Shown here one piece after another: positions 1-64,000 of a stretch of 64,000 nucleotides of DNA; the stretch's first letter is position 1, and every line of letters starts with the position of its first letter. The DNA is from Kribbella caucasensis (GTDB lineage: Bacteria; Actinomycetota; Actinomycetes; Propionibacteriales; Kribbellaceae): contig NZ_SNWQ01000001.1 of assembly GCF_004361855.1 (NCBI RefSeq), positions 558,001 to 622,000 of the forward strand. Reading direction: 5' to 3'. The position numbers were made by a program, and so were the translations under genes. The notes beneath the pieces are model-generated. The model was given only the letters and a program-made list of their open reading frames with translations, was not told the origin of the DNA and did not search any database.

Positions 1-130
1 GCCGGTCGACATCGCGGCGGACGGTGCGCGGACTCACCTCCAGCCGTTCGGCCAGCAGGGCACCCGGCCAGTCGCGGCGGGCCTGGAGCAGCGACAGCAG
101 CGCGAGGAGTCGAGCCGAGGTTTCGGACAT
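1..130 (-). CDS. WYL/DeoR-type HTH regulator, N-terminal fragment
   Basis: The gene runs off the left edge, so only about 43 N-terminal residues are present. They begin MSETSARLLALLSLLQ and continue into RDWPGALLAERLEVSPRTVRRD, the HTH_11 winged helix typical of YafY-like WYL-domain regulators. The same signature occurs in the complete WYL regulator at 13033-13992. It faces the ABC exporter at 243-2026 across about 112 bases, so local control of that exporter is the simplest inference. The effector domain lies outside the window and cannot be judged. Confidence 0.75.
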   Translation of the reverse strand, partial: MSETSARLLALLSLLQARRDWPGALLAERLEVSPRTVRRDVDR

Positions 131-242
131 GGCTCCAGATTGCCAGAAGTAACGGCCAGAACCTGTCCTCTACTCCTGGAAATGTGGTCCTCATCAAGCC
201 CGAGAACAGCCTCAAGATCAGCCCCGATGAAGGAGACATCCC

Positions 243-1217
243 GTGATCAGCACCCGAGAGCTCACCAAGGACTTCGTGGTGAGCCGTACCGAGACCGTGC
301 ACGCGGTGCGCGGCATCAGCCTGGACGTCGAACCCGGCGAACTGGTCGCCGTCCTCGGCCCGAACGGCGCCGGCAAGACCACGACCCTGCGGATGCTCAC
401 CACCCTGATCGCCCCGACGTCCGGCACCGCCAAGGTCGCCGGGTACGACGTGACCACCCACTCCAGCCAGGTACGCCGCCGGATCGGGTACGTCGGCCAG
501 GGCAACGGCGCGGGTCACTCCCAGCGGGTCGGAGACGAACTGCTCGGTCAGGGCGTCATCTACGGACTCGACCGGCGCTCGGCGAAGCGGCGTACCGAAG
601 AACTGCTGGAGTCGCTCGAGCTGAAGGACCTCGCCCAGCGCAAGGTGTCCGACCTGTCCGGTGGTCAGCGCCGGCGGCTGGACGTCGCGATGGGTCTGGT
701 GCACGCGCCCGGGCTGTTGTTCCTGGACGAGCCGTCGACGGGACTCGATCCGCAGAACCGGGCGAACCTGTGGGACCACATCCTGCGGATGCGCGAGCAG
801 TACTCGATGACGATCGTGCTGACCACGCACTACCTGGACGAAGCGGACTCGATGGCCGAGCGGGTGGTCGTGGTCGATCACGGCGAGGTGATCGCGGACG
901 ACACCGCGGACGCGCTCAAGCGCAAGCTCGCCGGCGACCGGCTGCACCTGACCGTCGGCCCGAGCAACCAGTCCCGAGTTCGTGAGCTCGCCGCGCAACT
1001 GCCTGGCGCGGGCGAGATCCAGGTCGATGGCGACCAGGTCCTCGTCCGGGTCGCGGACGGACCTGCCGCGTTGCCGATCCTGATCGGCGCGGCCCAGCAG
1101 AACGGCGTACCGGTGGCGACGGCGCAGGTGCATCGCCCGACGCTCGACGACGTTTTCCTCAACCTCACCGGCCGCAGCCTGCGCGAGGCCGACTCGAACG
1201 GAAAGGCCGCAGCATGA
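243..1217 (+). CDS. ABC exporter ATP-binding subunit, DrrA type
   Basis: The 324-residue cytoplasmic ATPase would power the permease encoded next. Walker A is GPNGAGKTT near residue 40, the signature is LSGGQRRRLDVAMGL, Walker B is LLFLDEPSTGLDP and the switch histidine lies in TTHYL. After the roughly 220-residue ATPase core comes the C-terminal extension typical of daunorubicin-resistance (DrrA) ATPases, including PTLDDVFLNLTGR. The start is GTG with AAGGAGA a few bases upstream. It overlaps the permease start as ATGA, so the two are translationally coupled. The family exports drugs or lipids; the actual substrate is unknown. Confidence 0.93.
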   Translation: MISTRELTKDFVVSRTETVHAVRGISLDVEPGELVAVLGPNGAGKTTTLRMLTTLIAPTSGTAKVAGYDVTTHSSQVRRRIGYVGQGNGAGHSQRVGDELLGQGVIYGLDRRSAKRRTEELLESLELKDLAQRKVSDLSGGQRRRLDVAMGLVHAPGLLFLDEPSTGLDPQNRANLWDHILRMREQYSMTIVLTTHYLDEADSMAERVVVVDHGEVIADDTADALKRKLAGDRLHLTVGPSNQSRVRELAAQLPGAGEIQVDGDQVLVRVADGPAALPILIGAAQQNGVPVATAQVHRPTLDDVFLNLTGRSLREADSNGKAAA

Positions 1218-2026
1218 CCACCCTGATCGCTTCCACAGTGAAGATCGACGCGCCCGCGATCGGCCGAAGGAGCCTGCTCCGCGACATCGGGATCGTGATG
1301 ACGCGTGAGTTGAAGCCGGTCCTCCGGGATCCGTTCTCGTTGCTGTTCGGGATGATCCAGCCGCTGTTCTTCCTGGCGCTGTTCGGGCCGCTGCTCGCCG
1401 GGTCGATGGGCGGCAGCCTCGGCGGGGGCGTCTGGCAGTGGTTCGTGCCGTCGATCCTGGTGATGACCACGCTGTTCGGTACGTCGACGACAGGCGCGAA
1501 CCTGTTGTTCGAGTTCCAGACCGGTGCGCACGAGCGGATGCTGGTGACGCCGTTGTCCCGGTCGTCGCTGCTGATCGGGCGGGCGCTGAAGGAGATGGTG
1601 CCGCTGTTCGGGCAGGCCGTGATCGTGATCGCGGTGATGATTCCGTTCGGGCTCGAGTTGCACGTGGACGGTGTGCTCGTCGGGCTGGCGTTGCTGGCCG
1701 TGTTCGGGATCGGGCTGGGCGCGTTCAGCTACGCGCTGGCGATCGCGGTGCGGAAGCAGGACTGGATGTTCTGGATGGTGCAGCAGACGTTCCTGTTCCC
1801 GTTGATGATCCTGTCCGGGATGCTGCTACCGCTGGAGACCGGGCCCGGCTGGATGCAGGTCGCGTCGAAGTTCAACCCGCTCTCCTACCTCGTGGACGCC
1901 GAGCGGACGCTGTTCGCCGGCGATGTGTGGTCGTCGGCAGTGCTGTGGGGTTGGCTCGCCGCACTGGTGACCGCCGCCCTCGGGCTGACGGTCGGCATCC
2001 GGACGATGCTGCGCTCGGCGGACTGA
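1214..2026 (+). CDS. ABC exporter permease, DrrB/ABC-2 type
   Basis: This is the 270-residue membrane partner of the preceding ATPase, with about six hydrophobic segments and the ABC-2 layout: an amphipathic N-terminus (TRELKPVLRDPFSLLFG), then membrane segments, then the SGMLLPLETGPGWMQ and FNPLSYLVDAERTLF signatures near the C-terminus. Its ATG lies inside the ATPase stop codon. With the ATPase it forms a two-gene exporter of the DrrAB kind, which usually assembles as A2B2. The substrate cannot be read from sequence. Confidence 0.92.
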   Translation: MTTLIASTVKIDAPAIGRRSLLRDIGIVMTRELKPVLRDPFSLLFGMIQPLFFLALFGPLLAGSMGGSLGGGVWQWFVPSILVMTTLFGTSTTGANLLFEFQTGAHERMLVTPLSRSSLLIGRALKEMVPLFGQAVIVIAVMIPFGLELHVDGVLVGLALLAVFGIGLGAFSYALAIAVRKQDWMFWMVQQTFLFPLMILSGMLLPLETGPGWMQVASKFNPLSYLVDAERTLFAGDVWSSAVLWGWLAALVTAALGLTVGIRTMLRSAD

Positions 2027-2319
2027 TCGACCTTGGTTGCGCGAGGCAACGAGCGGAGATCGACCAAGTAGTCGCGATACGGCACCCGGTCGAGAGTGTG
2101 CTCATTGTTGCCGGGTGCCGCGAAGTCGACTGGCCGTTCCACCTCGGCGGCATCACGCCGTACCTGGATCGCTCGGGCATCACCGAAAGGTCAACGGCTC
2201 GCGTTTCTTGCCGAAGGGTCGCCGGCCTGGCCTGACCAAGAGCCGCTCGGGGTTGGTGCGGAGCCGGAAGCCCGTTCCGGCCCCAGCAGCTTGTCGGACC
2301 TTCAACACCAACGCGGGAG
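2027..2319. other. intergenic DNA without a recognisable gene
   Basis: No convincing gene is seen here. The stretch contains a perfect 10-bp inverted repeat, CGGCACCCGG at 2080-2089 and its complement at 2111-2120, with a 21-base loop. A short minus-strand frame (MERPVDFAAPGNNEH...) is open here but runs on into the permease gene and resembles no family known to me. Confidence 0.5.
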
Positions 2320-2385
2320 CTTGACCAACATCGCGGGACCTTGAACACCGCACGCCTTGTTCAAGGTCCCCGTTTGTTGGTCAAG
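2320..2385. terminator. nested inverted repeat between convergent genes, candidate bidirectional terminator
   Basis: The inner stem has 13 base pairs (2335-2347 with 2358-2370, GGGACCTTGAACA and complement) around a 10-base loop. An outer 11-bp stem (2320-2330, CTTGACCAACA, with 2375-2385) flanks it. It lies between the plus-strand ABC operon and the minus-strand hydrolase operon, where a bidirectional terminator would be expected. There is no clear T tract. A near-direct repeat of one arm, GGACCTTCAACACC, sits just upstream at 2297-2310. Confidence 0.55.
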
Positions 2386-2402
2386 GTTCGGTGGAGCCAG
2401 CT

Positions 2403-3254
2403 CTACCTCGGCGGCGCCGTGTGCTCGAGGATCGCGGGGATGGCGACGTCCCAGACAGGCTCGGGGAGCTCGTGGCCGGCGCCCTCCAGGAGGATCAGCC
2501 GGGCGTCGCGGATCTCGCGGGCCAGGGTCTCGCCGTGCGCCGGTGGGAACAGCGGGTCCTCAGTCCCGTGCAGGATCAAGGCCGGTACTGCGATCTCGCC
2601 CAGGCGCGGCCGCATCGGACTGTCGTCGTCCCCGGCGAGAATCCAGGGGTTGGTCGTCGCGGCCGCGAGATCGTTGGTCCGCTCGATCACGTGCCGGAGC
2701 AGCTCACGCCGCGCGGGTTCGTCATACGGGAGGGTGCCGGCGTAGAGGCGCTCGTCCGCGATCAACGCCGTGAGCGCGGCTTCGGGGTCGGACCAGTCCG
2801 TCGGCGGCCCCTCGGCGGTGAAGCTAGCCTGGATCCGCTCGGCGGGCGGTGGCAGATCGTCGCCGAGCGGACTGGTGGCGATCAGGGTGACAGTGCGGAC
2901 CACGTCCGGGAAGTCGAGCACCAGCTGCTGGGCGATGCCGCCGCCCGCCGAGAGCCCGACGATGTGGGCCTTCTCGATGCCGAGCGCGTCCAGGATGCCG
3001 ACCGCGTCGAGGACCAAGTCGCGGCCGGTGTACTGCGGTTCGCCGGCCGGGTAGTGCACCGAGCGGCCCGTATCCCGGTGGTCGTACCGGATCACGTACC
3101 GCGGTCCGGCGGCGAGCCGCTCGCAGAACGGGGTCTCCCAGTAGTCCATCGAGGCGGAGAGACCGTGGATCAGCAGCACCGGCGGGTCAGCCGGATCCCC
3201 GAACGTCTCGACACAGAGCTCGACCTCGTTCGCCTTCACCAGTTGCTCAGACAT
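2403..3254 (-). CDS. alpha/beta-fold hydrolase
   Basis: This is a cytoplasmic alpha/beta hydrolase of about 283 residues. The oxyanion region is LLIHGLSASMDYW and the nucleophile elbow is GLSAGG. The acid is probably in the LHGTEDPLFPP loop and the catalytic histidine in GAGHELPEPVW near the C-terminus. The ATG at 3254 is preferred over an in-frame start at 3263 because GAAGGA lies eight bases upstream. It follows the DUF1772 gene by 12 bases, so it is the last gene of a three-gene operon facing the AraC regulator. The substrate is unknown; ester or lactone hydrolysis is typical. Confidence 0.88.
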   Translation of the reverse strand: MSEQLVKANEVELCVETFGDPADPPVLLIHGLSASMDYWETPFCERLAAGPRYVIRYDHRDTGRSVHYPAGEPQYTGRDLVLDAVGILDALGIEKAHIVGLSAGGGIAQQLVLDFPDVVRTVTLIATSPLGDDLPPPAERIQASFTAEGPPTDWSDPEAALTALIADERLYAGTLPYDEPARRELLRHVIERTNDLAAATTNPWILAGDDDSPMRPRLGEIAVPALILHGTEDPLFPPAHGETLAREIRDARLILLEGAGHELPEPVWDVAIPAILEHTAPPR

Positions 3255-3266
3255 GCGGCCCATCCT

Positions 3267-3815
3267 TCACTGACTCACCGGCATCTGCCAGCCCGGATTG
3301 CTGTACGCCGCCGCGGCGGGCTGGGGTTGGGCAGTCGACCGATCCGTGCACGCGGTCAGCCCGAGTCCGAAGGCGATGACGCCGAGGACACACGCCACCG
3401 CGCGCAGGTGGTTCGCCGGAGTCCATCGGTCCAGGTACTTCGACCACTCCGCGGCGCCGGCCGTCGTCGTCGGATCAACGGCGGCGAGCTGGTCGTTCAG
3501 CGGGATGTTGATCGCGAAGCTGACCACGATCACGCCGACCAGGTACAGCGCCGAACCCGCGACCAGCCACCACTTGCCCGGGGCGTCGCGAACGAGCGCG
3601 AGGATCGCGAGCGCCATGCAGACGAGTGCCGTGCCCACGAAGACCAGCAGGAACAACGGGTTCTGGATCCGGACGTTGATCAGGTTCATCGCCGCGGCGC
3701 CCTGCCCGGCCGGCATCCGTTCCAGCGAGCCCATCACAGCGGTACTGAAGGCGAAGAACAAACCACCCATCAACGCCGTGCCGGTGAGAGCCGCGAAGGT
3801 GAGGATCCTGGTCAT
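3267..3815 (-). CDS. DUF1772 (anthrone oxygenase-like) membrane protein
   Basis: This integral membrane protein of about 182 residues has four predicted helices. It has the DUF1772 pattern: GGLFFAFSTAVM in the first helix, NLINVRIQNPLFLLVFVGTAL in the second and SFAINIPLNDQLAAV in the loop after the third, ending with YLDRWTPANHLRAVA. Some relatives act as anthrone oxygenases, but most bacterial members are uncharacterised. The ATG at 3815 overlaps the NmrA stop as ATGA, so coupled translation is likely. Its partnership with an NmrA reductase and a hydrolase suggests a small oxidative detoxification pathway, which is an inference. Confidence 0.85.
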   Translation of the reverse strand: MTRILTFAALTGTALMGGLFFAFSTAVMGSLERMPAGQGAAAMNLINVRIQNPLFLLVFVGTALVCMALAILALVRDAPGKWWLVAGSALYLVGVIVVSFAINIPLNDQLAAVDPTTTAGAAEWSKYLDRWTPANHLRAVACVLGVIAFGLGLTACTDRSTAQPQPAAAAYSNPGWQMPVSQ

Positions 3816-4654
3816 GCCGACCACGCTCCGCTCTGCGCGACGCTCCGCGCCCAGTCGGTGAAGTCCCGCGGCTCCCGGCCAAGAACCTCCTGGACGCCGT
3901 CGGAGATGTACTCCGACCGGTGGTTCCGGATCACGGCGAACAGGTCCCGGACAGACTCGGCGTCCTCAAGGGTCAGGAAGTCCGACAGCTCCGCGACATG
4001 TTGCTCCGGTTCGAGGTCGACGTTTGCGATCGGCCGGCCGGTCGCGGCGGAAAGCTCCTCGGCGACCTCGGTCATGGTGAGGGTGCGCGGTCCGGACAGC
4101 GAGTAGGTCTTGCCGGTGTGGCTCTCGTCCAGGAGGACGGCGGCCATCACGTCGCCGACGTCGTTGGTGTCGATCCACGCCTCGGCGCCGGTGCCGGCGG
4201 AGACCCGGATCTCGCCGGCCATCACGTAGTCGTAGAGGAAGTCCTCGCTGAAGCCCTGCATGAACCAGGCGGGCCGGATGATCGTCCAGTCGGCGCCACT
4301 CTCCTTGACTGCGTACTCCAGTTCCAGGCTGCCCTCGTAGACGGCGAACTCGCGACCAGGACTGCCGACGCCACGACCGGACAGCAGGACCACTCGGCGC
4401 AGCCCTTCGGCGGCCGCCTGCTTGATGAACCTGCCGGCCTGCGCAAGACCGGTCGGCCCGACCGGCGGTGCAAGGTAGGCCGTGTCGATACCGGCCGCGG
4501 TGCCTGCCCACGTGCCCTCGTCGTACCAGTCGAAGCGCTGCTCGCTCGAACGCGAAGCCAGCCGGACCGGGGTGCCGTTCGCCTCGAGCTGCGCGACGAC
4601 GCGGCGGCCTGTCTTGCCCTTACCACCCAGGATGAGAATCGGTGTCGTTGTCAT
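3812..4654 (-). CDS. NmrA-like NAD(P)-binding atypical short-chain dehydrogenase
   Basis: The 280-residue Rossmann protein begins ILILGGKGKTGRRVVAQL, a glycine-rich dinucleotide-binding loop of the NmrA/YtfG class. VRLASRS marks the end of beta-2. Later it has RPAWFMQGFSEDFL and the NDVGDVMAAVL motif seen in NAD(P)H:quinone oxidoreductase-like NmrA proteins. There is no classical YxxxK pair, which is usual for atypical members. It is the first gene of the operon controlled from the divergent region 4655-4739. It may be a redox sensor or a reductase. Confidence 0.87.
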   Translation of the reverse strand: MTTTPILILGGKGKTGRRVVAQLEANGTPVRLASRSSEQRFDWYDEGTWAGTAAGIDTAYLAPPVGPTGLAQAGRFIKQAAAEGLRRVVLLSGRGVGSPGREFAVYEGSLELEYAVKESGADWTIIRPAWFMQGFSEDFLYDYVMAGEIRVSAGTGAEAWIDTNDVGDVMAAVLLDESHTGKTYSLSGPRTLTMTEVAEELSAATGRPIANVDLEPEQHVAELSDFLTLEDAESVRDLFAVIRNHRSEYISDGVQEVLGREPRDFTDWARSVAQSGAWSA

Positions 4655-4679
4655 GGCATAAGTTCAGCTCGACCGAGTG

Positions 4680-4698
4680 AGACAAACCATGGTTGTCT
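4680..4698. promoter_or_regulatory. inverted repeat operator candidate, AraC/NmrA divergent region
   Basis: AGACAA and TTGTCT flank a 7-base spacer, ACCATGG. The repeat sits midway between the two divergent starts at 4654 and 4740, where a shared operator would be placed. The binding protein is unknown; the adjacent AraC regulator is the first candidate. Confidence 0.4.
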
Positions 4699-4739
4699 GG
4701 CGCATTTCCATGTCTGAAAGTCTCAGCTAGGCTTTCGGC

Positions 4740-5678
4740 ATGGACGTGCTCGACGATCTGCTGGCCGGCACCCGGGCCCGGGGCGGGGTCTTCAACCTGA
4801 CCATCCTGGATCCACCGTGGGGCCTGCAGATCCGCGACGAGGCACCACTCGCCCTGGCGACCCTGGTCCGCGGCTCGGCCTGGATCATGCGCGACGGCCT
4901 GGCCCCGGTCCGGCTGGAGGAAGGTGACGTCGCGGTTCTCCGCGGCACCGAGCCGTACGTCGTGGCCGACGAGCCGGACACCGAGCCAAACCTGAGGATC
5001 CACCCGGGCGGCATCTGCGAACCGTTGCCAGGGGCACCCATCGACTACAGCGCCCGACTCGGCGTCCGGACGTACGGCCGCCGTCCCGAGGGCGAGGCAA
5101 TGGTTGTCAGCGGCACCTATCAGCTGGAGGGCGACGTCAGCCGCCGACTGCTCGCGGCACTGCCTCCCGTGCTGGTGGTCCCGGCGTCCGAGGTCGCCGG
5201 ACACGTGATGGACATGGTGCTCGGTGAGATCCAGCGCGACGAACCAGGCCAGCAGAGCGTGCTCGACCGATGGCTCGACCTAGCGCTGATCACCACCCTG
5301 CGGGCGTGGTTCGCCAGGCCCGAGTCACACGCGCCGGGTTGGTACCAGGCGCAGAGCGATCCCGTGGTGGGCCTGGCGTTGCGGTTGCTGCACGAGGACC
5401 CGGCGTACCAGTGGAGTGTTGTCGAGTTGGCCGCGCGCACCGGCGTATCGCGGGCCAGCCTGGCTCGTCGCTTCACCGCTCTGGTCGGCGATGCCCCGAT
5501 GTCGTACCTCACCGGCTGGCGGATCACCCTCGCTGCGGACCGGCTGAGGGAGACCAACGACACCGTCGAATCCATCGCCCGCCGCGTCGGCTACGCGAAC
5601 GCCTTCGCCTTGTCGGTCGCGTTCAAGCGAGTCCGCGGTATCAGCCCGACCGCTCACCGTCGGGCTTCAGCTGCTTGA
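4740..5678 (+). CDS. AraC-family transcriptional regulator with cupin sensor domain
   Basis: The 312-residue regulator has an N-terminal cupin-like domain of the AraC_binding family (about residues 5-190, including GDVAVLRGTEPYVV). A C-terminal double helix-turn-helix covers about residues 215-310 (WSVVELAARTGVSRASLARRF and ESIARRVGYANAFALSVAFKR, ending GISPTAHR). It is divergent from the NmrA-DUF1772-hydrolase operon, the likely regulon. Its last 12 bases overlap the 3' end of the convergent MFS gene. Confidence 0.92.
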   Translation: MDVLDDLLAGTRARGGVFNLTILDPPWGLQIRDEAPLALATLVRGSAWIMRDGLAPVRLEEGDVAVLRGTEPYVVADEPDTEPNLRIHPGGICEPLPGAPIDYSARLGVRTYGRRPEGEAMVVSGTYQLEGDVSRRLLAALPPVLVVPASEVAGHVMDMVLGEIQRDEPGQQSVLDRWLDLALITTLRAWFARPESHAPGWYQAQSDPVVGLALRLLHEDPAYQWSVVELAARTGVSRASLARRFTALVGDAPMSYLTGWRITLAADRLRETNDTVESIARRVGYANAFALSVAFKRVRGISPTAHRRASAA

Positions 5679-6899
5679 TTCGTTTGCTCGCAGCATGCGG
5701 AAGCCGGCGAGGTTCACGAGAGCCAGGATCAGTACGGAGAAGATCAACAGGGCCAGCTGATCGGGCAGCAGCACGATGCCGATGCCGATGGCAAGGACCG
5801 GGATGATCAGGCCGGCGTAGGCGATCAGGAAGAGCGCCGCCAGGACCTCGCCGCGCGACTCCGGTTCGGCCAGGCCGGCGGCGGTGGCGACCGCGGCGCG
5901 GAAGACCAGGCCGACACCCGCGCCGGCGCCGATGCCACCGACCAGGAAGAGCCACAACGCCGGCAGCAGGCCACCGACCGCGAGGGCGATCAGGCCCGCC
6001 GACATCAAGGCGATGCCGAGACGAAGTTGGCGAGCACGGGTGAGACGGACGAAGAGGACCTGACTCGTCGCACCGGCCACGAAGACGGCGAACGTGACGC
6101 CACCAGCGAGCAACCGCGACGGTTGATGCAGCGTGCCGGCCAGGAAGGTCGGGGCGAGTGAAGTGAACAGCGCAAGGATCGCGAAGGCCGCGAACGCCCC
6201 ACCGCCGGTCGCGAAGAACAACGGTTTCGAGGCCGCCGGCAACGCCACCCGCTGCGGCCGGTACGCCGGCCGCGTCTCCCGGCGTTCGACCGTCTCGGGC
6301 ACCAGCGCGACACCCACCGCACTCAGCAGGATGAGCACCAGGAACAACTCGTACGGCCGGTGCAACGGCCTAGACCCGTACTCCGCGAGCAGACCGCCGA
6401 CCAGTGGTCCGAGCGCGAGCCCACCGAGGTTGACCATGCTGGAGATCAACGCCGAACGGCTCGCGTCCTCCTCCGGGCGGGCGATCTGCCGCAGTTCGGA
6501 CAGGTGCGCCGTCGCGGTCGCGGTGAGAACGCCGACACCGACCCCACAGATGAATCGGGCGAGCATCAGCCCCGGAACGTTCTGCCAGACCAGGAAGACC
6601 ACGGCCGACACCGCCTCCGCGAGCACCGCCAGCAGCGCGACCCGGCGACGGCCGAGCCAGTCGGACACGTGCCCGGCCAGGTACAGGCTGGCCATCACAC
6701 CGACCGCGTAGGCGGCGAAGATCACCGTGATCATGAAGGTCGGGAACCCGTCGCGCCGCTGGTAGATCGCGTACAACGGAGTCGGCACCGTGGAAAACGC
6801 CATCGTGATCAGGTACGCCGCGGCGATCAACCAGAAGCCCTTGCCGTGGGCCAACCGCACGCGCGCCTGATCCACCCGGTGACCGGTGAGAGTCGTCAT
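5667..6899 (-). CDS. MFS transporter, drug/metabolite efflux type
   Basis: This major facilitator of about 410 residues has twelve predicted helices. The cytoplasmic loop 2-3 motif is LAGHVSDWLGRRRVALLAV, the family A-motif GxxxDxxGRRR with a slight change. ATG at 6899 (MTTLTGHRV) is chosen; an in-frame TTG at 6935 would add twelve residues overlapping the regulatory region. It is divergent from the LysR gene, whose product probably controls it. The 3' end overlaps the convergent AraC gene by 12 bases. The substrate is unknown. Confidence 0.88.
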   Translation of the reverse strand: MTTLTGHRVDQARVRLAHGKGFWLIAAAYLITMAFSTVPTPLYAIYQRRDGFPTFMITVIFAAYAVGVMASLYLAGHVSDWLGRRRVALLAVLAEAVSAVVFLVWQNVPGLMLARFICGVGVGVLTATATAHLSELRQIARPEEDASRSALISSMVNLGGLALGPLVGGLLAEYGSRPLHRPYELFLVLILLSAVGVALVPETVERRETRPAYRPQRVALPAASKPLFFATGGGAFAAFAILALFTSLAPTFLAGTLHQPSRLLAGGVTFAVFVAGATSQVLFVRLTRARQLRLGIALMSAGLIALAVGGLLPALWLFLVGGIGAGAGVGLVFRAAVATAAGLAEPESRGEVLAALFLIAYAGLIIPVLAIGIGIVLLPDQLALLIFSVLILALVNLAGFRMLRANESSS

Positions 6900-6954
6900 G
6901 GCTCCAGCCTGACCCGCCGAATCTATCGAGTCCAACGAATCTTCTTGCGGACTC

Positions 6955-6973
6955 TTATCGCCGATCTCGATAA
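6955..6973. promoter_or_regulatory. LysR-type box between MFS and LysR genes
   Basis: TTATCG and CGATAA form a perfect 6-bp inverted repeat with a 7-base spacer, which also fits the LysR consensus T-N11-A. It lies between divergent MFS and LysR genes and ends three bases before the LysR start codon, a position suited to autorepression. Confidence 0.55.
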
Positions 6974-6976
6974 TAG

Positions 6977-7885
6977 GTGCCCGTGGACACTCGCCAGTTG
7001 GAGTACTTCGTCGCGGTGGCCGAGGAGCTGAGCTTCACCCGCGCGGCGCAGCGACTGTTCGCGGTCCAGTCCACGGTGTCGGCGGCGGTCCGGGCACTCG
7101 AGACGGATCTGAAGACGACGTTGTTCGATCGCTCGACCCGGCGGGTGACGCTGACCCCGGCCGGCGCGGCTTTGTTGCCTGAGGCAAAGGCCGCGCTGAA
7201 GGCGCTGGACCGGGCCCGGTCCGTGGTCGAGGAGGCGTCGACCGGACTTCGGGGCAGTGTCCGGATCGGGACGATGACCCGGCTCGGGCTGGTCGATCTG
7301 GCCGAACTGCTGGGCGCGTTCTACCAGCGATATCCACTGGTCGAGGTACAGGTGACCACCTCGCCGACCGGATCCAGCGGCCTCGCGGATGACGTCCGGC
7401 ACGGACGACTGGATGTCGCCTTCGTCGGTCTCGGTCGCGCTGATCTGGCCGGGCTGGAGGTGCGGGAGTTGGCCACCGTTCCGTACGTAGTACTGCTGCC
7501 CAGCGCTCATCGGCTCGCCTCGCAGCAGGCGGTGACGCTGGCGGATCTGGCCGGCGAGCGGTTTGTCGACATGCTGCGCGGGTTCGGCAACCGGACCACG
7601 ATGGATCGGGCGTTCGAGCTGGCCGGGATGCGGCGGCGGGTTCAGGTCGAGGTTCCAGACCTCACCACAGTGCCGGACTACGTCCGAGCCGGGTTGGGCG
7701 TGGCCGTAGTACCGGCGCTTGACCTGCAGGACGTGGCGGGCGTGACCGAGCTGCCGTTGACCGGGGCGGACCTGAGCTGGACGTTGTCGGCCATCACCCT
7801 GGCCGGCAAGCGACCGAGCAGAGCGGTGACCGCCCTGCTCGATCTGATGGCCGACGCCATCCGCCCCGAAAGCACCAGCTTCTGA
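6977..7885 (+). CDS. LysR-family transcriptional regulator
   Basis: The 302-residue regulator has the N-terminal winged helix QLEYFVAVAEELSFTRAAQRLFAVQSTVSAAVRALE and a substrate-binding-like effector domain from about residue 90 (GSVRIGTMTRLGLVDLAELLGAF). A GTG at 6977 is used; a second in-frame GTG two codons later is equally plausible. It is divergent from the MFS transporter with a LysR-type dyad between them, so it probably activates or represses that pump in response to a pump substrate. Confidence 0.92.
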   Translation: MPVDTRQLEYFVAVAEELSFTRAAQRLFAVQSTVSAAVRALETDLKTTLFDRSTRRVTLTPAGAALLPEAKAALKALDRARSVVEEASTGLRGSVRIGTMTRLGLVDLAELLGAFYQRYPLVEVQVTTSPTGSSGLADDVRHGRLDVAFVGLGRADLAGLEVRELATVPYVVLLPSAHRLASQQAVTLADLAGERFVDMLRGFGNRTTMDRAFELAGMRRRVQVEVPDLTTVPDYVRAGLGVAVVPALDLQDVAGVTELPLTGADLSWTLSAITLAGKRPSRAVTALLDLMADAIRPESTSF

Positions 7886-7888
7886 CGG

Positions 7889-8725
7889 TCAACCGACCCA
7901 GATCGGCGCCCAGTCGGCCTGCTCGTGGTACCGCCGGAGCTCGGCCATCCCGCTGAGCCAGCCCAGCCAAGCGGCGTACGGCGGCTGCTCGGTGTCGAAG
8001 CCGCTCATCACGAAGGTGAGCCGGGTTTTGCCCTCGGACTCGGCCAGTTCCCAGGTGGTGATCCCGATCCCCGGTCCCCAGTCGACCGACATCTTCCGGC
8101 CCTCTTCCAGGTCGACCACCTTCGCGGCCTGGCCGGCGTCGAGCCCGCCCATCGCGAACCGGCCCCCGACATACGGCTCGATGCCGATCGGGAAGCCGAA
8201 CCACGCGGACGCCTGGTCGGAGTCGGTGAGCGACTCGAAGACCTTGGCGACCGGCGCGTCGATCGACAGCTCGCCGGACAGCTCGGGCGAGGTGAAGTCC
8301 GGCCGGCCGGTCAGCTCGCGGCCCTCGAGCAGGTCGACCAGGTTGGCGAGTGCGAGCGCCCAGAAGGTCTCCAGCACGCCGCGGATACTGGCGCCGGTCA
8401 GCACATCGTTGAAGTCGTAGTGGGTCTGCGAAAGCTTGATCAGGGTCGAGTCGGCGCCCTCCTCGATCAGGGTGATCTCGGTCGTCGTCTCCTCCCCGTC
8501 GAGCAGCCAGCTGAACTTGAGCGACGTGTCGTCGGCGTGCAGCACCTGCTGGTGCGGAGCGTCGCCCTCGGGGACGGAGCGGCCCCAGAACTCGAAGCGC
8601 TCGGGCAGGTCCACCGCGGAGTGCTCGCCGAGCCATTGGTTCAGCGCGGCCGGGTCGGTCAGCGCCTGGTACACCTCTTTGCGGCCGACCTTCGCCCGGG
8701 CCTGGAGGATCGTCGGTTCAGTCAT
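7889..8725 (-). CDS. tandem SRPBCC (AHSA1-type) domain protein
   Basis: The 278-residue soluble protein has two consecutive START-like/AHSA1 folds: residues about 5-130 (KVGRKEVYQALTDPAALNQWLG) and about 145-275 (SIDAPVAKVFESLTDSDQASAWFG). Each carries the typical helix-grip start and a terminal helix. Such proteins bind hydrophobic ligands. It overlaps the upstream ArsR gene by eight bases, the common actinobacterial pairing of an ArsR regulator with an SRPBCC protein. A tandem duplication in one chain is less common than single-domain members. Confidence 0.87.
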   Translation of the reverse strand: MTEPTILQARAKVGRKEVYQALTDPAALNQWLGEHSAVDLPERFEFWGRSVPEGDAPHQQVLHADDTSLKFSWLLDGEETTTEITLIEEGADSTLIKLSQTHYDFNDVLTGASIRGVLETFWALALANLVDLLEGRELTGRPDFTSPELSGELSIDAPVAKVFESLTDSDQASAWFGFPIGIEPYVGGRFAMGGLDAGQAAKVVDLEEGRKMSVDWGPGIGITTWELAESEGKTRLTFVMSGFDTEQPPYAAWLGWLSGMAELRRYHEQADWAPIWVG

Positions 8726-9302
8726 GGTCTTGGTCTCCCTTGGGGTAGCAGGCCACGGCCAGCTTGAAGGCATCGCCTTCCGCGCCGCCGTAGCGCGAGA
8801 ACAGGTCCTGCAGCGTGCTCTGCAGGTCGCGGAAGAACTCCTGCCGCCGGTCCGGTGGGACCCGGATCTCACCGGACACCCCGATGGACGGCAGCTCCGG
8901 AGCTGTCCGGTCCAGCGCGGCGACGTCGGCCTGGACCTCTTCCATCAGGTCCAGCAGGTAGCCGAGGCTCAGCTCGTCCTGGGCCCGGCGCAGTCCGCCG
9001 ATCCGGCCGACCAGCCGGGGTGACAACCAGTACGAGCGGGCGGTGGCCTGGTAGACGCCCTCGTGGATCCCACGCACCTTGCGCTCGTCCACCTTGGTCA
9101 CCAGACCGGCCTCGGCGAGGCGCTTGACGTGGTAGTAGACGCGCTGCGGTGTCTGCCCCAGCTGCTCGGCAACCTCGCCGCACGTGTGCGGCTCGGCGAG
9201 CCGGCGCAGCACCTCGATGCGCTGCGGCTTGAACAGCGCCTCGGCCTGGTCCAGCTGCTCCAGGTAGAGCACGTCTCTGGTCACAAAAAAGAGTTTGTAC
9301 AT
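8718..9302 (-). CDS. ArsR-like winged-helix regulator
   Basis: A winged helix (LFKPQRIEVLRRLAEPHTCGEVAEQLGQ, then RVYYHVKRLAEAGLV) is followed by an effector region of about 100 residues. No ArsR metal-binding CxC motif is seen. The start is uncertain: ATG at 9302 is used, but GTG at 9284 (VTRDVLYLEQ) is possible, and TTGACA at 9320-9315 could be a -35 box that would make a near-leaderless message. It is coupled to the SRPBCC gene and divergent from the MsiK-type gene. Confidence 0.85.
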   Translation of the reverse strand: MYKLFFVTRDVLYLEQLDQAEALFKPQRIEVLRRLAEPHTCGEVAEQLGQTPQRVYYHVKRLAEAGLVTKVDERKVRGIHEGVYQATARSYWLSPRLVGRIGGLRRAQDELSLGYLLDLMEEVQADVAALDRTAPELPSIGVSGEIRVPPDRRQEFFRDLQSTLQDLFSRYGGAEGDAFKLAVACYPKGDQDHD

Positions 9303-9477
9303 AAAAAATCTGCTTGTCAACGGCTCGGCAGATCCATTGGGGGGGAATGGAAATCGGGCCGACGGCGTTGTGACGAGTGGGTTGGTGATGCGTCACCAAG
9401 CCAGACACCCAGACCTTGGGGGCCTTTGCTACGGATCGTCCGGCACGTACCTGCCGGCGAAGGAAAGGACGTGTGAA
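9303..9477. promoter_or_regulatory. msiK upstream region with perfect dyad
   Basis: TTGGTGA (9382-9388) and TCACCAA (9393-9399) form a perfect 7-bp dyad around TGCG, about 80 bases before the MsiK ATG. This looks like an operator for a dimeric repressor such as a LacI or GntR protein. AAGGAAAGGA just before 9478 is the ribosome-binding site. The rest shows no gene. Confidence 0.5.
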
Positions 9478-10551
9478 ATGGCGACTGTCTCCTTCAAGGG
9501 CGCGACCCGGGTGTACCCGGGCACCGACGCTCCCGCGGTAGACCAGCTGGACCTGGACATCTCCGACGGGGAGTTCATGGTCCTGGTCGGCCCGTCCGGC
9601 TCCGGCAAGTCCACCGCGCTGCGGATGCTGGCCGGCCTGGAAGAGGTGAACGAGGGCGGCATCTACATCGGCGACCGCGACGTCACCAACAGCCCGCCGA
9701 AGGACCGCGACATCGCGATGGTGTTCCAGAACTACGCGCTGTACCCGCATATGACGGTGGCCGACAACATGGGCTTCGCGCTCAAGATGCAGGGCGTCCA
9801 CAAGGAGGAGCGGGCCGAGCGGGTCGCCGATGCGGCCAAGTTGCTCGGCCTGGAGGAGTACCTCGAGCGCAAGCCGAAGGCGCTGTCCGGTGGTCAGCGT
9901 CAGCGCGTCGCGATGGGTCGCGCGATCGTCCGTAACCCGCAGGTCTTCCTGATGGACGAACCGCTGTCGAACCTCGACGCCAAGCTCCGGGTCCAGACCC
10001 GCACCCAGATCGCCGAACTCCAGCACCGGCTGGGCGTCACCACGGTCTACGTCACCCACGACCAGATCGAAGCGATGACGATGGGCGACCGGGTCGCGGT
10101 ACTGAAGGACGGTCTGCTCCAGCAGGTCGACACCCCGCTGAACCTGTACGACGCCCCTCGGAACAGGTTCGTGGCCGGCTTCATCGGTTCGCCGGCGATG
10201 AACCTGATCGAGGCACGGATCGTCGACGGTGGCGCGAAGATCGGGGACTACGTGGTCCCGTTGGAGCGCAGTCTGCTCAGCAAGGCCGGTGACGACCAGA
10301 CTCTGACGCTCGGCATTCGCCCGGAGGCGTTCCACATCGCCGACGAGGGGTTGCCGGTCCGGGTGTCCGTGATCGAGGAACTCGGGTCCGACGCGTACCT
10401 GTACGGCACAGCCGACCACACCGACGACCAGGTGATCGCGCGGATCAACACCCGCGCGCACAACGACAAGGGCGAGATCGTGCATCTTGCTCCGCAGCCC
10501 GACAAGTTGCACGTCTTCTCTTCTTCGACGGAAGAGCGGCTCACCGCCTGA
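9478..10551 (+). CDS. msiK: multiple-sugar ABC importer ATPase, MsiK/UgpC type
   Basis: The 357-residue ATPase has Walker A GPSGSGKST, Q-loop FQNYALYPHMTV, signature LSGGQRQRVAMGRAIV, Walker B VFLMDEPLSNLDAKLR and switch H in THDQIEAMTMGD. A C-terminal OB-like regulatory domain follows (IGSPAMNLIEARI, LGIRPEAFHI). This is the layout of MsiK, the shared ATPase that in Streptomyces energises several carbohydrate importers. No permease or solute-binding gene lies nearby, which supports a shared-subunit role. ATG at 9478 has a strong ribosome-binding site. Confidence 0.9.
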   Translation: MATVSFKGATRVYPGTDAPAVDQLDLDISDGEFMVLVGPSGSGKSTALRMLAGLEEVNEGGIYIGDRDVTNSPPKDRDIAMVFQNYALYPHMTVADNMGFALKMQGVHKEERAERVADAAKLLGLEEYLERKPKALSGGQRQRVAMGRAIVRNPQVFLMDEPLSNLDAKLRVQTRTQIAELQHRLGVTTVYVTHDQIEAMTMGDRVAVLKDGLLQQVDTPLNLYDAPRNRFVAGFIGSPAMNLIEARIVDGGAKIGDYVVPLERSLLSKAGDDQTLTLGIRPEAFHIADEGLPVRVSVIEELGSDAYLYGTADHTDDQVIARINTRAHNDKGEIVHLAPQPDKLHVFSSSTEERLTA

Positions 10552-10598
10552 CACCTGGTACTTCGGCCTCGGGCTGACCACATCGGCCCCCGCGACCC

Positions 10599-10668
10599 GT
10601 AGTACGGCATCAGGCTCGACCCGTACTACGCACCCGACCCCGGACGGCACCCCCGCCGTACCGGGGTC
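10599..10668 (+). terminator. hairpins downstream of msiK
   Basis: GACCCCGG-ACGGC pairs with GCCGT-A-CCGGGGTC (10636-10648 with 10655-10668, one bulged base) to give a GC-rich intrinsic-terminator-like hairpin. A second 9-bp stem, GTAGTACGG at 10599-10607 with 10621-10629, precedes it. Neither has a T tract, as is usual in actinobacteria. Confidence 0.6.
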
Positions 10669-10699
10669 GTGGTGATTAGTGGGCCACTAGGGTGATCTG

Positions 10700-11128
10700 G
10701 TGTGGAGTTCAGGGGATGCCGGGGTGCTCGAATTGCCGTCGGGTCGGTTGGTTCGTGGGCGTGGGTTGCGGAAGTCGATGCCGGCTGGGCCGGAGCCGCA
10801 GTACGGCATCTATTTGTTGGGCAAGCAGCCACCTTCCGTGCCGTGGGACAGCCGGTGGATCCGGTGGCCGGACTTTCGGTTGCCGGCGGAGCCGGTCGTG
10901 GTGGTCTTCCGCGAAGCGCTCCGGAGAGCCGGGACCGAGCGGGTCGAGTTCGCCTGCGGTGGTGGTCGGGGGCGAACCGGGACCGCACTCGCCTGCCTCG
11001 CCGTACTGGACGGCGTGCCGGCCTCGAGGGCTGTGGAGTACGTGCGGGAGAAGTACGACCCGCACGCGATCGAAACCCCTTGGCAGAAGCGCTTCGTACG
11101 GAGGTTCGTCGGCGCCGAAACCCGTTGA
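10700..11128 (+). CDS. protein-tyrosine phosphatase-like protein
   Basis: The 142-residue cytosolic protein contains the phosphatase loop C-X5-R as ACGGGRGRTGTALACLA near residue 90. An upstream WDSRWIRWPDF segment could supply the general-acid aspartate loop. The histidine that normally precedes the loop cysteine is replaced by alanine. Similar small proteins are common in actinobacteria and are annotated as protein-tyrosine phosphatase family. The start is GTG. The natural substrate is unknown. Confidence 0.72.
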   Translation: MWSSGDAGVLELPSGRLVRGRGLRKSMPAGPEPQYGIYLLGKQPPSVPWDSRWIRWPDFRLPAEPVVVVFREALRRAGTERVEFACGGGRGRTGTALACLAVLDGVPASRAVEYVREKYDPHAIETPWQKRFVRRFVGAETR

Positions 11129-11161
11129 CGCCGAGGAGCCGGGTGGCGTTGGGTCGGCTGT

Positions 11162-11557
11162 ATGCGGATCGAGCGAACGAATCCAGACGGGTTGCATGCG
11201 ACGCCTGGGTATCACCATGTGACGAAGGTCCAGACCGAGCGGCTCGTGTTCCTGGCCGGGCAGTGTCCGTTGCTGCCGTCGGGTGAGCTCGCGGAGGGTG
11301 GGCTGCCGGGGCAGACCTCGCAGGTGATCGACAACATCATGGTGGCGCTCGCGGCCGCCGGGGCCCGGCCGGAGGACGTCGTGCGGACGGTGATCTATGT
11401 GGCATCGCCGGTCCGGGAGGATCTCGCGGCGGTGTGGACGCAACTGAACGAGTCGCCGCTCGCCCCCGCGTTCACCACCGCGAGCACGCTGCTCGGCGTC
11501 GCCCAGCTCGGCTTCCCAGGCCAACTAGTCGAGATCGACGTAACAGCAGCCCTGTAG
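11162..11557 (+). CDS. RidA/YjgF-family protein without the canonical arginine
   Basis: The 131-residue protein has the family fold (VFLAGQCPLLPSGEL, QVIDNIMVALAAAGARPEDVVRTVIYVAS, and a LVEIDVTA end). True RidA enamine/imine deaminases have arginine at the position corresponding to APAFTTASTLLGV; here no arginine is present. It therefore belongs with the Rid subgroups in which deaminase activity is doubtful. It may bind small metabolites. Confidence 0.82.
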   Translation: MRIERTNPDGLHATPGYHHVTKVQTERLVFLAGQCPLLPSGELAEGGLPGQTSQVIDNIMVALAAAGARPEDVVRTVIYVASPVREDLAAVWTQLNESPLAPAFTTASTLLGVAQLGFPGQLVEIDVTAAL

Positions 11558-11687
11558 TTGAAGGCCCCCTGGGCGTTGCCGTCCCGCCAGCCCCCACCGC
11601 CCGCCACACCCCGCCCTCGCAGCACCCCCGCACCCGCCCTGCCGCGGCGCACGTCGTCGGTAGGGCCGGGCTGGATGCGGAGATGCT

Positions 11688-12968
11688 TCAGAGCTGGTGG
11701 TTTGGCTGGAGCATCCTGGTCGGGTCGTAGGTGTTGCGTAGTTGGAGCAGGCGATCGTGGGTCGTCTTCTCGTAGGCCTCGCTGACCTGGTGTTGGTCGA
11801 GCGGGGCGAAGGAGAAGTTCAGCGACCGGCCGACGACGTACGGCTGCCACGGGTCGAGAACCGCACGATGGAGTTCGGCGGCGTCGTTCTCGCCGGGTGT
11901 GAGGACGGTCAGCGAGTACGCCGCGTCGCGGTGGCCGACGGCGTTCGGTTCCTTCGGCGGGCGGGCCAGGGCGCCGCCGAGGTGCCTGATCATGACGACG
12001 CACATCGCCGCGGCCTCGGGACCCGCGAGCTTCGGGATCGTGGCGAGGGCCGCGGGGTCGAGCTGGTTGAGCAGGACATTGCGGGCGCCGTACGCATCCG
12101 GGCGCTCCGGTTCGGCGAAGATCCGGCCGGACTCGGTGTAGGGGATCTCGCCGACGGTGTCGAGCAGGGGTGTGCCGATGGCTCGCAGAGGCTGGATCAG
12201 TTCCTCGCCGTTGCTGCCGAGAATGCTGAGCGAGACTTGGGCGACGTACTTGCCACGCAGCGGTGCGGGGACGGGTGGGATGTCGGGGAACGGCACGATC
12301 GCGACCGCCGAGGTCACCTCGTCCGGAACCGTTGCGGTCCACTCGCGCCAGGTCTCGAGGATGCCCGGGGTGGCCGGCAGTTCGTAGTACAGGCTGCCGC
12401 CGAAGAGGGTGGTGACGGGGAAGAGGTCGACCTCGAGTTCGGTGACGATGCCGAAGTTGCCGCCGCCTCCGCGAAGTGCCCAGAAGAGATCGCCTTCGGC
12501 GTTTCGGAGGGTGCCGTCGGGGGTGACGACCTCGATGCGGCGGACGTGGTCGGCCGCGAAACCGTGGCGCCTCGCCATCAGGCCGACACCGCCGCCGAGC
12601 GTGTAGGAGATCGCGCCGACGCCTGGGAAGCTACCGGACAGCGGGGCGAGACCGTGTTTGGCGGCCGCGTCGATGACCTGTTGCCAACTGGCGCCCGCCT
12701 GGATGGTTGCGGTCCGTTGGCCGGGGTCGACGGTGACGTCGTCGAAGCGGCTGGTGGTGATGAGGACGGCGTCGGTCGGTCGGGTGTGGCCGTGGCCGGT
12801 CGCCTTGACGGCGAGTTTGAGGTCGTGGTCGCGGGCGTAGCGGACGGCTTCCTGGATGTCCGCTGCGCTGGTGGCGCCGAAGATCTTCGCCGGCTGGTGC
12901 GGATCGCGGCGCTGGAAACCCAGGCGTTGCTGGTTGTAGCCGGGGGTCTCTGGTGTCCATGTCTTCAT
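11688..12968 (-). CDS. FAD-linked oxidase, berberine-bridge enzyme type
   Basis: The 426-residue flavoprotein has an FAD-binding PCMH domain in the first 200 residues (LAVKATGHGHT, AGASWQQVIDAAAKHGLAPLSG, YTLGGGVGLMARRHGFAADHV). A substrate domain follows, and the C-terminal BBE segment ends LQLRNTYDPTRMLQPNHQL. The histidine in GHGHT is the probable covalent flavin anchor; the second cysteine anchor of bicovalent members is not apparent. ATG at 12968 gives the family-typical start. It is divergent from the WYL regulator at 13033. The substrate (sugar or alkaloid-like alcohol) is unknown. Confidence 0.9.
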   Translation of the reverse strand: MKTWTPETPGYNQQRLGFQRRDPHQPAKIFGATSAADIQEAVRYARDHDLKLAVKATGHGHTRPTDAVLITTSRFDDVTVDPGQRTATIQAGASWQQVIDAAAKHGLAPLSGSFPGVGAISYTLGGGVGLMARRHGFAADHVRRIEVVTPDGTLRNAEGDLFWALRGGGGNFGIVTELEVDLFPVTTLFGGSLYYELPATPGILETWREWTATVPDEVTSAVAIVPFPDIPPVPAPLRGKYVAQVSLSILGSNGEELIQPLRAIGTPLLDTVGEIPYTESGRIFAEPERPDAYGARNVLLNQLDPAALATIPKLAGPEAAAMCVVMIRHLGGALARPPKEPNAVGHRDAAYSLTVLTPGENDAAELHRAVLDPWQPYVVGRSLNFSFAPLDQHQVSEAYEKTTHDRLLQLRNTYDPTRMLQPNHQL

Positions 12969-12991
12969 GGGGACCACGTTAGGGAGCCTTC

Positions 12992-13008
12992 CGGACAGGG
13001 CTTGTCCG
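12992..13008. promoter_or_regulatory. dyad between FAD oxidase and WYL regulator
   Basis: CGGACA and TGTCCG flank GGGCT between the divergent genes, 25 bases upstream of the regulator's GTG. It is a candidate operator for the WYL protein. Confidence 0.4.
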
Positions 13009-13032
13009 CAAGGCTGTGGAATTCTGGTTCTT

Positions 13033-13992
13033 GTGAACGATTTGCCCGGGCGGTTGTTGCGACTGCTGTCGTTGCTGCAGTCGCGGCGAGAGTGGTCCGG
13101 CCGCGAACTGGCCGAACGGCTCGGCGTCACCGACCGGACCGTACGGCGTGACGTCGAGCGGCTGCGTTCCCTCGATTACCCGGTGACGGGCACGACCGGG
13201 ACAGCGGGCGGGTATCGACTGGCCTCGGGGCGGAACATGCCACCCCTCATCCTGGACGCCGACGAAGTGGTGGCGGTGGCGGCCGGGCTCGCGACCGTGA
13301 CCGGGATCGAGGGGATCGAGGACAGCGCGATGAGTGCGCTGGCCAAACTCGAACAGGTGCTGCCGGCCCGGCACCGTCCGCAGGTCGCGGCGCTCGGCGA
13401 ATCGTCGGTGGCGCCGCACCTCGACCTGCCCCGGATCGACGCGCAGTTGCTGGCGTCGCTGGCCTCCTGCTGCCGGGACTCGGAGATCATTGCCTTTGAC
13501 TACGAATCCCGGTCGGGTGCGAGCAGCTCGCGCCGGGTGGAGCCCCACCAGTTGGTAGCGGTGCACGGGCAGTGGTATCTGCTCGCGTACGACCCGGAGC
13601 GCGCGGACTGGCGGACGTTCCGGGTGGACCGGATCAGCTCGGTGCGGCCGAGTCGGCACCACTTCACGCCGCGGGAGCTGCCGGCGCCCGACGCGTTGTC
13701 GTACCTGGAGCAGTCTTTCGCGACGGCGTCGTACCGGCACTCGGTGACGCTGTGGGTGCAGTTGCCGGCCGACGAGCTCAGGCGGAACTTCTACCGATGG
13801 TGGCTGCCGGGCACCGTCGAGGCCGACGGGGTGGATTCGTGCGTGGTGCGGTTGACGACGGAGTCGCCTGAGCTCCTGATCCAGTACGTCGCGGCGGTGG
13901 TTGCCCTGGGCGCCGAGTTCACGATGCAGGCGCCGGAGCAGACGGCCGCCTTGATCCGCGATGTCGGACTGCGGCTCGCCTCCGGCGCGTAG
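13033..13992 (+). CDS. WYL-domain HTH transcriptional regulator
   Basis: The 319-residue regulator has the N-terminal HTH_11 domain (LLRLLSLLQSRREWSGRELAERLG, DRTVRRDVERLRSLDYPV) and the central WYL domain with the diagnostic HGQWYLLAYDPERADWRTFRVDRIS. A C-terminal WCX region follows. WYL domains sense small ligands or nucleic acids. The GTG at 13033 fits the family N-terminus. It is divergent from the flavin oxidase, its probable target, and is a close relative of the partial regulator at the left edge. Confidence 0.9.
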   Translation: MNDLPGRLLRLLSLLQSRREWSGRELAERLGVTDRTVRRDVERLRSLDYPVTGTTGTAGGYRLASGRNMPPLILDADEVVAVAAGLATVTGIEGIEDSAMSALAKLEQVLPARHRPQVAALGESSVAPHLDLPRIDAQLLASLASCCRDSEIIAFDYESRSGASSSRRVEPHQLVAVHGQWYLLAYDPERADWRTFRVDRISSVRPSRHHFTPRELPAPDALSYLEQSFATASYRHSVTLWVQLPADELRRNFYRWWLPGTVEADGVDSCVVRLTTESPELLIQYVAAVVALGAEFTMQAPEQTAALIRDVGLRLASGA

Positions 13993-14041
13993 CACCGGGA
14001 GCTTCGGGCCGCATGCGTTCTGGGCCCCGAAACTGCGGCGG

Positions 14042-14452
14042 TCAGGCGGTGATCAGGCCGATCCCGAGGGTCACGACGCCGACGGCGAGCGAGGCGGCGC
14101 CCAGCCAGAGGACCCAGAAGAACTGGTTCGGCTGGGTCCGGTCCTTGCCGGCCGACGAGGCGAAGAACCCGCCGGACATCAGGATCGCGGCAACCGGCAA
14201 CGCCAGCCGGCCGATCCACAACCAGAAGCCGCTCAGCCCGGTCGAGTCGACGTAGAGCAGGCCGACCAGGCTGAGGATCACCAGTACGCCGGCGTGCGCG
14301 TGGCCGGCCCGGGCGAACGACTTCTGGAAATCCGTCATCGGGACCTGTCCGCGGACGATCTTGGTCATGAACCAGCCGCCGATCTGGATCGTCACGATGG
14401 TGAGCAGGATCGCCCCGGCGATGGTCCGGGACGCCTCACTCAGTTCGGTCAT
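14042..14452 (-). CDS. four-helix membrane protein of unknown function
   Basis: The 136-residue protein has four predicted helices (IAGAILLTIVTIQIGGWFM; AHAGVLVILSLVGLLYV; LWIGRLALPVAAILMSGGFF; FWVLWLGAASLAVGVVTLGIG). The loop FARAGHAHAGVL is notable for paired histidines, a possible metal or heme site. I do not recognise the family. It lies downstream of the DoxX gene on the same strand with a 75-base gap and may be cotranscribed. Confidence 0.75.
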   Translation of the reverse strand: MTELSEASRTIAGAILLTIVTIQIGGWFMTKIVRGQVPMTDFQKSFARAGHAHAGVLVILSLVGLLYVDSTGLSGFWLWIGRLALPVAAILMSGGFFASSAGKDRTQPNQFFWVLWLGAASLAVGVVTLGIGLITA

Positions 14453-14527
14453 GATGGAACTCCTGCCTGGTCGGGCTTGTGGTGGGGGTGGTTTGTCTAG
14501 GTTGCTGGGGTTCTGGTCGGCTTGGAA

Positions 14528-15082
14528 TCAGCGGTCGACGAGTTCGGTATCTGCCCGGTCGGCCGGGTTCGACGCTGACTTGGCCGACCCGAGCAGGCGG
14601 CGTACCGGCGTACTGTCTGCCGACCGCGCTACCCAGGCGGCGACTGCCAGGTAGAGGACCTGCTCGGGGATGCGCTGCCAGAGCGGGGTCGCCGGTTCGC
14701 CATTGGCGAAGGCAACGTTCTCGACGGCCGCGTAGATGTTCGCCGGCAGCAACGTCACGAACAGCGCGACCAGGGACCAGCCCGCAGCCCACCTCGTTGC
14801 CGTCAGCACCAATCCGGCCGCGCCGAGCAACTCGAGTACGCCGGTCAGGTAGACCATCGCATCGGCGAACGGCACGAACGGCGGCACCATCCGCACCATG
14901 TCCGCGTGGGTCGGCATCACGGTGACGCCGGCCGGGACGAAGTGCGCGCTGGCGGTCATCACCAGCATCACCGCCATCCCGTGCGCCGCGCTCACCGGCC
15001 AGCTCGCGAACCGCCGGACCCCGACCGCGCCGAGCGCACGGAAGACCAGCGTGGCGAGCACCAGAACGATCAGGACGATCAT
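14528..15082 (-). CDS. DoxX-like membrane protein
   Basis: The protein of about 184 residues has four helices and the DoxX pattern: HFVPAGVTVMPTHADMVRMVPPFVPF, then LTGVLELLGAAGLVLTATRWAAGW and LLPANIYAA. A hydrophilic tail of about 30 residues ends the chain. DoxX-family proteins are linked to quinone and thiol redox functions, but bacterial members are mostly uncharacterised. ATG at 15082 is chosen because it begins the first helix. It is divergent from the MerR regulator, with paired operators between. Confidence 0.85.
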   Translation of the reverse strand: MIVLIVLVLATLVFRALGAVGVRRFASWPVSAAHGMAVMLVMTASAHFVPAGVTVMPTHADMVRMVPPFVPFADAMVYLTGVLELLGAAGLVLTATRWAAGWSLVALFVTLLPANIYAAVENVAFANGEPATPLWQRIPEQVLYLAVAAWVARSADSTPVRRLLGSAKSASNPADRADTELVDR

Positions 15083-15100
15083 GGACGCTTCCCTTCTAGT

Positions 15101-15140
15101 GGATAGTCGCGCTATCCGTTTATGGATACTGCTACTATCC
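15101..15140. promoter_or_regulatory. two GGATA-N7-TATCC operators
   Basis: GGATAGTCGCGCTATCC (15101-15117) and GGATACTGCTACTATCC (15124-15140) share the form GGATA-N7-TATCC, with centres 23 bases apart. They lie between the divergent DoxX and MerR genes. The second extends to ATGGATA/TATCCAT. Two well-matched copies in about 85 bases strongly suggest a real operator, most likely for the adjacent regulator. Confidence 0.7.
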
Positions 15141-15167
15141 ATCACGAGTCGAGGAAAGGCAAGGGAG

Positions 15168-15821
15168 ATGCGAATCGCGGAGTTGAGCCGGCAGTCCGGA
15201 GTCCCGGTGCCGACGATCAAGTACTACCTACGGGAGAACCTGCTGCCCCCCGGCGAACTGAGCAGCCCCAACCAGGCCCGCTACGGCGAACACCACCTGC
15301 GCCGGCTCCGCCTGATCCGCGCCCTCGTCGACCTGGCCCAGATCCCGATCGCCCAGGTCAAGGAGATCGTCGCCGGCCTCGACTCCCCCACGCTCCCCCT
15401 GCACGACCAGATCGGACGCGCCCACCGCGCCATCACCCCGACGCGCAACCTCACCACCACCCCCGAGGCACACACCGCCGCGTCCCGTCAGGTCGACGAC
15501 CTGATCCGCTCCCGCGGCTGGACCATCGAACCCGACGCCCCCGCCCTCACCACCCTGGTCGACACCATCGCCGCCATGCACACCCTCGACCATGACTACC
15601 TGACCACTTTCCTCGACACCTACGCCGACGCCGTGGAAAAGTTCACCACCCTCGAGATCACCGCGGTCACCTCCCGCCAAACCCCCGACCAAATCGCCGA
15701 ATCAGTAGTAATCGGCACCATCCTCGGCGAAACCCTCATCTCCTCCCTCCGCCTACTAGCCCAAGAATCCATCTCGGCCCACCTCTGGACAGGTCACCCA
15801 GCCGGCCCGGCCGGGGACTGA
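15168..15821 (+). CDS. MerR-family transcriptional regulator
   Basis: The 217-residue regulator begins RIAELSRQSGVPVPTIKYYLRENLLPPGELSSPNQARYGE, a MerR winged helix. Its predicted dimerisation and effector regions are longer than in metal-sensing MerR proteins, and no cysteine pair is seen. The C-terminal helical part (LDHDYLTTFLDTYADAVEKF) is of unknown role. ATG at 15168 has GAGGAAAGG and AAGGGAG upstream. It probably controls itself and the DoxX gene through the paired dyads. Confidence 0.9.
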   Translation: MRIAELSRQSGVPVPTIKYYLRENLLPPGELSSPNQARYGEHHLRRLRLIRALVDLAQIPIAQVKEIVAGLDSPTLPLHDQIGRAHRAITPTRNLTTTPEAHTAASRQVDDLIRSRGWTIEPDAPALTTLVDTIAAMHTLDHDYLTTFLDTYADAVEKFTTLEITAVTSRQTPDQIAESVVIGTILGETLISSLRLLAQESISAHLWTGHPAGPAGD

Positions 15822-15916
15822 CTCAGCAACCATGGGAATTCTGCGTTCCCACTCGCGGGCCGCACCGAAGCAACTCGGTCACGCGGCTAACTCAACATCC
15901 AACCTCTGATACAGAC

Positions 15917-15958
15917 ACCCAACGCCGCTCGATCCTGTGGTCGCCGGCGTCGCTGGGT
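15917..15958. terminator. hairpin at the MerR/DUF2786 convergence
   Basis: ACCCAACGCCG (15917-15927) pairs with CGGCGT and TGGGT (15945-15958) across a three-base bulge. It lies between the ends of two convergent genes. It is a weak candidate. Confidence 0.35.
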
Positions 15959-17229
15959 CAGGTCTGGACCTCGTCGAACAGGTTGAGCTGGGCGAGCTCG
16001 GCGGCGGCACGACCGCCGGCCCAGCCCTCCTGGTTCGTGATAGCCGTGCTCTTCTCGACCAGGTTGGGGAACATCATGGCGGTTAGCTCGTCGACCTCTA
16101 CTTCGTGGTCGCGGATCGCCGGCAGCAGGGCTGGTGCGGCGGCCGCGGTCACCGACTCCTCGGTCACCCGGCGCAGCCTCTGACCGATGTGCACCGCGAA
16201 CGAGAGCAGGAATGACTGCCGGAACGACCGGGTTCTCGAGCGGCCTGCCAGGTCCGCTCGCGAGCCGTGGGCGAGCATCGCCCGCTGTGCCTGGGCCAGG
16301 AGTGATGTGATCATCAGTTCGGCTGCGTCGAGGTCGAACGCCGATCCCACAACGGTGCATACGCCCAGCCGCGTGTCGTAGACGGCCCGGCACCGATTCG
16401 CTCCTGCGACCTCGTCGACGAGTGTGGCCTTGGCGTCGAGGTACGGCGCGTCGAGCCAGACCCGGCGATATGTCGTCGTCGATCGGTCGTCTCCGTGCTC
16501 GTCCCCCAGATGCAACAGCTGTTCCAGCGAATATGTGCTGATCAGCTCTTGCGCCTTGGCAGAGAGTGCCTCCCCCTCCTCGGGGAACGTGGTTGCCTCG
16601 GCCTTTGCGAGCAGCGCGCGAACCTGGGCGAGCTTCGCGGACGCGCGCGACCCGATTGGTGCCTGCTCGGAAGCCCGTCGCTGCACAGGGACCTCGGCGG
16701 CGGGCAGTGCTGCGACGAGAGCGATCAGCCGCAACGCCAGCGAGAGGTCTCCGTCGTCGCCCAATGCGAGCTGCCGTGGCTGGCCCAGCGCCGAGATCTC
16801 GGCCTCCCAGGCCGCGGTATGGCCGCCGCCGACGTGGCGCGCGGCGAGCACCAGTCCGGACACCACCGCGCGATGGCTCGACCCGATCATGCGGTCGACG
16901 GCTTCCGCAAGCTCCGCCGGACCCCAGCCACCCCGGAGGGCGGGCGTGAGGACGCGGGTCAGTAGGTCGGTGACCGCCTGCTCCAGCGCCCCAGGAAGCG
17001 GGCACTCCCGCCGGAGGGACGCCGCCCTGCGGCGGGCCTCCTCCTCGGACCCGCGCGGCCCGAGCGCGCGCACATGAGCCACCACACGCAGATCCGCGAA
17101 GGCCACCGGATCCACGGTGAACCCGTCGCCTGATCCGAACGGCGACCCGCTTGGACGTCGCGAGCCGTGCTCCTGTCTCGGCTGCTTTCGCTTGCGAGCG
17201 TCCCGCCGCGCTTTGCTGTTGCGCCCCAT
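15958..17229 (-). CDS. DUF2786 domain protein
   Basis: The 423-residue soluble protein has a basic N-terminus (MGRNSKARRDARKRKQPR). Its central DUF2786 motif is AKLAQVRALLAKAEATTFPEEGEALSAKAQELISTYSLE near residue 210, followed by a conserved C-terminal half of the kind found with DUF2786 in actinobacteria. DUF2786 occurs in phage and plasmid proteins and in chromosomal actinobacterial proteins, with no established biochemistry. The basic tail suggests nucleic-acid contact, which is an inference. It is 49 bases downstream of dnaB on the same strand. Confidence 0.85.
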   Translation of the reverse strand: MGRNSKARRDARKRKQPRQEHGSRRPSGSPFGSGDGFTVDPVAFADLRVVAHVRALGPRGSEEEARRRAASLRRECPLPGALEQAVTDLLTRVLTPALRGGWGPAELAEAVDRMIGSSHRAVVSGLVLAARHVGGGHTAAWEAEISALGQPRQLALGDDGDLSLALRLIALVAALPAAEVPVQRRASEQAPIGSRASAKLAQVRALLAKAEATTFPEEGEALSAKAQELISTYSLEQLLHLGDEHGDDRSTTTYRRVWLDAPYLDAKATLVDEVAGANRCRAVYDTRLGVCTVVGSAFDLDAAELMITSLLAQAQRAMLAHGSRADLAGRSRTRSFRQSFLLSFAVHIGQRLRRVTEESVTAAAAPALLPAIRDHEVEVDELTAMMFPNLVEKSTAITNQEGWAGGRAAAELAQLNLFDEVQT

Positions 17230-17278
17230 CGCGAGTGAACCCCTTCACTGGCTGGTGATGTGAGTGGCCGGGAGCTCG

Positions 17279-20200
17279 TCAGCCGTCGTGAGCCATGTCC
17301 ACAAACCGCGAGTAATGCCCCTGGAATGCGACCACCACATCGGCTGTAGGCCCGTTGCGGTGTTTGGCGACGATGAAGTCAGCTTCGCCAGGACGGGTGG
17401 ATTCCCGTTCATAAGCGTCTTCACGGTGCAGAAGAATTACAACGTCGGCATCTTGTTCCAAACTGTTATGTAAAGCAATTCCATTAGCAACGAAATTGTG
17501 AGTGCCGAGAACTGTCGCGTCGAATACTTCTTGTTCACCGATGCTTTCGATCTGGATTACGGAATCCCAGAAGATATCGTTTGTCGCAAGCAATTCGAGG
17601 TCTGCGACATCGAGGATCTTCGCCACATCAGCGAGTCTCTGCCGCGTAGGCGCACCGGCGAACACCCGGCCGGCATTACGCAGTCCGAGCGCAGCCCCGA
17701 GGGCAACCTGGCTCATCCCACGGTCGAGCATCGCCGCCTTCACTTGGTCCCAGACTTCAACGGGGACGGTGTCGAGCTTCGGCGCAGCCTTGATGTCTTG
17801 CAAATAGCCCACTAGTTCACGCACTGTGTCACCGCGTGAACCATGAACGCCGATCTCCTCGCAGAAGCGCCGATGATTGTCTACCCCGTGGATGTTCAGG
17901 TGATACGAATCGCGATAGCCAGACTTTCTCGCGACACTGATACGGCTGAAGATGTTGCATCTGAGGAGGAGACGCGCAAGATCGTCGACCATCCGCCGAC
18001 TGGTCGACGCGTAGTAGATCTGGGCGGTATTGATCTCGGGGCGCCAGCGGACTGAGCCGTCGGTGGCCCAGAGGTGGCGGATGAAGGTGGCGATCTGGTC
18101 CTTGGGGAGGCCGAAGACGGCGTCGGGGATGAACTTCTCGTGACTGCGGAGGCCGAACAGACCGAGGCCGTCGAGCCAGGCTGCGATCGGGTTCCGCTTC
18201 CCGCGGGCGAGCCGGTACGGCGCCGGCAGGCGGAGCGTGGTGACCCGGGCGGCGGCGTACTCGTCGCGGATGGGATTGATACCGAACCGGCGATGAGCGG
18301 CCGAGGCGACCGCGTCGAGGTTGTGCTCGTCGATACTCGCGTACCGGATCGGCTGCCGCTTCACGAACGAACCGTCGCCGAGCAGATGCGCCAGCAGAAC
18401 GACTTCGTCCTCGTCCCACGGCTTGACGTCCAGCGGTGCCGGTACGTGTCGGAGCGATCCGACGCGGGAGCTGGGGACCAGTTCACCCAGCGGTTTCCAG
18501 CCGTCGTATGTGAGGAATGGGTGGTTCGCGGTCGCCTTGATCTCCCGGCCGGACGCGAGCTTCAGCCGGAAGACCTCCTTCACACCGCTGGAGAAGGCGT
18601 GCGTCATCGTCCTCGGCACCAGCTTCAGCCGGTCGTCGAGCGACCAGACCGGGATGTCCCGCGCATCCGTGGAGAGCAGTTCGCCCAACGAGATCTCGGC
18701 GCCAGTGTCCGCTCGCAGCAGTCGGGTGTCCGCGGTGAGGCAGCCGGATTCACGGAGGTCGGAGGCCATCGGGCGTTTGTCGGAGCGTTGTTCGGAGCCT
18801 CGGTTCAGCTGGCAGATGGCTACTACGGGGAGTTCGAGTTCTTTGGCCAGGAGCTTGATGGAGCGGGAGAACTCGGAGACTTCGAGCTGGCGGGACTCGA
18901 CCTTCTTGCCGGAGGTCATCAGCTGGAGGTAGTCGATCACGATCAGGCGGAGGTCGTGGCGCTGCTTGAGGCGACGGGCCTTGGCGCGGATCTCCATCAT
19001 GGTGAGGTTCGGGGAGTCGTCGATGAACAGCGGCGCCTCGGAGACCTCGCCCATCTTGCGGGCCAGCCGGGCCCAGTCCTCGTCGGTCATCTTTCCGTTG
19101 CGCATGTGGTGCAGCGGGACCTTGGCCTCGGCCGACAGCAGTCGCATGGTGATCTCGTTGCGGCTCATCTCCAGCGAGAAGATGCACGAGGTCAGGCCGT
19201 GCTTGATCGACGCCGACCGGGCCAGATCCAGGCCAAGGGTGGAGTTGTGGGTCGGGATCATCGTCTTGCCGGCCAGGTACAGGTGGTCGGGGTTGTCCAC
19301 CTCGACACAGCGGACCGGGACGCTCTCGACCGGTTCGATCCACTCGAGCCGGCGGTCGCCGTCACCCTGCACGCCGACGGGGACGCCGTGGCCGGTGATC
19401 TCGCGCAGCGCCGAGCCGGGGATCGCGGGGGTCAGGCCGGGGACCGCAGACATCACCGTGAACAGGTCGGACGTCGTGCAGACCACCGGGCGGCCGCCAT
19501 CCTCGACGCGCCACTGGTGCTCGGCGTCGGCGACGATCGTGCTGCTGTCGGAGAAGGTGAGCCGGAAGCAGGGCCGCTCGACCATCACCTCGGTCGCCGC
19601 CACGACCATGGTCGGCAGGCCGTCGGCGTCCAGGAGCTCGTCGCCGACGGCAACTTCTGCCATCGTCGTCCAGCCGGTCGGGGTCGGCAGCGGGGAGTCG
19701 AGGGCGAGCGCCTTCCCCATCGCGGGACGGGCGGCGACGATGATCATCTGACCCGGGTGCAGGCCGTTGGTCAGCTCGTCCAGATCGGTGAAGCCGGTGG
19801 GCACGCCGACCATCGCGTCACCGCGGGAGTCGATCGCCTCGATCTCGTCGAGGGCGCCCTCCATGATGTCCTTCAGCGGGGCGTAGTCCTCGGTGGTGCG
19901 CTTCTCGGTGACCTGGTAGATCTCGGCCTGCGCCTCGTCGACGACATCGTCGACCTCGCCCTCACCGGCATAGCCCAGCTGGACGATCTTGGTGCCGGCC
20001 TCGACCAGGCGGCGCAGGATCGCCTTCTCCCGCACGATGTGCGCGTAGTACCCGGCATTTGCCGCGAGCGGGACCGAGGCGACCAGCGTGTGCACGTACG
20101 GCGCGCCGCCGATCCGGGCCATCTCGCCGCGACGGGTCAGCTCGGCGGCGACGGTGATGGCGTCGGCCGGCTCGCCCCGGGCATACAGATCGGTGATCGC

Positions 20201-20407
20201 GTCGAAGACGATCTCGTGCGCCGGCCGGTAGAAGTCGGTGCCGCGGATGGTCTCGATGCAGTCGGCGATCGCGTCCTTGCTCAGCATCATCGCGCCGAGC
20301 ACGCACTGCTCGGCCGCCAGATCCTGCGGTGGGGTGCGGTCGAAGCCCATCGCCGGGTCGCGCTCCTCGGCGCCACCCTGCCCCCCGCGGAACTCCGCCA
20401 CGCTCAC
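17279..20407 (-). CDS. dnaB: replicative DNA helicase DnaB with two inteins
   Basis: The 1042-residue precursor would yield about 460 residues of DnaB after removal of inteins at residues 233-388 and 556-981. The N-terminal domain (QDLAAEQCVLGAMMLSKDAI...) is followed by the RecA-like motor: Walker A ARPAMGK|S, interrupted by intein 1; Walker B LRLIVIDYLQLM; and DLRESG|S, interrupted by intein 2. It ends EADFIVAKHRNGP...SRFVD. The GTG at 20407 is chosen because GAGGAGG lies eight bases upstream. The hexamer unwinds DNA at the fork. Without splicing neither the P-loop nor the C-terminal motif is continuous, so activity should depend on both events. The first 21 C-extein codons are unusually AT-rich in third positions. 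Confidence 0.97.
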   Translation of the reverse strand: MSVAEFRGGQGGAEERDPAMGFDRTPPQDLAAEQCVLGAMMLSKDAIADCIETIRGTDFYRPAHEIVFDAITDLYARGEPADAITVAAELTRRGEMARIGGAPYVHTLVASVPLAANAGYYAHIVREKAILRRLVEAGTKIVQLGYAGEGEVDDVVDEAQAEIYQVTEKRTTEDYAPLKDIMEGALDEIEAIDSRGDAMVGVPTGFTDLDELTNGLHPGQMIIVAARPAMGKALALDSPLPTPTGWTTMAEVAVGDELLDADGLPTMVVAATEVMVERPCFRLTFSDSSTIVADAEHQWRVEDGGRPVVCTTSDLFTVMSAVPGLTPAIPGSALREITGHGVPVGVQGDGDRRLEWIEPVESVPVRCVEVDNPDHLYLAGKTMIPTHNSTLGLDLARSASIKHGLTSCIFSLEMSRNEITMRLLSAEAKVPLHHMRNGKMTDEDWARLARKMGEVSEAPLFIDDSPNLTMMEIRAKARRLKQRHDLRLIVIDYLQLMTSGKKVESRQLEVSEFSRSIKLLAKELELPVVAICQLNRGSEQRSDKRPMASDLRESGCLTADTRLLRADTGAEISLGELLSTDARDIPVWSLDDRLKLVPRTMTHAFSSGVKEVFRLKLASGREIKATANHPFLTYDGWKPLGELVPSSRVGSLRHVPAPLDVKPWDEDEVVLLAHLLGDGSFVKRQPIRYASIDEHNLDAVASAAHRRFGINPIRDEYAAARVTTLRLPAPYRLARGKRNPIAAWLDGLGLFGLRSHEKFIPDAVFGLPKDQIATFIRHLWATDGSVRWRPEINTAQIYYASTSRRMVDDLARLLLRCNIFSRISVARKSGYRDSYHLNIHGVDNHRRFCEEIGVHGSRGDTVRELVGYLQDIKAAPKLDTVPVEVWDQVKAAMLDRGMSQVALGAALGLRNAGRVFAGAPTRQRLADVAKILDVADLELLATNDIFWDSVIQIESIGEQEVFDATVLGTHNFVANGIALHNSLEQDADVVILLHREDAYERESTRPGEADFIVAKHRNGPTADVVVAFQGHYSRFVDMAHDG
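17465..18742 (-). other. DnaB intein 2: C1-type intein with LAGLIDADG endonuclease
   Basis: The 426-residue intein sits at DLRESG|C...HN|S, the same site as the known cyanobacterial DnaB intein. It begins CLTADTRLL; block B is ATANHPFLTYDGW; block F is EVFDATVLGTHNFVANG; and it ends IALHN with Ser as +1 residue. The endonuclease core has LLAHLLGDGS and FIRHLWATDGS. An XRE-like helix-turn-helix (MSQVALGAALGL) precedes the C-terminal splicing block. The C-terminal half has visibly lower GC than the N-terminal half. Confidence 0.93.
19244..19711 (-). other. DnaB intein 1: class 3 mini-intein in the P-loop
   Basis: The 156-residue intein interrupts Walker A between GK and S. It starts with alanine (ALALDSPLPTPTGW), so it has no N-terminal nucleophile. 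It carries the class 3 W-C-T set: Trp in ADAEHQW (block B), Cys in VPVRCVEVD (block F) and Thr in PTHN (block G). The +1 residue is serine. No endonuclease domain is present. Confidence 0.9.
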
Positions 20408-20912
20408 TCGTCCGACCTCCTCGTCCCGCTCGATCTGCCGCCGACCCGCACTCGCACCCAAACCGGCAACGCGAGCCCGAATCGAACACCTGATCGAATC
20501 GTAACCAAAGCTGCCGACAGTTTCCGCTGGCAGCATCCGCAGGCAAACTCACCCCGAGACTGCGGGCGGACGTGTCAGTCCCGCGACCGTACGCCCGGAT
20601 GGCCGAACCCTGGTAGCCGGACATCCACAGGGGGTGTGGATGAGTTGTGGGAAACGCGGGCCACGGGTGTGCACAGGTTGGGCATATCCCTGTGGATATC
20701 TGGGGACAACTCTCCACAAACAGCCTCTGACCTGCGGTTTTCTTCGCGCACAGGTGTGGAGAAGAAAAAGTTTCGAAACCCGCTAACGGGACACTCGGTC
20801 CGGTTGTCTGTGCACAGGCGGCGGCAGGCAGAATGAGCCACATGCGCATGGCCGGCTGGTCGACACCCACCCGCCCCGACACGCCGGGGCGTCGACCGGC
20901 GACCGCGCCCGC
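20408..20912. promoter_or_regulatory. dnaB upstream region with DnaA-box-like cluster
   Basis: This 505-base region holds no gene but has seven nonamers close to the high-GC DnaA box (TTGTCCACA): ACATCCACA at 20621, TCATCCACA at 20643-20635, TTTCCCACA at 20654-20646, ATATCCACA at 20699-20691, TTGTCCCCA at 20709-20701, CTCTCCACA at 20710 and TTCTCCACA at 20763-20755. A relatively AT-rich patch follows (20756-20780). Two TGTGCACA palindromes (20668, 20809) and ATATCC-CTGT-GGATAT are interleaved. Confidence 0.55.
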
Positions 20913-22217
20913 GTGAAAGCCCAGGATCGGGAGATCCTGCGGCTGGCGGTGCCGGCGTTCTTCGCCCTCGTCTCCGAACCCCTGATGCTGCTGGCCGACT
21001 CGGCCATCGTCGGACACCTCGGTACGCCGCAACTCGCGGCACTGGGCGTCGCCGGGACGATCCTGCAGACGCTGGTCGGGGTCTGCGTGTTCCTCGCCTA
21101 CGGCACGACGTCGGCCGTGGCCCGGCGAATCGGTGCCGGTGATCACCGCGGAGCACTCGCGCAGGGGATCGACGGACTCTGGCTCGCCCTGCTGCTCGGC
21201 GTCGTACTGGCCGTTGCCGGACTACTGCTGGCGCCCACCGCGATCGCGGCCTTCGACCCGTCCCCGGATGTGGCCGATCACGCTGTCACGTACCTGCGGA
21301 TCTCGTGTCTGGGGATCCCGTCGATGCTCCTGCTGCTCGCGGCGACCGGCGTACTGCGGGGTCTGCAGGACACCAAGACCCCGATGGTCGTCGCCATCAG
21401 CGCGAACCTGGCCAACATCGGGCTGAACCTGCTCCTGGTCTACGGACTCGACCTGGACATCGCCGGCTCCGCGCTGGGCACCACGATCGCCCAGACCGCG
21501 GCCGGGGTCGCCCTGGTGGTGGTTGTGGTTCGCGGGGCTCGACGGGATGGCGCCAAGCTGAGTCCGGACCGCCCGGGCATCGTGGCGTCGGCGCAGGCGA
21601 GCGTGCCGCTCGTCGTACGGACGCTGACGTTGCGGGTCGCGATCGTGCTGGCCACCTTCGTCGCCACGGATCTCGGTACGACGTCCGTCGCGGCGCACCA
21701 GGTGGCGTTCACGTTGTGGTCGTTCCTCGCGCTGGCGCTGGACGCGATCGCCATCGCGGCGCAGGCGCTGACCGGTCGGGCGCTCGGCGCGGGTGACGTC
21801 GAAGGTACGCGGGCGATCACCCGGCGGATGATGTGGTGGGGGCTGGTCTCGGGTTTCGTCGGCGGGCTCGTGTTGTGGGGGCTCAAGGGGATCTACGTGC
21901 CGTGGTTCACGGAGGACCCGGAGGTGCGGCATGCGCTGGCCGCCGTACTGCTGGTCGCGGCGATCTGGCAGCCGGTCAACGGGGTCGTGTTCGTACTGGA
22001 CGGAGTGCTGATCGGCGCAGGCGACGGACCGTACCTGGCGGTGGCGGGCGTGATCGCGCTGGTGCTGTACGTACCGCTCGCGCTGAGCGTGCTGTGGTTC
22101 GACGGCGGGGTGGTGGCGCTGTGGTGGGCGTTCGGTGGGTTCATGTTGCTGCGTCTGATCACTCTGCTCACCCGAGAACGCCGTGACGCCTGGCTCGTCA
22201 CCGGCGCCGTCCGTTGA
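20913..22217 (+). CDS. MATE-family efflux transporter, DinF type
   Basis: The 434-residue antiporter has twelve helices in two related halves (LAVPAFFALVSEPLMLLADSAIVGHLG at the start; VLRGLQDTKTPMVVAISANLANIGLNLLLVYG; and GVLIGAGDGPYLAVAGVIALVLY late). These match the DinF branch of MATE transporters, which expel cationic compounds using ion gradients. GTG at 20913 is the only reasonable start. MATE genes next to dnaB and rplI recur in actinobacteria, so this is probably an inherited neighbour. Confidence 0.9.
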   Translation: MKAQDREILRLAVPAFFALVSEPLMLLADSAIVGHLGTPQLAALGVAGTILQTLVGVCVFLAYGTTSAVARRIGAGDHRGALAQGIDGLWLALLLGVVLAVAGLLLAPTAIAAFDPSPDVADHAVTYLRISCLGIPSMLLLLAATGVLRGLQDTKTPMVVAISANLANIGLNLLLVYGLDLDIAGSALGTTIAQTAAGVALVVVVVRGARRDGAKLSPDRPGIVASAQASVPLVVRTLTLRVAIVLATFVATDLGTTSVAAHQVAFTLWSFLALALDAIAIAAQALTGRALGAGDVEGTRAITRRMMWWGLVSGFVGGLVLWGLKGIYVPWFTEDPEVRHALAAVLLVAAIWQPVNGVVFVLDGVLIGAGDGPYLAVAGVIALVLYVPLALSVLWFDGGVVALWWAFGGFMLLRLITLLTRERRDAWLVTGAVR

Positions 22218-22337
22218 CGTCAGCAGACAGCGGAGGTAGCGGGATAACGCGAGGGGACTGGATGGCTTGGGGTAGCGGGCGAGGCCTGGGCGGCTGACCT
22301 GTTCGTGCGGCATGGTGTTTCAGACGGAAGGAGCGGC

Positions 22338-23051
22338 ATGGCCGACACTGACGACGACGAGCGGATGTCCGAACTCGAGCCGGCTGGGCGCGAGGAGGAC
22401 GGCGAGGGCGCCCCTGGTGAGCGTGCCGCTGGGGTGGACCGTCGGGCGAAGGAGTGGGAGGCCGGTGCCGACCTGACCCGGCAGGAGGCCCTCAACACGG
22501 CGGACGAGGAAGAGGCCGACGCCGATCGCGAGACCGAGGCCCGCCAACTCCGCGAGGAACTCGAGCAGGACGCCCTCGAAGAACGTGACCTGGAGATCGC
22601 CCGCCGTCGCGACCTGAGCCGGCGCGATGCCGAGGTGGCTGAAGCCTTGCGGCTGGCCCGCAGCGATGACCTGGCTCGTGACAACTTCCGCTCCCGCGCC
22701 GATGCCGAACGCAGGCTGGCCCGCCAGGACCGCAGCCGGGCGACAGCCCTCGATGCCGGGGCGGCCGGGCGGGACGATCCGAGAGCGGACGCGGATCGAG
22801 CCAAGGCGGACCGCTACCGGGCGTCCGCGAGGATCGAGACCAACCGGGCCCGCTACGACGACGCCACCGCCGACTCCTACAGCGCCGACGGCCAGGAACG
22901 CCGGCTGCAGGCCTCCGAGGCTCGGCGCCCTGAGCAACCACCGGCCGCCGAGGCCGCCTTCAAGCCACCGCGGACACCCGTGGCCCGGAAGAACGTCAAG
23001 AAGAAGAAGTTCAAGGACAAGGAACTCGGTAACTTCGGCCTCGGCGACTGA
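22338..23051 (+). CDS. highly charged coiled-coil protein, unknown
   Basis: The 237-residue protein is almost entirely Arg, Ala, Asp and Glu in heptad-like runs (EARQLREELEQDALEERDLEIARRRDL, then RARYDDATADSY). It ends with a basic cluster, VARKNVKKKKFKDKELGNFGLGD. No membrane segment or enzyme motif is visible; a long helical rod is predicted. ATG at 22338 follows GGAAGGAGCGGC. I do not recognise the family. The basic C-terminus could bind nucleic acid or a membrane. Confidence 0.7.
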   Translation: MADTDDDERMSELEPAGREEDGEGAPGERAAGVDRRAKEWEAGADLTRQEALNTADEEEADADRETEARQLREELEQDALEERDLEIARRRDLSRRDAEVAEALRLARSDDLARDNFRSRADAERRLARQDRSRATALDAGAAGRDDPRADADRAKADRYRASARIETNRARYDDATADSYSADGQERRLQASEARRPEQPPAAEAAFKPPRTPVARKNVKKKKFKDKELGNFGLGD

Positions 23052-23068
23052 TCACGAGGCCCGGCTGA

Positions 23069-23446
23069 TCACTCGGTGGTGCGCTGGATCGTCGGTGAGG
23101 TGCCAGCGGTCAGGTCGCCGACGCGGATGACCAAGAGGTTCGATTCGACGACCACAACGAAGACGACCGCCAGGATGCGGTGGTCCAGGCTCCACAACGC
23201 CAGCCCCGCCAGCCCGAACATGGCGACCTTGACGATCGCGGTGATCACCGGATTGCCGTAGGAGGCGGTCGGCGCGGCGAAGAGTCCCCACACGAACGCG
23301 GTGATCAGCGGCAACCCGATCGCGAGCAGCAGCCGGACAAGGGTGCTGTTACCCGTCCGCCAACCCCACCAGGCGAAGACGCCGAGCGCCACCAACTCCA
23401 CCACGAACGCCAGCCCCAGGTTGATCCAGCGCCAGATCTCCGACAT
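23069..23446 (-). CDS. YrdB/DUF2568 membrane protein
   Basis: The 125-residue protein has four helices and the YrdB layout: LGLAFVVELVALGVFAWWGW, then LLAIGLPLITAFVWGLFAAP, IVKVAMFGLAGLALWSL and a final helix VVFVVVVESNLLVI. Function is unknown. The ATG at 23446 follows GGGAGGG. It is divergent from a TetR regulator across a region with paired dyads, so it is probably repressed by it. Confidence 0.85.
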   Translation of the reverse strand: MSEIWRWINLGLAFVVELVALGVFAWWGWRTGNSTLVRLLLAIGLPLITAFVWGLFAAPTASYGNPVITAIVKVAMFGLAGLALWSLDHRILAVVFVVVVESNLLVIRVGDLTAGTSPTIQRTTE

Positions 23447-23467
23447 CGCTTCACCCTCCCAGATTTC

Positions 23468-23534
23468 AGAGAGCACCGCTCTCTCTTGCTGCCAGTATGC
23501 GGCTCCCGGCGACGCAAAGCAAGAGCACTGCTCT
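23468..23534. promoter_or_regulatory. paired TetR-type operators
   Basis: AGAGAGC-ACC-GCTCTCT (23468-23484) and AGAGC-ACT-GCTCT (23522-23534) have the same core AGAGCACYGCTCT, with centres 52 bases apart. They lie in the YrdB/TetR divergent region. This is a strong candidate for autoregulation by the TetR protein. Confidence 0.7.
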
Positions 23535-23557
23535 CTATTTGAGGCTAGGATCAGATC

Positions 23558-24250
23558 ATGGCACCGACCCCACGGCAACTGGCGCACGAGCAGACGATGG
23601 CCGACATCCTGCGGATCGCGCACCGGCAGCTCGGGACCGAGGGCAGCGCCGGGCTGTCGTTACGCGCGATCGCCCGCGAGCTCGGGCTGGTCTCGTCGGC
23701 GATCTACCGGTACGTCCCGAGCCGCGACGAGTTGCTCACGCTGCTGATCGCCGAGTCCTACAACAGCTTCGGCGACGCGGTGCAGGCTGCGGAATCACGC
23801 TGCAAGAGGGACGATTTCGGCCGGCGTTGGCTCGCCCTTGGGCGCGCAGTACGGCGCTGGGCCGTCGCCAACCCGGCGGAGTGGGCGCTGCTCTACGGCA
23901 GCCCGGTCCCGGGGTACCACGCGCCACCAGAGCGCACGACCGAGGCCGGGAGCCGGGTCCCCCTGCTCCTGCTCACTCTGCTGGCGGATGCCGACCTCAA
24001 GCCGTCGGCGGACGATCCACCGATGACGGCAGCACTCCACCGCGAACTGGAGCGGCTAAGGCCGGGCCTACCCGGCGAACTCCCACCCGAAGTGCTCGGG
24101 CGCGGTCTGCTTGCGTTCTCCTCGCTGTGCGGCCTGGTGAGTCTCGAACTGTTCGGCCAGTTCACCAACACCGTCACCCAGTTCGCGGGCCACCTCGACC
24201 ATCAGCTCGCCCGCCTGGGCGAGCTGATGGGTCTGCCAGAGCCCTACTAG
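23558..24250 (+). CDS. TetR-family regulator with C-terminal WHG-type domain
   Basis: The 230-residue regulator has the N-terminal HTH (MADILRIAHRQLGTEGSAGLSLRAIARELGLVSSAIYRYV). A C-terminal ligand domain contains RRWAVANPAEWALLYGSPVPGY, typical of TetR proteins with the WHG domain. It is divergent from the YrdB gene, with two matching dyads between. Its end overlaps the convergent DUF4913 gene by four bases. The ligand is unknown. Confidence 0.9.
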   Translation: MAPTPRQLAHEQTMADILRIAHRQLGTEGSAGLSLRAIARELGLVSSAIYRYVPSRDELLTLLIAESYNSFGDAVQAAESRCKRDDFGRRWLALGRAVRRWAVANPAEWALLYGSPVPGYHAPPERTTEAGSRVPLLLLTLLADADLKPSADDPPMTAALHRELERLRPGLPGELPPEVLGRGLLAFSSLCGLVSLELFGQFTNTVTQFAGHLDHQLARLGELMGLPEPY

Positions 24251-24621
24251 ATCCCGCGCAGGTTCGGTTGGCGCTGGTCGAAGAACAGGCCGGACGGCGG
24301 CTCCTCCACCGGCAGCGGCGGGATCGGGTAGTCCGTGTGCGCAGAGCGGCAGGCCGCGAACGGGCCGTCCGGGTCGAGCAGCGCCATCATGTGCGGGTCC
24401 GCGTGGTCGCGCCACCAGACCGACATCCCGGTCGCCGGGTCGAGCCGCAGGTGTTCCCAGGCCCGCCAGATCGAGTCGAGCCGGCTCAGTGCCTCGGCGT
24501 GCCGGTACCACTCCGGGCACCAGACGAACTGCTGACCGAGGCGACGCGAGTACAGGTAGACCAGCCGGTCCTCGACGAAGGCGGCGACGTGGGGATAGAA
24601 GAGCTCCTGGTCACCATCCAC
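24247..24621 (-). CDS. DUF4913 protein, last gene of the secretion-like operon
   Basis: The 124-residue cytosolic protein has a compact aromatic core (FYPHVAAFVEDRLVYLYSR, FVWCPEWYRHAEALSRLDSIWRAWEHLR, MSVWWRDHADPHM). This pattern matches DUF4913, a domain seen in actinobacterial conjugation and phage-like loci with no known activity. GTG at 24621 overlaps the VirD4-like stop by eleven bases, so it is coupled to the coupling protein and could be an adaptor for it. Confidence 0.8.
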   Translation of the reverse strand: MDGDQELFYPHVAAFVEDRLVYLYSRRLGQQFVWCPEWYRHAEALSRLDSIWRAWEHLRLDPATGMSVWWRDHADPHMMALLDPDGPFAACRSAHTDYPIPPLPVEEPPSGLFFDQRQPNLRGI

Positions 24622-26467
24622 GCCGCTGCTCCTCGTTCTGCTGCTCCCATTGCGGGACCTGCGGAGCCGCCGGCTGCGGCGGCCCCGCCTGCGGCCGACC
24701 GGCCGCCACCCAGGCGTTCGCGCCACCGCCCTGGGGAATGGCCGCCTGCGCCGCGCCCGGGTCGTACTTCGCGAACGAGGCCTTCACCGCGGGCGCGTCC
24801 GGACGTGCCATCCACGGAACCGTTCTGATCATCGTCGCCGGGATTCCCGACGGGAACACCACGGCCCGTCCGGGCGGCATCGAGGCCAGATCGGACACCT
24901 CCATGATGTGGTGCCGCTGGGTCTGCCGGCTGGTACCCCGCTCGCCCTTCTGGTACGAGACCGAGCTGGACACGATGTCGTAGTCGCCGATCAGCTTGCT
25001 CAGCCGCTCGAGGAAGTTCGCGTCGGACACACCGCCGCCGTACACCCGGATGTTCGCGGCCGACCAGAGCTTCTCCATCCCGCGCTCACCCCAGCACTCC
25101 ATCCCCTGCGCCCAGGACTGCAGGATCGTCATCAGCACGATGCCGCGGGAGCCGTAGTGGCTGTACAGGTCGGGCAGGTTCTTCCAGCGGCAGACGTTCG
25201 CCGCTTCATCCAGGACGCCGACCAGCGGGCTCGGCATCCGGCCCATCGGGCAGGTCTTCGCGTAGTCCTCGGCCGCCTCGACCACGGCCACCGTCATCGC
25301 GGTGACCAGCGGGCCCGCGGTACCGGCGCCTTCCTTGGACAGGCTGTACAGCGTGCCGCCCTCGCGGACGAACTGGTGCGGGTTGAACTGCGGGCGGTTG
25401 TCATTCGGCCCTTGCGGGGTGACCCAGCGGGTGACGGTGCGGTTGATCAGGAACTGCGCGCTCTGCTGGGCCGTGCCGTAGACACCGGCGCGCTGCTTGT
25501 CCGGCGCGTTGATGACACCGGCCAGCGCGTGCGCGGACAACTCCAGACCGGGGGTGTTGCGCAGGATGCGCTCCGGCTCGTCGTTGCGCTGGTCCGCGAG
25601 CCAGCTGTAGACCTGCGTGATCGGGCGCTTGGCAACCGCCGCCGCCAGCAGCAGGCCGGCCAGCAGATCGGTGCCGGCGGCATCGAAGAACGCGTCCGTC
25701 TGGGCGCTCTCCTTGCGCTGCGACGCGACGAAGTGCTCCGCCAGCTCACGCGCCTTCACCTCGTCGACGACGTAGCTGAGCGGGTTCCACCACCAGTTCG
25801 GCTCCTCGGCGCACACCTCCTGCGGGTCGAACACCCAGACCGGCCCGAACTTCTCCCGCGGGCCGCGGGAGGCGTCCACGATGTCGCGCTTGTTCGAGGT
25901 GGCGATGACGGCACCGGGGGCGTCCAGGATCGCCGGTACGGCGCGGGAGGTGGTCTTACCGGTTCGCGGACCCCAGATGTCGACGTGCATGTCTTCCCAG
26001 GAGCCGAACACCTCGAGGTTGTCCCGTACGGTCCGCCCGATCAGCACCCCGGGTCCGGCGTGACCGGCGCCGAGCCGGTTCGCGATCTCCTGGGCGCCCT
26101 CGCGGGTGATCTTGCGGATGTCCTGGCGCTTCGACATCAGCATCGCGGACTTGTCCACCCGGGACGACTTGCCCTGATTCCGGCGGACCAGGAAGAAGCC
26201 GAGCCCGACCAGGCCGCCGAGCAGCAGCACCTCCAGCAGCAGCATGGCGGTGGCCACGCCGGACCAGCGGGTGGTGCCGTCCATCAGGTCGATCAGGGCG
26301 CTGACCGGATTACCCGAGACCGGCCGGGTGTCGTTGATCGCGGCTGCGATCTTGAGCGAGGACCAGACGCCGCCGAGCACGATGGCGAACAGGCCGATGC
26401 CGATGAACACCAGCACCGACTCGACGGACAATCCGCCGGGACCGGTGCTCTTCCTGCCTTGTGCCAC
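24611..26467 (-). CDS. VirD4/TraG-like type IV coupling protein
   Basis: The 618-residue membrane ATPase has two N-terminal helices (about residues 17-38 and 70-92). A motor domain carries Walker A WGPRTGKTTS and Walker B LVGVLDEAANVC, with RWKNLPDLYSHYGSRGIVLMTILQSWAQG after it. A proline- and glutamine-rich C-terminus follows. Coupling proteins recruit substrates to type IV secretion channels. The start codon GTG overlaps the VirB4-like stop by one base (TAGTG). No relaxase accompanies it, so its substrate may be protein or be encoded elsewhere. Confidence 0.9.
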   Translation of the reverse strand: MAQGRKSTGPGGLSVESVLVFIGIGLFAIVLGGVWSSLKIAAAINDTRPVSGNPVSALIDLMDGTTRWSGVATAMLLLEVLLLGGLVGLGFFLVRRNQGKSSRVDKSAMLMSKRQDIRKITREGAQEIANRLGAGHAGPGVLIGRTVRDNLEVFGSWEDMHVDIWGPRTGKTTSRAVPAILDAPGAVIATSNKRDIVDASRGPREKFGPVWVFDPQEVCAEEPNWWWNPLSYVVDEVKARELAEHFVASQRKESAQTDAFFDAAGTDLLAGLLLAAAVAKRPITQVYSWLADQRNDEPERILRNTPGLELSAHALAGVINAPDKQRAGVYGTAQQSAQFLINRTVTRWVTPQGPNDNRPQFNPHQFVREGGTLYSLSKEGAGTAGPLVTAMTVAVVEAAEDYAKTCPMGRMPSPLVGVLDEAANVCRWKNLPDLYSHYGSRGIVLMTILQSWAQGMECWGERGMEKLWSAANIRVYGGGVSDANFLERLSKLIGDYDIVSSSVSYQKGERGTSRQTQRHHIMEVSDLASMPPGRAVVFPSGIPATMIRTVPWMARPDAPAVKASFAKYDPGAAQAAIPQGGGANAWVAAGRPQAGPPQPAAPQVPQWEQQNEEQRRGW

Positions 26468-29385
26468 TAGTCCTCAACTCCCGTTCTGGCGACCACCCGC
26501 GTGGCCGGGTCGGGTGGCGGCAACTGCGCCGGGCCGTCGAAGCCGTACTCCGCGACGACCTCCTCGGTACCGTCCTCGGCGATCTCCACCTTCATCGGGC
26601 GGCCGTCCTCGCCGGTCTTCCAGAGCTTGTTGGTGTCGTTGATCTCGCGCTCGACCGAGGTCAGCCCGACGTGCACCGGGATACCCGGCCGGCCACCGAC
26701 CTTGACCAGGAAGTTGCCTCGTCCGGGCGGCGCGGCCTCCTCCCCGGTGGCCGGGTCCCAGGCCGGCGGGTCCTGCCAGCCGATCAGCATGTTCTGCTCT
26801 TCCTCGGACAGCGGTACGACGGCGGTCAGGTTCTCCATCTCGGCGCGCGGCAGACCACCGCAGATCACCATGCCGGACCGCTCGACGAAACCCTTCGCCT
26901 TCATCCGGTCCTCCGGGTGCTCGAGGGCCAGCAGGTCGGACATGGTGTGCGAGATCATCGCCATCCCGACACCACGCTGACGGTTCAGCCGGGTCAGCGC
27001 GTCGACCCGGTCGACCAGGCCGCGACCGGCCCGCAGTACCCGCCAGAGCTCGTCGAGGATGACGAAGTAGTGCCGCCGGGGCTCCAGGCCGGCGTCGGCC
27101 AGCGCCTGGGAGACGGCGACCGCGCCGAAGCCGTAGGACCAGCAGGCGAGCAGCACGGCGGCCTGCAGGTTGGTCTCGGAGTCGTCGATGTTGGACACGT
27201 CGAAGACGACCGGGCGGTCCATCTGCATCGGGTTGTCGGTCTGCTCGGAGAAGATCTCGCCGAGCCGGCCGCCGCCGACCAGACCGATCATCGAGGCCTC
27301 CAGGCCTTCGGTGACCTCCCGGTAGCGGTCCATGCTGCCGCGGTCCAGGGCGACGTTGCGGACCCGGTCCGGGGCGTCCTGGATCACCTTCAGCAGGTCC
27401 CGCAGTACGGGCGTGCCGTGGGTGTGGCGCTCGTCCAGCACCTTGAGCGCCTCGTCGATGATGGTCTCCTCGCGGTCCGAGGGAGGCGCGGAGCGCATGA
27501 TCGAGATCAGCGCGGAGACCATCGTCTGGCGGCGGCCGTGCGCGTCGGCCTGGATCGCCTGCCGGGCACTGCCGGTCAGCCGCAGCGCCGCCCCGCGAGA
27601 CTCACCGGGGTCCAGCACGTTGAGGTGACCGCGACCGCGGCCGAGCTGGATGACCTGGCCGCCGAGCGCCTCGATCAGGTCCTTGTAGTCGGGCTTGAGG
27701 TCACCCAGTACCAGCGGCTGGATGCCGTACCCGGCCATGCCGAGGGCCATCCGGCGGGTGATCGTCGAGTTATGGGTGGTGATGAAGGTCCGCCCAGCCA
27801 GGTACAGGCCGTCGGCGTTCGCGACCTGGATGCATCGCACGGCCCTCGATGCCACCTTGCGAGCCGCAACCACATAGCGGCGTGAAGTACGAGCAGGCTG
27901 ACCGACAGTCCGTTCCGCGTGGACAGCAGCTTTCCGCTGGAGCCCGAACACCTCGTCCGTGGTGGTGAAGCCGATCTTCCACACGGGGCCACAGTCTCGG
28001 CCATTCAGCATCGCCCGGCCTTCGCGAAGGGTAGGCCGGTAGCCGAGGCTGGCGACAAGTTCGAGGACATTCTCGGCCAGCCCCCGGCAGGTAGAGGTGT
28101 ACTGGACTTGCCCACCGGCCGGGGAGACCGTGCCATCCGTGTCGAGCAGGCCGGCCAGAAGTTCTCGCCGCTGTCCATCCGATGCACGCAGGTACGACGC
28201 AGGGATGTGCTTGTTGCCCAGCACGCCGAGTTCTCGAAGCACCTCCGTCAGACCGACGCCCTTCTGCCGGTAGGTCCCCGGAATCGACAGCCGGTAGAGC
28301 AGGTGGCCGTTCGGCTCGCACTCGATGCCAGCCGCCCGGATCCGATCGACAATGCCCTGATCAATCGTCGTCAGCCTTGGCGCTGCGCTGTGTCCGTCCC
28401 CGAGCCAGGCACCGAGCACATACGGATCGAGCGGCAGTTGCGCCTCGGGCAAGGAGAGACCTGGCATCACGCGGATGGCGTGGTTGGCCTTGCCACCGGC
28501 CGTCAGCGTCGCCGCGATCTGCGCGGTGGTGATCGGCGTATTATCCGGCGTCCGAGCCCGCTGATCGTTCTTCGTCCTGCGCAGTGCCTCATCGACTGCG
28601 CTGATCAGCGATGCCGCGTCGTACCAACGCCTGCTGCCATTGCTGCGGATCGGCTGCACCCTGCCGGCCCACCGATACACGGCGCTCTCGCGAGTGGTCC
28701 CATTCCAACCGAGGGCGCGGGTGAGGTCCCGGACCGAGACAGGCTCGTCTCCGAGCTTGGTCCGGGCGTCACCAACAGCTGCCAGCTCGGCCTCGGAGCC
28801 GGCCGCGAGACGCTTACGAGGAACATTCCGCTCGACCCAGTTCCGTCGCCGATCCTCAACCGTCTCAGTGCTCCACAGATGCTCCGCATCGGCGACGATG
28901 GTCTCGCCAGTGGAGAAGGTCAGCTCCCAGCATTCCCGGTCTGTCATCACCTCCGAAACGGCGACTACGGCGGTCGGTCGGCCATTCGCATCGAACACGA
29001 AGTCGCCTGGCTGCAGATCGGCCATCCGGCGGAAGCCGTCGGGGGTCGGGATTTGGGAGTCGACGTCGAGCGCTTTGCCCAGACCAGGCTTGCCGAGCAC
29101 GAACATGGACGGGTTCGAGATCAGCTTGGCCCGCATGAACCAGCTGATCGGGTCGCAGCACATGGTCGCGCCGGACAGGATGTTGCGGCCGATCGGAACG
29201 CCGACCATCGGAGACCCGGTACCGGCGGCGAACGGCCACATGCCGCACACCTGGACCGTCGTACCGCGCCACTCGGCGGGAGCCTGCAGGTAGGTCGAGT
29301 AGCCGGCGCCCATACCGGGCCAGCCCCGCGGCATCGGGCGTTTGCCGCCACGCAGCGGGTCGACCGGCTTCTTCTTCTTGCTCAT
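26467..29385 (-). CDS. VirB4/TraC-like ATPase interrupted by an intein
   Basis: The 972-residue precursor would mature to 537 residues once the intein at residues 105-539 is removed. Walker A is VLGKPGLGK|STITRR, split by the intein. After it come LVLGDLKPDYKDLIEALG, a region RTRNVALDRGSMDRYREVT-like in context, and Walker B HYFVILDELWRVLRAG with RQRGVGMAMISHTMSDL, typical of VirB4 C-terminal motors. The N-terminal VirB4 domain seems to be supplied by the separate SCO6880-like gene upstream. The ATG has GGAGGGAG before it. It would energise assembly of the secretion-like channel. Confidence 0.88.
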   Translation of the reverse strand: MSKKKKPVDPLRGGKRPMPRGWPGMGAGYSTYLQAPAEWRGTTVQVCGMWPFAAGTGSPMVGVPIGRNILSGATMCCDPISWFMRAKLISNPSMFVLGKPGLGKALDVDSQIPTPDGFRRMADLQPGDFVFDANGRPTAVVAVSEVMTDRECWELTFSTGETIVADAEHLWSTETVEDRRRNWVERNVPRKRLAAGSEAELAAVGDARTKLGDEPVSVRDLTRALGWNGTTRESAVYRWAGRVQPIRSNGSRRWYDAASLISAVDEALRRTKNDQRARTPDNTPITTAQIAATLTAGGKANHAIRVMPGLSLPEAQLPLDPYVLGAWLGDGHSAAPRLTTIDQGIVDRIRAAGIECEPNGHLLYRLSIPGTYRQKGVGLTEVLRELGVLGNKHIPASYLRASDGQRRELLAGLLDTDGTVSPAGGQVQYTSTCRGLAENVLELVASLGYRPTLREGRAMLNGRDCGPVWKIGFTTTDEVFGLQRKAAVHAERTVGQPARTSRRYVVAARKVASRAVRCIQVANADGLYLAGRTFITTHNSTITRRMALGMAGYGIQPLVLGDLKPDYKDLIEALGGQVIQLGRGRGHLNVLDPGESRGAALRLTGSARQAIQADAHGRRQTMVSALISIMRSAPPSDREETIIDEALKVLDERHTHGTPVLRDLLKVIQDAPDRVRNVALDRGSMDRYREVTEGLEASMIGLVGGGRLGEIFSEQTDNPMQMDRPVVFDVSNIDDSETNLQAAVLLACWSYGFGAVAVSQALADAGLEPRRHYFVILDELWRVLRAGRGLVDRVDALTRLNRQRGVGMAMISHTMSDLLALEHPEDRMKAKGFVERSGMVICGGLPRAEMENLTAVVPLSEEEQNMLIGWQDPPAWDPATGEEAAPPGRGNFLVKVGGRPGIPVHVGLTSVEREINDTNKLWKTGEDGRPMKVEIAEDGTEEVVAEYGFDGPAQLPPPDPATRVVARTGVED
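27769..29073 (-). other. class 3 intein with LAGLIDADG endonuclease in the VirB4-like P-loop
   Basis: The 435-residue intein lies at GLGK|A...THN|S. Its first residue is alanine (ALDVDSQIPTPDGF). The W-C-T set is present: Trp in ADAEHLW, Cys in AVRCIQVAN and Thr in TTHN. LGAWLGDG and LAGLLDTDG are the two endonuclease dodecapeptides. It resembles DnaB intein 1 in both splicing ends. Confidence 0.9.
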
Positions 29386-29401
29386 CGCGGCTCCCTCCGG
29401 T

Positions 29402-30910
29402 TCACAGCGATTCCCTGAGCCCGGCCGGCACCGAGAGGTGGCTCTGCATCACGACGCCGAGCGGCAGCGCCGCGACGAAGGCAGAGTCCTGCGAACCGTA
29501 GGCCGGGCGGAGCAGCACCCTGGCGGTGGCGCCCAGGTTGTCCATCGCGGCGACCATGTCGGGCAATTGCTCGGCCGTCATCACCGTGCCGGTGACGACC
29601 ATGCCGAAGTTGATCAGACCCGCACCACGGGCCTCCTCCTGCGCGGTTCGGTCCGCGGCCCTGGCCTCTGCCATCGAGCGGGCCGACGGCCGGGACGACG
29701 CGGTGGCGCGGAAGGAAGCGTTGCGCTTGTCCGCCTCCACCATCCGGGCAGCGGTGGCCGCGTCCAACGGGCGGTAGAGCAGCGTGACCCGCTTGCGGTC
29801 GATGTCCGGGTGTGGAGCGACCAGCTGGGACAGCACCGAGGAGAACACCTCACCGCGCGGCGCCTGGGTCATCGCCCAGCTGATCGACCACGCGCTGTCG
29901 TGCCGGTACTTGTCCCAGAACGCCTGGGCCCCGGCCGGACCGACATCGGTCCACTGCAACTCCGGGGACATCCCCTGGCCGCGCGCCTCGTCGATCAGTA
30001 CCGCGGCCGCCGGGTCGTAGGCGATCCGGATGGTCTCGCAGAGCTCCTGCGCGTTGACCGGCCGGGCCGCACCGGCACCGGTGGAGTTCAGGCTCTGGGT
30101 CAGCGCGGGGAGCCGGGACGCGAGCTCGCGGCCCATGTCCTCTTCCTTGCGCTTCTTGCCGTTCCGGTCGGTGCCCTTGAAGGTCAGCGCCACCCGGGCC
30201 GACACCAGCGCCGAGCCCTCGGGGTAGGTCGTGAGCACCTCGGACAACATCGCCCGGGCGATCGCCGGGGTGTCCTCGCGCATGTTCTGGCCGACCTCGC
30301 GGCGGAGCCGGATGCCGGTGTCCGGCGCGGTCTCCACCGTCACCGAAGCGGCGATGATGCCCGGCTCGTGGCCGAGTGACGCGAGCCAGTGGCCCCAGTG
30401 CGCCACCCAGACGTCGATCTGATCCTCATCGACCAGCGAGGCGCCGTCGGGCTCGGCGTTGATGATGACGGTGAAGTGCCGGGTGCTGGGGTAGTACAGC
30501 AGTGCGAACGGCCGGCCGTACGAGTCCTGGAACTCGCTCAACTGAGAGGCGGCGGCCAGCCCGGGCAGCTGGAACTTGCCCCACGCCGTCCGCCCGAGCG
30601 GGCCGGACCGGTAGTGATTGTGCTTGGCCATCTTCGCTCGCTGCCATCCAATCCGGGTCGAGAGCCTCTGCAGGGCCGAGTGCCCGTGCTTGTCCTTCGT
30701 CATCAGCATCAGTAGGAGGGTGCCCACCAGCGCGAGGGTCACCACCGCGCCGAGGACGCCGGCGGCCAGGATGGCGATCATGGTCATCACCAGGCCGCCC
30801 ATCATGATGCCGGTGCCGAGCGTGCCCAGTCCGGCGATACCCGCGGAGGCGGGCGCGCGCCAGTTGCCGTAGGTCCTCGGTGCGCTCCGTACGCTGTCAG
30901 CTGCTGCCAC
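29402..30910 (-). CDS. SCO6880-like membrane protein, probable N-terminal partner of VirB4
   Basis: The protein of about 502 residues begins near RTYGNWRAPASAGIAGLG and has two adjacent helices (about residues 25-65). A long cytoplasmic domain follows (FALLYYPSTRHFTVIINAEPDG, GREVF-like PRGEVFSSVLSQLVAPHPDIDRKRVTLLYRPL). This matches proteins called SCO6880 family, which accompany VirB4-like ATPases in actinobacteria. GTG at 30910 is chosen since GAGGG lies five bases before it; it overlaps the TrbL-like stop by 14 bases. Its placement suggests a membrane platform for the ATPase, which is an inference. Confidence 0.82.
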   Translation of the reverse strand: MAAADSVRSAPRTYGNWRAPASAGIAGLGTLGTGIMMGGLVMTMIAILAAGVLGAVVTLALVGTLLLMLMTKDKHGHSALQRLSTRIGWQRAKMAKHNHYRSGPLGRTAWGKFQLPGLAAASQLSEFQDSYGRPFALLYYPSTRHFTVIINAEPDGASLVDEDQIDVWVAHWGHWLASLGHEPGIIAASVTVETAPDTGIRLRREVGQNMREDTPAIARAMLSEVLTTYPEGSALVSARVALTFKGTDRNGKKRKEEDMGRELASRLPALTQSLNSTGAGAARPVNAQELCETIRIAYDPAAAVLIDEARGQGMSPELQWTDVGPAGAQAFWDKYRHDSAWSISWAMTQAPRGEVFSSVLSQLVAPHPDIDRKRVTLLYRPLDAATAARMVEADKRNASFRATASSRPSARSMAEARAADRTAQEEARGAGLINFGMVVTGTVMTAEQLPDMVAAMDNLGATARVLLRPAYGSQDSAFVAALPLGVVMQSHLSVPAGLRESL

Positions 30911-32405
30911 TTGGTCCCTCATCCTCGATCTCGCCGGCCACGTCCTCGGTGCCTTCCTTGATCGTGTCGAAGACCTTCTTGGCCGCTATGGCTGCCGCCA
31001 CGACGGCGATGCCGACCGGGCCGGCTGCGGCACCGGCGCCCGCAGCGGCACCACCGGCCGCCGCGCCTCCGCCTGCGGCCGCGCCACCGGCAGCCGCACT
31101 ACCACCCGCAGCCGCACTGCCACCCGCAGCCGCACTACCGCCGGCAGCGCTGCTGCCGGCGGCACTCCCGCTGCCACCTGCGGTACTAACACTGGCGCCA
31201 CCGGAACTGCCACCGGTACTGCCACTTGCGCCACCGGTACTGCCGCTGGGCGGTGAGCTGTTCTGCGAGCCGCTGGGGCTGGAGCTCTGCGAGGGGGACT
31301 GGCTGGAGCGGGGGACGTTGCGGGAGCCGGACGGGCCGTCGCCCTCGCTGTCAGCGGACTTGGACACCTTGTCCGCGACCCCGTCCGCGCCGACCATCTT
31401 GGCCGCGAGCGCGCCCGCTCCCGCCGAGCCCGCTGTCGCAGAAACCATCGGCACAAGGAACTTCATCAGCGCCGGCAGTGCGAACAAGGCGAGCATCAGC
31501 AGCGTCACGCCGGTGACCATGTTCATGATCTGGGTGCCGGGATCCTGCGCGGTGAAAGCGAGCGGACCGTTCCGCTCTCCTTCCTCGAACGCGGCGCCGG
31601 TCAGCTTGATCGCGGTCGCGTAGATCAGCGCGCCGACCGGCTTGTAGAGCCACCACGCGACGAACCACGCCGTCACCCGGCTGAACCAGGCCTTGCCCAT
31701 CTCGGTGTTGGTGGCCGCGGCCGCGATCGGCAGAATGCCGAGCAGCAGGATCATCATCGCGCTCCGGACCACCATCAGGACGATCTGGATCACCGAGGCG
31801 AGCAGGGTGATGATCGCGATGGTGATCATCAGCCCGATCCCGACCGGTCCGGCGGCGACGGACAGGCCGAGCAGCACAGTCATCGCATCACCGAACGACT
31901 GCCCGTTCGCCGCGGCGATCGAGCAGGTCCAGCCGGTGGTCGCGTCCGTGTCCAGGGCCGTCGCGACGATGCACTTGGAGAACTGGTCACCGATCTCGAT
32001 CATGACCTGGGCGATCGCGACCGCCATGGTCGACGCGATCGCCAGCGTGATCAGCGAGCGGAGCAGGTCCCGCATCCCGTCGCCGCGGTGCGACCAGGCC
32101 ATCTGGGCACCCGCGACGATCATCCCGATGATCGCGGCGAAGACCGCGATCCACTCGGTGCGCTCCCAGATCCAGCCGACGGTGGCGCTGGCCGGCTCAC
32201 CATCGCGGTTACCGACGGCCGGTGTGTCGACGAAGATCCAGAAGGTGCCGATGGTGGTCATCACCTTGCCGACGGCGTCGGCAAGGGCGCTGAGAATGGG
32301 ATCGAAGATCAACGCAATCAACGCCTCTACAGCAGGGGTCAGTGCAGCCAGCAGGAAGTCCTTGATGCAGTCGAGCCAGCCGTCGTCACAGAGCAGGGGG
32401 AGCAT
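30897..32405 (-). CDS. VirB6/TrbL-like polytopic membrane protein with low-complexity tail
   Basis: The 502-residue protein has about seven helices within the first 340 residues, including GLMITIAIITLLASVIQIVLMVV and SAMMILLLGILPIAAAATNTEMGKAWFSRVTAWFVAWWLYKPVGALIYATAIKL, as in TrbL/VirB6 channel proteins. A tail of about 130 residues rich in Ser, Gly and Ala includes repeated SAAAGG units. It ends with a short hydrophobic and acidic segment. It is a paralogue of the next upstream gene, two bases away. It would form part of the inner-membrane channel. Confidence 0.85.
   Translation of the reverse strand: MLPLLCDDGWLDCIKDFLLAALTPAVEALIALIFDPILSALADAVGKVMTTIGTFWIFVDTPAVGNRDGEPASATVGWIWERTEWIAVFAAIIGMIVAGAQMAWSHRGDGMRDLLRSLITLAIASTMAVAIAQVMIEIGDQFSKCIVATALDTDATTGWTCSIAAANGQSFGDAMTVLLGLSVAAGPVGIGLMITIAIITLLASVIQIVLMVVRSAMMILLLGILPIAAAATNTEMGKAWFSRVTAWFVAWWLYKPVGALIYATAIKLTGAAFEEGERNGPLAFTAQDPGTQIMNMVTGVTLLMLALFALPALMKFLVPMVSATAGSAGAGALAAKMVGADGVADKVSKSADSEGDGPSGSRNVPRSSQSPSQSSSPSGSQNSSPPSGSTGGASGSTGGSSGGASVSTAGGSGSAAGSSAAGGSAAAGGSAAAGGSAAAGGAAAGGGAAAGGAAAGAGAAAGPVGIAVVAAAIAAKKVFDTIKEGTEDVAGEIEDEGPSGSS
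31091..31144. repeat. three 18-bp tandem repeats in the TrbL-like gene
   Basis: Three consecutive 18-base units starting CAGCCGCACT encode repeated Ser-Ala-Ala-Ala-Gly-Gly in the low-complexity tail. The units differ at only a few positions, and a degenerate fourth unit follows. Copy number may vary by slippage. Confidence 0.75.
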
Positions 32406-32407
32406 TG

Positions 32408-33283
32408 TCAGCCTCCGGTCGGCGGGGAGACGAAACGCAGGATGGCGGGCAGCGCCACGACCGACAGCATCATCATCGTCACGCCGGTGATGACCGCGAG
32501 CGTCTCGTTGGGCGCGCCGTACGGGCTGCCGATCAGTTTGATCGCGGCCGCGTAGATCAGCGCGGCGACCGGTTTGTACAGGATGAAGCCCGCCAGCCAG
32601 GCGACCGACTTCTTGAACCAGGCCATCCCGGCCTGGGTGTTGGTCGCCGCCGCGGTCAGCGGCAGGACGCCGACGAGCAGGATCAGCATGCCGTACCGGA
32701 TCACCATCAGGGCGAGCTGGACCAGCGAGGTGATCACCATCAGGATGCCGATCACGATGACCAGCATCAGCCCGACACCCTCGGTCCGCAGCGGGTTGAC
32801 GATAATCGAGCCGACCCGGTCGGAGAAGGTCCCGGTGTCGATCGCCTCGTCGATGATCCACTCGGAGAAGATGTCGGAGATCTGGATCAGGCTCGACGCG
32901 AAGGCGACGCCGGCTCCGGACACGATCACCATGGTGAGCAGGCTCTTCAGGATGTCGCGGACCGGCTCGCCACGCTGCGAGACCGCCATCCGCACGCCGC
33001 CGATGATCATCGCGAGGGTCGCCGCGAAGACGACGATCCAGAGCGTCCGCTGCTGGACGAAGTCGACGGCGCTGTTGGCTCCCACATCCCCGGTGTCGAT
33101 GTCGACCCACAGCGTGCCGACCGCCTTCATCACCGCCTCGACGGCCAGGATCACGACGTGCTTGATCGCGTCGAAGACGAACTTGAAGATGCTGCCGACG
33201 ACGCTTTCCAGCGCCTTGCCGAGGAACTCCGTGACGCAGTCTCCCCAGTCCCAGGGCGCCCACGAACAGCCGAGAACGATCAT
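32408..33283 (-). CDS. VirB6/TrbL-like polytopic membrane protein, short paralogue
   Basis: The 291-residue protein shares order and motifs with its downstream neighbour: MLILLVGVLPLTAAATNTQAGMAWFKKSVAWLAGFILYKPVAALIYAAAIKL matches the neighbour almost position by position. It lacks the long tail. ATG at 33283 overlaps the previous stop in TGATG, and an in-frame GTG at 33286 is an alternative. Two diverged copies suggest an asymmetric channel or separate roles. The predicted location is the cytoplasmic membrane. Confidence 0.85.
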   Translation of the reverse strand: MIVLGCSWAPWDWGDCVTEFLGKALESVVGSIFKFVFDAIKHVVILAVEAVMKAVGTLWVDIDTGDVGANSAVDFVQQRTLWIVVFAATLAMIIGGVRMAVSQRGEPVRDILKSLLTMVIVSGAGVAFASSLIQISDIFSEWIIDEAIDTGTFSDRVGSIIVNPLRTEGVGLMLVIVIGILMVITSLVQLALMVIRYGMLILLVGVLPLTAAATNTQAGMAWFKKSVAWLAGFILYKPVAALIYAAAIKLIGSPYGAPNETLAVITGVTMMMLSVVALPAILRFVSPPTGG

Positions 33284-34122
33284 CACGCGCCTCCGAACCG
33301 GACGTAGCCCTCGAGCGACTGCAGCACATCCGGCGCGACCTCACCGTTGAAGCTGCCGTCGGCTTGCAGGACGACTCGCCAATCGCCGTCCGTCCACATC
33401 AGGGTGACCGGCAACGCGGCCACCTTCGTGTTGCCGATCTGCACCGCGATCGAGACGATCGCCCGGTTCGGCAGGTAGTCGACCACCTTGAACCCGACGA
33501 ACTGCGCGGTCTCCGCTTCGCTGTTCCGAGGGGTCGGGGAGGTTCTGGCCGCGGTCAGCGCCCGGGTGCGGCCCGGGCCGGGCACGATCCGCTCCTGCAG
33601 GACCGCCTCGGTCAGGTCCGGGTTGCGGATCTGGCCCAGCGTCACCATCGCAGCCAGCACGGCACCGGTCGGCGAGTGGGCGAAACAGTGCCGCAGCCCG
33701 TTGGCGTCGGTCGAGGCCGGACCGCCGGCCGCCTGTAGCGGGACCAGCATGTCGGTCTCGAACTGCCAGCTGACAGCCGGCGGGGCCACCCGCGGGACGC
33801 GCTGATCAGGGTTCTTGTTCTTGCACCCGCCGGTGCCGGAGTTGAGCGGTGGCGGGGTCGGCTTGGCCGTCGGCTGTCCCGGCGTGGCCGGGGGTTCAGT
33901 GGGCTCGGTGGGCTGCTCGGTCGGCTCGACCAAGCTCGGCGACGCCGACGGCTGTGCGCCGGAATCGTCACCGCCACCGCTGACCACCAGCCAAACGATG
34001 GCGCACACCACCACCGCTCCGACGATGATCGCCGACGCGACGAAACCCGGGCTCTCCCAGGGGGAGGAGGATTCCGCGTCGGCGTCACCGTCGGAGGAGT
34101 CGCGGCCACTGAACAAAGCCAT
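33283..34122 (-). CDS. VirB8-like single-pass membrane protein
   Basis: The 279-residue protein has a charged cytoplasmic start, one helix (about residues 28-48), a Pro/Thr/Glu-rich linker (about 60-95) and an external domain. That domain contains LRHCFAHSPTGAVLAAMVTLGQIRNPDL, ARTSPTPRNSEAETAQFVGFKVVDYLPNRAIVSIAVQIG and MWTDGDWRVVLQADG. This order matches VirB8/TcpC-like conjugation proteins, whose NTF2-like domain bridges channel components. No other role is suggested by motifs. Confidence 0.78.
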   Translation of the reverse strand: MALFSGRDSSDGDADAESSSPWESPGFVASAIIVGAVVVCAIVWLVVSGGGDDSGAQPSASPSLVEPTEQPTEPTEPPATPGQPTAKPTPPPLNSGTGGCKNKNPDQRVPRVAPPAVSWQFETDMLVPLQAAGGPASTDANGLRHCFAHSPTGAVLAAMVTLGQIRNPDLTEAVLQERIVPGPGRTRALTAARTSPTPRNSEAETAQFVGFKVVDYLPNRAIVSIAVQIGNTKVAALPVTLMWTDGDWRVVLQADGSFNGEVAPDVLQSLEGYVRFGGA

Positions 34123-34170
34123 CGGCGAATCAGCCCCGCATCAGGCCGAGCAGGGCGGTGCGCGGCTCGG

Positions 34171-34431
34171 TCATACCAGCGCGGTGACGAACGCCGAGGC
34201 GGTACCGATCACGATGCAGCCGGCCAGCACCCAGCCGAGACGAGCAGCGTGCTCGCCACCTTCACCGCGGCGCTGACCGATCGCCATCATGGCGCCGGCG
34301 ATGATGACACCGAGGATGCACAGCGACATGGCGATGGTGGAGACCCAGCCGATCACCTCGTCGACCTTGCCCTGCACACCGTCCGGCAGGTCTTCCATCG
34401 GAACGAGCAGCGGTACGAACTTTGCCAACAT
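34171..34431 (-). CDS. VirB2/TrbC-like pilin
   Basis: The 86-residue protein has an N-terminal hydrophobic stretch and two helices (VIGWVSTIAMSLCILGVIIAGAMMAIG; LGWVLAGCIVIGTASAFVTALV) separated by a short basic loop, QRRGEGGEHAAR. This is the topology of VirB2/TrbC pilins in their small Gram-positive form. AAAGG is eleven bases before the ATG; a TTG two codons earlier is possible. It follows the degenerate P-loop gene by 15 bases and precedes the VirB8-like gene. Confidence 0.78.
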   Translation of the reverse strand: MLAKFVPLLVPMEDLPDGVQGKVDEVIGWVSTIAMSLCILGVIIAGAMMAIGQRRGEGGEHAARLGWVLAGCIVIGTASAFVTALV

Positions 34432-34446
34432 GTGCAATCGAACCTT

Positions 34447-35085
34447 TCAGTATGGGGCGGGGTAGTCCGCGGGGTTTGACGCGCGAAGAGCGTAGATGGA
34501 TTCAAGTACTTCGAACACTTCGTCTGGCGTGTTCTCTGGCGTGGGATCCTCCCCCCTTCGCCACTCCTCGATCCAAGGGATGTCCCAGACCCTGGGCACC
34601 CCTCCGCCGACGATGTCGGCGAAGTCGTCGAGCACCCGGGGCAGCCGGCCCGGGGCATCCGCGATCAGAACCAGGCCCAGCACCGCGACACCCTGGACCA
34701 CACCGGACGCCCACTCGATCGCGGCCCGCTGCGCGGCGCGCAGACCGGAGCCGTGGGTGCGGGCCACCAGGACCACCGGGGTCGGCACCGGCGGCGGCGG
34801 GATCGGCCAGCGATGGCCGGCCGCGCGGGTGCCGGGCAGCAGCAGTGACATGGTCGTCTCGCCGGCGCCACCGTGCACGCCGACCCACCAGAGCGTGTCC
34901 GCGGCCGGGATGGCGAACTTCGGCAGCCGCTGGTCCTCGGCGGGCGCCGGAACGCCGTGCTGGGGGGCGGAGGGGCCGCGCGGGGGACCGTCGGACGGCC
35001 GCGAGGGGCCGGGCTGCGGCGGCTCCGCCGTGCCCTGTTGCGGCGACTGCTGCCGAGTCCACGGATTCTGCTGCGGTTGTGTCAT
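34447..35085 (-). CDS. degenerate ParA-like P-loop protein (DUF6668-like)
   Basis: The 212-residue protein has a proline- and glutamine-rich first 55 residues. Then comes WWVGVHGGAGETTMSLLLPG, shaped like a MinD/ParA Walker A but with glutamate where the catalytic lysine belongs. PTPVVLVARTHGSGLRAAQRAA and GLVLIADAPGRLP resemble later strands of the same fold. ATP hydrolysis is doubtful. It is the first gene of the operon, preceded by GAGAGGAGGGG. I believe this is the family called DUF6668, but that name is from memory. Confidence 0.65.
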   Translation of the reverse strand: MTQPQQNPWTRQQSPQQGTAEPPQPGPSRPSDGPPRGPSAPQHGVPAPAEDQRLPKFAIPAADTLWWVGVHGGAGETTMSLLLPGTRAAGHRWPIPPPPVPTPVVLVARTHGSGLRAAQRAAIEWASGVVQGVAVLGLVLIADAPGRLPRVLDDFADIVGGGVPRVWDIPWIEEWRRGEDPTPENTPDEVFEVLESIYALRASNPADYPAPY

Positions 35086-35334
35086 GGCCCCTCCTCTCGC
35101 GGTGTGTCACAGGCTGTCGCCCTCAGTATTCTCTCGCTATCCGGGTGTACTGGCGTGACCCATCCACAGGCGAGGATGTTTCTACCCCCTTTTCGGGGTC
35201 AGACGAGCCGGCCCGGCTCGCGGAACGGCATGCAGCCGGGCGGGCAGGCATGGGCTTCGGGCGAGGACATGCTAGAACGTGGCCGTGACTGGCCGTCGAT
35301 CGAGGGAGACGTGTGGCTGTGATGAGGGGTGACC
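35086..35334. promoter_or_regulatory. divergent promoter region of the secretion-like locus
   Basis: This 249-base region separates the nine-gene minus-strand operon from the plus-strand propeller gene and should carry both promoters. I see no clear dyad operator. GAGGGG five bases before 35335 serves as the plus-strand ribosome-binding site. Confidence 0.4.
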
Positions 35335-36735
35335 ATGGCTGACAAAGGCATCCCGTCATGGCCGAAGGTCACAATCCGGCTTTACGACGATCACAACGCC
35401 GAAGTGAAGATCGCCGGCCGCAGCCACCCGGTGAACCACCACGATCCCCGCCAGGCCGCGATCGGCCTGGTGGCCGAGCGCGCGGCGCAGCTCGGCCGCG
35501 CGGTGAAGGCGACCGCGGTCGAGTCCGACGGCGCGTCCTGGCCGCTGGTCATCCACCCGGACGGCCAGGTCGAGGCGATCGAGGTGTCGACCAAGTCGGA
35601 CAAGCCGATCTGGCCGATCATCGTCGCGGCCGCGCTGGCGATCGTGCTGGTCGGCAGTACGGCGGTGTACCTGCTCGTGGTGCGCGGCTCGGGCGGCGAC
35701 CCGAAGCCACCCGCCGCCAACAAGCTGCCGGAGTTGCCGGCGCCGAAGGTCGGGCCGGACCAGTTCGTGGCCCGGCCGGTCCCACCGGGCTGGTCGGCGA
35801 ACGCGAGCTGGACGGTCGACATCGCCGAGAAGTCGACCCCGGTGGTGTCCCCGGACGGCAGTGAGGTCGCCATCCTCACCCCGGACCAGAAGGTCGCCGT
35901 CTTCGACAGCAGCGGCAAGGTGCTCTGGCAGGACAAGGTGCCGAAGAACGCGAAGAATCCTGTCTACACCACCATCGACTCCAAGCCGGTGCTCGCCGTG
36001 GCCGCTCCGAAGAGCCTGCTCTACTGGCCCGGCGACGGCATCGAGTCGACCGAGGTCGAGCTGCCGGACGGCGCCAGCGTCCAGTTCTTCGGGACTTCGC
36101 CGCTGGTCCTGCTGAACGACGGTGCGGCGGGCGCCAGCGTGGTGAGCGGCGGCGAACTGCGTCCGGTGCCGAATCAGCCCCGGTTGTCGACCATGCTGCT
36201 GGCCGAGGGCGACAAAGCCCTGATCGCCCGGTACGCCGGCCCGCTCTACTGGAGCCAGCCGGGCAAGGATCTGGTCGACGTGGCGCTCAAGCCGCCGCCC
36301 GGGGCGACCGCCATCGACCACATCACGATGGCCAGTCCAGGGCGTGCCCTGGTGATCTGGAAGACCAAGACGTCCGAGGTGATCCCCTCGGTGAACTCGA
36401 CCGTCGACGGCTCCATGGTGGCCGCCTGCCCCGCCGTCGGCTCGAGCCGGCCCAGGACCTGGAAGTGGTTGCCGGACGCCAGCAACAAGGTCGCGGCCTA
36501 CGGCGAGTGCCTGATCGACCAGACCAACCGGAAGACCCGCCTGATCGACGACTTCGAACCGTTGTCCGTCACCCAGACAACGATCTTCGGCAACCTGACC
36601 AGCAATCTGGTGGCGGTTCCACCGGGCGGCAAGCCGGTGACGGTCCCGTCCAACACTGCCCGCCCGTGGGGGATCGCCGGCAACCACGCCATCGTCGTCC
36701 ACGCCTCGGTCCTGTACGCCTTGGACAAGAAGTGA
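35335..36735 (+). CDS. single-pass membrane protein with external beta-propeller-like domain
   Basis: The 466-residue protein has a cytoplasmic domain of about 90 residues (WPKVTIRLYDDHNAEVKIAGRSH). One helix follows at about 93-115 (IWPIIVAAALAIVLVGSTAVYLLVV), then a proline linker and an external domain of repeated blades (STPVVSPDGSEVAILTPDQKVAVFDSSGKVLWQD and similar). No catalytic motif is seen. It is divergent from the secretion-like operon and coupled to a small secreted protein, so it could be an external scaffold of the machine. I do not know a named family. Confidence 0.75.
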   Translation: MADKGIPSWPKVTIRLYDDHNAEVKIAGRSHPVNHHDPRQAAIGLVAERAAQLGRAVKATAVESDGASWPLVIHPDGQVEAIEVSTKSDKPIWPIIVAAALAIVLVGSTAVYLLVVRGSGGDPKPPAANKLPELPAPKVGPDQFVARPVPPGWSANASWTVDIAEKSTPVVSPDGSEVAILTPDQKVAVFDSSGKVLWQDKVPKNAKNPVYTTIDSKPVLAVAAPKSLLYWPGDGIESTEVELPDGASVQFFGTSPLVLLNDGAAGASVVSGGELRPVPNQPRLSTMLLAEGDKALIARYAGPLYWSQPGKDLVDVALKPPPGATAIDHITMASPGRALVIWKTKTSEVIPSVNSTVDGSMVAACPAVGSSRPRTWKWLPDASNKVAAYGECLIDQTNRKTRLIDDFEPLSVTQTTIFGNLTSNLVAVPPGGKPVTVPSNTARPWGIAGNHAIVVHASVLYALDKK

Positions 36736-37007
36736 CCCCAGGTACGCCGGGTGGGGCGCGGGTGGCTCGGCGGGTGCTGGCGGCGCTGGCGATCGGCGTA
36801 CTGGTGTTCTCGCCGGTGTCGGCCGTCGCCACCGGGCTGGCCGACGATCCCGGACCGGTGGACTGGCCCGAAGTCGAGCAGGCGACCGAGGTCAACAGCA
36901 GCGGGGCCGACCCACGGCCGGTTGATCTGCCGACGATCGAGCCACCCGAAACGGGCGACGGCACCGACCCCGGACCCACCGAATGGCCCGCTCCGGAAGA
37001 GCAATAA
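36732..37007 (+). CDS. small secreted protein with three D-P-x-P repeats
   Basis: The 91-residue protein starts GTG within the previous stop (GTGA) and is therefore translationally coupled. A signal peptide is clear (RVLAALAIGVLVFSPVSAVA). The mature part of about 60 residues is acidic and contains three related units: DPGPVDWPE, DPRPVDLPT and DPGPTEWPA. There is no cysteine or enzyme motif. It ends PEEQ. The function is unknown. Confidence 0.72.
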   Translation: MTPGTPGGARVARRVLAALAIGVLVFSPVSAVATGLADDPGPVDWPEVEQATEVNSSGADPRPVDLPTIEPPETGDGTDPGPTEWPAPEEQ

Positions 37008-37034
37008 GCCGCCAGGAAAGACAGCGAGCATGCG

Positions 37035-37069
37035 CAACGGCCCGCTCTCGCGATGAGAGCGGGCCGTTG
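37035..37069. terminator. bidirectional terminator between the secreted protein and rplI
   Basis: A perfect 15-bp stem (CAACGGCCCGCTCTC, 37035-37049, with 37055-37069) surrounds a 5-base loop, GCGAT. It lies between convergent transcription units and should stop both. Confidence 0.85.
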
Positions 37070-37098
37070 TGGTGTTTCGGGTGAAGCGGACCGGCTGG

Positions 37099-37545
37099 TC
37101 AGCCGGCGACCACCTCGAGCCGGACGGTCGCGGCGACGTCCGGGTGCAGCTGCACGGTGACCTGGTGCTTGCCGGTGGTCTTGATCGGCGTGGCGATCGC
37201 GATCGCCCGCTTCTCCACCAACGGCCCACCGGCGGCCTTGATCGCGCCGGCGACATCCGCCGGGGTGACCGAACCGAACAGCCGACCGGTCTCGCCGGCC
37301 TTCACGTCCAGCTTGACGCCGAGCTGCTCGAGCTGGTTCTTGACCTCGCTCGCGTGCTCCTTGCCCTTGATCGCACGGGCGTCACGCGCCCGCTTGATCG
37401 ACTGGATCTGCTTCTCCGCGCCGCGGGTCCAGCCGATGGCCAGCCCACGCGGAACCAGGTAGTTGCGGCCGTAGCCGTCCTTCACCTCGACGATGTCGCC
37501 GGGAGCTCCGAGGCCCTCGACCTCCTGCGCCAGGATGAGCTTCAT
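37099..37545 (-). CDS. rplI: 50S ribosomal protein L9
   Basis: The 148-residue protein begins [36 protein letters not shown], the L9 N-terminal signature. A long connecting helix and a C-terminal domain follow, ending in [17 protein letters not shown]. It is the last gene of rpsF-ssb-rpsR-rplI. dnaB, usually its close downstream neighbour in actinobacteria, is about 17 kb away here. Confidence 0.98.
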
Positions 37546-37559
37546 GTCTCAGACCTCCC

Positions 37560-37793
37560 TCAGCGAGCCGTGCTCGTGTACGGCAGCAGGGCCACCTCAC
37601 GAGCGTTCTTGATTGCCGTCGCCACATCGCGCTGGTGCTGCACGCAGTTCCCGGTCACCCGGCGGGCGCGGATCTTGCCGCGGTCCGAGATGAACTTCCG
37701 CAGCAGCGCGGTGTCCTTGTAGTCGACGTACGTCGCCTTGTCCTTGCAGAAGCCGCAGATCTTCTTCTTCGGCTTCCGAATGATCTTGGCCAT
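37560..37793 (-). CDS. rpsR: 30S ribosomal protein S18
   Basis: The 77-residue protein has the S18 core [48 protein letters not shown]. The N-terminus carries CGFCKD, and together with the cysteine in GNCVQHQ this suggests the zinc-binding form. It lies between ssb and rplI, 14 bases before the latter. Confidence 0.98.
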
Positions 37794-37871
37794 TGTGGTG
37801 CTCTCCTCCTACTAGAGCCCGGCACAGGTGCCGGAATGGTCACTTTTGAGTGTTGGTCGCCCTGCGGCGGA

Positions 37872-38462
37872 TCAGAACGGAGGCTCTTCCATCGAGCCGC
37901 CGCCCTGGTTCGCCCAGGGGTCGTTCTGCGGGGCGGACTGGCCGCCACCACCCTGGCCACCGCCACCTTGGGGGGTCGCCCAGGGGTCGTTCTGCGGGGC
38001 GCCACCCTGGCCGCCACCGCCGCCCTGGCCACCACCCTGGTTGCCGCCGTAGCCACCACCTTGGTTGCCGCCACCCCCGAAGCCGCCGCCGTCGGAGCGC
38101 GACGTCTTGGAAATCTTCAAGGTCGCGTAGCGCATGCTGGCGCCGATTTCTTCGACGTCACACTCGAAAACGGTGCGCTTGTTCCCGTCGCGATCGTCGT
38201 AGCTTCTCGCCTTCAGACGACCGTGAACGACGACCCGGGCACCGCGTTGCAGGGACTCGGCAACGTTCTCGGCAACTTGACGCCACACCGCACACGAGAT
38301 GAAGAGGGTCTCCCCGTCCTTCCACTCGTTGGTCTGCCGATCCAGCGTCCGCGGAGTACACGCGACGGTGAAATTCGCCACCGCGGCCCCCGAGGGCGTG
38401 AACCGCAGTTCCGGATCACCCGTCAGATTTCCGATCAGGGTGATGGGTGGTTCGCCTGCCAT
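37872..38462 (-). CDS. ssb: single-stranded DNA-binding protein
   Basis: The 196-residue protein has an OB fold in the first 110 residues ([61 protein letters not shown]). A glycine- and glutamine-rich linker follows, containing two QNDPWA repeats, then the conserved partner-binding tip EEPPF. ATG at 38462 follows GGAGG. The tip recruits replication and repair proteins. It lies between rpsF and rpsR as in other actinobacteria. Confidence 0.97.
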
Positions 38463-38554
38463 TGCCGTTCCTCCTGCTTTCGGGTGTGGCTTTGTCAACA
38501 ACTATCAGTAGCGGCTGGCGCCGACAGAACCGATGGCTGCTGACGACCCCAGGG

Positions 38555-38845
38555 TCAGTGCTGGTCCGGCCGGATGACCTTGGTCCGGAGGATCGACTCG
38601 TTCAGCGTGAGCTGACGGTCGAGCTCCTTCACCACCGCCGGCTCGGCGGTCAGGTCGATGACGGCATAGATGCCTTCGGCCTTCTTCTTCACGTCATAGG
38701 CCAGCTTGCGCCGGCCCCAGATGTCGAGCTTCTCGACCGTGCCACCTTCCTTGCGGACGATGTTCAGGTACTGGTCGAGGGACGGCTCCACGGTGCGCTC
38801 TTCGAGCTCAGGGTCGAGGATCACCATGACTTCATAACGACGCAT
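38555..38845 (-). CDS. rpsF: 30S ribosomal protein S6
   Basis: The 96-residue protein begins [30 protein letters not shown]. It includes [29 protein letters not shown], the S6 signature, and pairs with S18 in the small subunit. It is the first gene of the operon with ssb, rpsR and rplI. Confidence 0.98.
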
Positions 38846-38985
38846 GCGCGAACTCCACCTCCTTCGGACTTGGCGGCCACGGTCTCTCCGTGGCAGGAGG
38901 GCGATGCGGGTTGCCCGGTGCCGACAATCGCCGTCGACGCCAAGCAAGCAGCCCGGTCGATGGACCGGGCCACAGTGAAAGAATA
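38846..38985 (-). promoter_or_regulatory. rpsF leader with two hairpins and a promoter
   Basis: On the minus strand an extended -10 box, TGGTATTCT (TATTCT at 38985-38980), is followed by a perfect 8-bp hairpin (GCCCGGTC-CATC-GACCGGGC, 38970-38951). A second hairpin (CCACGG-AGAGA-CCGTGG, 38893-38877) and AGGAGG precede the ATG. A leader of over 100 bases is consistent with autoregulation by the S6-S18 complex. Confidence 0.5.
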
Positions 38986-39031
38986 CCAGCGTGGCGACAC
39001 CCGACTGACCATATCCACAGGGCAATTCCAG

Positions 39032-40195
39032 TCACTCTCCGTCATCGACTGCCACTCGCTCGTCAACCCGGGTACGGCGCAGCACAAGCACGAGCAACGG
39101 GATCGTGAGAACCGCCGAGGCGACGCTGAGCAGTGCGAAACCACCCTGGGTGAAGAGCCAGGGCGAGGCTGCGGTGGCCAGCGCGGAGACGGTCCAGATG
39201 GACGACTCGACCTTGCTCTCCAGGTCGGCGGGCGCAGCGACACCGAGGCTGACCAGCTGCGCGCTGCCGCCGAGATAGCAGAGGTTCCAGGCGTAGCCGA
39301 GCAGGAACAGGGCAGGCGTGAAGGTCATGCCAGGTTGCGCGACGAGTACGGCGGCGACGAGCAGAGTGGCGAGTCCGGTGAGCATCACAGGTCGAGGCCC
39401 GGCCCGGTCGATCCACCAGCCGGTCAGCGGAGCCAGTGCGAACATGCCGAAGGTGTGCGCGGACAACATCACCCCGAGTAGGCCGAGCCCGTCCCCGTGG
39501 TGATGAGCGTGCACCGGTACGGCGGTCATCAGCGCGACCATCACCAGATGCCCCACGACCATCACACCAGCGGCTAGGACTGCGGGCGTACGTCGAGCCG
39601 CGGACGGGTACTCGCGGTGGTCCGGTCGCGGGTCGGCCGCGGAGTCGACCCGGATGTAGCTGGACGCGACCAGTGCGGAGAAGACAGCAGCTACTGCGAG
39701 CAGGAACGGTCCGGCGATTGCCGGTAAGCCCATAGCTGTGGCGAAGGTCTGTGAGGGTGCCAGGAGGAACGGTCCGCCGACCGCTCCCGCAGTACTGGCC
39801 CAGACGACTGTGCTCATGGCGGACGCGCGCCGGGAGGCTGGTACCGCGTCAGCGGCGGCGTACCGGGACAGGAGGCTCGCCGCGTTCCCGGCACCGAGCA
39901 GGAACATGCCGGCGAAGAGCAGAACCACGTGTGCGCCGACTGCGGACAGCACCGTCAGCGCTGCGCCTGCGACACCGACGCCGTACCCGGTGCGGAGTGC
40001 CTGAGCGCGTCCCAGCCGGGCGGTCCAGCTACCGACGGCGAGCGCACCGGCCGCCGTGCCCAGTACCCCGGCTGTGTTGGGGAGACCGGCCAGGCCGGGG
40101 CTCAGTTCGTCGGAGATCAGGATGGTGCTCACCGCGCTTGCGGCGACCATGGCGGCGTTCATCAGGGCGGCGGCCAGAACGACGGGGATCAGCAT
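39032..40195 (-). CDS. MFS transporter
   Basis: This major facilitator of about 387 residues has twelve predicted helices. The loop motif WWIDRAGPRPVML near residue 270 resembles the second-half A-motif, and GSWTARLGRAQAL is the first-half counterpart. ATG at 40195 begins the first helix; a GTG three codons earlier is possible. A divergent Lrp/AsnC regulator lies upstream, suggesting export of an amino acid or related compound, which is an inference. Confidence 0.85.
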   Translation of the reverse strand: MLIPVVLAAALMNAAMVAASAVSTILISDELSPGLAGLPNTAGVLGTAAGALAVGSWTARLGRAQALRTGYGVGVAGAALTVLSAVGAHVVLLFAGMFLLGAGNAASLLSRYAAADAVPASRRASAMSTVVWASTAGAVGGPFLLAPSQTFATAMGLPAIAGPFLLAVAAVFSALVASSYIRVDSAADPRPDHREYPSAARRTPAVLAAGVMVVGHLVMVALMTAVPVHAHHHGDGLGLLGVMLSAHTFGMFALAPLTGWWIDRAGPRPVMLTGLATLLVAAVLVAQPGMTFTPALFLLGYAWNLCYLGGSAQLVSLGVAAPADLESKVESSIWTVSALATAASPWLFTQGGFALLSVASAVLTIPLLVLVLRRTRVDERVAVDDGE

Positions 40196-40289
40196 GTCCA
40201 ACACGCTAGGAAGGCGGCCGGCGTCGCTGAATGCATGAAGTAAGGCGTTCGGCCTTGCGGAGGGCCGATGTCGAAGGTGTTCTGAGGAG

Positions 40290-40790
40290 ATGACCTTTCA
40301 GGAGCGGAATCTGGACGCGACCGACTGGCAGATCCTCGCCGAACTGCAGGCCGACGGGCGGCTGTCGTTCAACCAGCTCGGCAAGCGGGTCAACCTGTCA
40401 CCACCCGCGGTGGCAGACCGGGTACGCCGGCTGGAGGAGTCCGGCGTGATCGCCGGCTACCGGGCCCAGGTGGATCCGGCCCGGGCCGGTCAACCGCTGT
40501 CCGCCTTCGTCCAGATGCGGTGCACGACCGGACGGTGTCTGCTGAAGACCACGCGCGCTGAAGACTTCCCCGAGGTACTCGAGATCCACAAGCTCAGCGG
40601 CAACTCCTGCTCGATGCTCCGCGTCCGGGTCACCTCCATGCGCCACCTCGAAGGCCTCTTCGAACGCCTCGGCGAACACGGCGAGATGAACACCCACGTG
40701 GTCCTGTCGACAGAATTCGAAGGTCGCCCGGTCCAGCCACCCAGCGACGAATCCCGGCCGGTGACGCGCTCGGCGGGATGGGGCTCCTGA
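40290..40790 (+). CDS. Lrp/AsnC-family regulator
   Basis: The 166-residue regulator has an N-terminal HTH (LDATDWQILAELQADGRLSFNQLGKRVNLSPPAVADRVRRLEESGVI) and an effector-binding RAM domain (LSAFVQMRCTT, EVLEIHKLSGNSCSMLRVRV). These proteins respond to amino acids. It is divergent from the MFS transporter, its probable target. A 25-residue Pro/Ser-rich tail ends the chain. Confidence 0.92.
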   Translation: MTFQERNLDATDWQILAELQADGRLSFNQLGKRVNLSPPAVADRVRRLEESGVIAGYRAQVDPARAGQPLSAFVQMRCTTGRCLLKTTRAEDFPEVLEIHKLSGNSCSMLRVRVTSMRHLEGLFERLGEHGEMNTHVVLSTEFEGRPVQPPSDESRPVTRSAGWGS

Positions 40791-40853
40791 GATCGGGGCG
40801 GTGGGGCGGGGAAGGTTTCAGTACTGTCGGTGGGCAGTTCTAGGGTGGGTGGC

Positions 40854-41657
40854 ATGAGTTTGAAGCTGGGTGCGCATGTCGATCAGGAAGACCCGCTGGC
40901 CGAGGCCGCTGATCGGGGCGCCGACTTGGTGCAGTTCTTCCTCGGCAACCCGCAGGACTACAGGGCGCCGAAGCTCGCGTACGCCGACGGCGAGGAGGCG
41001 CTGCGAGACCGGGCCGCCGCCGCGGGCGTCGACCTGTACGTGCACGCGCCGTACCGGTTGAACGTGGCGAACACGAACAACCGGATCCGGATCCCGAGCC
41101 GGAAGCTGCTCCAGCAGACCCTCGACAAGGCGGCCGAGATCGCGGTCAAGGGCGTGATCGTGCACGGCGGACACGTCGGCGACGAGGACGACCCGGAGGC
41201 CGGGTTCGAGAACTGGCGCAAGTGCATCGAGCGGGCCGAGCTGCCGGTGCCACTGCTGATCGAGAACACGGCCGGCGGGGAGAACGCGATGGCCCGCCAG
41301 CTGGACCGGATCGCCCGGCTGTGGGACGCGGTCCAGTCGTCCGGCAACGACCGCCTGGAGAACGTCGGCTTCTGCCTCGACACGTGCCACTTCCACGCCG
41401 CCGGCGAGGAGCTGCCGACGATCGTGGAGAAGGTGCTGGCGATCACCGGGCGGATCGACCTGGTGCACGCGAACGGATCACGGGACGAGTTCGGCTCCGG
41501 CGCCGACCGGCACAGCAACTTCGAAGAGGGCCACATCGACCCGGCCGACATCGTCGCGGTGGTGCAGGCCGCGGGCGCCCCGGTCGTGGTCGAGACCCCG
41601 AACGCGGAGAACGGGCAGAAGGCGGACATCGACTACCTGCGCGCACGCCTGAAATAG
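40854..41657 (+). CDS. nfo: endonuclease IV-type AP endonuclease
   Basis: The 267-residue TIM-barrel protein has the metal ligands of endonuclease IV in order: H in YVHAPYRLN, H in IVHGGH, E in LIENTAGG, D and H in CLDTCHFHAAG, H in VHANGSRDEF, D-x-H in ADRHSN with EEGH, and E in VVETPN. It cleaves DNA at abasic sites during base-excision repair using a zinc cluster. Its length matches the family. ATG at 40854. Confidence 0.93.
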   Translation: MSLKLGAHVDQEDPLAEAADRGADLVQFFLGNPQDYRAPKLAYADGEEALRDRAAAAGVDLYVHAPYRLNVANTNNRIRIPSRKLLQQTLDKAAEIAVKGVIVHGGHVGDEDDPEAGFENWRKCIERAELPVPLLIENTAGGENAMARQLDRIARLWDAVQSSGNDRLENVGFCLDTCHFHAAGEELPTIVEKVLAITGRIDLVHANGSRDEFGSGADRHSNFEEGHIDPADIVAVVQAAGAPVVVETPNAENGQKADIDYLRARLK

Positions 41658-41727
41658 CCGCCGGTACTGCGGGTCTGTGGTTGCGGCCGCCTGCTGGGTG
41701 CGGGTAGTCGGCGTAGATGGTCAGGCG

Positions 41728-42132
41728 TCAGGCGTCGGTGGGTTTGGGCTTCAGGTTGTGGAGCCAGTAGGTGATGCCCCATGGGAGCAACAGGGCCAGG
41801 GCGCCGGTGTCGCGGTCCGGGATGAGGATGTCGGCGCCGACCGCCGTCACCAGGCAGAGCGTGGTGGCGTGGAAGAGCGTCAGGCGACCGGTCAGCGACT
41901 GCGTCAACTGGAGCCGATTGAGGGCGCAGGCGGCGTAGGTCGCGGTGAGCGCAAGGATCATGAGGGTGGACAGACCCACACCCACCCAGGCGAGCGGACC
42001 GTACTTGGCGTGCGACGACGTGATGTCCGAGACGAGGAACAGCCCGATCAGCAGGCACAGGACTGAGCTGGTCCAGAGCAGCGTGGTCGTGGTGCGCTGA
42101 GCCTTGTCCGGTGTCGGTGCGGCGGACGCCAT
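41728..42132 (-). CDS. four-helix membrane protein of unknown function
   Basis: The 134-residue protein has four hydrophobic segments (LLWTSSVLCLLIGLFLVSDI; LAWVGVGLSTLMILALTATYAACAL; FHATTLCLVTAVGADILI; ALALLLPWGITYWLHNL). There is a short polar tail and no signature motif. It is transcribed from the MFS side and may be a fellow operon member of the gene at 42165-43403. The family is not recognised. Confidence 0.65.
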   Translation of the reverse strand: MASAAPTPDKAQRTTTTLLWTSSVLCLLIGLFLVSDITSSHAKYGPLAWVGVGLSTLMILALTATYAACALNRLQLTQSLTGRLTLFHATTLCLVTAVGADILIPDRDTGALALLLPWGITYWLHNLKPKPTDA

Positions 42133-42164
42133 GGCCGGACCGTACCGCAGCAGCCCGCGCACGA

Positions 42165-43403
42165 CTAACTCGCTGTCAGGTCTGGTTCGGGTGTGCGGGT
42201 CGGACTTGCGGAGCGCCACGGGAGGATCACGGCGCTCACCAGACAGCACGCGCCGGCGATCAGCAGGGTCGGGCGTAGCCCGACAAGGCCGGCCAGAGCA
42301 CCACCTGCGGCCATGAACGCAGGTTGCACAGAACGCGAGGTGATCGCCCAGGACGAGATCACCCGGGCCATGAAACCGTCCTCGGTCGCCTCCATCCGGT
42401 AGGTCGCGAAGGACGGGTTGAACACTCCCGAGGCGACCAGCAAACCGGTCTCGGCCAGCACGATCAGCACCAGGCCATCCACCCCCGGCGTTGCCAAAGG
42501 CAACAACAGTAACCACGGCGTCCGTAGTACGCCGAAGACGATCAGCATCCGGCGCAGCCCGTATCGACGGGTCAGCCACGGCGCCAGGCGAGCGCCTAGC
42601 ACACCGCCGAGACACGGCACGCCCAGCGCAACGCCGTACTGCCAGGGCGCCATGCCCAGATCGCGCAGCATGAAGACCGTGAGCAGCGGCGAGGTCATCA
42701 TCACCGCTCCGCCGAACAGGGCCGAGTTCCAGAACAGGGCGCGGAGTACGCGGTGGTTGAGGATGTACCGCCACCCCGCCCGGAAGTCAGGCTTCTGCTC
42801 GGTAGGGGTGGGCTCCGGCTCTGGTTGACGGATCCCGCGAATTCCGAGCGCGGACAGCAGGAACGACACGGCGTCCACCACCAGGGTCGCGGTCGCTCCG
42901 ATCAGGCCCACCAGCGCGCCACCAATCGGTGGGCCAACGCTCATCGTGACCCAGAAGGCCGATTCGAACCGGCCGTTCGCCTCGGCGCGGTCCTCCGGCT
43001 GAACCAGTGCCTTGAGATGAGCGCCGCTCGCCGCTTGGAAGGCGATCATGGCAGCGGCCTGCAGTACGCCGACCACGCAGAGCTGGACATACGTGAGCAC
43101 ACCGAAAGCCGCCGCGATCGGAACGCTCACCAGCGCCGCGAACCGGATCAGGTCGGCCGCGATCATCACCGGCCGCTTCCGGCGCCGCTCGATGAATCCG
43201 CCCGACGGCAACGCGATCGCCGCCCCCGCGATCGCCGACAACGCGGCCAGCAGCGAGACCTGGAAGGTGGTCACGTCGAGCACGAGCACCGCGACCAGGG
43301 GCAGGGCGCTGTATCCGATCGCAGTCCCGGTGGCGCTCACCGCGTTGGCGGTCCACAGTCGGCGAAAATCCGGCCCCAACGAAGTCCCCAGGCGTAACGG
43401 CAC
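42165..43403 (-). CDS. MFS transporter, MFS_3 type
   Basis: The 412-residue exporter has the MFS_3/EntS pattern: SLGPDFRRLWTANAVSATGTAIGYSALPLVAVLVL at the start, GGFIERRRKRPVMIAADLIRFAAL in the loop, and a long central loop LGIRGIRQPEPEPTPTEQKPDFRAGWRYILNHRVLR. Relatives export siderophores or drugs. GTG at 43403 begins close to the first helix. No adjacent biosynthetic genes point to a substrate. Confidence 0.88.
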   Translation of the reverse strand: MPLRLGTSLGPDFRRLWTANAVSATGTAIGYSALPLVAVLVLDVTTFQVSLLAALSAIAGAAIALPSGGFIERRRKRPVMIAADLIRFAALVSVPIAAAFGVLTYVQLCVVGVLQAAAMIAFQAASGAHLKALVQPEDRAEANGRFESAFWVTMSVGPPIGGALVGLIGATATLVVDAVSFLLSALGIRGIRQPEPEPTPTEQKPDFRAGWRYILNHRVLRALFWNSALFGGAVMMTSPLLTVFMLRDLGMAPWQYGVALGVPCLGGVLGARLAPWLTRRYGLRRMLIVFGVLRTPWLLLLPLATPGVDGLVLIVLAETGLLVASGVFNPSFATYRMEATEDGFMARVISSWAITSRSVQPAFMAAGGALAGLVGLRPTLLIAGACCLVSAVILPWRSASPTRTPEPDLTAS

Positions 43404-43501
43404 CGGGCGATCCTAGGAGCCGCCTCCGACAGATACCGCCGAGCCGCGCAGCCGGCGGGCGGCAGCTTCCGGCCAGTGGTCAGCGGAGGCTCAGGCAGTG
43501 G

Positions 43502-44218
43502 TCAGCGGAGGTTGAGGCCGCCGTCCAGGAGGATGACCTCGCCGGTCAGGTAGGGGTTGCCGATGATGGCGGCGATCAGGTCCGCGACGTCCGAGGGCTG
43601 GGCGGCGCGGCGCATCGGGCTGCTGGTTTTCCACAGCTCTTGAGCCGCGGTCCAGTCGGCCGTCATCGGGGTGTCGACCAGCCCGGGCGCGACCGCGTTG
43701 ACCCGGATGTCCGGCCCGAGCGCGGCGGCCAGGAGCTTCGTCACGTGGTTGAGCGCGGCCTTGCTCGCGGCGTACGCGATCGAGCTCCCCTTCGGACGGA
43801 CGCCCGCATGGCTGGTCACGTTGACGATCGAGCCGCCCGATTCACGCAGCGCGGGCGCGGCCGCAGTACAGAGCAACCACGGCGCGATCAGGTTCACGTC
43901 GAGCAGGCGTCGCCAGTCGGCAGCAGAAAGCGCATCGAGATCCGCATGTGGCACGGGCCAGCTCAACCCGGCGTTGTTCACCAGTACGTCGAGCCGCCCG
44001 TGCTCGGCAAGCACCCGGGGAACCAGCCCAGCGGCCTCCTCATCGTCCGCGAGATCGGCCTGGAGATAGCTCCCACCCAACTCCTCGGCCAACGCGACCC
44101 CGACGTCCCGACTCGAACGCGAGTGCACGACAACGGTCATCCCATCCCCCGCCAACCGCCGCACAGTCGCCGCCCCGATCCCCGACGCCGACCCCGTCAC
44201 CAACGCCACCTTCTGCAT
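43502..44218 (-). CDS. short-chain dehydrogenase/reductase, 238 aa
   Basis: This classical SDR has cofactor loop TGSASGIG, NNAG, catalytic Ser in NVTSHAG, and YAASK with the catalytic Tyr and Lys, then APGLVDTPMTADW. The C-terminal YLTGEVILLDGGLNLR end is typical. A basic residue after the glycine loop (HSRSS) favours NADP(H). The substrate is unknown. It lies alone, divergent from the methyltransferase. Confidence 0.92.
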   Translation of the reverse strand: MQKVALVTGSASGIGAATVRRLAGDGMTVVVHSRSSRDVGVALAEELGGSYLQADLADDEEAAGLVPRVLAEHGRLDVLVNNAGLSWPVPHADLDALSAADWRRLLDVNLIAPWLLCTAAAPALRESGGSIVNVTSHAGVRPKGSSIAYAASKAALNHVTKLLAAALGPDIRVNAVAPGLVDTPMTADWTAAQELWKTSSPMRRAAQPSDVADLIAAIIGNPYLTGEVILLDGGLNLR

Positions 44219-44275
44219 CCGCCCACCCTAGAAACCCGCTCGCCAACGCCACGGAGCCCCCTTAGCGTGACCACC

Positions 44276-45019
44276 ATGCGTCCGTACGCCGAACTCGTCG
44301 ACGAAGCCCTCTCCGCCGACTTCACCGGCTGGGACTTCAGCTGGCTGAACGGCCGAGCGGTCAGCCACAACCCGTCCTGGTCGTACGCGGACCTCGCCCG
44401 CCAAGCGCTCGGTACGGCGACTCGCGTGCTGGACGTCGACACCGGTGGCGGCGAACTCCTCGCCTCATTCGCACCCTTGCCCGAGGCGACCATCGCCACC
44501 GAGGGATACCTGCCGAACCTCCCGATCGCCCGCGACCGCCTGAGTCCGCTGGGGGTCGACGTTCGACGACACGACCAGGGCGACCCACTGCCGCTGGACG
44601 ACAACGCGGTCGACCTGATCCTCAACCGCCATGCCCGCCTCGCTCCCGCCGAGCTGGCTCGGGTACTCCGGCCGGACGGCGTACTCCTCACCCAGCAGGT
44701 CGGCAACCGGAACGACGCCGAGATCAACGACACCCTCGGCGCAGCACCAGTCACCGGGGACTACGACTGCGCGACCGCGGTCACCGCCCTCCGCGAGCAT
44801 GGCTTCGAGATCATCGAGGCGACCGAGGAATGGCCGGAATTCGTCCTCCACGATGTCGGCGCGCTGATCTTTCAGCTCCGGGCCGTCTCCTGGCAGATCC
44901 CCGACTTCGACGTCACGACGTACGAGCCGGCGCTGCGCGAGCTGGATCAGCGGATTCGGCGGTCGGGACCGTTCGTCGTACACGATCACCGGTTTCTCAT
45001 CCGGGCTCAGCGGCGGTAG
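44276..45019 (+). CDS. class I SAM-dependent methyltransferase
   Basis: This methyltransferase of about 247 residues has motif I VLDVDTGGGELLASF, motif post-I ATEGYLPNLPIAR, and LARVLRPDGVLLTQQVG for motif III. The acceptor is unknown. ATG at 44276 is used; a GTG three codons upstream is possible. Its 3' end overlaps the convergent TetR gene by 13 bases. Confidence 0.88.
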   Translation: MRPYAELVDEALSADFTGWDFSWLNGRAVSHNPSWSYADLARQALGTATRVLDVDTGGGELLASFAPLPEATIATEGYLPNLPIARDRLSPLGVDVRRHDQGDPLPLDDNAVDLILNRHARLAPAELARVLRPDGVLLTQQVGNRNDAEINDTLGAAPVTGDYDCATAVTALREHGFEIIEATEEWPEFVLHDVGALIFQLRAVSWQIPDFDVTTYEPALRELDQRIRRSGPFVVHDHRFLIRAQRR

Positions 45020-45573
45020 CGGAGGCCGTCCATCAGGAGGTCCAGGAGGCGGTCGGCCTGGTCTCGTTTGGTGCCGGCGGCGAGGGCTACGCCGCTGACG
45101 CTGACCAGGACGTCGTCCGCGGAGACGTCCGGGCGGATTTCACCGGCGGCGGCGCCTGCATCCAGAAGGGGCTTGATCGCGCCGACCAGGAGTTCGAAGC
45201 TCTGGGCGTACGGGTTGGCGCCGGAGGCGATGACGGCGCGGAGCGCGTCGGCCATGCCCATCTTCCGGGTCATGTAGTCGACGAAGCGGTCCATCCAGGC
45301 TCGCAGCGCGTCGGCCGGCGGCATCGTGGCGAGCAGTTCTGGGGAGGCATCGCAGACGGCCGCGAGTTCGTTGCGGTACGCGGCTTCGATCAGCGCCTCG
45401 CGGGTCGGGAAGTGCCGGTACAGCGTGCCGATGCCGACGCCGGCGTCCTTCGCGATCCCCTCCAGCGTCGCCTCCAGGCCGCATTTCGAGAACGCCCGGG
45501 CCGCGGCGGCCAGGATCTGGTCGCGGTTGCGCTGGGCGTCAGCGCGCAGCGGACGCTCGCCGGTCCCCGTCAT
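45007..45573 (-). CDS. TetR-family regulator
   Basis: The 188-residue regulator has the TetR HTH (DQILAAAARAFSKCGLEATLEGIAKDAGVGIGTLYRHFPTREALIEAAY). Its ligand domain is of the type seen in actinobacterial repressors of short-chain dehydrogenases. It is divergent from the SDR at 45705, with two strong palindromes between, and likely represses it and itself. Confidence 0.93.
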   Translation of the reverse strand: MTGTGERPLRADAQRNRDQILAAAARAFSKCGLEATLEGIAKDAGVGIGTLYRHFPTREALIEAAYRNELAAVCDASPELLATMPPADALRAWMDRFVDYMTRKMGMADALRAVIASGANPYAQSFELLVGAIKPLLDAGAAAGEIRPDVSADDVLVSVSGVALAAGTKRDQADRLLDLLMDGLRYRR

Positions 45574-45625
45574 CTCTCCCTTTCTGACTGTCTACCTCGA
45601 TCCCGCAACCTAGCGGACTTGATAA

Positions 45626-45670
45626 CCGGAGGGCCCTCCAGTTAACTGGATTTACCGGAGGCCCCTCCGG
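45626..45670. promoter_or_regulatory. paired CCGGAGG operators
   Basis: CCGGAGGGCCCTCCAG (45626-45641) and CCGGAGGCCCCTCCGG (45655-45670) are matched dyads with centres 29 bases apart, between the divergent TetR and SDR genes. AGTTAACT lies between them. Confidence 0.7.
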
Positions 45671-45704
45671 ATAAAGCTTAGCTCGCAGAACAGGACCAAG
45701 CCTG

Positions 45705-46634
45705 ATGAGCAGAATCACCACCCCCTTCGACCACGACTCCACCGCCGCCCAGGTGATCGCCGGCGTCGACCTCACCGGCCGCCGCGCCGTCGTCACCGGC
45801 GGCTCGTCCGGCATCGGCGTCGAGACCGCCCGCGCCCTCGCCTCGGCCGGCGCCGAGGTCACCCTCGCCGTCCGCAACACCGCGGCGGGCGAGCGCACCG
45901 CGGCCGGGATCATCGAGACAACCGGCAACAACCACGTCTTCGTCGCACCGCTCGAGCTCGCCGATCGCGACTCGGTGCGGGCATTCGCCGCGACCTGGGA
46001 CGGCCCGCTCCACATCCTTGTGAACAACGCCGGCGTGATGGCCGAGCCGCTCAACCGCACCCCCGAAGGCTGGGAGCACCAGTTCGCCACCAACCATCTC
46101 GGCCACTTCGGCCTCACCCTGGGCCTGTACCCCGCACTCGCGGCCGCCGGCGACGCCCGGATCGTGTCGGTCAGCTCGTCCGCGCATCACTGGTCGCCAG
46201 TCGTGTTCGACGACATCCACTTCCGGAACCGCCCGTACGACGCGTGGTCGGCGTACGGGCAGTCGAAGACGGCCAACGTGCTCTTCGCCATCGAGGCGAC
46301 CAAGCGGTGGGCTCCGGACGGGATCACCGCCAATGCCTTGATGCCGGGCGGGATCCGGACCGCGCTGCAGCGGCACGTGGATCCGGACCGGGACGCCGGA
46401 CTGAAGGAGATCTTCGACAGCTTCCCGTGGAAGACCGTCGAACAAGGCGCGGCGACCTCGGTCCTGCTGGCGGCGTCCCCGGTGCTGGACGGGATCGGCG
46501 GCCACTACTTCGAAGACTGCAACGAGGCGACCACCGACGTCGTCCACGGTGAGTCCGGTGTCGCCGAACACGCACTCGACCCGGAGGCCGCGACCCGGCT
46601 CTGGGAGATCTCCCGCGAACACCTCCGGCACTGA
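45705..46634 (+). CDS. short-chain dehydrogenase, retinol dehydrogenase-like
   Basis: The 309-residue oxidoreductase has cofactor loop TGGSSGIG, LVNNAGVM, serine in SVSSSAHHWSP, YGQSK for Tyr and Lys, and ANALMPGGIRTAL. Long forms like this resemble the retinol-dehydrogenase and WW-domain oxidoreductase branch, with a C-terminal extension of about 50 residues. AVRN after beta-2 suggests NADP. It is divergent from the TetR regulator with paired operators, so it is probably inducible. Confidence 0.9.
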   Translation: MSRITTPFDHDSTAAQVIAGVDLTGRRAVVTGGSSGIGVETARALASAGAEVTLAVRNTAAGERTAAGIIETTGNNHVFVAPLELADRDSVRAFAATWDGPLHILVNNAGVMAEPLNRTPEGWEHQFATNHLGHFGLTLGLYPALAAAGDARIVSVSSSAHHWSPVVFDDIHFRNRPYDAWSAYGQSKTANVLFAIEATKRWAPDGITANALMPGGIRTALQRHVDPDRDAGLKEIFDSFPWKTVEQGAATSVLLAASPVLDGIGGHYFEDCNEATTDVVHGESGVAEHALDPEAATRLWEISREHLRH

Positions 46635-46635
46635 T

Positions 46636-46700
46636 GACCAGGCGCGGCCCACGGTACGTCGTACGGTCAGGACCAGGCGCGGCCGAGGTGCGTCGTACGG
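46636..46700. repeat. 35-bp-period tandem duplication
   Basis: Two copies of a unit beginning GACCAGGCGCGGCC and ending CGTCGTACGG lie 35 bases apart, differing at a few positions. They are in the spacer between the SDR and the FemX gene. No function is visible. Confidence 0.65.
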
Positions 46701-46758
46701 GCTGCGCAACTCTTGCTCGACTACGGTCCTGCGCTTCGGCCCGGTAACCTGACCGACC

Positions 46759-47889
46759 GTGAGTGACTTGAGCATCCGGACCATCTCGGCCGAGGAGCAC
46801 GCCGCCTACCTGGCGGCGCAACCGGCGGCGAGCTTCCTGCAGACGCCTGGCTGGGCGGCGGTGAAGAGCGAGTGGAAGGCCGAGTCACTGGGCTGGTTCG
46901 ACCCCGCCGCTCCGGCCGAGCTGGTCGGGGTCGCGCTGGTGCTCTACCGGCAGATGCCGAAGGTCAAGCGCTACCTCGCCTATCTGCCCGAAGGTCCGGT
47001 GATCGACTGGGATGCTATCGATCTCGGCCGCTTCCTCCGCCCGCTGGCTGCGCACACCCAGGAGCAGGGCGCGTTCGGAGTCCGGATGGGACCGCCGGTG
47101 CCGACCCGCCGGTGGTCCGCGAAAACGATCAAGGACGCGATCGCCGGCGGGCAGCAGCCCAAGCTCGGCGATGTCCGCCCGGACGTGATCGAACCGTCCG
47201 GCGCGACCGTGACCGCGCAGCTCCGCGCGCTCGGCTGGAAGGCGCCGCGGGTCGGCGAGGGGTTCGCCGCCGGCCAGCCGCAGTACGTGTTCCAGGTGCC
47301 GCTGGCCGGCCGGAGCCCGGACGACCTGCTCAAGGGCATGAACCAGCTCTGGCGGCGCAACATCAAGAAGGCGGAGAAGCTCGGCGTCGAGGTCACGCTG
47401 GGATCGCCGGAGGATCTGAAGGCCTTCCACCAGCTGTACGTCGAAACGGCCGAGCGGGACCACTTCACCCCGCGGCCGCTGCCGTACTTTGTCAAGATGC
47501 AGGCCGCGCTCGCCAACCAGCCGGCCGACTGCTGCGACTTCCGGCTCTACAACGCCTACCACGAAGGGGATCTGGTCGCCTCGACGATCTGGATCCGGGT
47601 CGGCGGCCACAGCTGGTACTCGTACGGGGCCAGCTCGACGGCCAAACGGGACGTCCGTGGATCGAACGCGATCCAGTGGCGGATGATGTCGGACGCGCTC
47701 GCCGCGGGCGCGTCCGTGTACGACCTACGGGGCATCACCGACACCTTGGACCCGAACGACCCGCATGTCGGGTTGATCCAGTTCAAGGTCGGCACCGGCG
47801 GCGAGGCCGTCGAGTACGTCGGTGAGTGGGATCTGCCGTTGAACAAGGCGCTCTACACCGCATTCGACCTCTACATGAGACGGCGTTGA
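46759..47889 (+). CDS. femX: FemX/FemAB-like aminoacyl transferase
   Basis: The 376-residue cytosolic enzyme has the two GNAT-like lobes of Fem proteins: SFLQTPGWAAVKSEWK at the start and QLWRRNIKKAEKLGVEV in the middle. YLRGI-like YDLRGITDTLDPNDPHVGLIQFKVGTGGEAVEYVGEWDLPLN at the end is a strong family marker. Fem proteins add the first residue of the interpeptide bridge to lipid II using aminoacyl-tRNA. GTG at 46759. It is followed after four bases by an alanine-racemase-like gene, a conserved pair near rpsF in actinobacteria. Confidence 0.92.
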   Translation: MSDLSIRTISAEEHAAYLAAQPAASFLQTPGWAAVKSEWKAESLGWFDPAAPAELVGVALVLYRQMPKVKRYLAYLPEGPVIDWDAIDLGRFLRPLAAHTQEQGAFGVRMGPPVPTRRWSAKTIKDAIAGGQQPKLGDVRPDVIEPSGATVTAQLRALGWKAPRVGEGFAAGQPQYVFQVPLAGRSPDDLLKGMNQLWRRNIKKAEKLGVEVTLGSPEDLKAFHQLYVETAERDHFTPRPLPYFVKMQAALANQPADCCDFRLYNAYHEGDLVASTIWIRVGGHSWYSYGASSTAKRDVRGSNAIQWRMMSDALAAGASVYDLRGITDTLDPNDPHVGLIQFKVGTGGEAVEYVGEWDLPLNKALYTAFDLYMRRR

Positions 47890-47893
47890 CACC

Positions 47894-48895
47894 ATGCCCC
47901 TGATCCTGCACGTCGACTCCGATCGATGGCGCGACCATCTGCGGTCCACCTGGAACCCCGAGATCATTCCGGTCGCCAAGGGCAACGGGTACGGCTTCGG
48001 GAACACCCGGTTGCTGGCCGAGGCCCGTGCACTCGGCGCGCGGACCGTCGCGGTCGGCACCTACACCGAAGTACCGCAGGACTATCGCGACGATGTCGTG
48101 GTGCTCTCGCCGTGGCGGCCGTTCCTCGAAATACCGCAGGGCAAGAACGTCATCCACACGGTCAGCCGGCTGGCCGACCTGGTCTCGATCCCGGCCGGTA
48201 GCCGGGTGCTGATCGAGGTGATGACGTCGATGCGCCGGCACGGGATCGGTGCCCGCGAACTGCGGCACACGATGCTGCTGAACGCGCTGGACCGGATCCG
48301 GTTCGAGGGCTGGTCCCTGCACTTCCCGATGGGTGCCGGCGGTACGTCGGCCAACGTCCGGGAGGCGCAGGAGCTTGGCAAGGCCGCTCTGTCGGTCCGG
48401 CCGGGTCCGCTCTGGGTGTCACACGTCCCGGCGCAGAAGCTGGCCGACATCGGCCAGAACGTGAAGCTCCGGATGGGCACCGGTCTGTGGCTCGGCGACC
48501 GGGGCGCACTCACCGTCCGGGCCACCGTGCTCGACGTGCACTCGGTCCGCCGGGGCGAGCGGGTCGGTTATCGCCAGCGCCGGGTGCAGGGTGACGGGCA
48601 CATCCTGGTCGTGTCGGGTGGCACCGCCCACGGCGTCGGCCTGGAGGCTCCGACAGCGGCCGCGAGTGTCCGGCAACGCGCGATCGCGATGGCGAAGGGC
48701 AGCCTGGACGCGGCCGGGATGGCGTTGTCGCCGTTCAGTATCGAGGGCAAGCAACGCTGGTTCGCCGAGCCGCCGCACATGCAGGCGAGCATGCTCTTCC
48801 TGCCGTCCTCGGTGGCGCCGCCGGCAGTGGGCGACGAGGTGGGCGTGGACGTCCGCTACACCACGACAACCTTCGACAAGGTGTCGATGGACTGA
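47894..48895 (+). CDS. alanine racemase-like PLP protein
   Basis: The 333-residue protein aligns with alanine racemase: the PLP lysine lies in IIPVAKGNGYGFG, and the C-terminal barrel includes VGYRQRRVQGDGHILVVSGGTAHGVGLE. The enzyme class interconverts alanine isomers for cell-wall synthesis. GNGYG replaces the usual ADAYG, and it is shorter than typical Alr (about 370), so it may act on a different amino acid. Coupling to FemX suggests it supplies or checks the bridge residue, which is an inference. Confidence 0.8.
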   Translation: MPLILHVDSDRWRDHLRSTWNPEIIPVAKGNGYGFGNTRLLAEARALGARTVAVGTYTEVPQDYRDDVVVLSPWRPFLEIPQGKNVIHTVSRLADLVSIPAGSRVLIEVMTSMRRHGIGARELRHTMLLNALDRIRFEGWSLHFPMGAGGTSANVREAQELGKAALSVRPGPLWVSHVPAQKLADIGQNVKLRMGTGLWLGDRGALTVRATVLDVHSVRRGERVGYRQRRVQGDGHILVVSGGTAHGVGLEAPTAAASVRQRAIAMAKGSLDAAGMALSPFSIEGKQRWFAEPPHMQASMLFLPSSVAPPAVGDEVGVDVRYTTTTFDKVSMD

Positions 48896-48948
48896 CCTGT
48901 ACTGCGGGTGCCCTGCCGCACCTGAGCACGGCAGGGTTCACCGCCCGG

Positions 48949-49332
48949 TCAGTACGCGACCGGCGACGCGAGGTCGATGAAGGTGCCGTCGGGGAGGCGG
49001 AGGAACGACGAAATCTGTCCCCACGGCTTCTTCTCCGGCTCCTGCAGCGGTTCCGCACCGGCCTCGACCGCCCGGCGGAAGTCACCTTCGACGTCCTCGC
49101 TGACCAGCGACAGCTCGACGTTCACCCGCTCCGAGCCGCCCGTCTGGTACTTCTCCGGCAGGTGGACCTGGCCGACGCCGTAGTTGGCGAAGGCGATCTT
49201 GGTTTCGCCTCCGGTCTCCACCTCGGCGTATCCCTGGTCGTGGTACGTGCCCTTGAAACCGAAGGCCTGCTCGAAGAACTCCACCGACGCCTTCGCGTCC
49301 TCGACGTACACGATCGTCTTCGCGAACTTCAC
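48949..49332 (-). CDS. VOC/glyoxalase superfamily protein
   Basis: The 127-residue protein has two paired beta-alpha-beta modules (FAKTIVYVEDAKASVEFFEQAFGF; VNVELSLVSEDVEGDFRRAVEAGAEPLQEPEKKPWGQISSFLRLPDGTFIDLASP). This matches the vicinal-oxygen-chelate fold. E in the last strand is replaced by D, so metal chemistry is uncertain. It may bind an antibiotic or small metabolite. Confidence 0.9.
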   Translation of the reverse strand: MKFAKTIVYVEDAKASVEFFEQAFGFKGTYHDQGYAEVETGGETKIAFANYGVGQVHLPEKYQTGGSERVNVELSLVSEDVEGDFRRAVEAGAEPLQEPEKKPWGQISSFLRLPDGTFIDLASPVAY

Positions 49333-49413
49333 CAGCCCACTCCTTGTCCCGAGTACCCCGGCGGGTCCGTCCCGCCACCCAGCCTGACGTAACCCGGCGG
49401 GAAAACGTGACAG

Positions 49414-49444
49414 TTGACTTCAGGTGCACCTGAAGTTGCAGCGT
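49414..49444 (+). promoter_or_regulatory. MerR/SoxR-type promoter and operator
   Basis: TTGACT (49414-49419) is a -35 box, followed by a 19-base spacer and CAGCGT (49439-49444, A at position 2 and T at 6). A 20-bp perfect palindrome, ACTTCAGGTGCACCTGAAGT (49417-49436), fills the spacer. The overlong spacer with a dyad is the MerR-family design. The start of transcription would coincide with the ATG at 49452, giving a leaderless message. Confidence 0.7.
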
Positions 49445-49451
49445 TGGTGTC

Positions 49452-50183
49452 ATGGCTGAACTGACCTTCCTCGACAGGATCGAGCAGACCACGGATGCGT
49501 TGGCGTTGCGGGCCGAGTCCTACCGGTTGCTGGACCTGGCGCCGGGTGACACGTGCGTCGACGTGGCCTGTGGAGCCGGGCACGCCGTCGCCGAGCTGAC
49601 CCGCGCCCAGATCAAGACGATCGGTGTCGATCTCGACACCGACGCCATCGCCACAGCCCGGGCCCGTACGCCGGACGCCGTCTTCCACGTGGCCCCATCG
49701 GACCAGCTACCGCTGGAGGACGAGTCGGTCGACGGTTACCGCGCGGCCCGCTTGTTCCACCTGCTCGCCGACCCCCTGCCGACGATCACCGAGGCACAGC
49801 GCGTACTACGCCCTGGCGGGCGGGCGGTCCTCGTCGGCCAGGACTACGGGTTCCTGATGATCGACAGCAGCGACCAGGACCTGACCGATGTGGTCCTCCT
49901 CGGCCTCGAGTCCCGCTCGGTCAACCCACGGGCGGCCCGGAGCCTCCGCGACTGGATTCTCGACACGGGTTTCCACAACCCCGAAGTCGTCGTCCACAAC
50001 CAGATCGTCACGGACCACGCGCTGCTCGCGAGACAACTTGAGTCCGCCGCGGCCGCTGCTGTGACGAAGGCCCTGATCACCCGCACGGACGCCGACGAGT
50101 GGCTCGCCGAACAGGCCGACCGCGGCAAGCGCGACCGCTTCCTCGCCGTCCTCCCGACGTTGCTGGTCGCCGCCACGCGCTGA
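49452..50183 (+). CDS. class I SAM-dependent methyltransferase
   Basis: The 243-residue enzyme has motif I CVDVACGAGHAVAELTR, DLDTDAIATARARTP for motif II, and AQRVLRPGGRAVLVGQDYGFL for the post-III region. The Met start is preceded by a MerR/SoxR-type dyad, so expression probably rises under a redox or xenobiotic signal. The methyl acceptor is unknown. Confidence 0.9.
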   Translation: MAELTFLDRIEQTTDALALRAESYRLLDLAPGDTCVDVACGAGHAVAELTRAQIKTIGVDLDTDAIATARARTPDAVFHVAPSDQLPLEDESVDGYRAARLFHLLADPLPTITEAQRVLRPGGRAVLVGQDYGFLMIDSSDQDLTDVVLLGLESRSVNPRAARSLRDWILDTGFHNPEVVVHNQIVTDHALLARQLESAAAAAVTKALITRTDADEWLAEQADRGKRDRFLAVLPTLLVAATR

Positions 50184-50265
50184 CATGCTGCTGTAACAGC
50201 GCCGATACGGCTGCGCCACAGCGGCGGGAAATGCTTGCTGACTTCGCCCGGAGGAAGGAAGCAGC

Positions 50266-51660
50266 ATGGACACCTCGCTGGACCGCCGGCTTTTCGACTC
50301 GCTCGAACCAGATGCCGAGGGCAACGTCTACGCCTGGAAGCTGCTCTCCGCCCTCGGCCAGAACGGGATCATGCCCGACGACCCGCGGGTCGTCTCCGGG
50401 TTGGGTGTGCTTCGCCTCGACGAACAGCCGAGGACGCTCGCCTTCGATCAGTTCACCGCGATCGCGCACGCCGGGGACGGCGTGGTGCTGCGCTCCATGG
50501 AGGGATCGCTCGCGGTCCGGGACCTCTCGGCGCTGAAGACCGACCTGACGCGGATGCTCGAGCAGGTCCGCGAGAACAGGGATGGCGAGGTGGCCAGCTA
50601 TATCCCCAAGCTGGCCGAGGCCGATCCGGAGCACCTCGCGCTCGCGGTCTGCACCGTCGACGGGCAGCAGTTCTCGATCGGCGATGACGGCGTCCGGTTC
50701 TGCGCTCAGTCGGTGACAAAGCCGTTCATGTATGCGGCTGCTTTGGAGGAACACGGCGCGCTATATGTGCACAGCCGGATCGGGCAGGAGCAGAACGGTG
50801 GCGAGTTCAACATGCTGGCGCTCGACAGCGAAGGCAGGCCGCACAACCCGATGATCAACTCGGGTGCGATGGGTTCGGCCGCGATGATCAGGCCCGATCT
50901 CCCGCTCGCCGACCGGTACGACCACATGCACAAGATCTGGGCCCGGATGGGGGCCCGGCCGACGTTCGACAACGCGACCTACCTGTCCGAGAAGGCGGAC
51001 GGGGATCGCAACTACGCGCTCATCAGCGAGATGCGCAAGCAGGGCGCGATCCCGCGGGAGATCGACCCCCGGGAGGTCGCGGAGTTCTACTTCCAGAACT
51101 GCTCGATCGAGGTGGATTCGCCGGGGCTCGCAGCCGCCGCCGCCACGCTGGCCAACGGCGGGCGCAGCCCGTTCGGCAGCGATCAGGTGTTCGGGCCGGA
51201 CGCCGTCCGCAACGTGTTGTCGCAGATGTCGACCAGCGGGATGTACGACTACTCCGGCGAGTTCTTCCGCGAGATCGGCCGACCGGGGAAGAGCGGAGTC
51301 TCGGGTGCGGTGATCCTGGTGGTGCCGGAGGTGATGGCGGTCTGCGTGTACTCGCCGAAGCTGGACGAGCGGGGCAACTCGGTCCGCGGGATCGAGTTCT
51401 GCAAACGGCTTGCCGCGGAGTACAAGGTGCACGTGTTCGACACCGACGGCTCGAAGCGGGATCTGCGCGGCACCGCCCGCGAGCTGGCCGCGCCGGCGCG
51501 GGACACCAGCGCGGACGACATGGCCCGTCGGGCATTCGGCGGGGTTCCCGGTCCGGTGGCTACCCGGCTGGCGGACGCCGTCGCGAAGACGCCTTGGCCG
51601 GGCCGGGCCCAGACACCCGCTCCGGCAAAGCAGTCCGGCCAGCAGACGCCACAACGCTGA
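50266..51660 (+). CDS. glsA: glutaminase with N-terminal helical domain
   Basis: The 464-residue enzyme converts glutamine to glutamate and ammonia. The serine-lysine catalytic pair lies in CAQSVTKPF (about residue 148), with further sites PHNPMINSGAM, FDNATYLSE, GMYDYSGEF and KSGVSGAVILVVP. Ordinary bacterial glutaminases have about 310 residues; this one has an extra 100 at the start (LFDSLEPDAEGNVYAWKLLSALGQNGIMPDDPRV) like the N-terminal domain of animal GLS. The last 60 residues are low-complexity. Confidence 0.93.
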   Translation: MDTSLDRRLFDSLEPDAEGNVYAWKLLSALGQNGIMPDDPRVVSGLGVLRLDEQPRTLAFDQFTAIAHAGDGVVLRSMEGSLAVRDLSALKTDLTRMLEQVRENRDGEVASYIPKLAEADPEHLALAVCTVDGQQFSIGDDGVRFCAQSVTKPFMYAAALEEHGALYVHSRIGQEQNGGEFNMLALDSEGRPHNPMINSGAMGSAAMIRPDLPLADRYDHMHKIWARMGARPTFDNATYLSEKADGDRNYALISEMRKQGAIPREIDPREVAEFYFQNCSIEVDSPGLAAAAATLANGGRSPFGSDQVFGPDAVRNVLSQMSTSGMYDYSGEFFREIGRPGKSGVSGAVILVVPEVMAVCVYSPKLDERGNSVRGIEFCKRLAAEYKVHVFDTDGSKRDLRGTARELAAPARDTSADDMARRAFGGVPGPVATRLADAVAKTPWPGRAQTPAPAKQSGQQTPQR

Positions 51661-51921
51661 CCCACACGGCGACGGATCGGCAGACGCCTCCGCTCTGACC
51701 CATGCGTCGGCGCGCCGGGACGGAGTACCCGGGAGGTCGCTGGTCTACGCGATAGCTTGCGAACAGAGTGCGACGAGGTCTTGACCTGGTGTGACACCAG
51801 CGGGCACGATGCGCCGTGGACGCGGGCTGACAACCTTGTCATCGGGGCCGCGTGACCATCTGGTGTGCGGGGGGCCGTGGATCCGGTCAACCGGGCACTG
51901 TCCTGCCGACTAGGAGCGTAG
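51661..51921. promoter_or_regulatory. GH92 upstream region with one dyad
   Basis: CTGGTG and CACCAG (51786-51791 and 51795-51800) form a 6-bp dyad around TGA, starting at the last bases of TTGACCTGG. It could be an operator for sugar-responsive control of the secreted mannosidase. The rest holds no gene. Confidence 0.4.
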
Positions 51922-54900
51922 ATGAAACTCCGCCGCCCACTGGGGCTCGTCACGTCTCTCGGACTTGTTGTGACAATGACTGCCATGACGTCAGCGAGTG
52001 CCTCCGTCCCCACCGACTCCCAGACCCGATCAGCGCAGCCGGTCGTGAGTGGGAGCACCTTCTTCACCTCCTTCGAGCCGGGCCAGCCGCAGCCCGGGTA
52101 CACCGACACGATCGAGACCGGCCCGGACGGCAAGCCTCGCGCCGACGGCGTCCGCGGCCCGACGCCGACCGGTATCGGTGGCAGCGAGATGGACAAGGTC
52201 AGCAAGGTCATCGCCAACGGCGAGAACAGCGGCGCCGGCGAGATCGCGACCAACGCCGCCGACGGGGACAAGTTCACCAAGTGGCTGGTGTTCGCCTCGA
52301 CCGGCTGGCTGGTCTACGAGACCACGCAACCGGTGACGATCCGGAAGTACGCGCTGACCTCGGCCAATGACGCGGACGGCCGGGATCCGCGGAACTGGAC
52401 GATCCAGGGCTCGAACGACGGGACCACCTGGACCACGCTGGACACACGAACCGGTGAGGACTTCGAGAACCGGTTCCAGACCAAGGAGTACTCGTTCAGC
52501 AACGACACGGCGTACAAGTTCTTCAAGCTGGACATCACCCAGAACCACGGAGACGGCATCGTCCAGCTGGCCGACTGGTACATCTCGAACGGCGCACCGC
52601 TGCCGCCTCCTGGTGAGACGGCCGAATCGCGGCTGGACTCCGGTCCGACCAGCGCCTACAACGCCCGCGCCCGGGTCGGGTTCACCGGCGTGAAGTCGTT
52701 CCGGTACGCCGGCCACCAGACCACCGAGGGCCGCGGCTACACCTGGAACAAGATCGCCGACGTGGACCTGACGATCGGCAAGGACACCCGGCTGTCGTAC
52801 AAGATCTTCCCCGAGCATGTCGAGGGCGACCTGACCTACCCGAGCACGTACGCCGCGGTCGATCTCGCCTTCTCCGACGGGACGTACCTGAGTAACTTGA
52901 AGGCGAAGGACCACCACGGGTTCGGGCTCAGCCCGCGCGGTCAGGGTGAAGCGAAGGGCCTGTCGACGAACCAGTGGAACAACATCGAGGCCGATCTCGG
53001 CAAGGTCGCCGCGGGCAAGACGGCTCTGCGGATCCTGGTCGGCTACGACAAGCCGTCCGGGCCGGCCGACTTCCGCGGCTGGATCGACGACCTGCGGATC
53101 ACGAAGGCCGCCGACCCCGACGAGACCGCCCGGAAGACGGCGGCCAAGCACCCGTCCGACCTGGTGCCGACGACCCGCGGTACGAACGCGACCGGCGGGT
53201 TCTCCCGCGGCAACAACATCCCGGCGACCGCGGTCCCGCACGGCTTCAACTTCTGGACGCCGGTGACGAACGCCGGGTCCACGTCCTGGCTGTACGACTA
53301 TGCCAAGGGCAACAACGAGCAGAACAAGCCGACCATCCAGGCGCTGTCGATCAGCCATGAGCCGAGCCCGTGGATGGGTGACCGGCAGACGTTCCAGGTG
53401 ATGCCGTCGACGGCCACAACGCCGACCGCCGACCGCAAGGCCCGGGCCTGGGCGTTCAGCCACGACAACGAGATCGCCCGGCCGTACTACTACGGCGTCA
53501 CCTTCGACAACGGCAACGCGGTCGAGCTCGCCCCGACGGATCACGCGGCGATGCTGCGGTTCTCCTTCCCGGCCGGCCAGGCGTCGCTCGTGTTCGACAA
53601 CGCCAACAACAACGGCGGCCTGACGCTCGACCCGGCGACCGGTGTGGTGACCGGGTACAGCGATGTGAAGAGCGGCCTGTCCACCGGCGCCGGGCGGCTG
53701 TTCGTGTACGGCGTGGTCGACCAGAAAGTGGTTGCCTCGGGCAAGCTGGCGAACGGTGGCGGTGCGAACGTAGGCGGCTACTTCATGTTCGACGCAGAGG
53801 TGAAGCAGGTCCAGTTGCGGATCGCGACCTCGCTGATCGGCACCGAGCAGGCGAAGAAGAACCTGGAACTGGAGCTCGGTGCGGACAGCCAGTTCGACAA
53901 GGTGAAGTCGGCCGCGCAGAAACTGTGGGACGACAAGCTCCGCACCATCGAGGTCGAGGGTGCGACCGCGGACCAGCTGACCACGCTCTACTCGAACCTG
54001 TACCGGCTGTTCCTCTACCCGAACAACGGCTCCGAGAACACCGGCACCGAGAAGGACCCGGTGATCCGCTACGCGTCGCCGGTGTCGCCCAAGGTCGGCA
54101 CAGACACCCCGACCACGACCGGCTCGAAGATCGTGGCCGGTCAGACGTACGTGAACAACGGGTTCTGGGACACCTACCGGACCGTGTGGCCGGCGTACTC
54201 GCTGTTCTCGCAGGACACCGCGGACGACCTGGTGAACGGATTCGTCCAGCAGTACAAGGACGGCGGCTGGATCTCCCGGTGGTCCTCCCCGGGCTACGCG
54301 AACCTGATGGTCGGCACCAGTTCCGACGTGGCGTTCGCGGATGCCTACTTGAAGGGGATCAAGGGCATCGACGTCCAGGCAACGTACGACGCGGCCCTGA
54401 AGAACGCGGCTGTCCGGCCTCCGTCGGAGAACGTCGGCCGCAAGGGGCTGGACCAGTCGGGGTTCAACGGCTACACGGCGAACACCACCGGCGAGGGCTT
54501 CAGCTGGTCGATGGACGGTTACATCAACGACTACGGCATCGCGAACATGTCGAAGGCGCTGTACGACGCCGCGAAGAAGAGCGACCCGCGCAAGCAGGAG
54601 TACCTGGACAACTACAACTACTACCTGAACCGGGCGCGGAACTACGTCACGCTGTTCGACCCGGCGCTCGGGTTCTTCCAGGGCAAGGACGCGGACGGCG
54701 TCTGGGGCAATTCTCCGAGCACCTTCGACCCGCGCGACTGGGGTCACGACTACACCGAGACGAACGCGTGGAACATGGCGTTCTCGGTGCCGCAGGACGG
54801 GGCCGGACTGGCCGCCTTGTACGGCGGCCGGGACGGGCTGGCGAAGAAGCTGGACGAGTTCTTCAGTACGCCGGAGGACGCGACCCACGTCGGCGGGTAC

Positions 54901-55947
54901 GGCGGCACGATCCACGAGATGCTCGAGGCACGTGACGTCCGGATGGGCCAGTACGGGCACAGCAACCAGCCGTCGCACCACATCGCGTACATGTACAACT
55001 TCGCCGGGCAGCCGTCGAAGACGCAGTCGGCGGTGCGTGAGGTGCTCAGCCGGTTGTACCTCGGGTCGGAGATCGGCCAGGGGTACCCGGGTGACGAGGA
55101 CAACGGCGAGATGTCCGCGTGGTGGCTGTTCAGCGCGCTCGGGTTCTACCCGCTGCAGGTGGGCTCGCCGACGTACGCGATCGGCTCGCCGCTGTTCACC
55201 AAGGCGACGGTGAACCTGCCGGGCGGCAAGAAGCTGGTGGTCAGCGCGCCGAAGAACAGCGCGAAGAACGTCTACGTCAAGGGTGTGAAGGTGAACGGCA
55301 AGAAGTGGTCGTCGACCGCGTTGCCGCACGACCTGATCGCCAAGGGCGGCAAGATCGAGTTCGAGATGACCGACAAGCCTTCGCAGTGGGGCAGCGGCCG
55401 GAACGACGCGCCGCCGTCGATCACCACGCCGGGCGAGGACCCGAAGACCTGGCGCGACTCGACCGAGGACGAGGGCGCGGTCACCGCGGCCGGTGGGGTG
55501 GACGTGTCCGCCCTGGTCGACAACGACTCGAAGCAACAGGTCACCCTGACCGGGACCACCCCGACGGTGACGGTGCAACTGCAGCAGGGCCGGCCGGTCA
55601 CGATGTACACGTTGACCAGCGGAAACACCGGTACGGCGCCGTCGGCGTGGACCCTGGAGGGTTCGAACGACGGGACCACGTGGACGACGGTGGACAAGCG
55701 AACCGGTCAGACCTGGGCCTTCCCGGCGTACACCAGGTCCTTCAGTGTCGCGGCGCCCAAGGCGTACACGCAGTACCGGTTGGTGATGACTCCGGCGGCG
55801 GGTGCTGACGGGGTGACGCTGTCCGAGCTCGAACTGCTCGGGACGTTGAAGGGGATCGAGCCCGGTACGCACCCGAGCGACCAGCGGGTGGCGGACACCA
55901 AGCCGAGCCCGACGCCGTCGCAGTCGATCGAGCGCAACTACGGGTAG
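51922..55947 (+). CDS. secreted GH92 alpha-mannosidase with two F5/8-type domains
   Basis: The 1341-residue exoenzyme has a signal peptide (LGLVTSLGLVVTMTAMTSASAS). A first F5/8-type C domain lies at about residues 85-225 (SNDGTTWTTLDTRTGEDF), then a GH92 N-terminal sandwich and the (alpha/alpha)6 catalytic domain from about residue 680. GH92 marks: NNGFWDTYRTVWPAYSLF, GWISRWSSPGYANLMVGT, EGFSWSMDGYINDYG and QGYPGDEDNGEMSAWWLF (about residue 1057). A second F5/8-like domain repeats the motif SNDGTTWTTVDKRTGQ near the end. GH92 enzymes need calcium and remove alpha-mannose from glycans. Confidence 0.94.
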   Translation: MKLRRPLGLVTSLGLVVTMTAMTSASASVPTDSQTRSAQPVVSGSTFFTSFEPGQPQPGYTDTIETGPDGKPRADGVRGPTPTGIGGSEMDKVSKVIANGENSGAGEIATNAADGDKFTKWLVFASTGWLVYETTQPVTIRKYALTSANDADGRDPRNWTIQGSNDGTTWTTLDTRTGEDFENRFQTKEYSFSNDTAYKFFKLDITQNHGDGIVQLADWYISNGAPLPPPGETAESRLDSGPTSAYNARARVGFTGVKSFRYAGHQTTEGRGYTWNKIADVDLTIGKDTRLSYKIFPEHVEGDLTYPSTYAAVDLAFSDGTYLSNLKAKDHHGFGLSPRGQGEAKGLSTNQWNNIEADLGKVAAGKTALRILVGYDKPSGPADFRGWIDDLRITKAADPDETARKTAAKHPSDLVPTTRGTNATGGFSRGNNIPATAVPHGFNFWTPVTNAGSTSWLYDYAKGNNEQNKPTIQALSISHEPSPWMGDRQTFQVMPSTATTPTADRKARAWAFSHDNEIARPYYYGVTFDNGNAVELAPTDHAAMLRFSFPAGQASLVFDNANNNGGLTLDPATGVVTGYSDVKSGLSTGAGRLFVYGVVDQKVVASGKLANGGGANVGGYFMFDAEVKQVQLRIATSLIGTEQAKKNLELELGADSQFDKVKSAAQKLWDDKLRTIEVEGATADQLTTLYSNLYRLFLYPNNGSENTGTEKDPVIRYASPVSPKVGTDTPTTTGSKIVAGQTYVNNGFWDTYRTVWPAYSLFSQDTADDLVNGFVQQYKDGGWISRWSSPGYANLMVGTSSDVAFADAYLKGIKGIDVQATYDAALKNAAVRPPSENVGRKGLDQSGFNGYTANTTGEGFSWSMDGYINDYGIANMSKALYDAAKKSDPRKQEYLDNYNYYLNRARNYVTLFDPALGFFQGKDADGVWGNSPSTFDPRDWGHDYTETNAWNMAFSVPQDGAGLAALYGGRDGLAKKLDEFFSTPEDATHVGGYGGTIHEMLEARDVRMGQYGHSNQPSHHIAYMYNFAGQPSKTQSAVREVLSRLYLGSEIGQGYPGDEDNGEMSAWWLFSALGFYPLQVGSPTYAIGSPLFTKATVNLPGGKKLVVSAPKNSAKNVYVKGVKVNGKKWSSTALPHDLIAKGGKIEFEMTDKPSQWGSGRNDAPPSITTPGEDPKTWRDSTEDEGAVTAAGGVDVSALVDNDSKQQVTLTGTTPTVTVQLQQGRPVTMYTLTSGNTGTAPSAWTLEGSNDGTTWTTVDKRTGQTWAFPAYTRSFSVAAPKAYTQYRLVMTPAAGADGVTLSELELLGTLKGIEPGTHPSDQRVADTKPSPTPSQSIERNYG

Positions 55948-55954
55948 GCACAGA

Positions 55955-56034
55955 AGAGCCGCGGCGACCGTGGTGGGTCGCCGCGGCTCTGACGGAGATT
56001 TCCGGCGGAACCTGCCCCTGAGAGGTTCCGCCGG
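55955..56034 (+). terminator. two tandem strong hairpins after GH92
   Basis: A perfect 15-bp stem (AGAGCCGCGGCGACC, 55955-55969, with 55976-55990) has a 6-base loop. A perfect 12-bp stem follows (56002-56013 with 56023-56034). They form a double terminator for the long mannosidase message. Confidence 0.85.
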
Positions 56035-56222
56035 ATGCCTTACCAGTACCAACGCTCATGCGCCGGTGCATGTCGTCGGCAGGTTCAAGGGATGGGGTGG
56101 CGTCCCCGCCCGGACTGCCACCCCATCCACTCGTACTGACGAAGGAGGTCCGGGTTAGGTTGCCTCCAGCGCCGACTGTCCACATCCCGAGACGTCAGCC
56201 CTGAGAAGTCAGCCCTGAGAGA

Positions 56223-56894
56223 TCAGCGGAGCCATTCGCAGAAACCGCATTCGGCGGATGCGGCTGCCAGCGGCCAGGCTGACCGGGGCCGGAGAGTCTG
56301 CGCGACCTGGAGCGCCCTGGCGTCACTGGCCCGCTGCTGGGGCTCTCCGCCGTATGTCGGGCCGGCGACATGGGCCCAGTGCTGGTCCGCGTGGACGAAG
56401 TAGTGCGTCTTGCCCTCCTGGTCCCGCGCCTGCCACACCTCGGACCCGAGCGCCGTGCAGCCGGTCAACGCGCTCTCGGTCACGTCCGCGAACCCCGTGC
56501 ACGGCTCGGTGTCGAGGCGGCGCACTGTCACATTGACGTTGGCGATCCAATCACCGTTCTGCGTGGGCGGCTCGAGTACGGCGTACTCGATGCCCGTGCT
56601 CGAATAGTCGACGCTGTACGGCCAGGTGCCGTCCAGGTCGGTCTGCAACGGCTCCCGGATCACCGCCTCGATCCCCTGCTGCTCACCGTGGACTTGGTTG
56701 AGCTCCCACCCCAACGGAACCGCTGACACGACGACTACAGCCACCGCGGCCGCGACGCCCCACTTCCGCGTACTGCGTGCTGTGGCGGGCGTCGCCGGTG
56801 ACAGCGCGGGCCCAAGGCCTGTCGGTGGCACCGGCGCGTGGCTGGTTTGTGGTGCGGGCTGGCGGTTGGTGAGCAGTGCGGCCGTGACCAGCAC
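56223..56894 (-). CDS. membrane-anchored protein of unknown function, start uncertain
   Basis: The 223-residue protein has one central helix (WGVAAAVAVVVVSAVPLGWEL, about residues 45-66) and an external part with GDWIANVNVTVRRL and HYFVHADQHWAHVAG. GTG at 56894 is used, but the frame stays open for about 90 bases upstream with no start, encoding plausible protein (HPALQFGPFAVLVTAALL), so an N-terminal portion may be lost. No family is recognised. Confidence 0.55.
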   Translation of the reverse strand: MLVTAALLTNRQPAPQTSHAPVPPTGLGPALSPATPATARSTRKWGVAAAVAVVVVSAVPLGWELNQVHGEQQGIEAVIREPLQTDLDGTWPYSVDYSSTGIEYAVLEPPTQNGDWIANVNVTVRRLDTEPCTGFADVTESALTGCTALGSEVWQARDQEGKTHYFVHADQHWAHVAGPTYGGEPQQRASDARALQVAQTLRPRSAWPLAAASAECGFCEWLR

Positions 56895-57619
56895 GGCGAA
56901 GGGCCCGAACTGCAGCGCCGGATGGAGGCGAACATCCCGCTGCCGGTGAGCGATTCGCCTGCGTCGAGTATTCGATCGTGCTCAGCCAGGCCCTGAACGC
57001 AGTACGGATCCCGTCCCGGCGGCTCGATCTGCGGCAGGCCCACCACCACGTCGGCGTAGGCCGCGGACATGTCGTCAGCGAGGCGTGGATCGACGACCTC
57101 GATCGCTGGGTCGTCCTGGACGGACAGAACGGCTCCTACTGGATCGATGCCGACGGCAACCCTCTGGGCATCAGCGAACTCCAGGACCTCGACACCACTC
57201 CCTCCTTCGTCCCGGTCGGCTCGGTCGAACCTCTCACCGAGCAGCTGGCCGCCGCCTGGTTCACCTACTTCGCGTCCGTCTCGACCACCGGCGCCACCTT
57301 GGCATCACCACCCTTCGCCCCGATCTTCCAGGAAATGCGAGTGATCCGTACGCCCCGACTGGCGCACGACCGATCGTTCATCTACCCGCGGCTCTCCGAC
57401 GTCTCCACCGCTTTGGCGGGCACGGTCGACCGTCCGACCGTCCGGTTCGATCACTCCCACCCGTACGGCACCGGCATCCAGCTCCACCTCGACACCGGAT
57501 CCCTCGACATCGACGAGTGGCCCCTTGAACTCACTCCGGGCGAGCACGAACTCGCCGTCACCATCCGCACGCCGTACGGCGAAACCGCACCGCGCCGCTT
57601 CGCCTACCTGGTTCGCTAG
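56888..57619 (+). pseudogene. truncated transglutaminase-like gene
   Basis: The frame 56888-57619 encodes RFACVEYSIVLSQALNAVRIPSRRLDL, which holds the catalytic cysteine of bacterial transglutaminase-like enzymes. HHHVGVGRGHVVSEAWIDDLDRWVVLDGQNG then carries the histidine and aspartate, and a C-terminal domain follows. There is no ATG or GTG upstream of the cysteine in this frame, and the usual N-terminal 100-200 residues are missing. The only good start, GTG at 56978, begins after the cysteine. It is a remnant, or a fusion with a lost partner. Confidence 0.6.
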
Positions 57620-57634
57620 CAGCCCACAGCTAGG

Positions 57635-58825
57635 TCAGCCGGCCCAGCGCCCCGTGAAGAAGGCGCAGGCCCAGATCACAGCGAGGGGTACGGCCAGCGC
57701 GAGGTAGAGCCGGCCGAGCCAGGGTTTTCGATGGGCCAGCACGGCCAGACCGATCCAGAGTGGCCACCAGAGCAGGGTCGCCCGGGTCAGGGAGTAGATC
57801 CAGTACGACGTGACGAAGGCGGCGATCGTCGCGCCGACCCAGGCTGCCTCGCCCCACGACCTTCGCCAGAACAGCCAGGCGAGCAGGAGCAGCCCGACGA
57901 TCAGGGCGACCAGCTCGGCCCGGAACATCCAGGTCCAGTCGGCCCGGTCGGCCGGGAAATGGCCCTTCGACGCGGCCTCGAAGGTGTGCACCAACGAGGT
58001 CCACGGCCAGGTGAACTCGCGCGCCCAGCCCTTCTCCTGCGCATCCTGCCAGGCGAACCAGGACCCGTGGATCTGCTTCAGGTACGCCATGAACCCGAGC
58101 ACCGGCACCGCGGGCAGCGCCAGCCACGGCAGCGACAACCAGTCCCGCTTCTTCGAGGTGACGAACTCGACCACCAGCGCGAACGCGAGGAAGATCCCGG
58201 ACACCCGGACGGTCGCCGCACAGGCCACCAGGATCGCCGCCCGCGCCCACCGCCCCTGCCGCGCCGCGAGCCAGGCCGGAAAGGCGAACGCGCAGAACAG
58301 CGCCTCCGTGTACGCCGCGGCCAGGAACACCCCGACCGGCGCGATGAACCACATCAGGGAGGCCGTCGGCCCGATGTTCCGCAGCTCCGGGAACTCGTAC
58401 TGCGCGAGCCGGGCGAGCGAGATCCCGGCGAAGGCGCTCGCGATCGCCGAGACCAGCACACCGCCGCCGACGTACCCGATCCCGAGCCAGCTGGCGACGT
58501 GCATCAGCACCGGCAGGCCGGGAAAGAACGCGGCCAGCGGCGCACCGGACGGCTCGCCGTTGTTGTAGCCGAATTCCGCGATCGCCTTGAAATGCCAGAC
58601 GTCCCACTGCCACCAGGCCCGCCATACGTCCGGGTAGCTGTCGCCACGGTTGAACAGCAGCGGTGCCGACAGCGCGATCAGGAAGATCCCGATCCGGGTG
58701 ACCAACCACCAGCCGAGCGCCTCCCGCGCGGTCAGGTCCGGCAGCCACCGCCGTACCCCGACCGCCGCGCTGTCCCGAGCCCGCCTTGCCCGCCTGGACC
58801 GTTCCCCCGTCACCCGCTCGAACAC
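57635..58825 (-). CDS. GT-C mannosyltransferase, PIG-V-like
   Basis: The 396-residue polytopic membrane enzyme has eight or more helices. The WDxxH loop (QWDVWHFKAIAEFGYNNG, about residue 73) is of the kind in PIG-V and related GT-C enzymes, which use polyprenyl-phosphate mannose. FPGLPVLMHVASWLG and the late LTRATLLWWPLWIGL support the family. It may mannosylate a lipid or surface protein. It ends 16 bases from the truncated transglutaminase and starts close after the PBP gene, so the two may be cotranscribed. Confidence 0.82.
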   Translation of the reverse strand: MFERVTGERSRRARRARDSAAVGVRRWLPDLTAREALGWWLVTRIGIFLIALSAPLLFNRGDSYPDVWRAWWQWDVWHFKAIAEFGYNNGEPSGAPLAAFFPGLPVLMHVASWLGIGYVGGGVLVSAIASAFAGISLARLAQYEFPELRNIGPTASLMWFIAPVGVFLAAAYTEALFCAFAFPAWLAARQGRWARAAILVACAATVRVSGIFLAFALVVEFVTSKKRDWLSLPWLALPAVPVLGFMAYLKQIHGSWFAWQDAQEKGWAREFTWPWTSLVHTFEAASKGHFPADRADWTWMFRAELVALIVGLLLLAWLFWRRSWGEAAWVGATIAAFVTSYWIYSLTRATLLWWPLWIGLAVLAHRKPWLGRLYLALAVPLAVIWACAFFTGRWAG

Positions 58826-58836
58826 CGAAGGGTCCG

Positions 58837-61062
58837 CTACTGGCTACCCGGGCCTTGGTTCCCCGGGGTCTGTGGTGTGTTCGTCTCCGTCGGCTCGCCG
58901 GTCGGGATCGTCGGCCAGGTCGGCGTCTCCCTCGTCTTGGTAGGCCGCGTCTTGGTCGGCGTGTTCGTCGGGGTCTGCGTCGGCTTGTTCGTCGGCTTGT
59001 TCGTCGGAGTCTGAGTCGGGGTCTGGGTCGGAAGGCTCGTCGGCGTCTGGGTCGGTGTGAAGGTCGGCGTGTTCTTGATGCTGTCCGGGTCCGGCTCGTC
59101 GAACTCCGTCTCCGCCTGCCCCGCCAACGCCGGCTCCATGTACGCCAGCCACGTCTTCACCGGCCAGTTGCCACCGAAGAAGGCCGGGTCACTGCTGTAC
59201 GGGTCCAGGTCGCTTTCACCGGTCTTGCCGGCCCGGTACAGCACCGAGGTCGAGAGCTCCGGTGTGTAGCCGGTCCACCAGGAGGTCAACGTGTCCGTGC
59301 AATCCTTGCAATCGTCGCCCTCCTTGGCGAACTCGGCCCTGTGCTCGACGGCCACACCACCGGCGGTACCGGTCTTACCGGCCACCGGGCGGCCGAGCTC
59401 CTTCGCGTCCTCGCCGGTGCCCTTCTGGACCACGTCCTGCAGCGCGTAGTTGACCAGCTTCGCGACCTCTTTGTCGATCATTTGCGTCGGCTTCAGCTTG
59501 TCGGCCGCGTTCCAGCGCATGGTCCCGGCCGCGGTCTTCACCGTCTTGATTGTGTGCACCGGGGCGTACATCCCACCCGCGGCGAAGGTCGCGTAGGCGT
59601 TGGCCATCTCGACCGGTGAGGCGTACGGATCCGGGCCGAGCACCGTGGCCGGGTTGTTCCGGCCGCGCTCGAGCGCCTGGGTCTTCGGGATTCCGGCCGC
59701 CTCGGCGGCGTCGACCAGCTTGGCCGGGCCGTTCTCCATCTGATTGTCGACCAGGTCGTAGAACGCCGTGTTGACGGACTGTTCGGTGGCCTTCAGCAAC
59801 GTGACGTCGCCGTAGTCCCTGTTGAACTCGTTGCCGAGTTCCTGGCCTTGGACCTCGATCGGGCTGTCACCCTGGTAGACGTCGTACAGGTCCCGGCCGT
59901 CCTTCAGCGCCGCCGCCACCGCGAACGGCTTGAACGACGATCCGGGTCTGGCCCGCAACGTTGCCCAGTTCAACTGGTTCTTCAGGAAGTCCGGGCCGCC
60001 GTACATCGCCACCAGTTCGCCGGTACCGGGTTTGACCGAGGCGATCCCGACGTGCAGGTCATTCTTCTTCTTCGGCAACCGCTTGACGCCGGCGGCAACG
60101 GCCTTGGACTGCAGGCCGAAGTCGAACGTGGTGACGACCCGCAGCCCACCGCCACTGATCTCGTCGTCGGGGATGCCGAGCCGCTCCAGCTCCTTGCGGG
60201 CCATGTCGAGCAGGAAACCCTTGGTCCCGGCGTATCGGCCGCCGCGGTCCTTCTTGTCCAGCGGCGGCAGCTTCTTGCTGGACTTGGCGTACGTCGCATC
60301 CGAGATGGTGCCGGTCTGCCGCATCCCGTCGAGCACGTACCTGTACCGCTCGAGGATCCGCTTCTGCGCCTCCGGCTTGTCCGGGTCGAAGTACGACGGG
60401 TTGTTCAGCACCGTCGCGAGAAAGGCGGCCTCGTCGACCGTGAGCCTTGCGGGATCCGGCTCGCTGAAGTAGGCGTCACCCGCCGCGGCGACGCCGTACG
60501 CGCCCTCACCGAAGTAGATGGTGTTCAGGTAGCCCTCAAGGATCTCCTTCTTGTCCGTCTGCCGGCTCAGCTTGGTGGCGATGAACAGTTCGGAGAACTT
60601 CCGGGAGAGGTTCCGCTCCTGGGTCAGGTACATGATCTTCACGTACTGCTGGGTGATCGTCGAACCACCCTGGAGCTGCTGACCGCGGGCGATGTTGAAC
60701 GCGGCCCGTGCCATACCGGACGGCGAGATACCCGGGTTGGTCCAGAAGGTGCGGTCCTCGGCCGCAACCACGGCATCTTGGACCGTTTTCGGGATTTTGG
60801 CCAGCGGTACCGTACGGCGGTTCTGCTCGAAGAAGGTGCCGAGCTCGGTCTTGCCGTCCGCGTAGTACACCGTGGTCGTGTTGGTCTGGAACGCCTTGTT
60901 CGGGTCCGGGATGTCGGTCGTCTGGTACCCGATGAAGAACGTTGCCGCCGCGCCGATGACGCCGAGGAAGAACAGGGCCGCCAGCCAGCCGAGGACGCGC
61001 AGGGCCCAGTGTTTCTTCTGGCGCGCGCGGGACGGGGCGGCCTTCCTACGAGCTTCACTCAC
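58837..61062 (-). CDS. class A penicillin-binding protein
   Basis: The 741-residue bifunctional enzyme has one N-terminal helix (about 22-46). The GT51 glycosyltransferase domain contains AAEDRTFWTNPGISPSGMARA and GGSTITQQYVK. The transpeptidase domain has SxxK in RPGSSFKPF (about residue 375), SVN near 415 and KTGT near 563. The last 60 residues are Thr/Pro repeats (PTQTPT) of unknown role, possibly spanning the wall. GTG at 61062. It polymerises and cross-links peptidoglycan. Confidence 0.95.
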   Translation of the reverse strand: MSEARRKAAPSRARQKKHWALRVLGWLAALFFLGVIGAAATFFIGYQTTDIPDPNKAFQTNTTTVYYADGKTELGTFFEQNRRTVPLAKIPKTVQDAVVAAEDRTFWTNPGISPSGMARAAFNIARGQQLQGGSTITQQYVKIMYLTQERNLSRKFSELFIATKLSRQTDKKEILEGYLNTIYFGEGAYGVAAAGDAYFSEPDPARLTVDEAAFLATVLNNPSYFDPDKPEAQKRILERYRYVLDGMRQTGTISDATYAKSSKKLPPLDKKDRGGRYAGTKGFLLDMARKELERLGIPDDEISGGGLRVVTTFDFGLQSKAVAAGVKRLPKKKNDLHVGIASVKPGTGELVAMYGGPDFLKNQLNWATLRARPGSSFKPFAVAAALKDGRDLYDVYQGDSPIEVQGQELGNEFNRDYGDVTLLKATEQSVNTAFYDLVDNQMENGPAKLVDAAEAAGIPKTQALERGRNNPATVLGPDPYASPVEMANAYATFAAGGMYAPVHTIKTVKTAAGTMRWNAADKLKPTQMIDKEVAKLVNYALQDVVQKGTGEDAKELGRPVAGKTGTAGGVAVEHRAEFAKEGDDCKDCTDTLTSWWTGYTPELSTSVLYRAGKTGESDLDPYSSDPAFFGGNWPVKTWLAYMEPALAGQAETEFDEPDPDSIKNTPTFTPTQTPTSLPTQTPTQTPTNKPTNKPTQTPTNTPTKTRPTKTRETPTWPTIPTGEPTETNTPQTPGNQGPGSQ

Positions 61063-61193
61063 TGTGCAATCCTCGACGATCTCGCTGAAGTCATTGCAGC
61101 CCAGACTACGGGTGGTGTGGTAACGCTCCTCGAACCGCTCCGGATCGTATCGCTACCACCGGTCACCCGGAAATCGCCGCCTATCACCGACAG

Positions 61194-62693
61194 TCATCGC
61201 CCGGTGACATGAGGCGCGAGCAGCGTGACCGCGAGCAGCGCGCCGGGGAAGCAGGCGAGGAACATGGTGAAGGTGTAGCCCATGATGTCTCGGGCCTTGA
61301 GGCCCAGGATCGCCAGTGTCGGCAGCATCCAGAACGGCTGCAGCAGGTTCGCGCTCGCCTCGCCGAGGTCATACACGACGACCATCCAGCCCGCGTCCAC
61401 CTTCAGCTCGTTGGCGGCCTCCAGCACATACGGCGCCTCGATCACCCACTTGCTGCCACCGCTGGGCACGAAGACCCCGAGGATGCACGAGTAGATCGCG
61501 ACCAGCGGCGGGAAGAAGAACTGGTTGCTCGCCTGCACCAACCAGCCGGCCAACCGGGCGGAGATGCCGGTGTAGGCGATCATCCCGAAGATGCCGCCGT
61601 AGAGCGGGAACTGCAGCAGTACGCCGGCCGCCGCCGGTGCGCCGTCCCGGACCGCCCGGGCCATCCGCCAAGGCCGCCAGTGCAGCAGCAGCGCAAGAAG
61701 GAACAGGATCAGGTTCACCGTGTTCAGGTCGAGCGCGTTGAAGAAGTTCTTCCCGTCGAAATAGCGGACCAGGTAGACCGCACCGAGCAACACGACCAGC
61801 AGGCTGAACAACGGGGAGTGCTCCAGCCAGTCGCCCGGCCGCCGCTGCTCCCCGTCCGATCCGTCCACCCGCTGTCCGTTGTACGCCGAACCTCGGCCGA
61901 TCAGGGGTCGTAGCTCGATGCCGAGCTGTTCCGCGGTCCGCGCGTTCTCCGCCCCCGGTGCGACGAACCACGCCATGCCCACGCCCACGCAGTACACGAA
62001 GAGCGTCGCGACCAGCGCCTGCCAGGTGAAGATGGTGTCGCTGAGCGGGATCACTCCGCTCGCGTGACCGGCCTCCCGGATCACCTCCTGCACCGGCGCC
62101 GGACTGCTGCTCGCACTCGCGACCTGGAGCGCGGCCGAACCGGACAGCCCCTGCGCCCAGACGGTACCGAGCCCGAGGAACGCCATCGCGCCGAGCGCCC
62201 GGTAGTCCGCCTTCGGTACGTTGCGGGCGACCTCGCGGGCGAGGATCGCGGCGAAGATGAGGCTGAACGCCCAGTTCAGGTACGACGCGAGCATGGCGAC
62301 CGCGGCCACGAACGCGACCGCCGTACGGGGTGTCTCGGGGACGCGGGCGAGTCGCATGATCAGCCGGGCGACCGGACCGCTGGTGGCGACGGCGTACCCG
62401 CCGACGATGATCATCGCCATCTGCAGGGTGAAGGTGATCAGGCTCCAGAAGCCGACGCCCCACGCGTCGATCAGGCCGAAGCCCTTGGTGGCGGCCGGGT
62501 CGTCCGGGCGTTTCAGCAGCGGCTCGCCGGTGACCAGGCCGAACAGCAGCACGACGAAGGTGCCGACCAGCACGAACCCGAACGCGTCGGGCAGCCACTT
62601 CTCGGTGAACGCGGTGAACCGCAGCGCGGTCCTGGCCAGCGGGCCCTCACCGGCGGTGCCGTGCTTCGCGTGCTTCCCATGGCTGTCGGCCAT
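61194..62693 (-). CDS. short-chain fatty acid transporter, AtoE family
   Basis: The 499-residue permease has about twelve helices and the AtoE pattern: FTEKWLPDAFGFVLVGTFVVLLFG, LQMAMIIVGGYAVATSGPVARLI, SYLNWAFSLIFAAILARE, QFPLYGGIFGMIAYTGISARLAGW and FVPSGGSKWVIEAPYVL. ATG at 62693 follows GGAGGG; an earlier start is less likely. It would import acetate to butyrate-like acids. A perfect dyad at 62799-62821 may control it. Confidence 0.92.
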   Translation of the reverse strand: MADSHGKHAKHGTAGEGPLARTALRFTAFTEKWLPDAFGFVLVGTFVVLLFGLVTGEPLLKRPDDPAATKGFGLIDAWGVGFWSLITFTLQMAMIIVGGYAVATSGPVARLIMRLARVPETPRTAVAFVAAVAMLASYLNWAFSLIFAAILAREVARNVPKADYRALGAMAFLGLGTVWAQGLSGSAALQVASASSSPAPVQEVIREAGHASGVIPLSDTIFTWQALVATLFVYCVGVGMAWFVAPGAENARTAEQLGIELRPLIGRGSAYNGQRVDGSDGEQRRPGDWLEHSPLFSLLVVLLGAVYLVRYFDGKNFFNALDLNTVNLILFLLALLLHWRPWRMARAVRDGAPAAAGVLLQFPLYGGIFGMIAYTGISARLAGWLVQASNQFFFPPLVAIYSCILGVFVPSGGSKWVIEAPYVLEAANELKVDAGWMVVVYDLGEASANLLQPFWMLPTLAILGLKARDIMGYTFTMFLACFPGALLAVTLLAPHVTGR

Positions 62694-62798
62694 GACCCTC
62701 CGCTCCTGGACCACGACTCGGTGTCAGCTGAATAACGCCGCACGGCGGCTGACGTAACAGGTTTCGCTGAGCCGGGCGGCGGCCATCACTGTGACCGA

Positions 62799-62821
62799 GC
62801 TGACAAAGTCGACCTTTGTCA
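62799..62821. promoter_or_regulatory. palindrome upstream of AtoE
   Basis: CTGACAAAG and CTTTGTCAG form a perfect 9-bp dyad around TCGAC, 106 bases from the AtoE start and 108 from PadR. It is likely an operator for a dimeric regulator not encoded in the window. Confidence 0.55.
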
Positions 62822-62862
62822 GTAGTTGTGCACAGGATTCGCCATGCTTACAGTGGCAGCAC

Positions 62863-62883
62863 GATGTATCGAACCGATACATC
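62863..62883. promoter_or_regulatory. PadR-type operator
   Basis: GATGTATCG-AAC-CGATACATC is a perfect 9-bp dyad with a 3-base spacer, 46 bases before the PadR GTG. It should be the PadR autoregulatory site. Confidence 0.75.
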
Positions 62884-62928
62884 AGGTCATGACAAACTAG
62901 GCAGACCTTCCGAAAGGAGGCGAGGTCA

Positions 62929-63507
62929 GTGGGAAACCGCAGCGGGGTCCTTGAGCTCGCCGTACTCGGTCTGCTGCACGAAGCGCCGATGCACGGTTAC
63001 GAGCTCCGCAAGCGCGTCAACGCCCAGTTCGGCTGGGGACGCGTGCTGTCCTTCGGGTCGCTCTACCCGTGTCTGAAGGCAATGCTCCGCAACGACCTGA
63101 TCTCGGCCGACGCCGGTACGCCGGACGGCCGCAGGCAGAAGATCGTCTACACGATCACGGCTGACGGGAAGGACTACTTCGCGCACGCCATGCACGACGC
63201 GGGTCCGTCGGCGTGGGAGGACGACACGTTCGGTGTCCGGTTCTCCTTCTTCGGCCGGACCGACCCGGCCACCCGGTTGCGCATCCTCGAGGGCCGGCGG
63301 GCCCGGATGGAGGAGCGGCTGGCCAACTTCCGGGCGGCGATGAGCCGGACGGCGGAACGGGTCGACGCGTACACCCTCGAGCTGCAACGGCACGGCCTGG
63401 AGTCGGCCGAGCGCGAGGTCCGCTGGCTGAACGAGCTGATCGACGGCGAACGCCGGCAGCAACGGTCCCCTGACCAGCAACTACCGCCTGTAACACCCCC
63501 CAACTAA
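62929..63507 (+). CDS. PadR-family regulator
   Basis: The 192-residue regulator has the PadR winged helix ([51 protein letters not shown]). A C-terminal coiled-coil dimerisation part contains [27 protein letters not shown] at 62929 has AAAGGAGG upstream. It sits ten bases before inositol-3-phosphate synthase, a pairing common in actinobacteria, so it probably controls myo-inositol production. Confidence 0.92.
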
Positions 63508-63517
63508 GGAGTTCCAG

Positions 63518-64000
63518 ATGACTTCGATCCGCGTAGCGATCGTCGGTGTCGGCAACTGCGCCAGCTCGCTCGTCCAGGGCGTGCACTACTACCGCGATGC
63601 GAAGCCAACCGAGCGCGTCCCCGGCCTGATGCACGTCGTGTTCGGCGACTACCACGTCAGCGACGTCGAGTTCGTCGCCGCCTTCGACGTGGACGGCAAG
63701 AAGGTCGGCCTGGACCTCGCCGACGCGATCGGCGCCAGCGAGAACAACACGATCAAGATCTGCGACGTACCGCCGACCGGCATCACCGTGCAGCGCGGTC
63801 ACACCCTGGACGGGCTGGGCAAGTACTACCGCGAGACCATCACCGAGTCCGACGCCGAGCCGGCCGACGTGGTCGCCACCCTGCGCGAGGCCGCCGTCGA
63901 CGTACTGGTCTGCTACCTGCCGGTCGGCTCGGAGCAGGCGGCGAAGTTCTACGCCCAGTGCGCGATCGACGCCGGCGTCGCCTTCGTCAACGCGCTGCCG
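63518..64000 (+). CDS. ino1: inositol-3-phosphate synthase, 5' part
   Basis: The first 161 residues are present; the gene continues past the right edge. It begins [24 protein letters not shown] with the NAD-binding loop, and has [20 protein letters not shown] and [27 protein letters not shown] as in actinobacterial Ino1. The enzyme makes inositol phosphate from glucose 6-phosphate for phosphatidylinositol and mycothiol. ATG at 63518 follows AAGGAG by seven bases. It is cotranscribed with PadR. Confidence 0.96.

Follow-up and report, generated by a model that had tools for sequence, protein, structure and literature searches.

A mosaic intein and the loss of vertical ancestry in the silent codons beside its dnaB insertion site in Kribbella

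We analyzed a 64,000-nucleotide window of the Kribbella caucasensis genome, in which the dnaB replicative helicase gene carries two inteins. The second half of the larger intein has been swapped for a different module, this intein is scattered over the species tree, and the synonymous divergence of the neighboring helicase codons is centered on the insertion site in three genera, with no peak in the C-extein of intein-free control genes. The reading that we favor, with moderate confidence, is that recombination recurred with the gain and loss of the intein and replaced its flanks. Co-conversion would be the agent of this replacement. The process works like co-conversion, and a demonstrated case of co-conversion is not claimed.

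Results

The dnaB gene and its two inteins

The dnaB gene (Pfam DnaB and DnaB_C) occupies positions 17,279 to 20,350 of the window; its likely start is an ATG at 20,350, in a frame open from 20,536, and the gene and all of its parts given below lie on the minus strand. Intein 1 (19,244 to 19,711; 156 aa) is inserted in the P-loop (GK|S), has Ala as its first residue, and is below the size needed for an endonuclease. It was found in 35 of 38 Kribbella genomes, being missing from G003, G007, and G030. Intein 2 (17,465 to 18,742; 426 aa) runs from Cys1 to a His-Asn end at DLRESG|SLEQDAD, with a LAGLIDADG endonuclease inside the splicing domain. The extein parts were named N, M, and C in order, such that M ends at intein 2, and the whole C-extein comprises 61 codons (17,464 to 17,282) before the stop. 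The label DnaB-b is probably wrong for the site of intein 2. In the accessible part of PMC5050341, it is used for class 3 inteins without an endonuclease, which fits intein 1 better. The intein sites were therefore named by sequence (intein 2, DLRESG|S).

Intein 2 is a predicted LAGLIDADG-type homing intein of the class 1 type at this DnaB site. The marks of class 1, namely Cys1, the His-Asn end, and Ser+1, are all present in this stretch, and Cys1 and the final His-Asn were invariant across 36 aligned inteins (22 of the 26 from Kribbella and 14 of 29 others), the alignment used for the structure. Pfam detected Intein_splicing and LAGLIDADG_3, and Pfam, the structural model, and the PDB matches all showed a splicing (Hint) fold around a LAGLIDADG domain. 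The AlphaFold model (mean pLDDT 91.6, pTM 0.89) begins with the splicing domain, followed by the endonuclease, by a small domain whose helices lie within residues 330-387, and by the C-terminal splicing strands. Residues 122-124 (GDG) and 227-229 (TDG) were at least 90% conserved in the 36-sequence alignment, and we take their acidic residues to be the catalytic positions. The best PDB matches were all homing inteins: TliVMA, PhoVMA, PI-PfuI, 2cw7 (which we take to be PI-TkoII), and PI-SceI, with 7qss (TliVMA) at the top (TM 0.73, 19% identity). As described in the available portion of PMC8966425, TliVMA and PI-TkoII have at the matching position an accessory domain similar to DNA-binding proteins of the helix-turn-helix kind, and removal of the accessory domain from TliVMA changes the cleavage profile.

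Base composition along the gene

A preliminary description of this DNA had reported a GC-rich first half of intein 2 followed by an AT-richer half, a low GC3 in the first 21 codons of the C-extein, and no such shift in the 5′ flank. As to the intein, this was borne out: GC3 was 0.88 in its first 230 codons, 0.64 in the last 190, and 0.45 in the last 40, compared with 0.93 in the first extein part. A cumulative-sum change point fell at 18,004, near the 18,050 given before. From this point an AT-richer run extended into the C-extein, although unevenly (20-codon windows from 0.30 to 0.80). The C-extein figures were likewise reproduced, with GC3 of 7/21 (0.33) in codons 1-21 (17,402 to 17,464) and 28/40 (0.70) in codons 22-61 (17,282 to 17,401), against the roughly 70% described for the latter. 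The 5′ flank, however, was not free of a shift. GC3 dipped to 0.76 over the 46 codons directly upstream of intein 2 (18,743 to 18,880) and to 0.71 over the final 21 of these, compared with 0.95 in the preceding 121 codons, a dip weaker than that on the 3′ side.

The value of 0.33 in C-extein codons 1-21 was the lowest among 38 congeners (mean 0.744, sd 0.132; z -3.69 versus the other 37), and none of 13338 21-codon windows in N and M of the 38 genomes fell below 0.57. The preliminary description named the presence of the same AT-rich codons in intein-free orthologues as evidence against its reading, and this turned out to be half the case. In the 12 intein-free congeners, GC3 of codons 1-21 was indeed reduced (mean 0.72, range 0.57-0.90, with the N part at ~0.95), but none was at 0.33.

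Intein 2 is a mosaic with a swapped module

The 26 Kribbella inteins agreed in alignment over residues 1-250 and fell into two kinds beyond ~260, type A in seven genomes including this one (426 aa) and type B in 17 (427 aa). The intein of G006 is a relative of type A, and that of G031 (321 aa) has lost much of the endonuclease; it was excluded both from the A/B trees and from the Mantel tests, which covered 25 carriers. Residues 1-250 (17,993 to 18,742) form the GC-rich half that is common to both types. The type A module, residues 261-380 (17,603 to 17,962), covers the end of the second LAGLIDADG repeat and most of the helical accessory domain, and residues 381-426 (17,465 to 17,602) comprise the last accessory helix and the C-terminal splicing segment; the latter part is AT-richer in type A, and it was correlated with module type (r 0.62). 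Protein identity between G000 and type B was 0.86-0.96 in columns 1-50 and 0.34-0.44 in columns 301-350. Similarly, DNA windows of the sister species G018 (B) and G032 (A) differed by 25-61% in codons 261-380, compared with 2-20% in the windows up to codon 260.

Phylogenetic analysis of the two parts gave incompatible trees. For codons 1-250, type A as a single clade was rejected (dlnL 155, AU p 1.5e-54), whereas codons 261-380 split the 17 type B inteins from the seven type A inteins plus G006 with support of 100/100; type A without G006 was supported only at 82/84. The type A label was scattered on the species tree, requiring seven changes for seven rows. The breakpoint mapped to residues ~250-265, close to the shift in composition at 18,004. 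GC3 of codons 261-380 was 0.67 (0.56-0.75) in type A and 0.90 (0.82-0.96) in type B, and that of codons 1-250 was 0.89 in both, indicating that the AT-richer half consists of the type A module and the part that follows it. The tree conflict thus showed that the second half of intein 2 was exchanged with another intein of the same site, which bore an AT-richer module. The intein-intein recombination proposed in the preliminary description is therefore strongly supported by the common residues 1-250, the differing residues 261-380, and the incompatible trees.

Outside Kribbella, inteins of the DLRESG|S site had a B-like module in 29/29 cases (best 29 loci, judged by eye). A source of the type A module was not seen among 393 other genomes of the class, where matches over its 103 aa reached at most 48%; the sole higher match was 54% to a 40-residue piece (393 other genomes of the class, other congeners lying outside the sample). 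Phages and plasmids were also considered as recent donors of the intein and rejected, all matches in 23 phage and five plasmid records being below 60% identity.

Intein 2 was often gained and lost

All 38 available Kribbella genomes including this one contained dnaB, and all were used. Intein 2 was carried by 26 of them and absent from 12. On the species tree, built from gyrB and the N and M codons of dnaB, this distribution required at least 10 gains or losses among the 38 species, and the tree of another genus, g41, required at least 10 among 39 species. These results indicated that intein 2 was often gained and lost at DLRESG|S in Kribbella and in two further genera of its class, as shown on the trees of Kribbella and g41.

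Loss of vertical ancestry past the insertion site

The helicase codons that follow the insertion site no longer reflect vertical descent in Kribbella. In close pairs, about half of C-extein codons 1-20 differed synonymously: the mean difference was 0.50 in the 162 pairs with a gyrB synonymous difference below 0.15, whereas 193 windows of 20 codons in gyrB, N, and M had, in the same pairs, a median of 0.14 and did not exceed 0.26. For the 48 pairs with gyrB less than 6% different, successive tens of C-extein codons gave 0.46, 0.51, 0.40, 0.37, 0.42, and 0.28, and other extein windows gave 0.01-0.33 and gyrB 0.03-0.23. The difference in codons 1-20 stayed flat at ~0.5 over backgrounds from 0.08 to 0.31. 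Codons 1-21 are synonymously saturated genus-wide, and codons 22-61 show an elevated divergence that, in close pairs, declines toward the stop.

Mantel correlation with gyrB distance was 0.42-0.57 for N and M1-120, 0.23 for M121-167, 0.00 (p 0.49) for C1-20, 0.18 for C21-40, and 0.14 for C41-61. The loss of vertical signal is thus centered on the insertion site, as co-conversion predicts. Parsimony steps per conserved codon were 12.3 in C1-10 and 11.4 in C11-20, whereas gyrB needed 3.0, N 3.4, and no window of M more than 6.4. C-extein divergence was raised in carrier-carrier, carrier-free, and free-free pairs. Even the nearest congener, whatever its intein state, differed from this genome at 47% of synonymous codons in C1-30.

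Co-conversion also predicts that a flank haplotype is linked to the arriving intein or to its donor, and no such link was seen in Kribbella, nor a donor in the 393 other genomes of the class. Among 25 carriers, C1-20 distance was uncorrelated with that of the intein 3′ end (Mantel r 0.11, p 0.14-0.15), and its correlation with that of intein residues 1-260 was r -0.19, indicating that flank and intein do not move as one tract. The pairs G013/G037 and G016/G021 had synonymous divergences of 0.12 and 0.23 in the intein (1-260) and 0.55 and 0.60 in C1-20, respectively; the reverse was observed in G008/G024 (0.43 in the intein and 0.10 in C1-20), and G001/G004 showed no excess (0.26 in both). A tie between C-extein haplotype and module type was also considered (r 0.17, p 0.06) and was not counted as support.

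The association between C-extein codons decayed with distance (r -0.156; p 0.0002 and 0.0005 in two runs), and a comparable decay appeared in only one of 15 60-codon windows of gyrB, N, and M. Within C1-20 alone the decay was not significant (p 0.08), and overall codon association (rbarD) was significant in N and M too. This decay and the codon-class switches at Ser+1 described below moderately favor replaced tracts over scattered mutation. For the 279 bp that cover the intein end and the whole C-extein, no DNA donor was seen in 37 congeners or the 393 other genomes of the class; in the latter, the best-scoring match outside this genome was 74% over 267 bp, and the highest identity among the matches listed was 78% over 169 bp.

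The 5′ flank, intein-free controls, and two other genera

On the 5′ side of intein 2, Kribbella codons -20 to -6 showed little synonymous variation (0.05-0.18), and they included A-ending codons that were mostly absent from the outgroups. The last five codons before the intein gave 0.34-0.42, hardly more than in the controls described next. As controls, we used 27 intein-free DnaB genes of the same order, which were all the outgroup loci returned from 109 genomes outside the genus; their C-extein GC3 was 0.96-1.00. No C-extein peak was found in these 27 genes, which at background bins of 0.10-0.20 gave 0.18-0.19 in C1-10 and 0.03-0.06 in C11-20, compared with 0.48 and 0.52-0.54 for Kribbella in the same bins, the closest Kribbella pairs being closer than any control pair. 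Since the last five M codons of the controls were also raised (0.20-0.34 in matching bins) and two of their M windows had GC3 of 0.85-0.86, the 5′ pattern of Kribbella is less special than the 3′ pattern.

The same analysis was conducted with two other genera. For g41, 39 of 40 genomes were used (12 carriers); G515, with the 5′ piece only, was dropped, and G523 was kept despite its very long branch. Against a background below 0.05, g41 showed a strong peak mainly on the 5′ side, with 0.56 at codons -10 to -6, 0.40 at -5 to -1, 0.28 at C1-5, and only 0.02-0.05 at C6-40, and GC3 dipped at the peak codons. Mantel r was 0.61 at -60 to -21, fell to 0.20 and 0.25 at the site, and returned to 0.60 at C21-60, with only 0.29 at -110 to -61. 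All 12 genomes of g44 were used (six carriers), and the peak was modest: 25 pairs at a background of 0.15-0.20 gave 0.31-0.44 from -20 to +40 versus 0.13 at -40 to -21, and the 34 pairs of the next bin gave 0.15-0.38 versus 0.14. The single closest g44 pair showed no peak. The peaks of g41, g44, and Kribbella together indicated that the site is the center in all three genera and that the asymmetry differs among them. The intein 1 site was tried as a second replicate and dropped because M1-10 was equally raised in 10 intein-free controls.

Codon class at Ser+1

The first C-extein codon encodes Ser+1 in 38/38 Kribbella genomes and is AGT here. A change between the TCN and AGY classes needs two or more base changes. 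Nevertheless, at least 12 such switches occurred at Ser+1 on the Kribbella tree, compared with six at 37 other conserved Ser codons together, two of these at Ser-2. In g41, the two classes stood at 14/25 at Ser+1, and elsewhere the minority class was found in at most 2/39. In the controls, which are more distant genes, Ser+1 was AGY in 6/27, and several other Ser codons were mixed too.

Association of codon class with carriage of the intein varied. AGY was found in 0/12 carriers and 14/27 non-carriers of g41 (Fisher p 0.0026, with relatedness ignored); nine independent pairs differed in class, five of these also in carriage, and 5/5 pointed in one direction (sign test p 0.0625). AGC was found in 6/6 carriers and 2/6 non-carriers of g44 (p 0.06). 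No association was observed in Kribbella, where AGY was found in 10/26 carriers and 3/12 non-carriers (p 0.49). The g41 pattern is predicted equally by resistance of AGY alleles and by co-conversion of the +1 codon, and Kribbella supports neither.

Discussion

How recurrent replacement of the flanks would work can be outlined as follows. The intein would be gained or lost via a double-strand break or homologous recombination, and the same event would swap a short flanking tract, roughly 20-150 bp, for that of another lineage. Repeated throughout the genus, such events would erase the vertical signal, mix old haplotypes, carry poor codons along, and lower GC3. The 21 AT-rich codons of this genome would then be the most extreme product of a recurrent process and not the trace of one donor. 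An objection raised for mobile introns, in the accessible part of PMC5378118, is that conversion among members of a single pool is not expected, on its own, to lift diversity above that of the rest of the gene. This objection applies to our favored reading too, and no outside donor was seen in the 393 other genomes of the class. The lack of linkage between flank and intein, the little-varied 5′ flank of Kribbella, the non-significant decay within C1-20, and the closest g44 pair, which had no peak, also speak against it. Mutagenic break repair and selection for uncuttable synonymous alleles are less probable alternatives.

The preliminary description had attributed the C-extein composition to a single homing event, in which an AT-rich tract of the donor was copied into it. 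Such an event fits the uneven AT-richer run from ~18,004 through the intein end to C-extein codon 21, and the extreme value of C1-21 among 38 species. However, the flank is scrambled genus-wide, also in species without the intein, C1-21 GC3 is ordinary (0.76-0.81) in five of the seven type A carriers, and no donor was seen in 37 congeners or 393 other genomes of the class. We consider a single event very unlikely. What we retain of that proposal is the replacement of the flank by recombination, as a recurrent process of the genus, together with the recombination between inteins; one-event co-conversion in its simple form is given up. A still slighter chance is left to an ordinary relaxation of codon selection at the gene's 3′ end that has nothing to do with the intein. 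It would account for the drop of GC3 in the C-extein and the final ~40 codons of M throughout the genus, in carriers or not. The controls largely refute it, as nothing of the kind appears in the C-extein of 27 intein-free outgroups. Moreover, divergence is highest beside the insertion point and drops toward the stop in close pairs, the g41 peak lies on the 5′ side, and some pairs exceed the synonymous divergence of the intein itself.

The excess diversity without a donor could also stem from mutagenic repair, in which the endonuclease cuts intein-free alleles, error-prone synthesis piles up AT-biased changes by the cut, and purifying selection removes amino-acid changes while synonymous ones stay. 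This would lower GC3 and produce the same pattern in intein-free species with no linkage to the intein, and the available text of PMC5378118 proposes the same alternative for mobile mitochondrial introns. A stepwise switch at Ser+1, however, passes through Thr or Cys, and yet Ser was present in 38/38; divergence reaches up to codon 50, far from the cut, and the little-varied 5′ side is not expected. The distance-decaying codon association also suggests tracts, though only over the whole C-extein. We regard mutagenic repair as unlikely, while giving it real weight. Another alternative is an arms race, in which uncuttable synonymous alleles of the target are favored and the intein counters by exchanging its recognition module, A versus B. 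Ser+1, at the insertion point, does switch class more than any other conserved Ser in Kribbella; AGY occurs only in non-carriers of g41, where 5/5 informative pairs agree, and AGC in g44 carriers and non-carriers (6/6 and 2/6, p 0.06) also fits. The swapped module, furthermore, takes in an accessory domain of the sort that influences how another intein cleaves, as far as PMC8966425 could be consulted. Against this, Kribbella showed no association with carriage (p 0.49), module type is weakly related to C1-20 (r 0.17, p 0.06), the codon class of carriers differs among genera, and Ser+1 is mixed in intein-free controls too (6/27 AGY). The g41 sign test reached only p 0.0625, and +1 co-conversion gives the same pattern; divergence extends well past a plausible recognition site, and homing endonucleases are said in the part of PMC3024317 at hand to tolerate single synonymous changes. 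An arms race as the main cause appears improbable to us. A related and bolder picture, of the site as a silent-codon battleground where hosts recode Ser+1, the intein swaps its module, and helicase codons are scrambled across genera while the protein is unchanged, may be entertained as a doubtful conjecture.

In our favored reading of recurrent flank replacement, the nearest known parallel is that of mobile introns, which make exon boundaries more polymorphic (Repar and Warnecke 2017, PMC5378118). According to the accessible part of that study, diversity there climbs toward an insertion site driven by an endonuclease, and co-conversion with outside donors or mutagenic repair is considered; those elements are group I and II introns of yeast mitochondria, compared within species, with both sides similar. 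In contrast, the present case concerns an intein in a bacterial chromosomal gene, compared between species of three genera, with an asymmetric pattern that is also found among element-free species and with codon-class switching at Ser+1. Transfer of the plant cox1 group I intron similarly replaces the flank with donor sequence, as outlined in the portion of PMC3192709 available; extended exon co-conversion is described there for recent transfers, whereas the flank studied here shows no visible donor and no linkage to the intein. Gene conversion also underlies the homing of haloarchaeal MCM and polB inteins, and in MCM inteins a residue of the flank is rarely co-converted as well, but this work, in the parts of PMC10643990 and PMC3024317 that were accessible, concerns homing and flanking amino acids and not synonymous divergence of the flank. 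We found no report of site-centered synonymous divergence around an intein in the open-access literature consulted, most subscription papers being outside it. If homing inteins scar the silent sites around them even in lineages without inteins, past intein activity would be readable from intein-free genes, and conserved genes such as dnaB would have local distortions in their codon bias and gene trees. The natural alleles would then allow a direct test of silent target-site resistance to selfish endonucleases.

In architecture, intein 2 resembles TliVMA and PI-TkoII (7qss, 2cw7; PMC8966425, as far as available), which have the splicing domain, LAGLIDADG endonuclease, accessory domain, and C-terminal splicing segment in the same order. 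Unlike these, intein 2 resides in a DnaB host, and two natural versions of its module segregate in one genus at one site. With one accessory module naturally exchanged for another at a fixed site, the question of what the domain recognizes can readily be put to experiment. The splicing domain is also 35-39% identical over ~100 columns to the Ssp and Npu DnaB inteins (1mi8, 4o1r), which presumably occupy the same DnaB site as intein 2; unlike intein 2, their PDB chains of ~140 residues are without the endonuclease part.

Extein codons flanking intein 2

The 20 extein codons preceding intein 2 of dnaB (18743-18802 of the window, minus strand) were compared with the same codons of the other Kribbella dnaB loci (L035-L071). 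These codons showed low synonymous variation across the 38 species, in both carriers and non-carriers of intein 2, and include the A-ending codons CGA, GAA, CAA, and AAA despite the GC-rich gene. In g41, another genus of the same class (L233-L271), the 5' haplotype GAT CTT CGC GAA TCG GGC AGC was found, as an exact match, in 5 of the 27 non-carriers (G320, G428, G504, G511, and G519), which are dispersed over the g41 tree. Extra, less similar DnaB copies were also seen in several g41 genomes. On the other side of the insertion site, codons 1-22 of the C-extein were strongly AT-rich in an intein-free member of the genus g44 (L168, genome G078), resembling the window genome.

Size variants of the dnaB inteins and a third intein

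In G031, a Kribbella genome, intein 2 was 321 aa long (L065:1915-2877, plus strand), with the splicing ends kept and much of the endonuclease gone; this form is a degeneration inside the genus. Intein 1 was 413 aa in two Kribbella loci (L048 of G014 and L062 of G028), compared with 156 aa in the window, indicating that a long form, presumably with an endonuclease, exists at the dnaB P-loop site. Intein 1 was absent from G003, G007, and G030.

A third intein of approximately 435 aa, whose coordinates (27769-29073, minus strand) were read by eye, interrupts a large gene (ORF 26467-29385) within its P-loop (GLGK|S). The intein matched LAGLIDADG_3, the only Pfam match obtained for this ORF. A stretch of 82 aa, starting in the P-loop, matched the N-terminal end of dnaB intein 1 with 52% identity.
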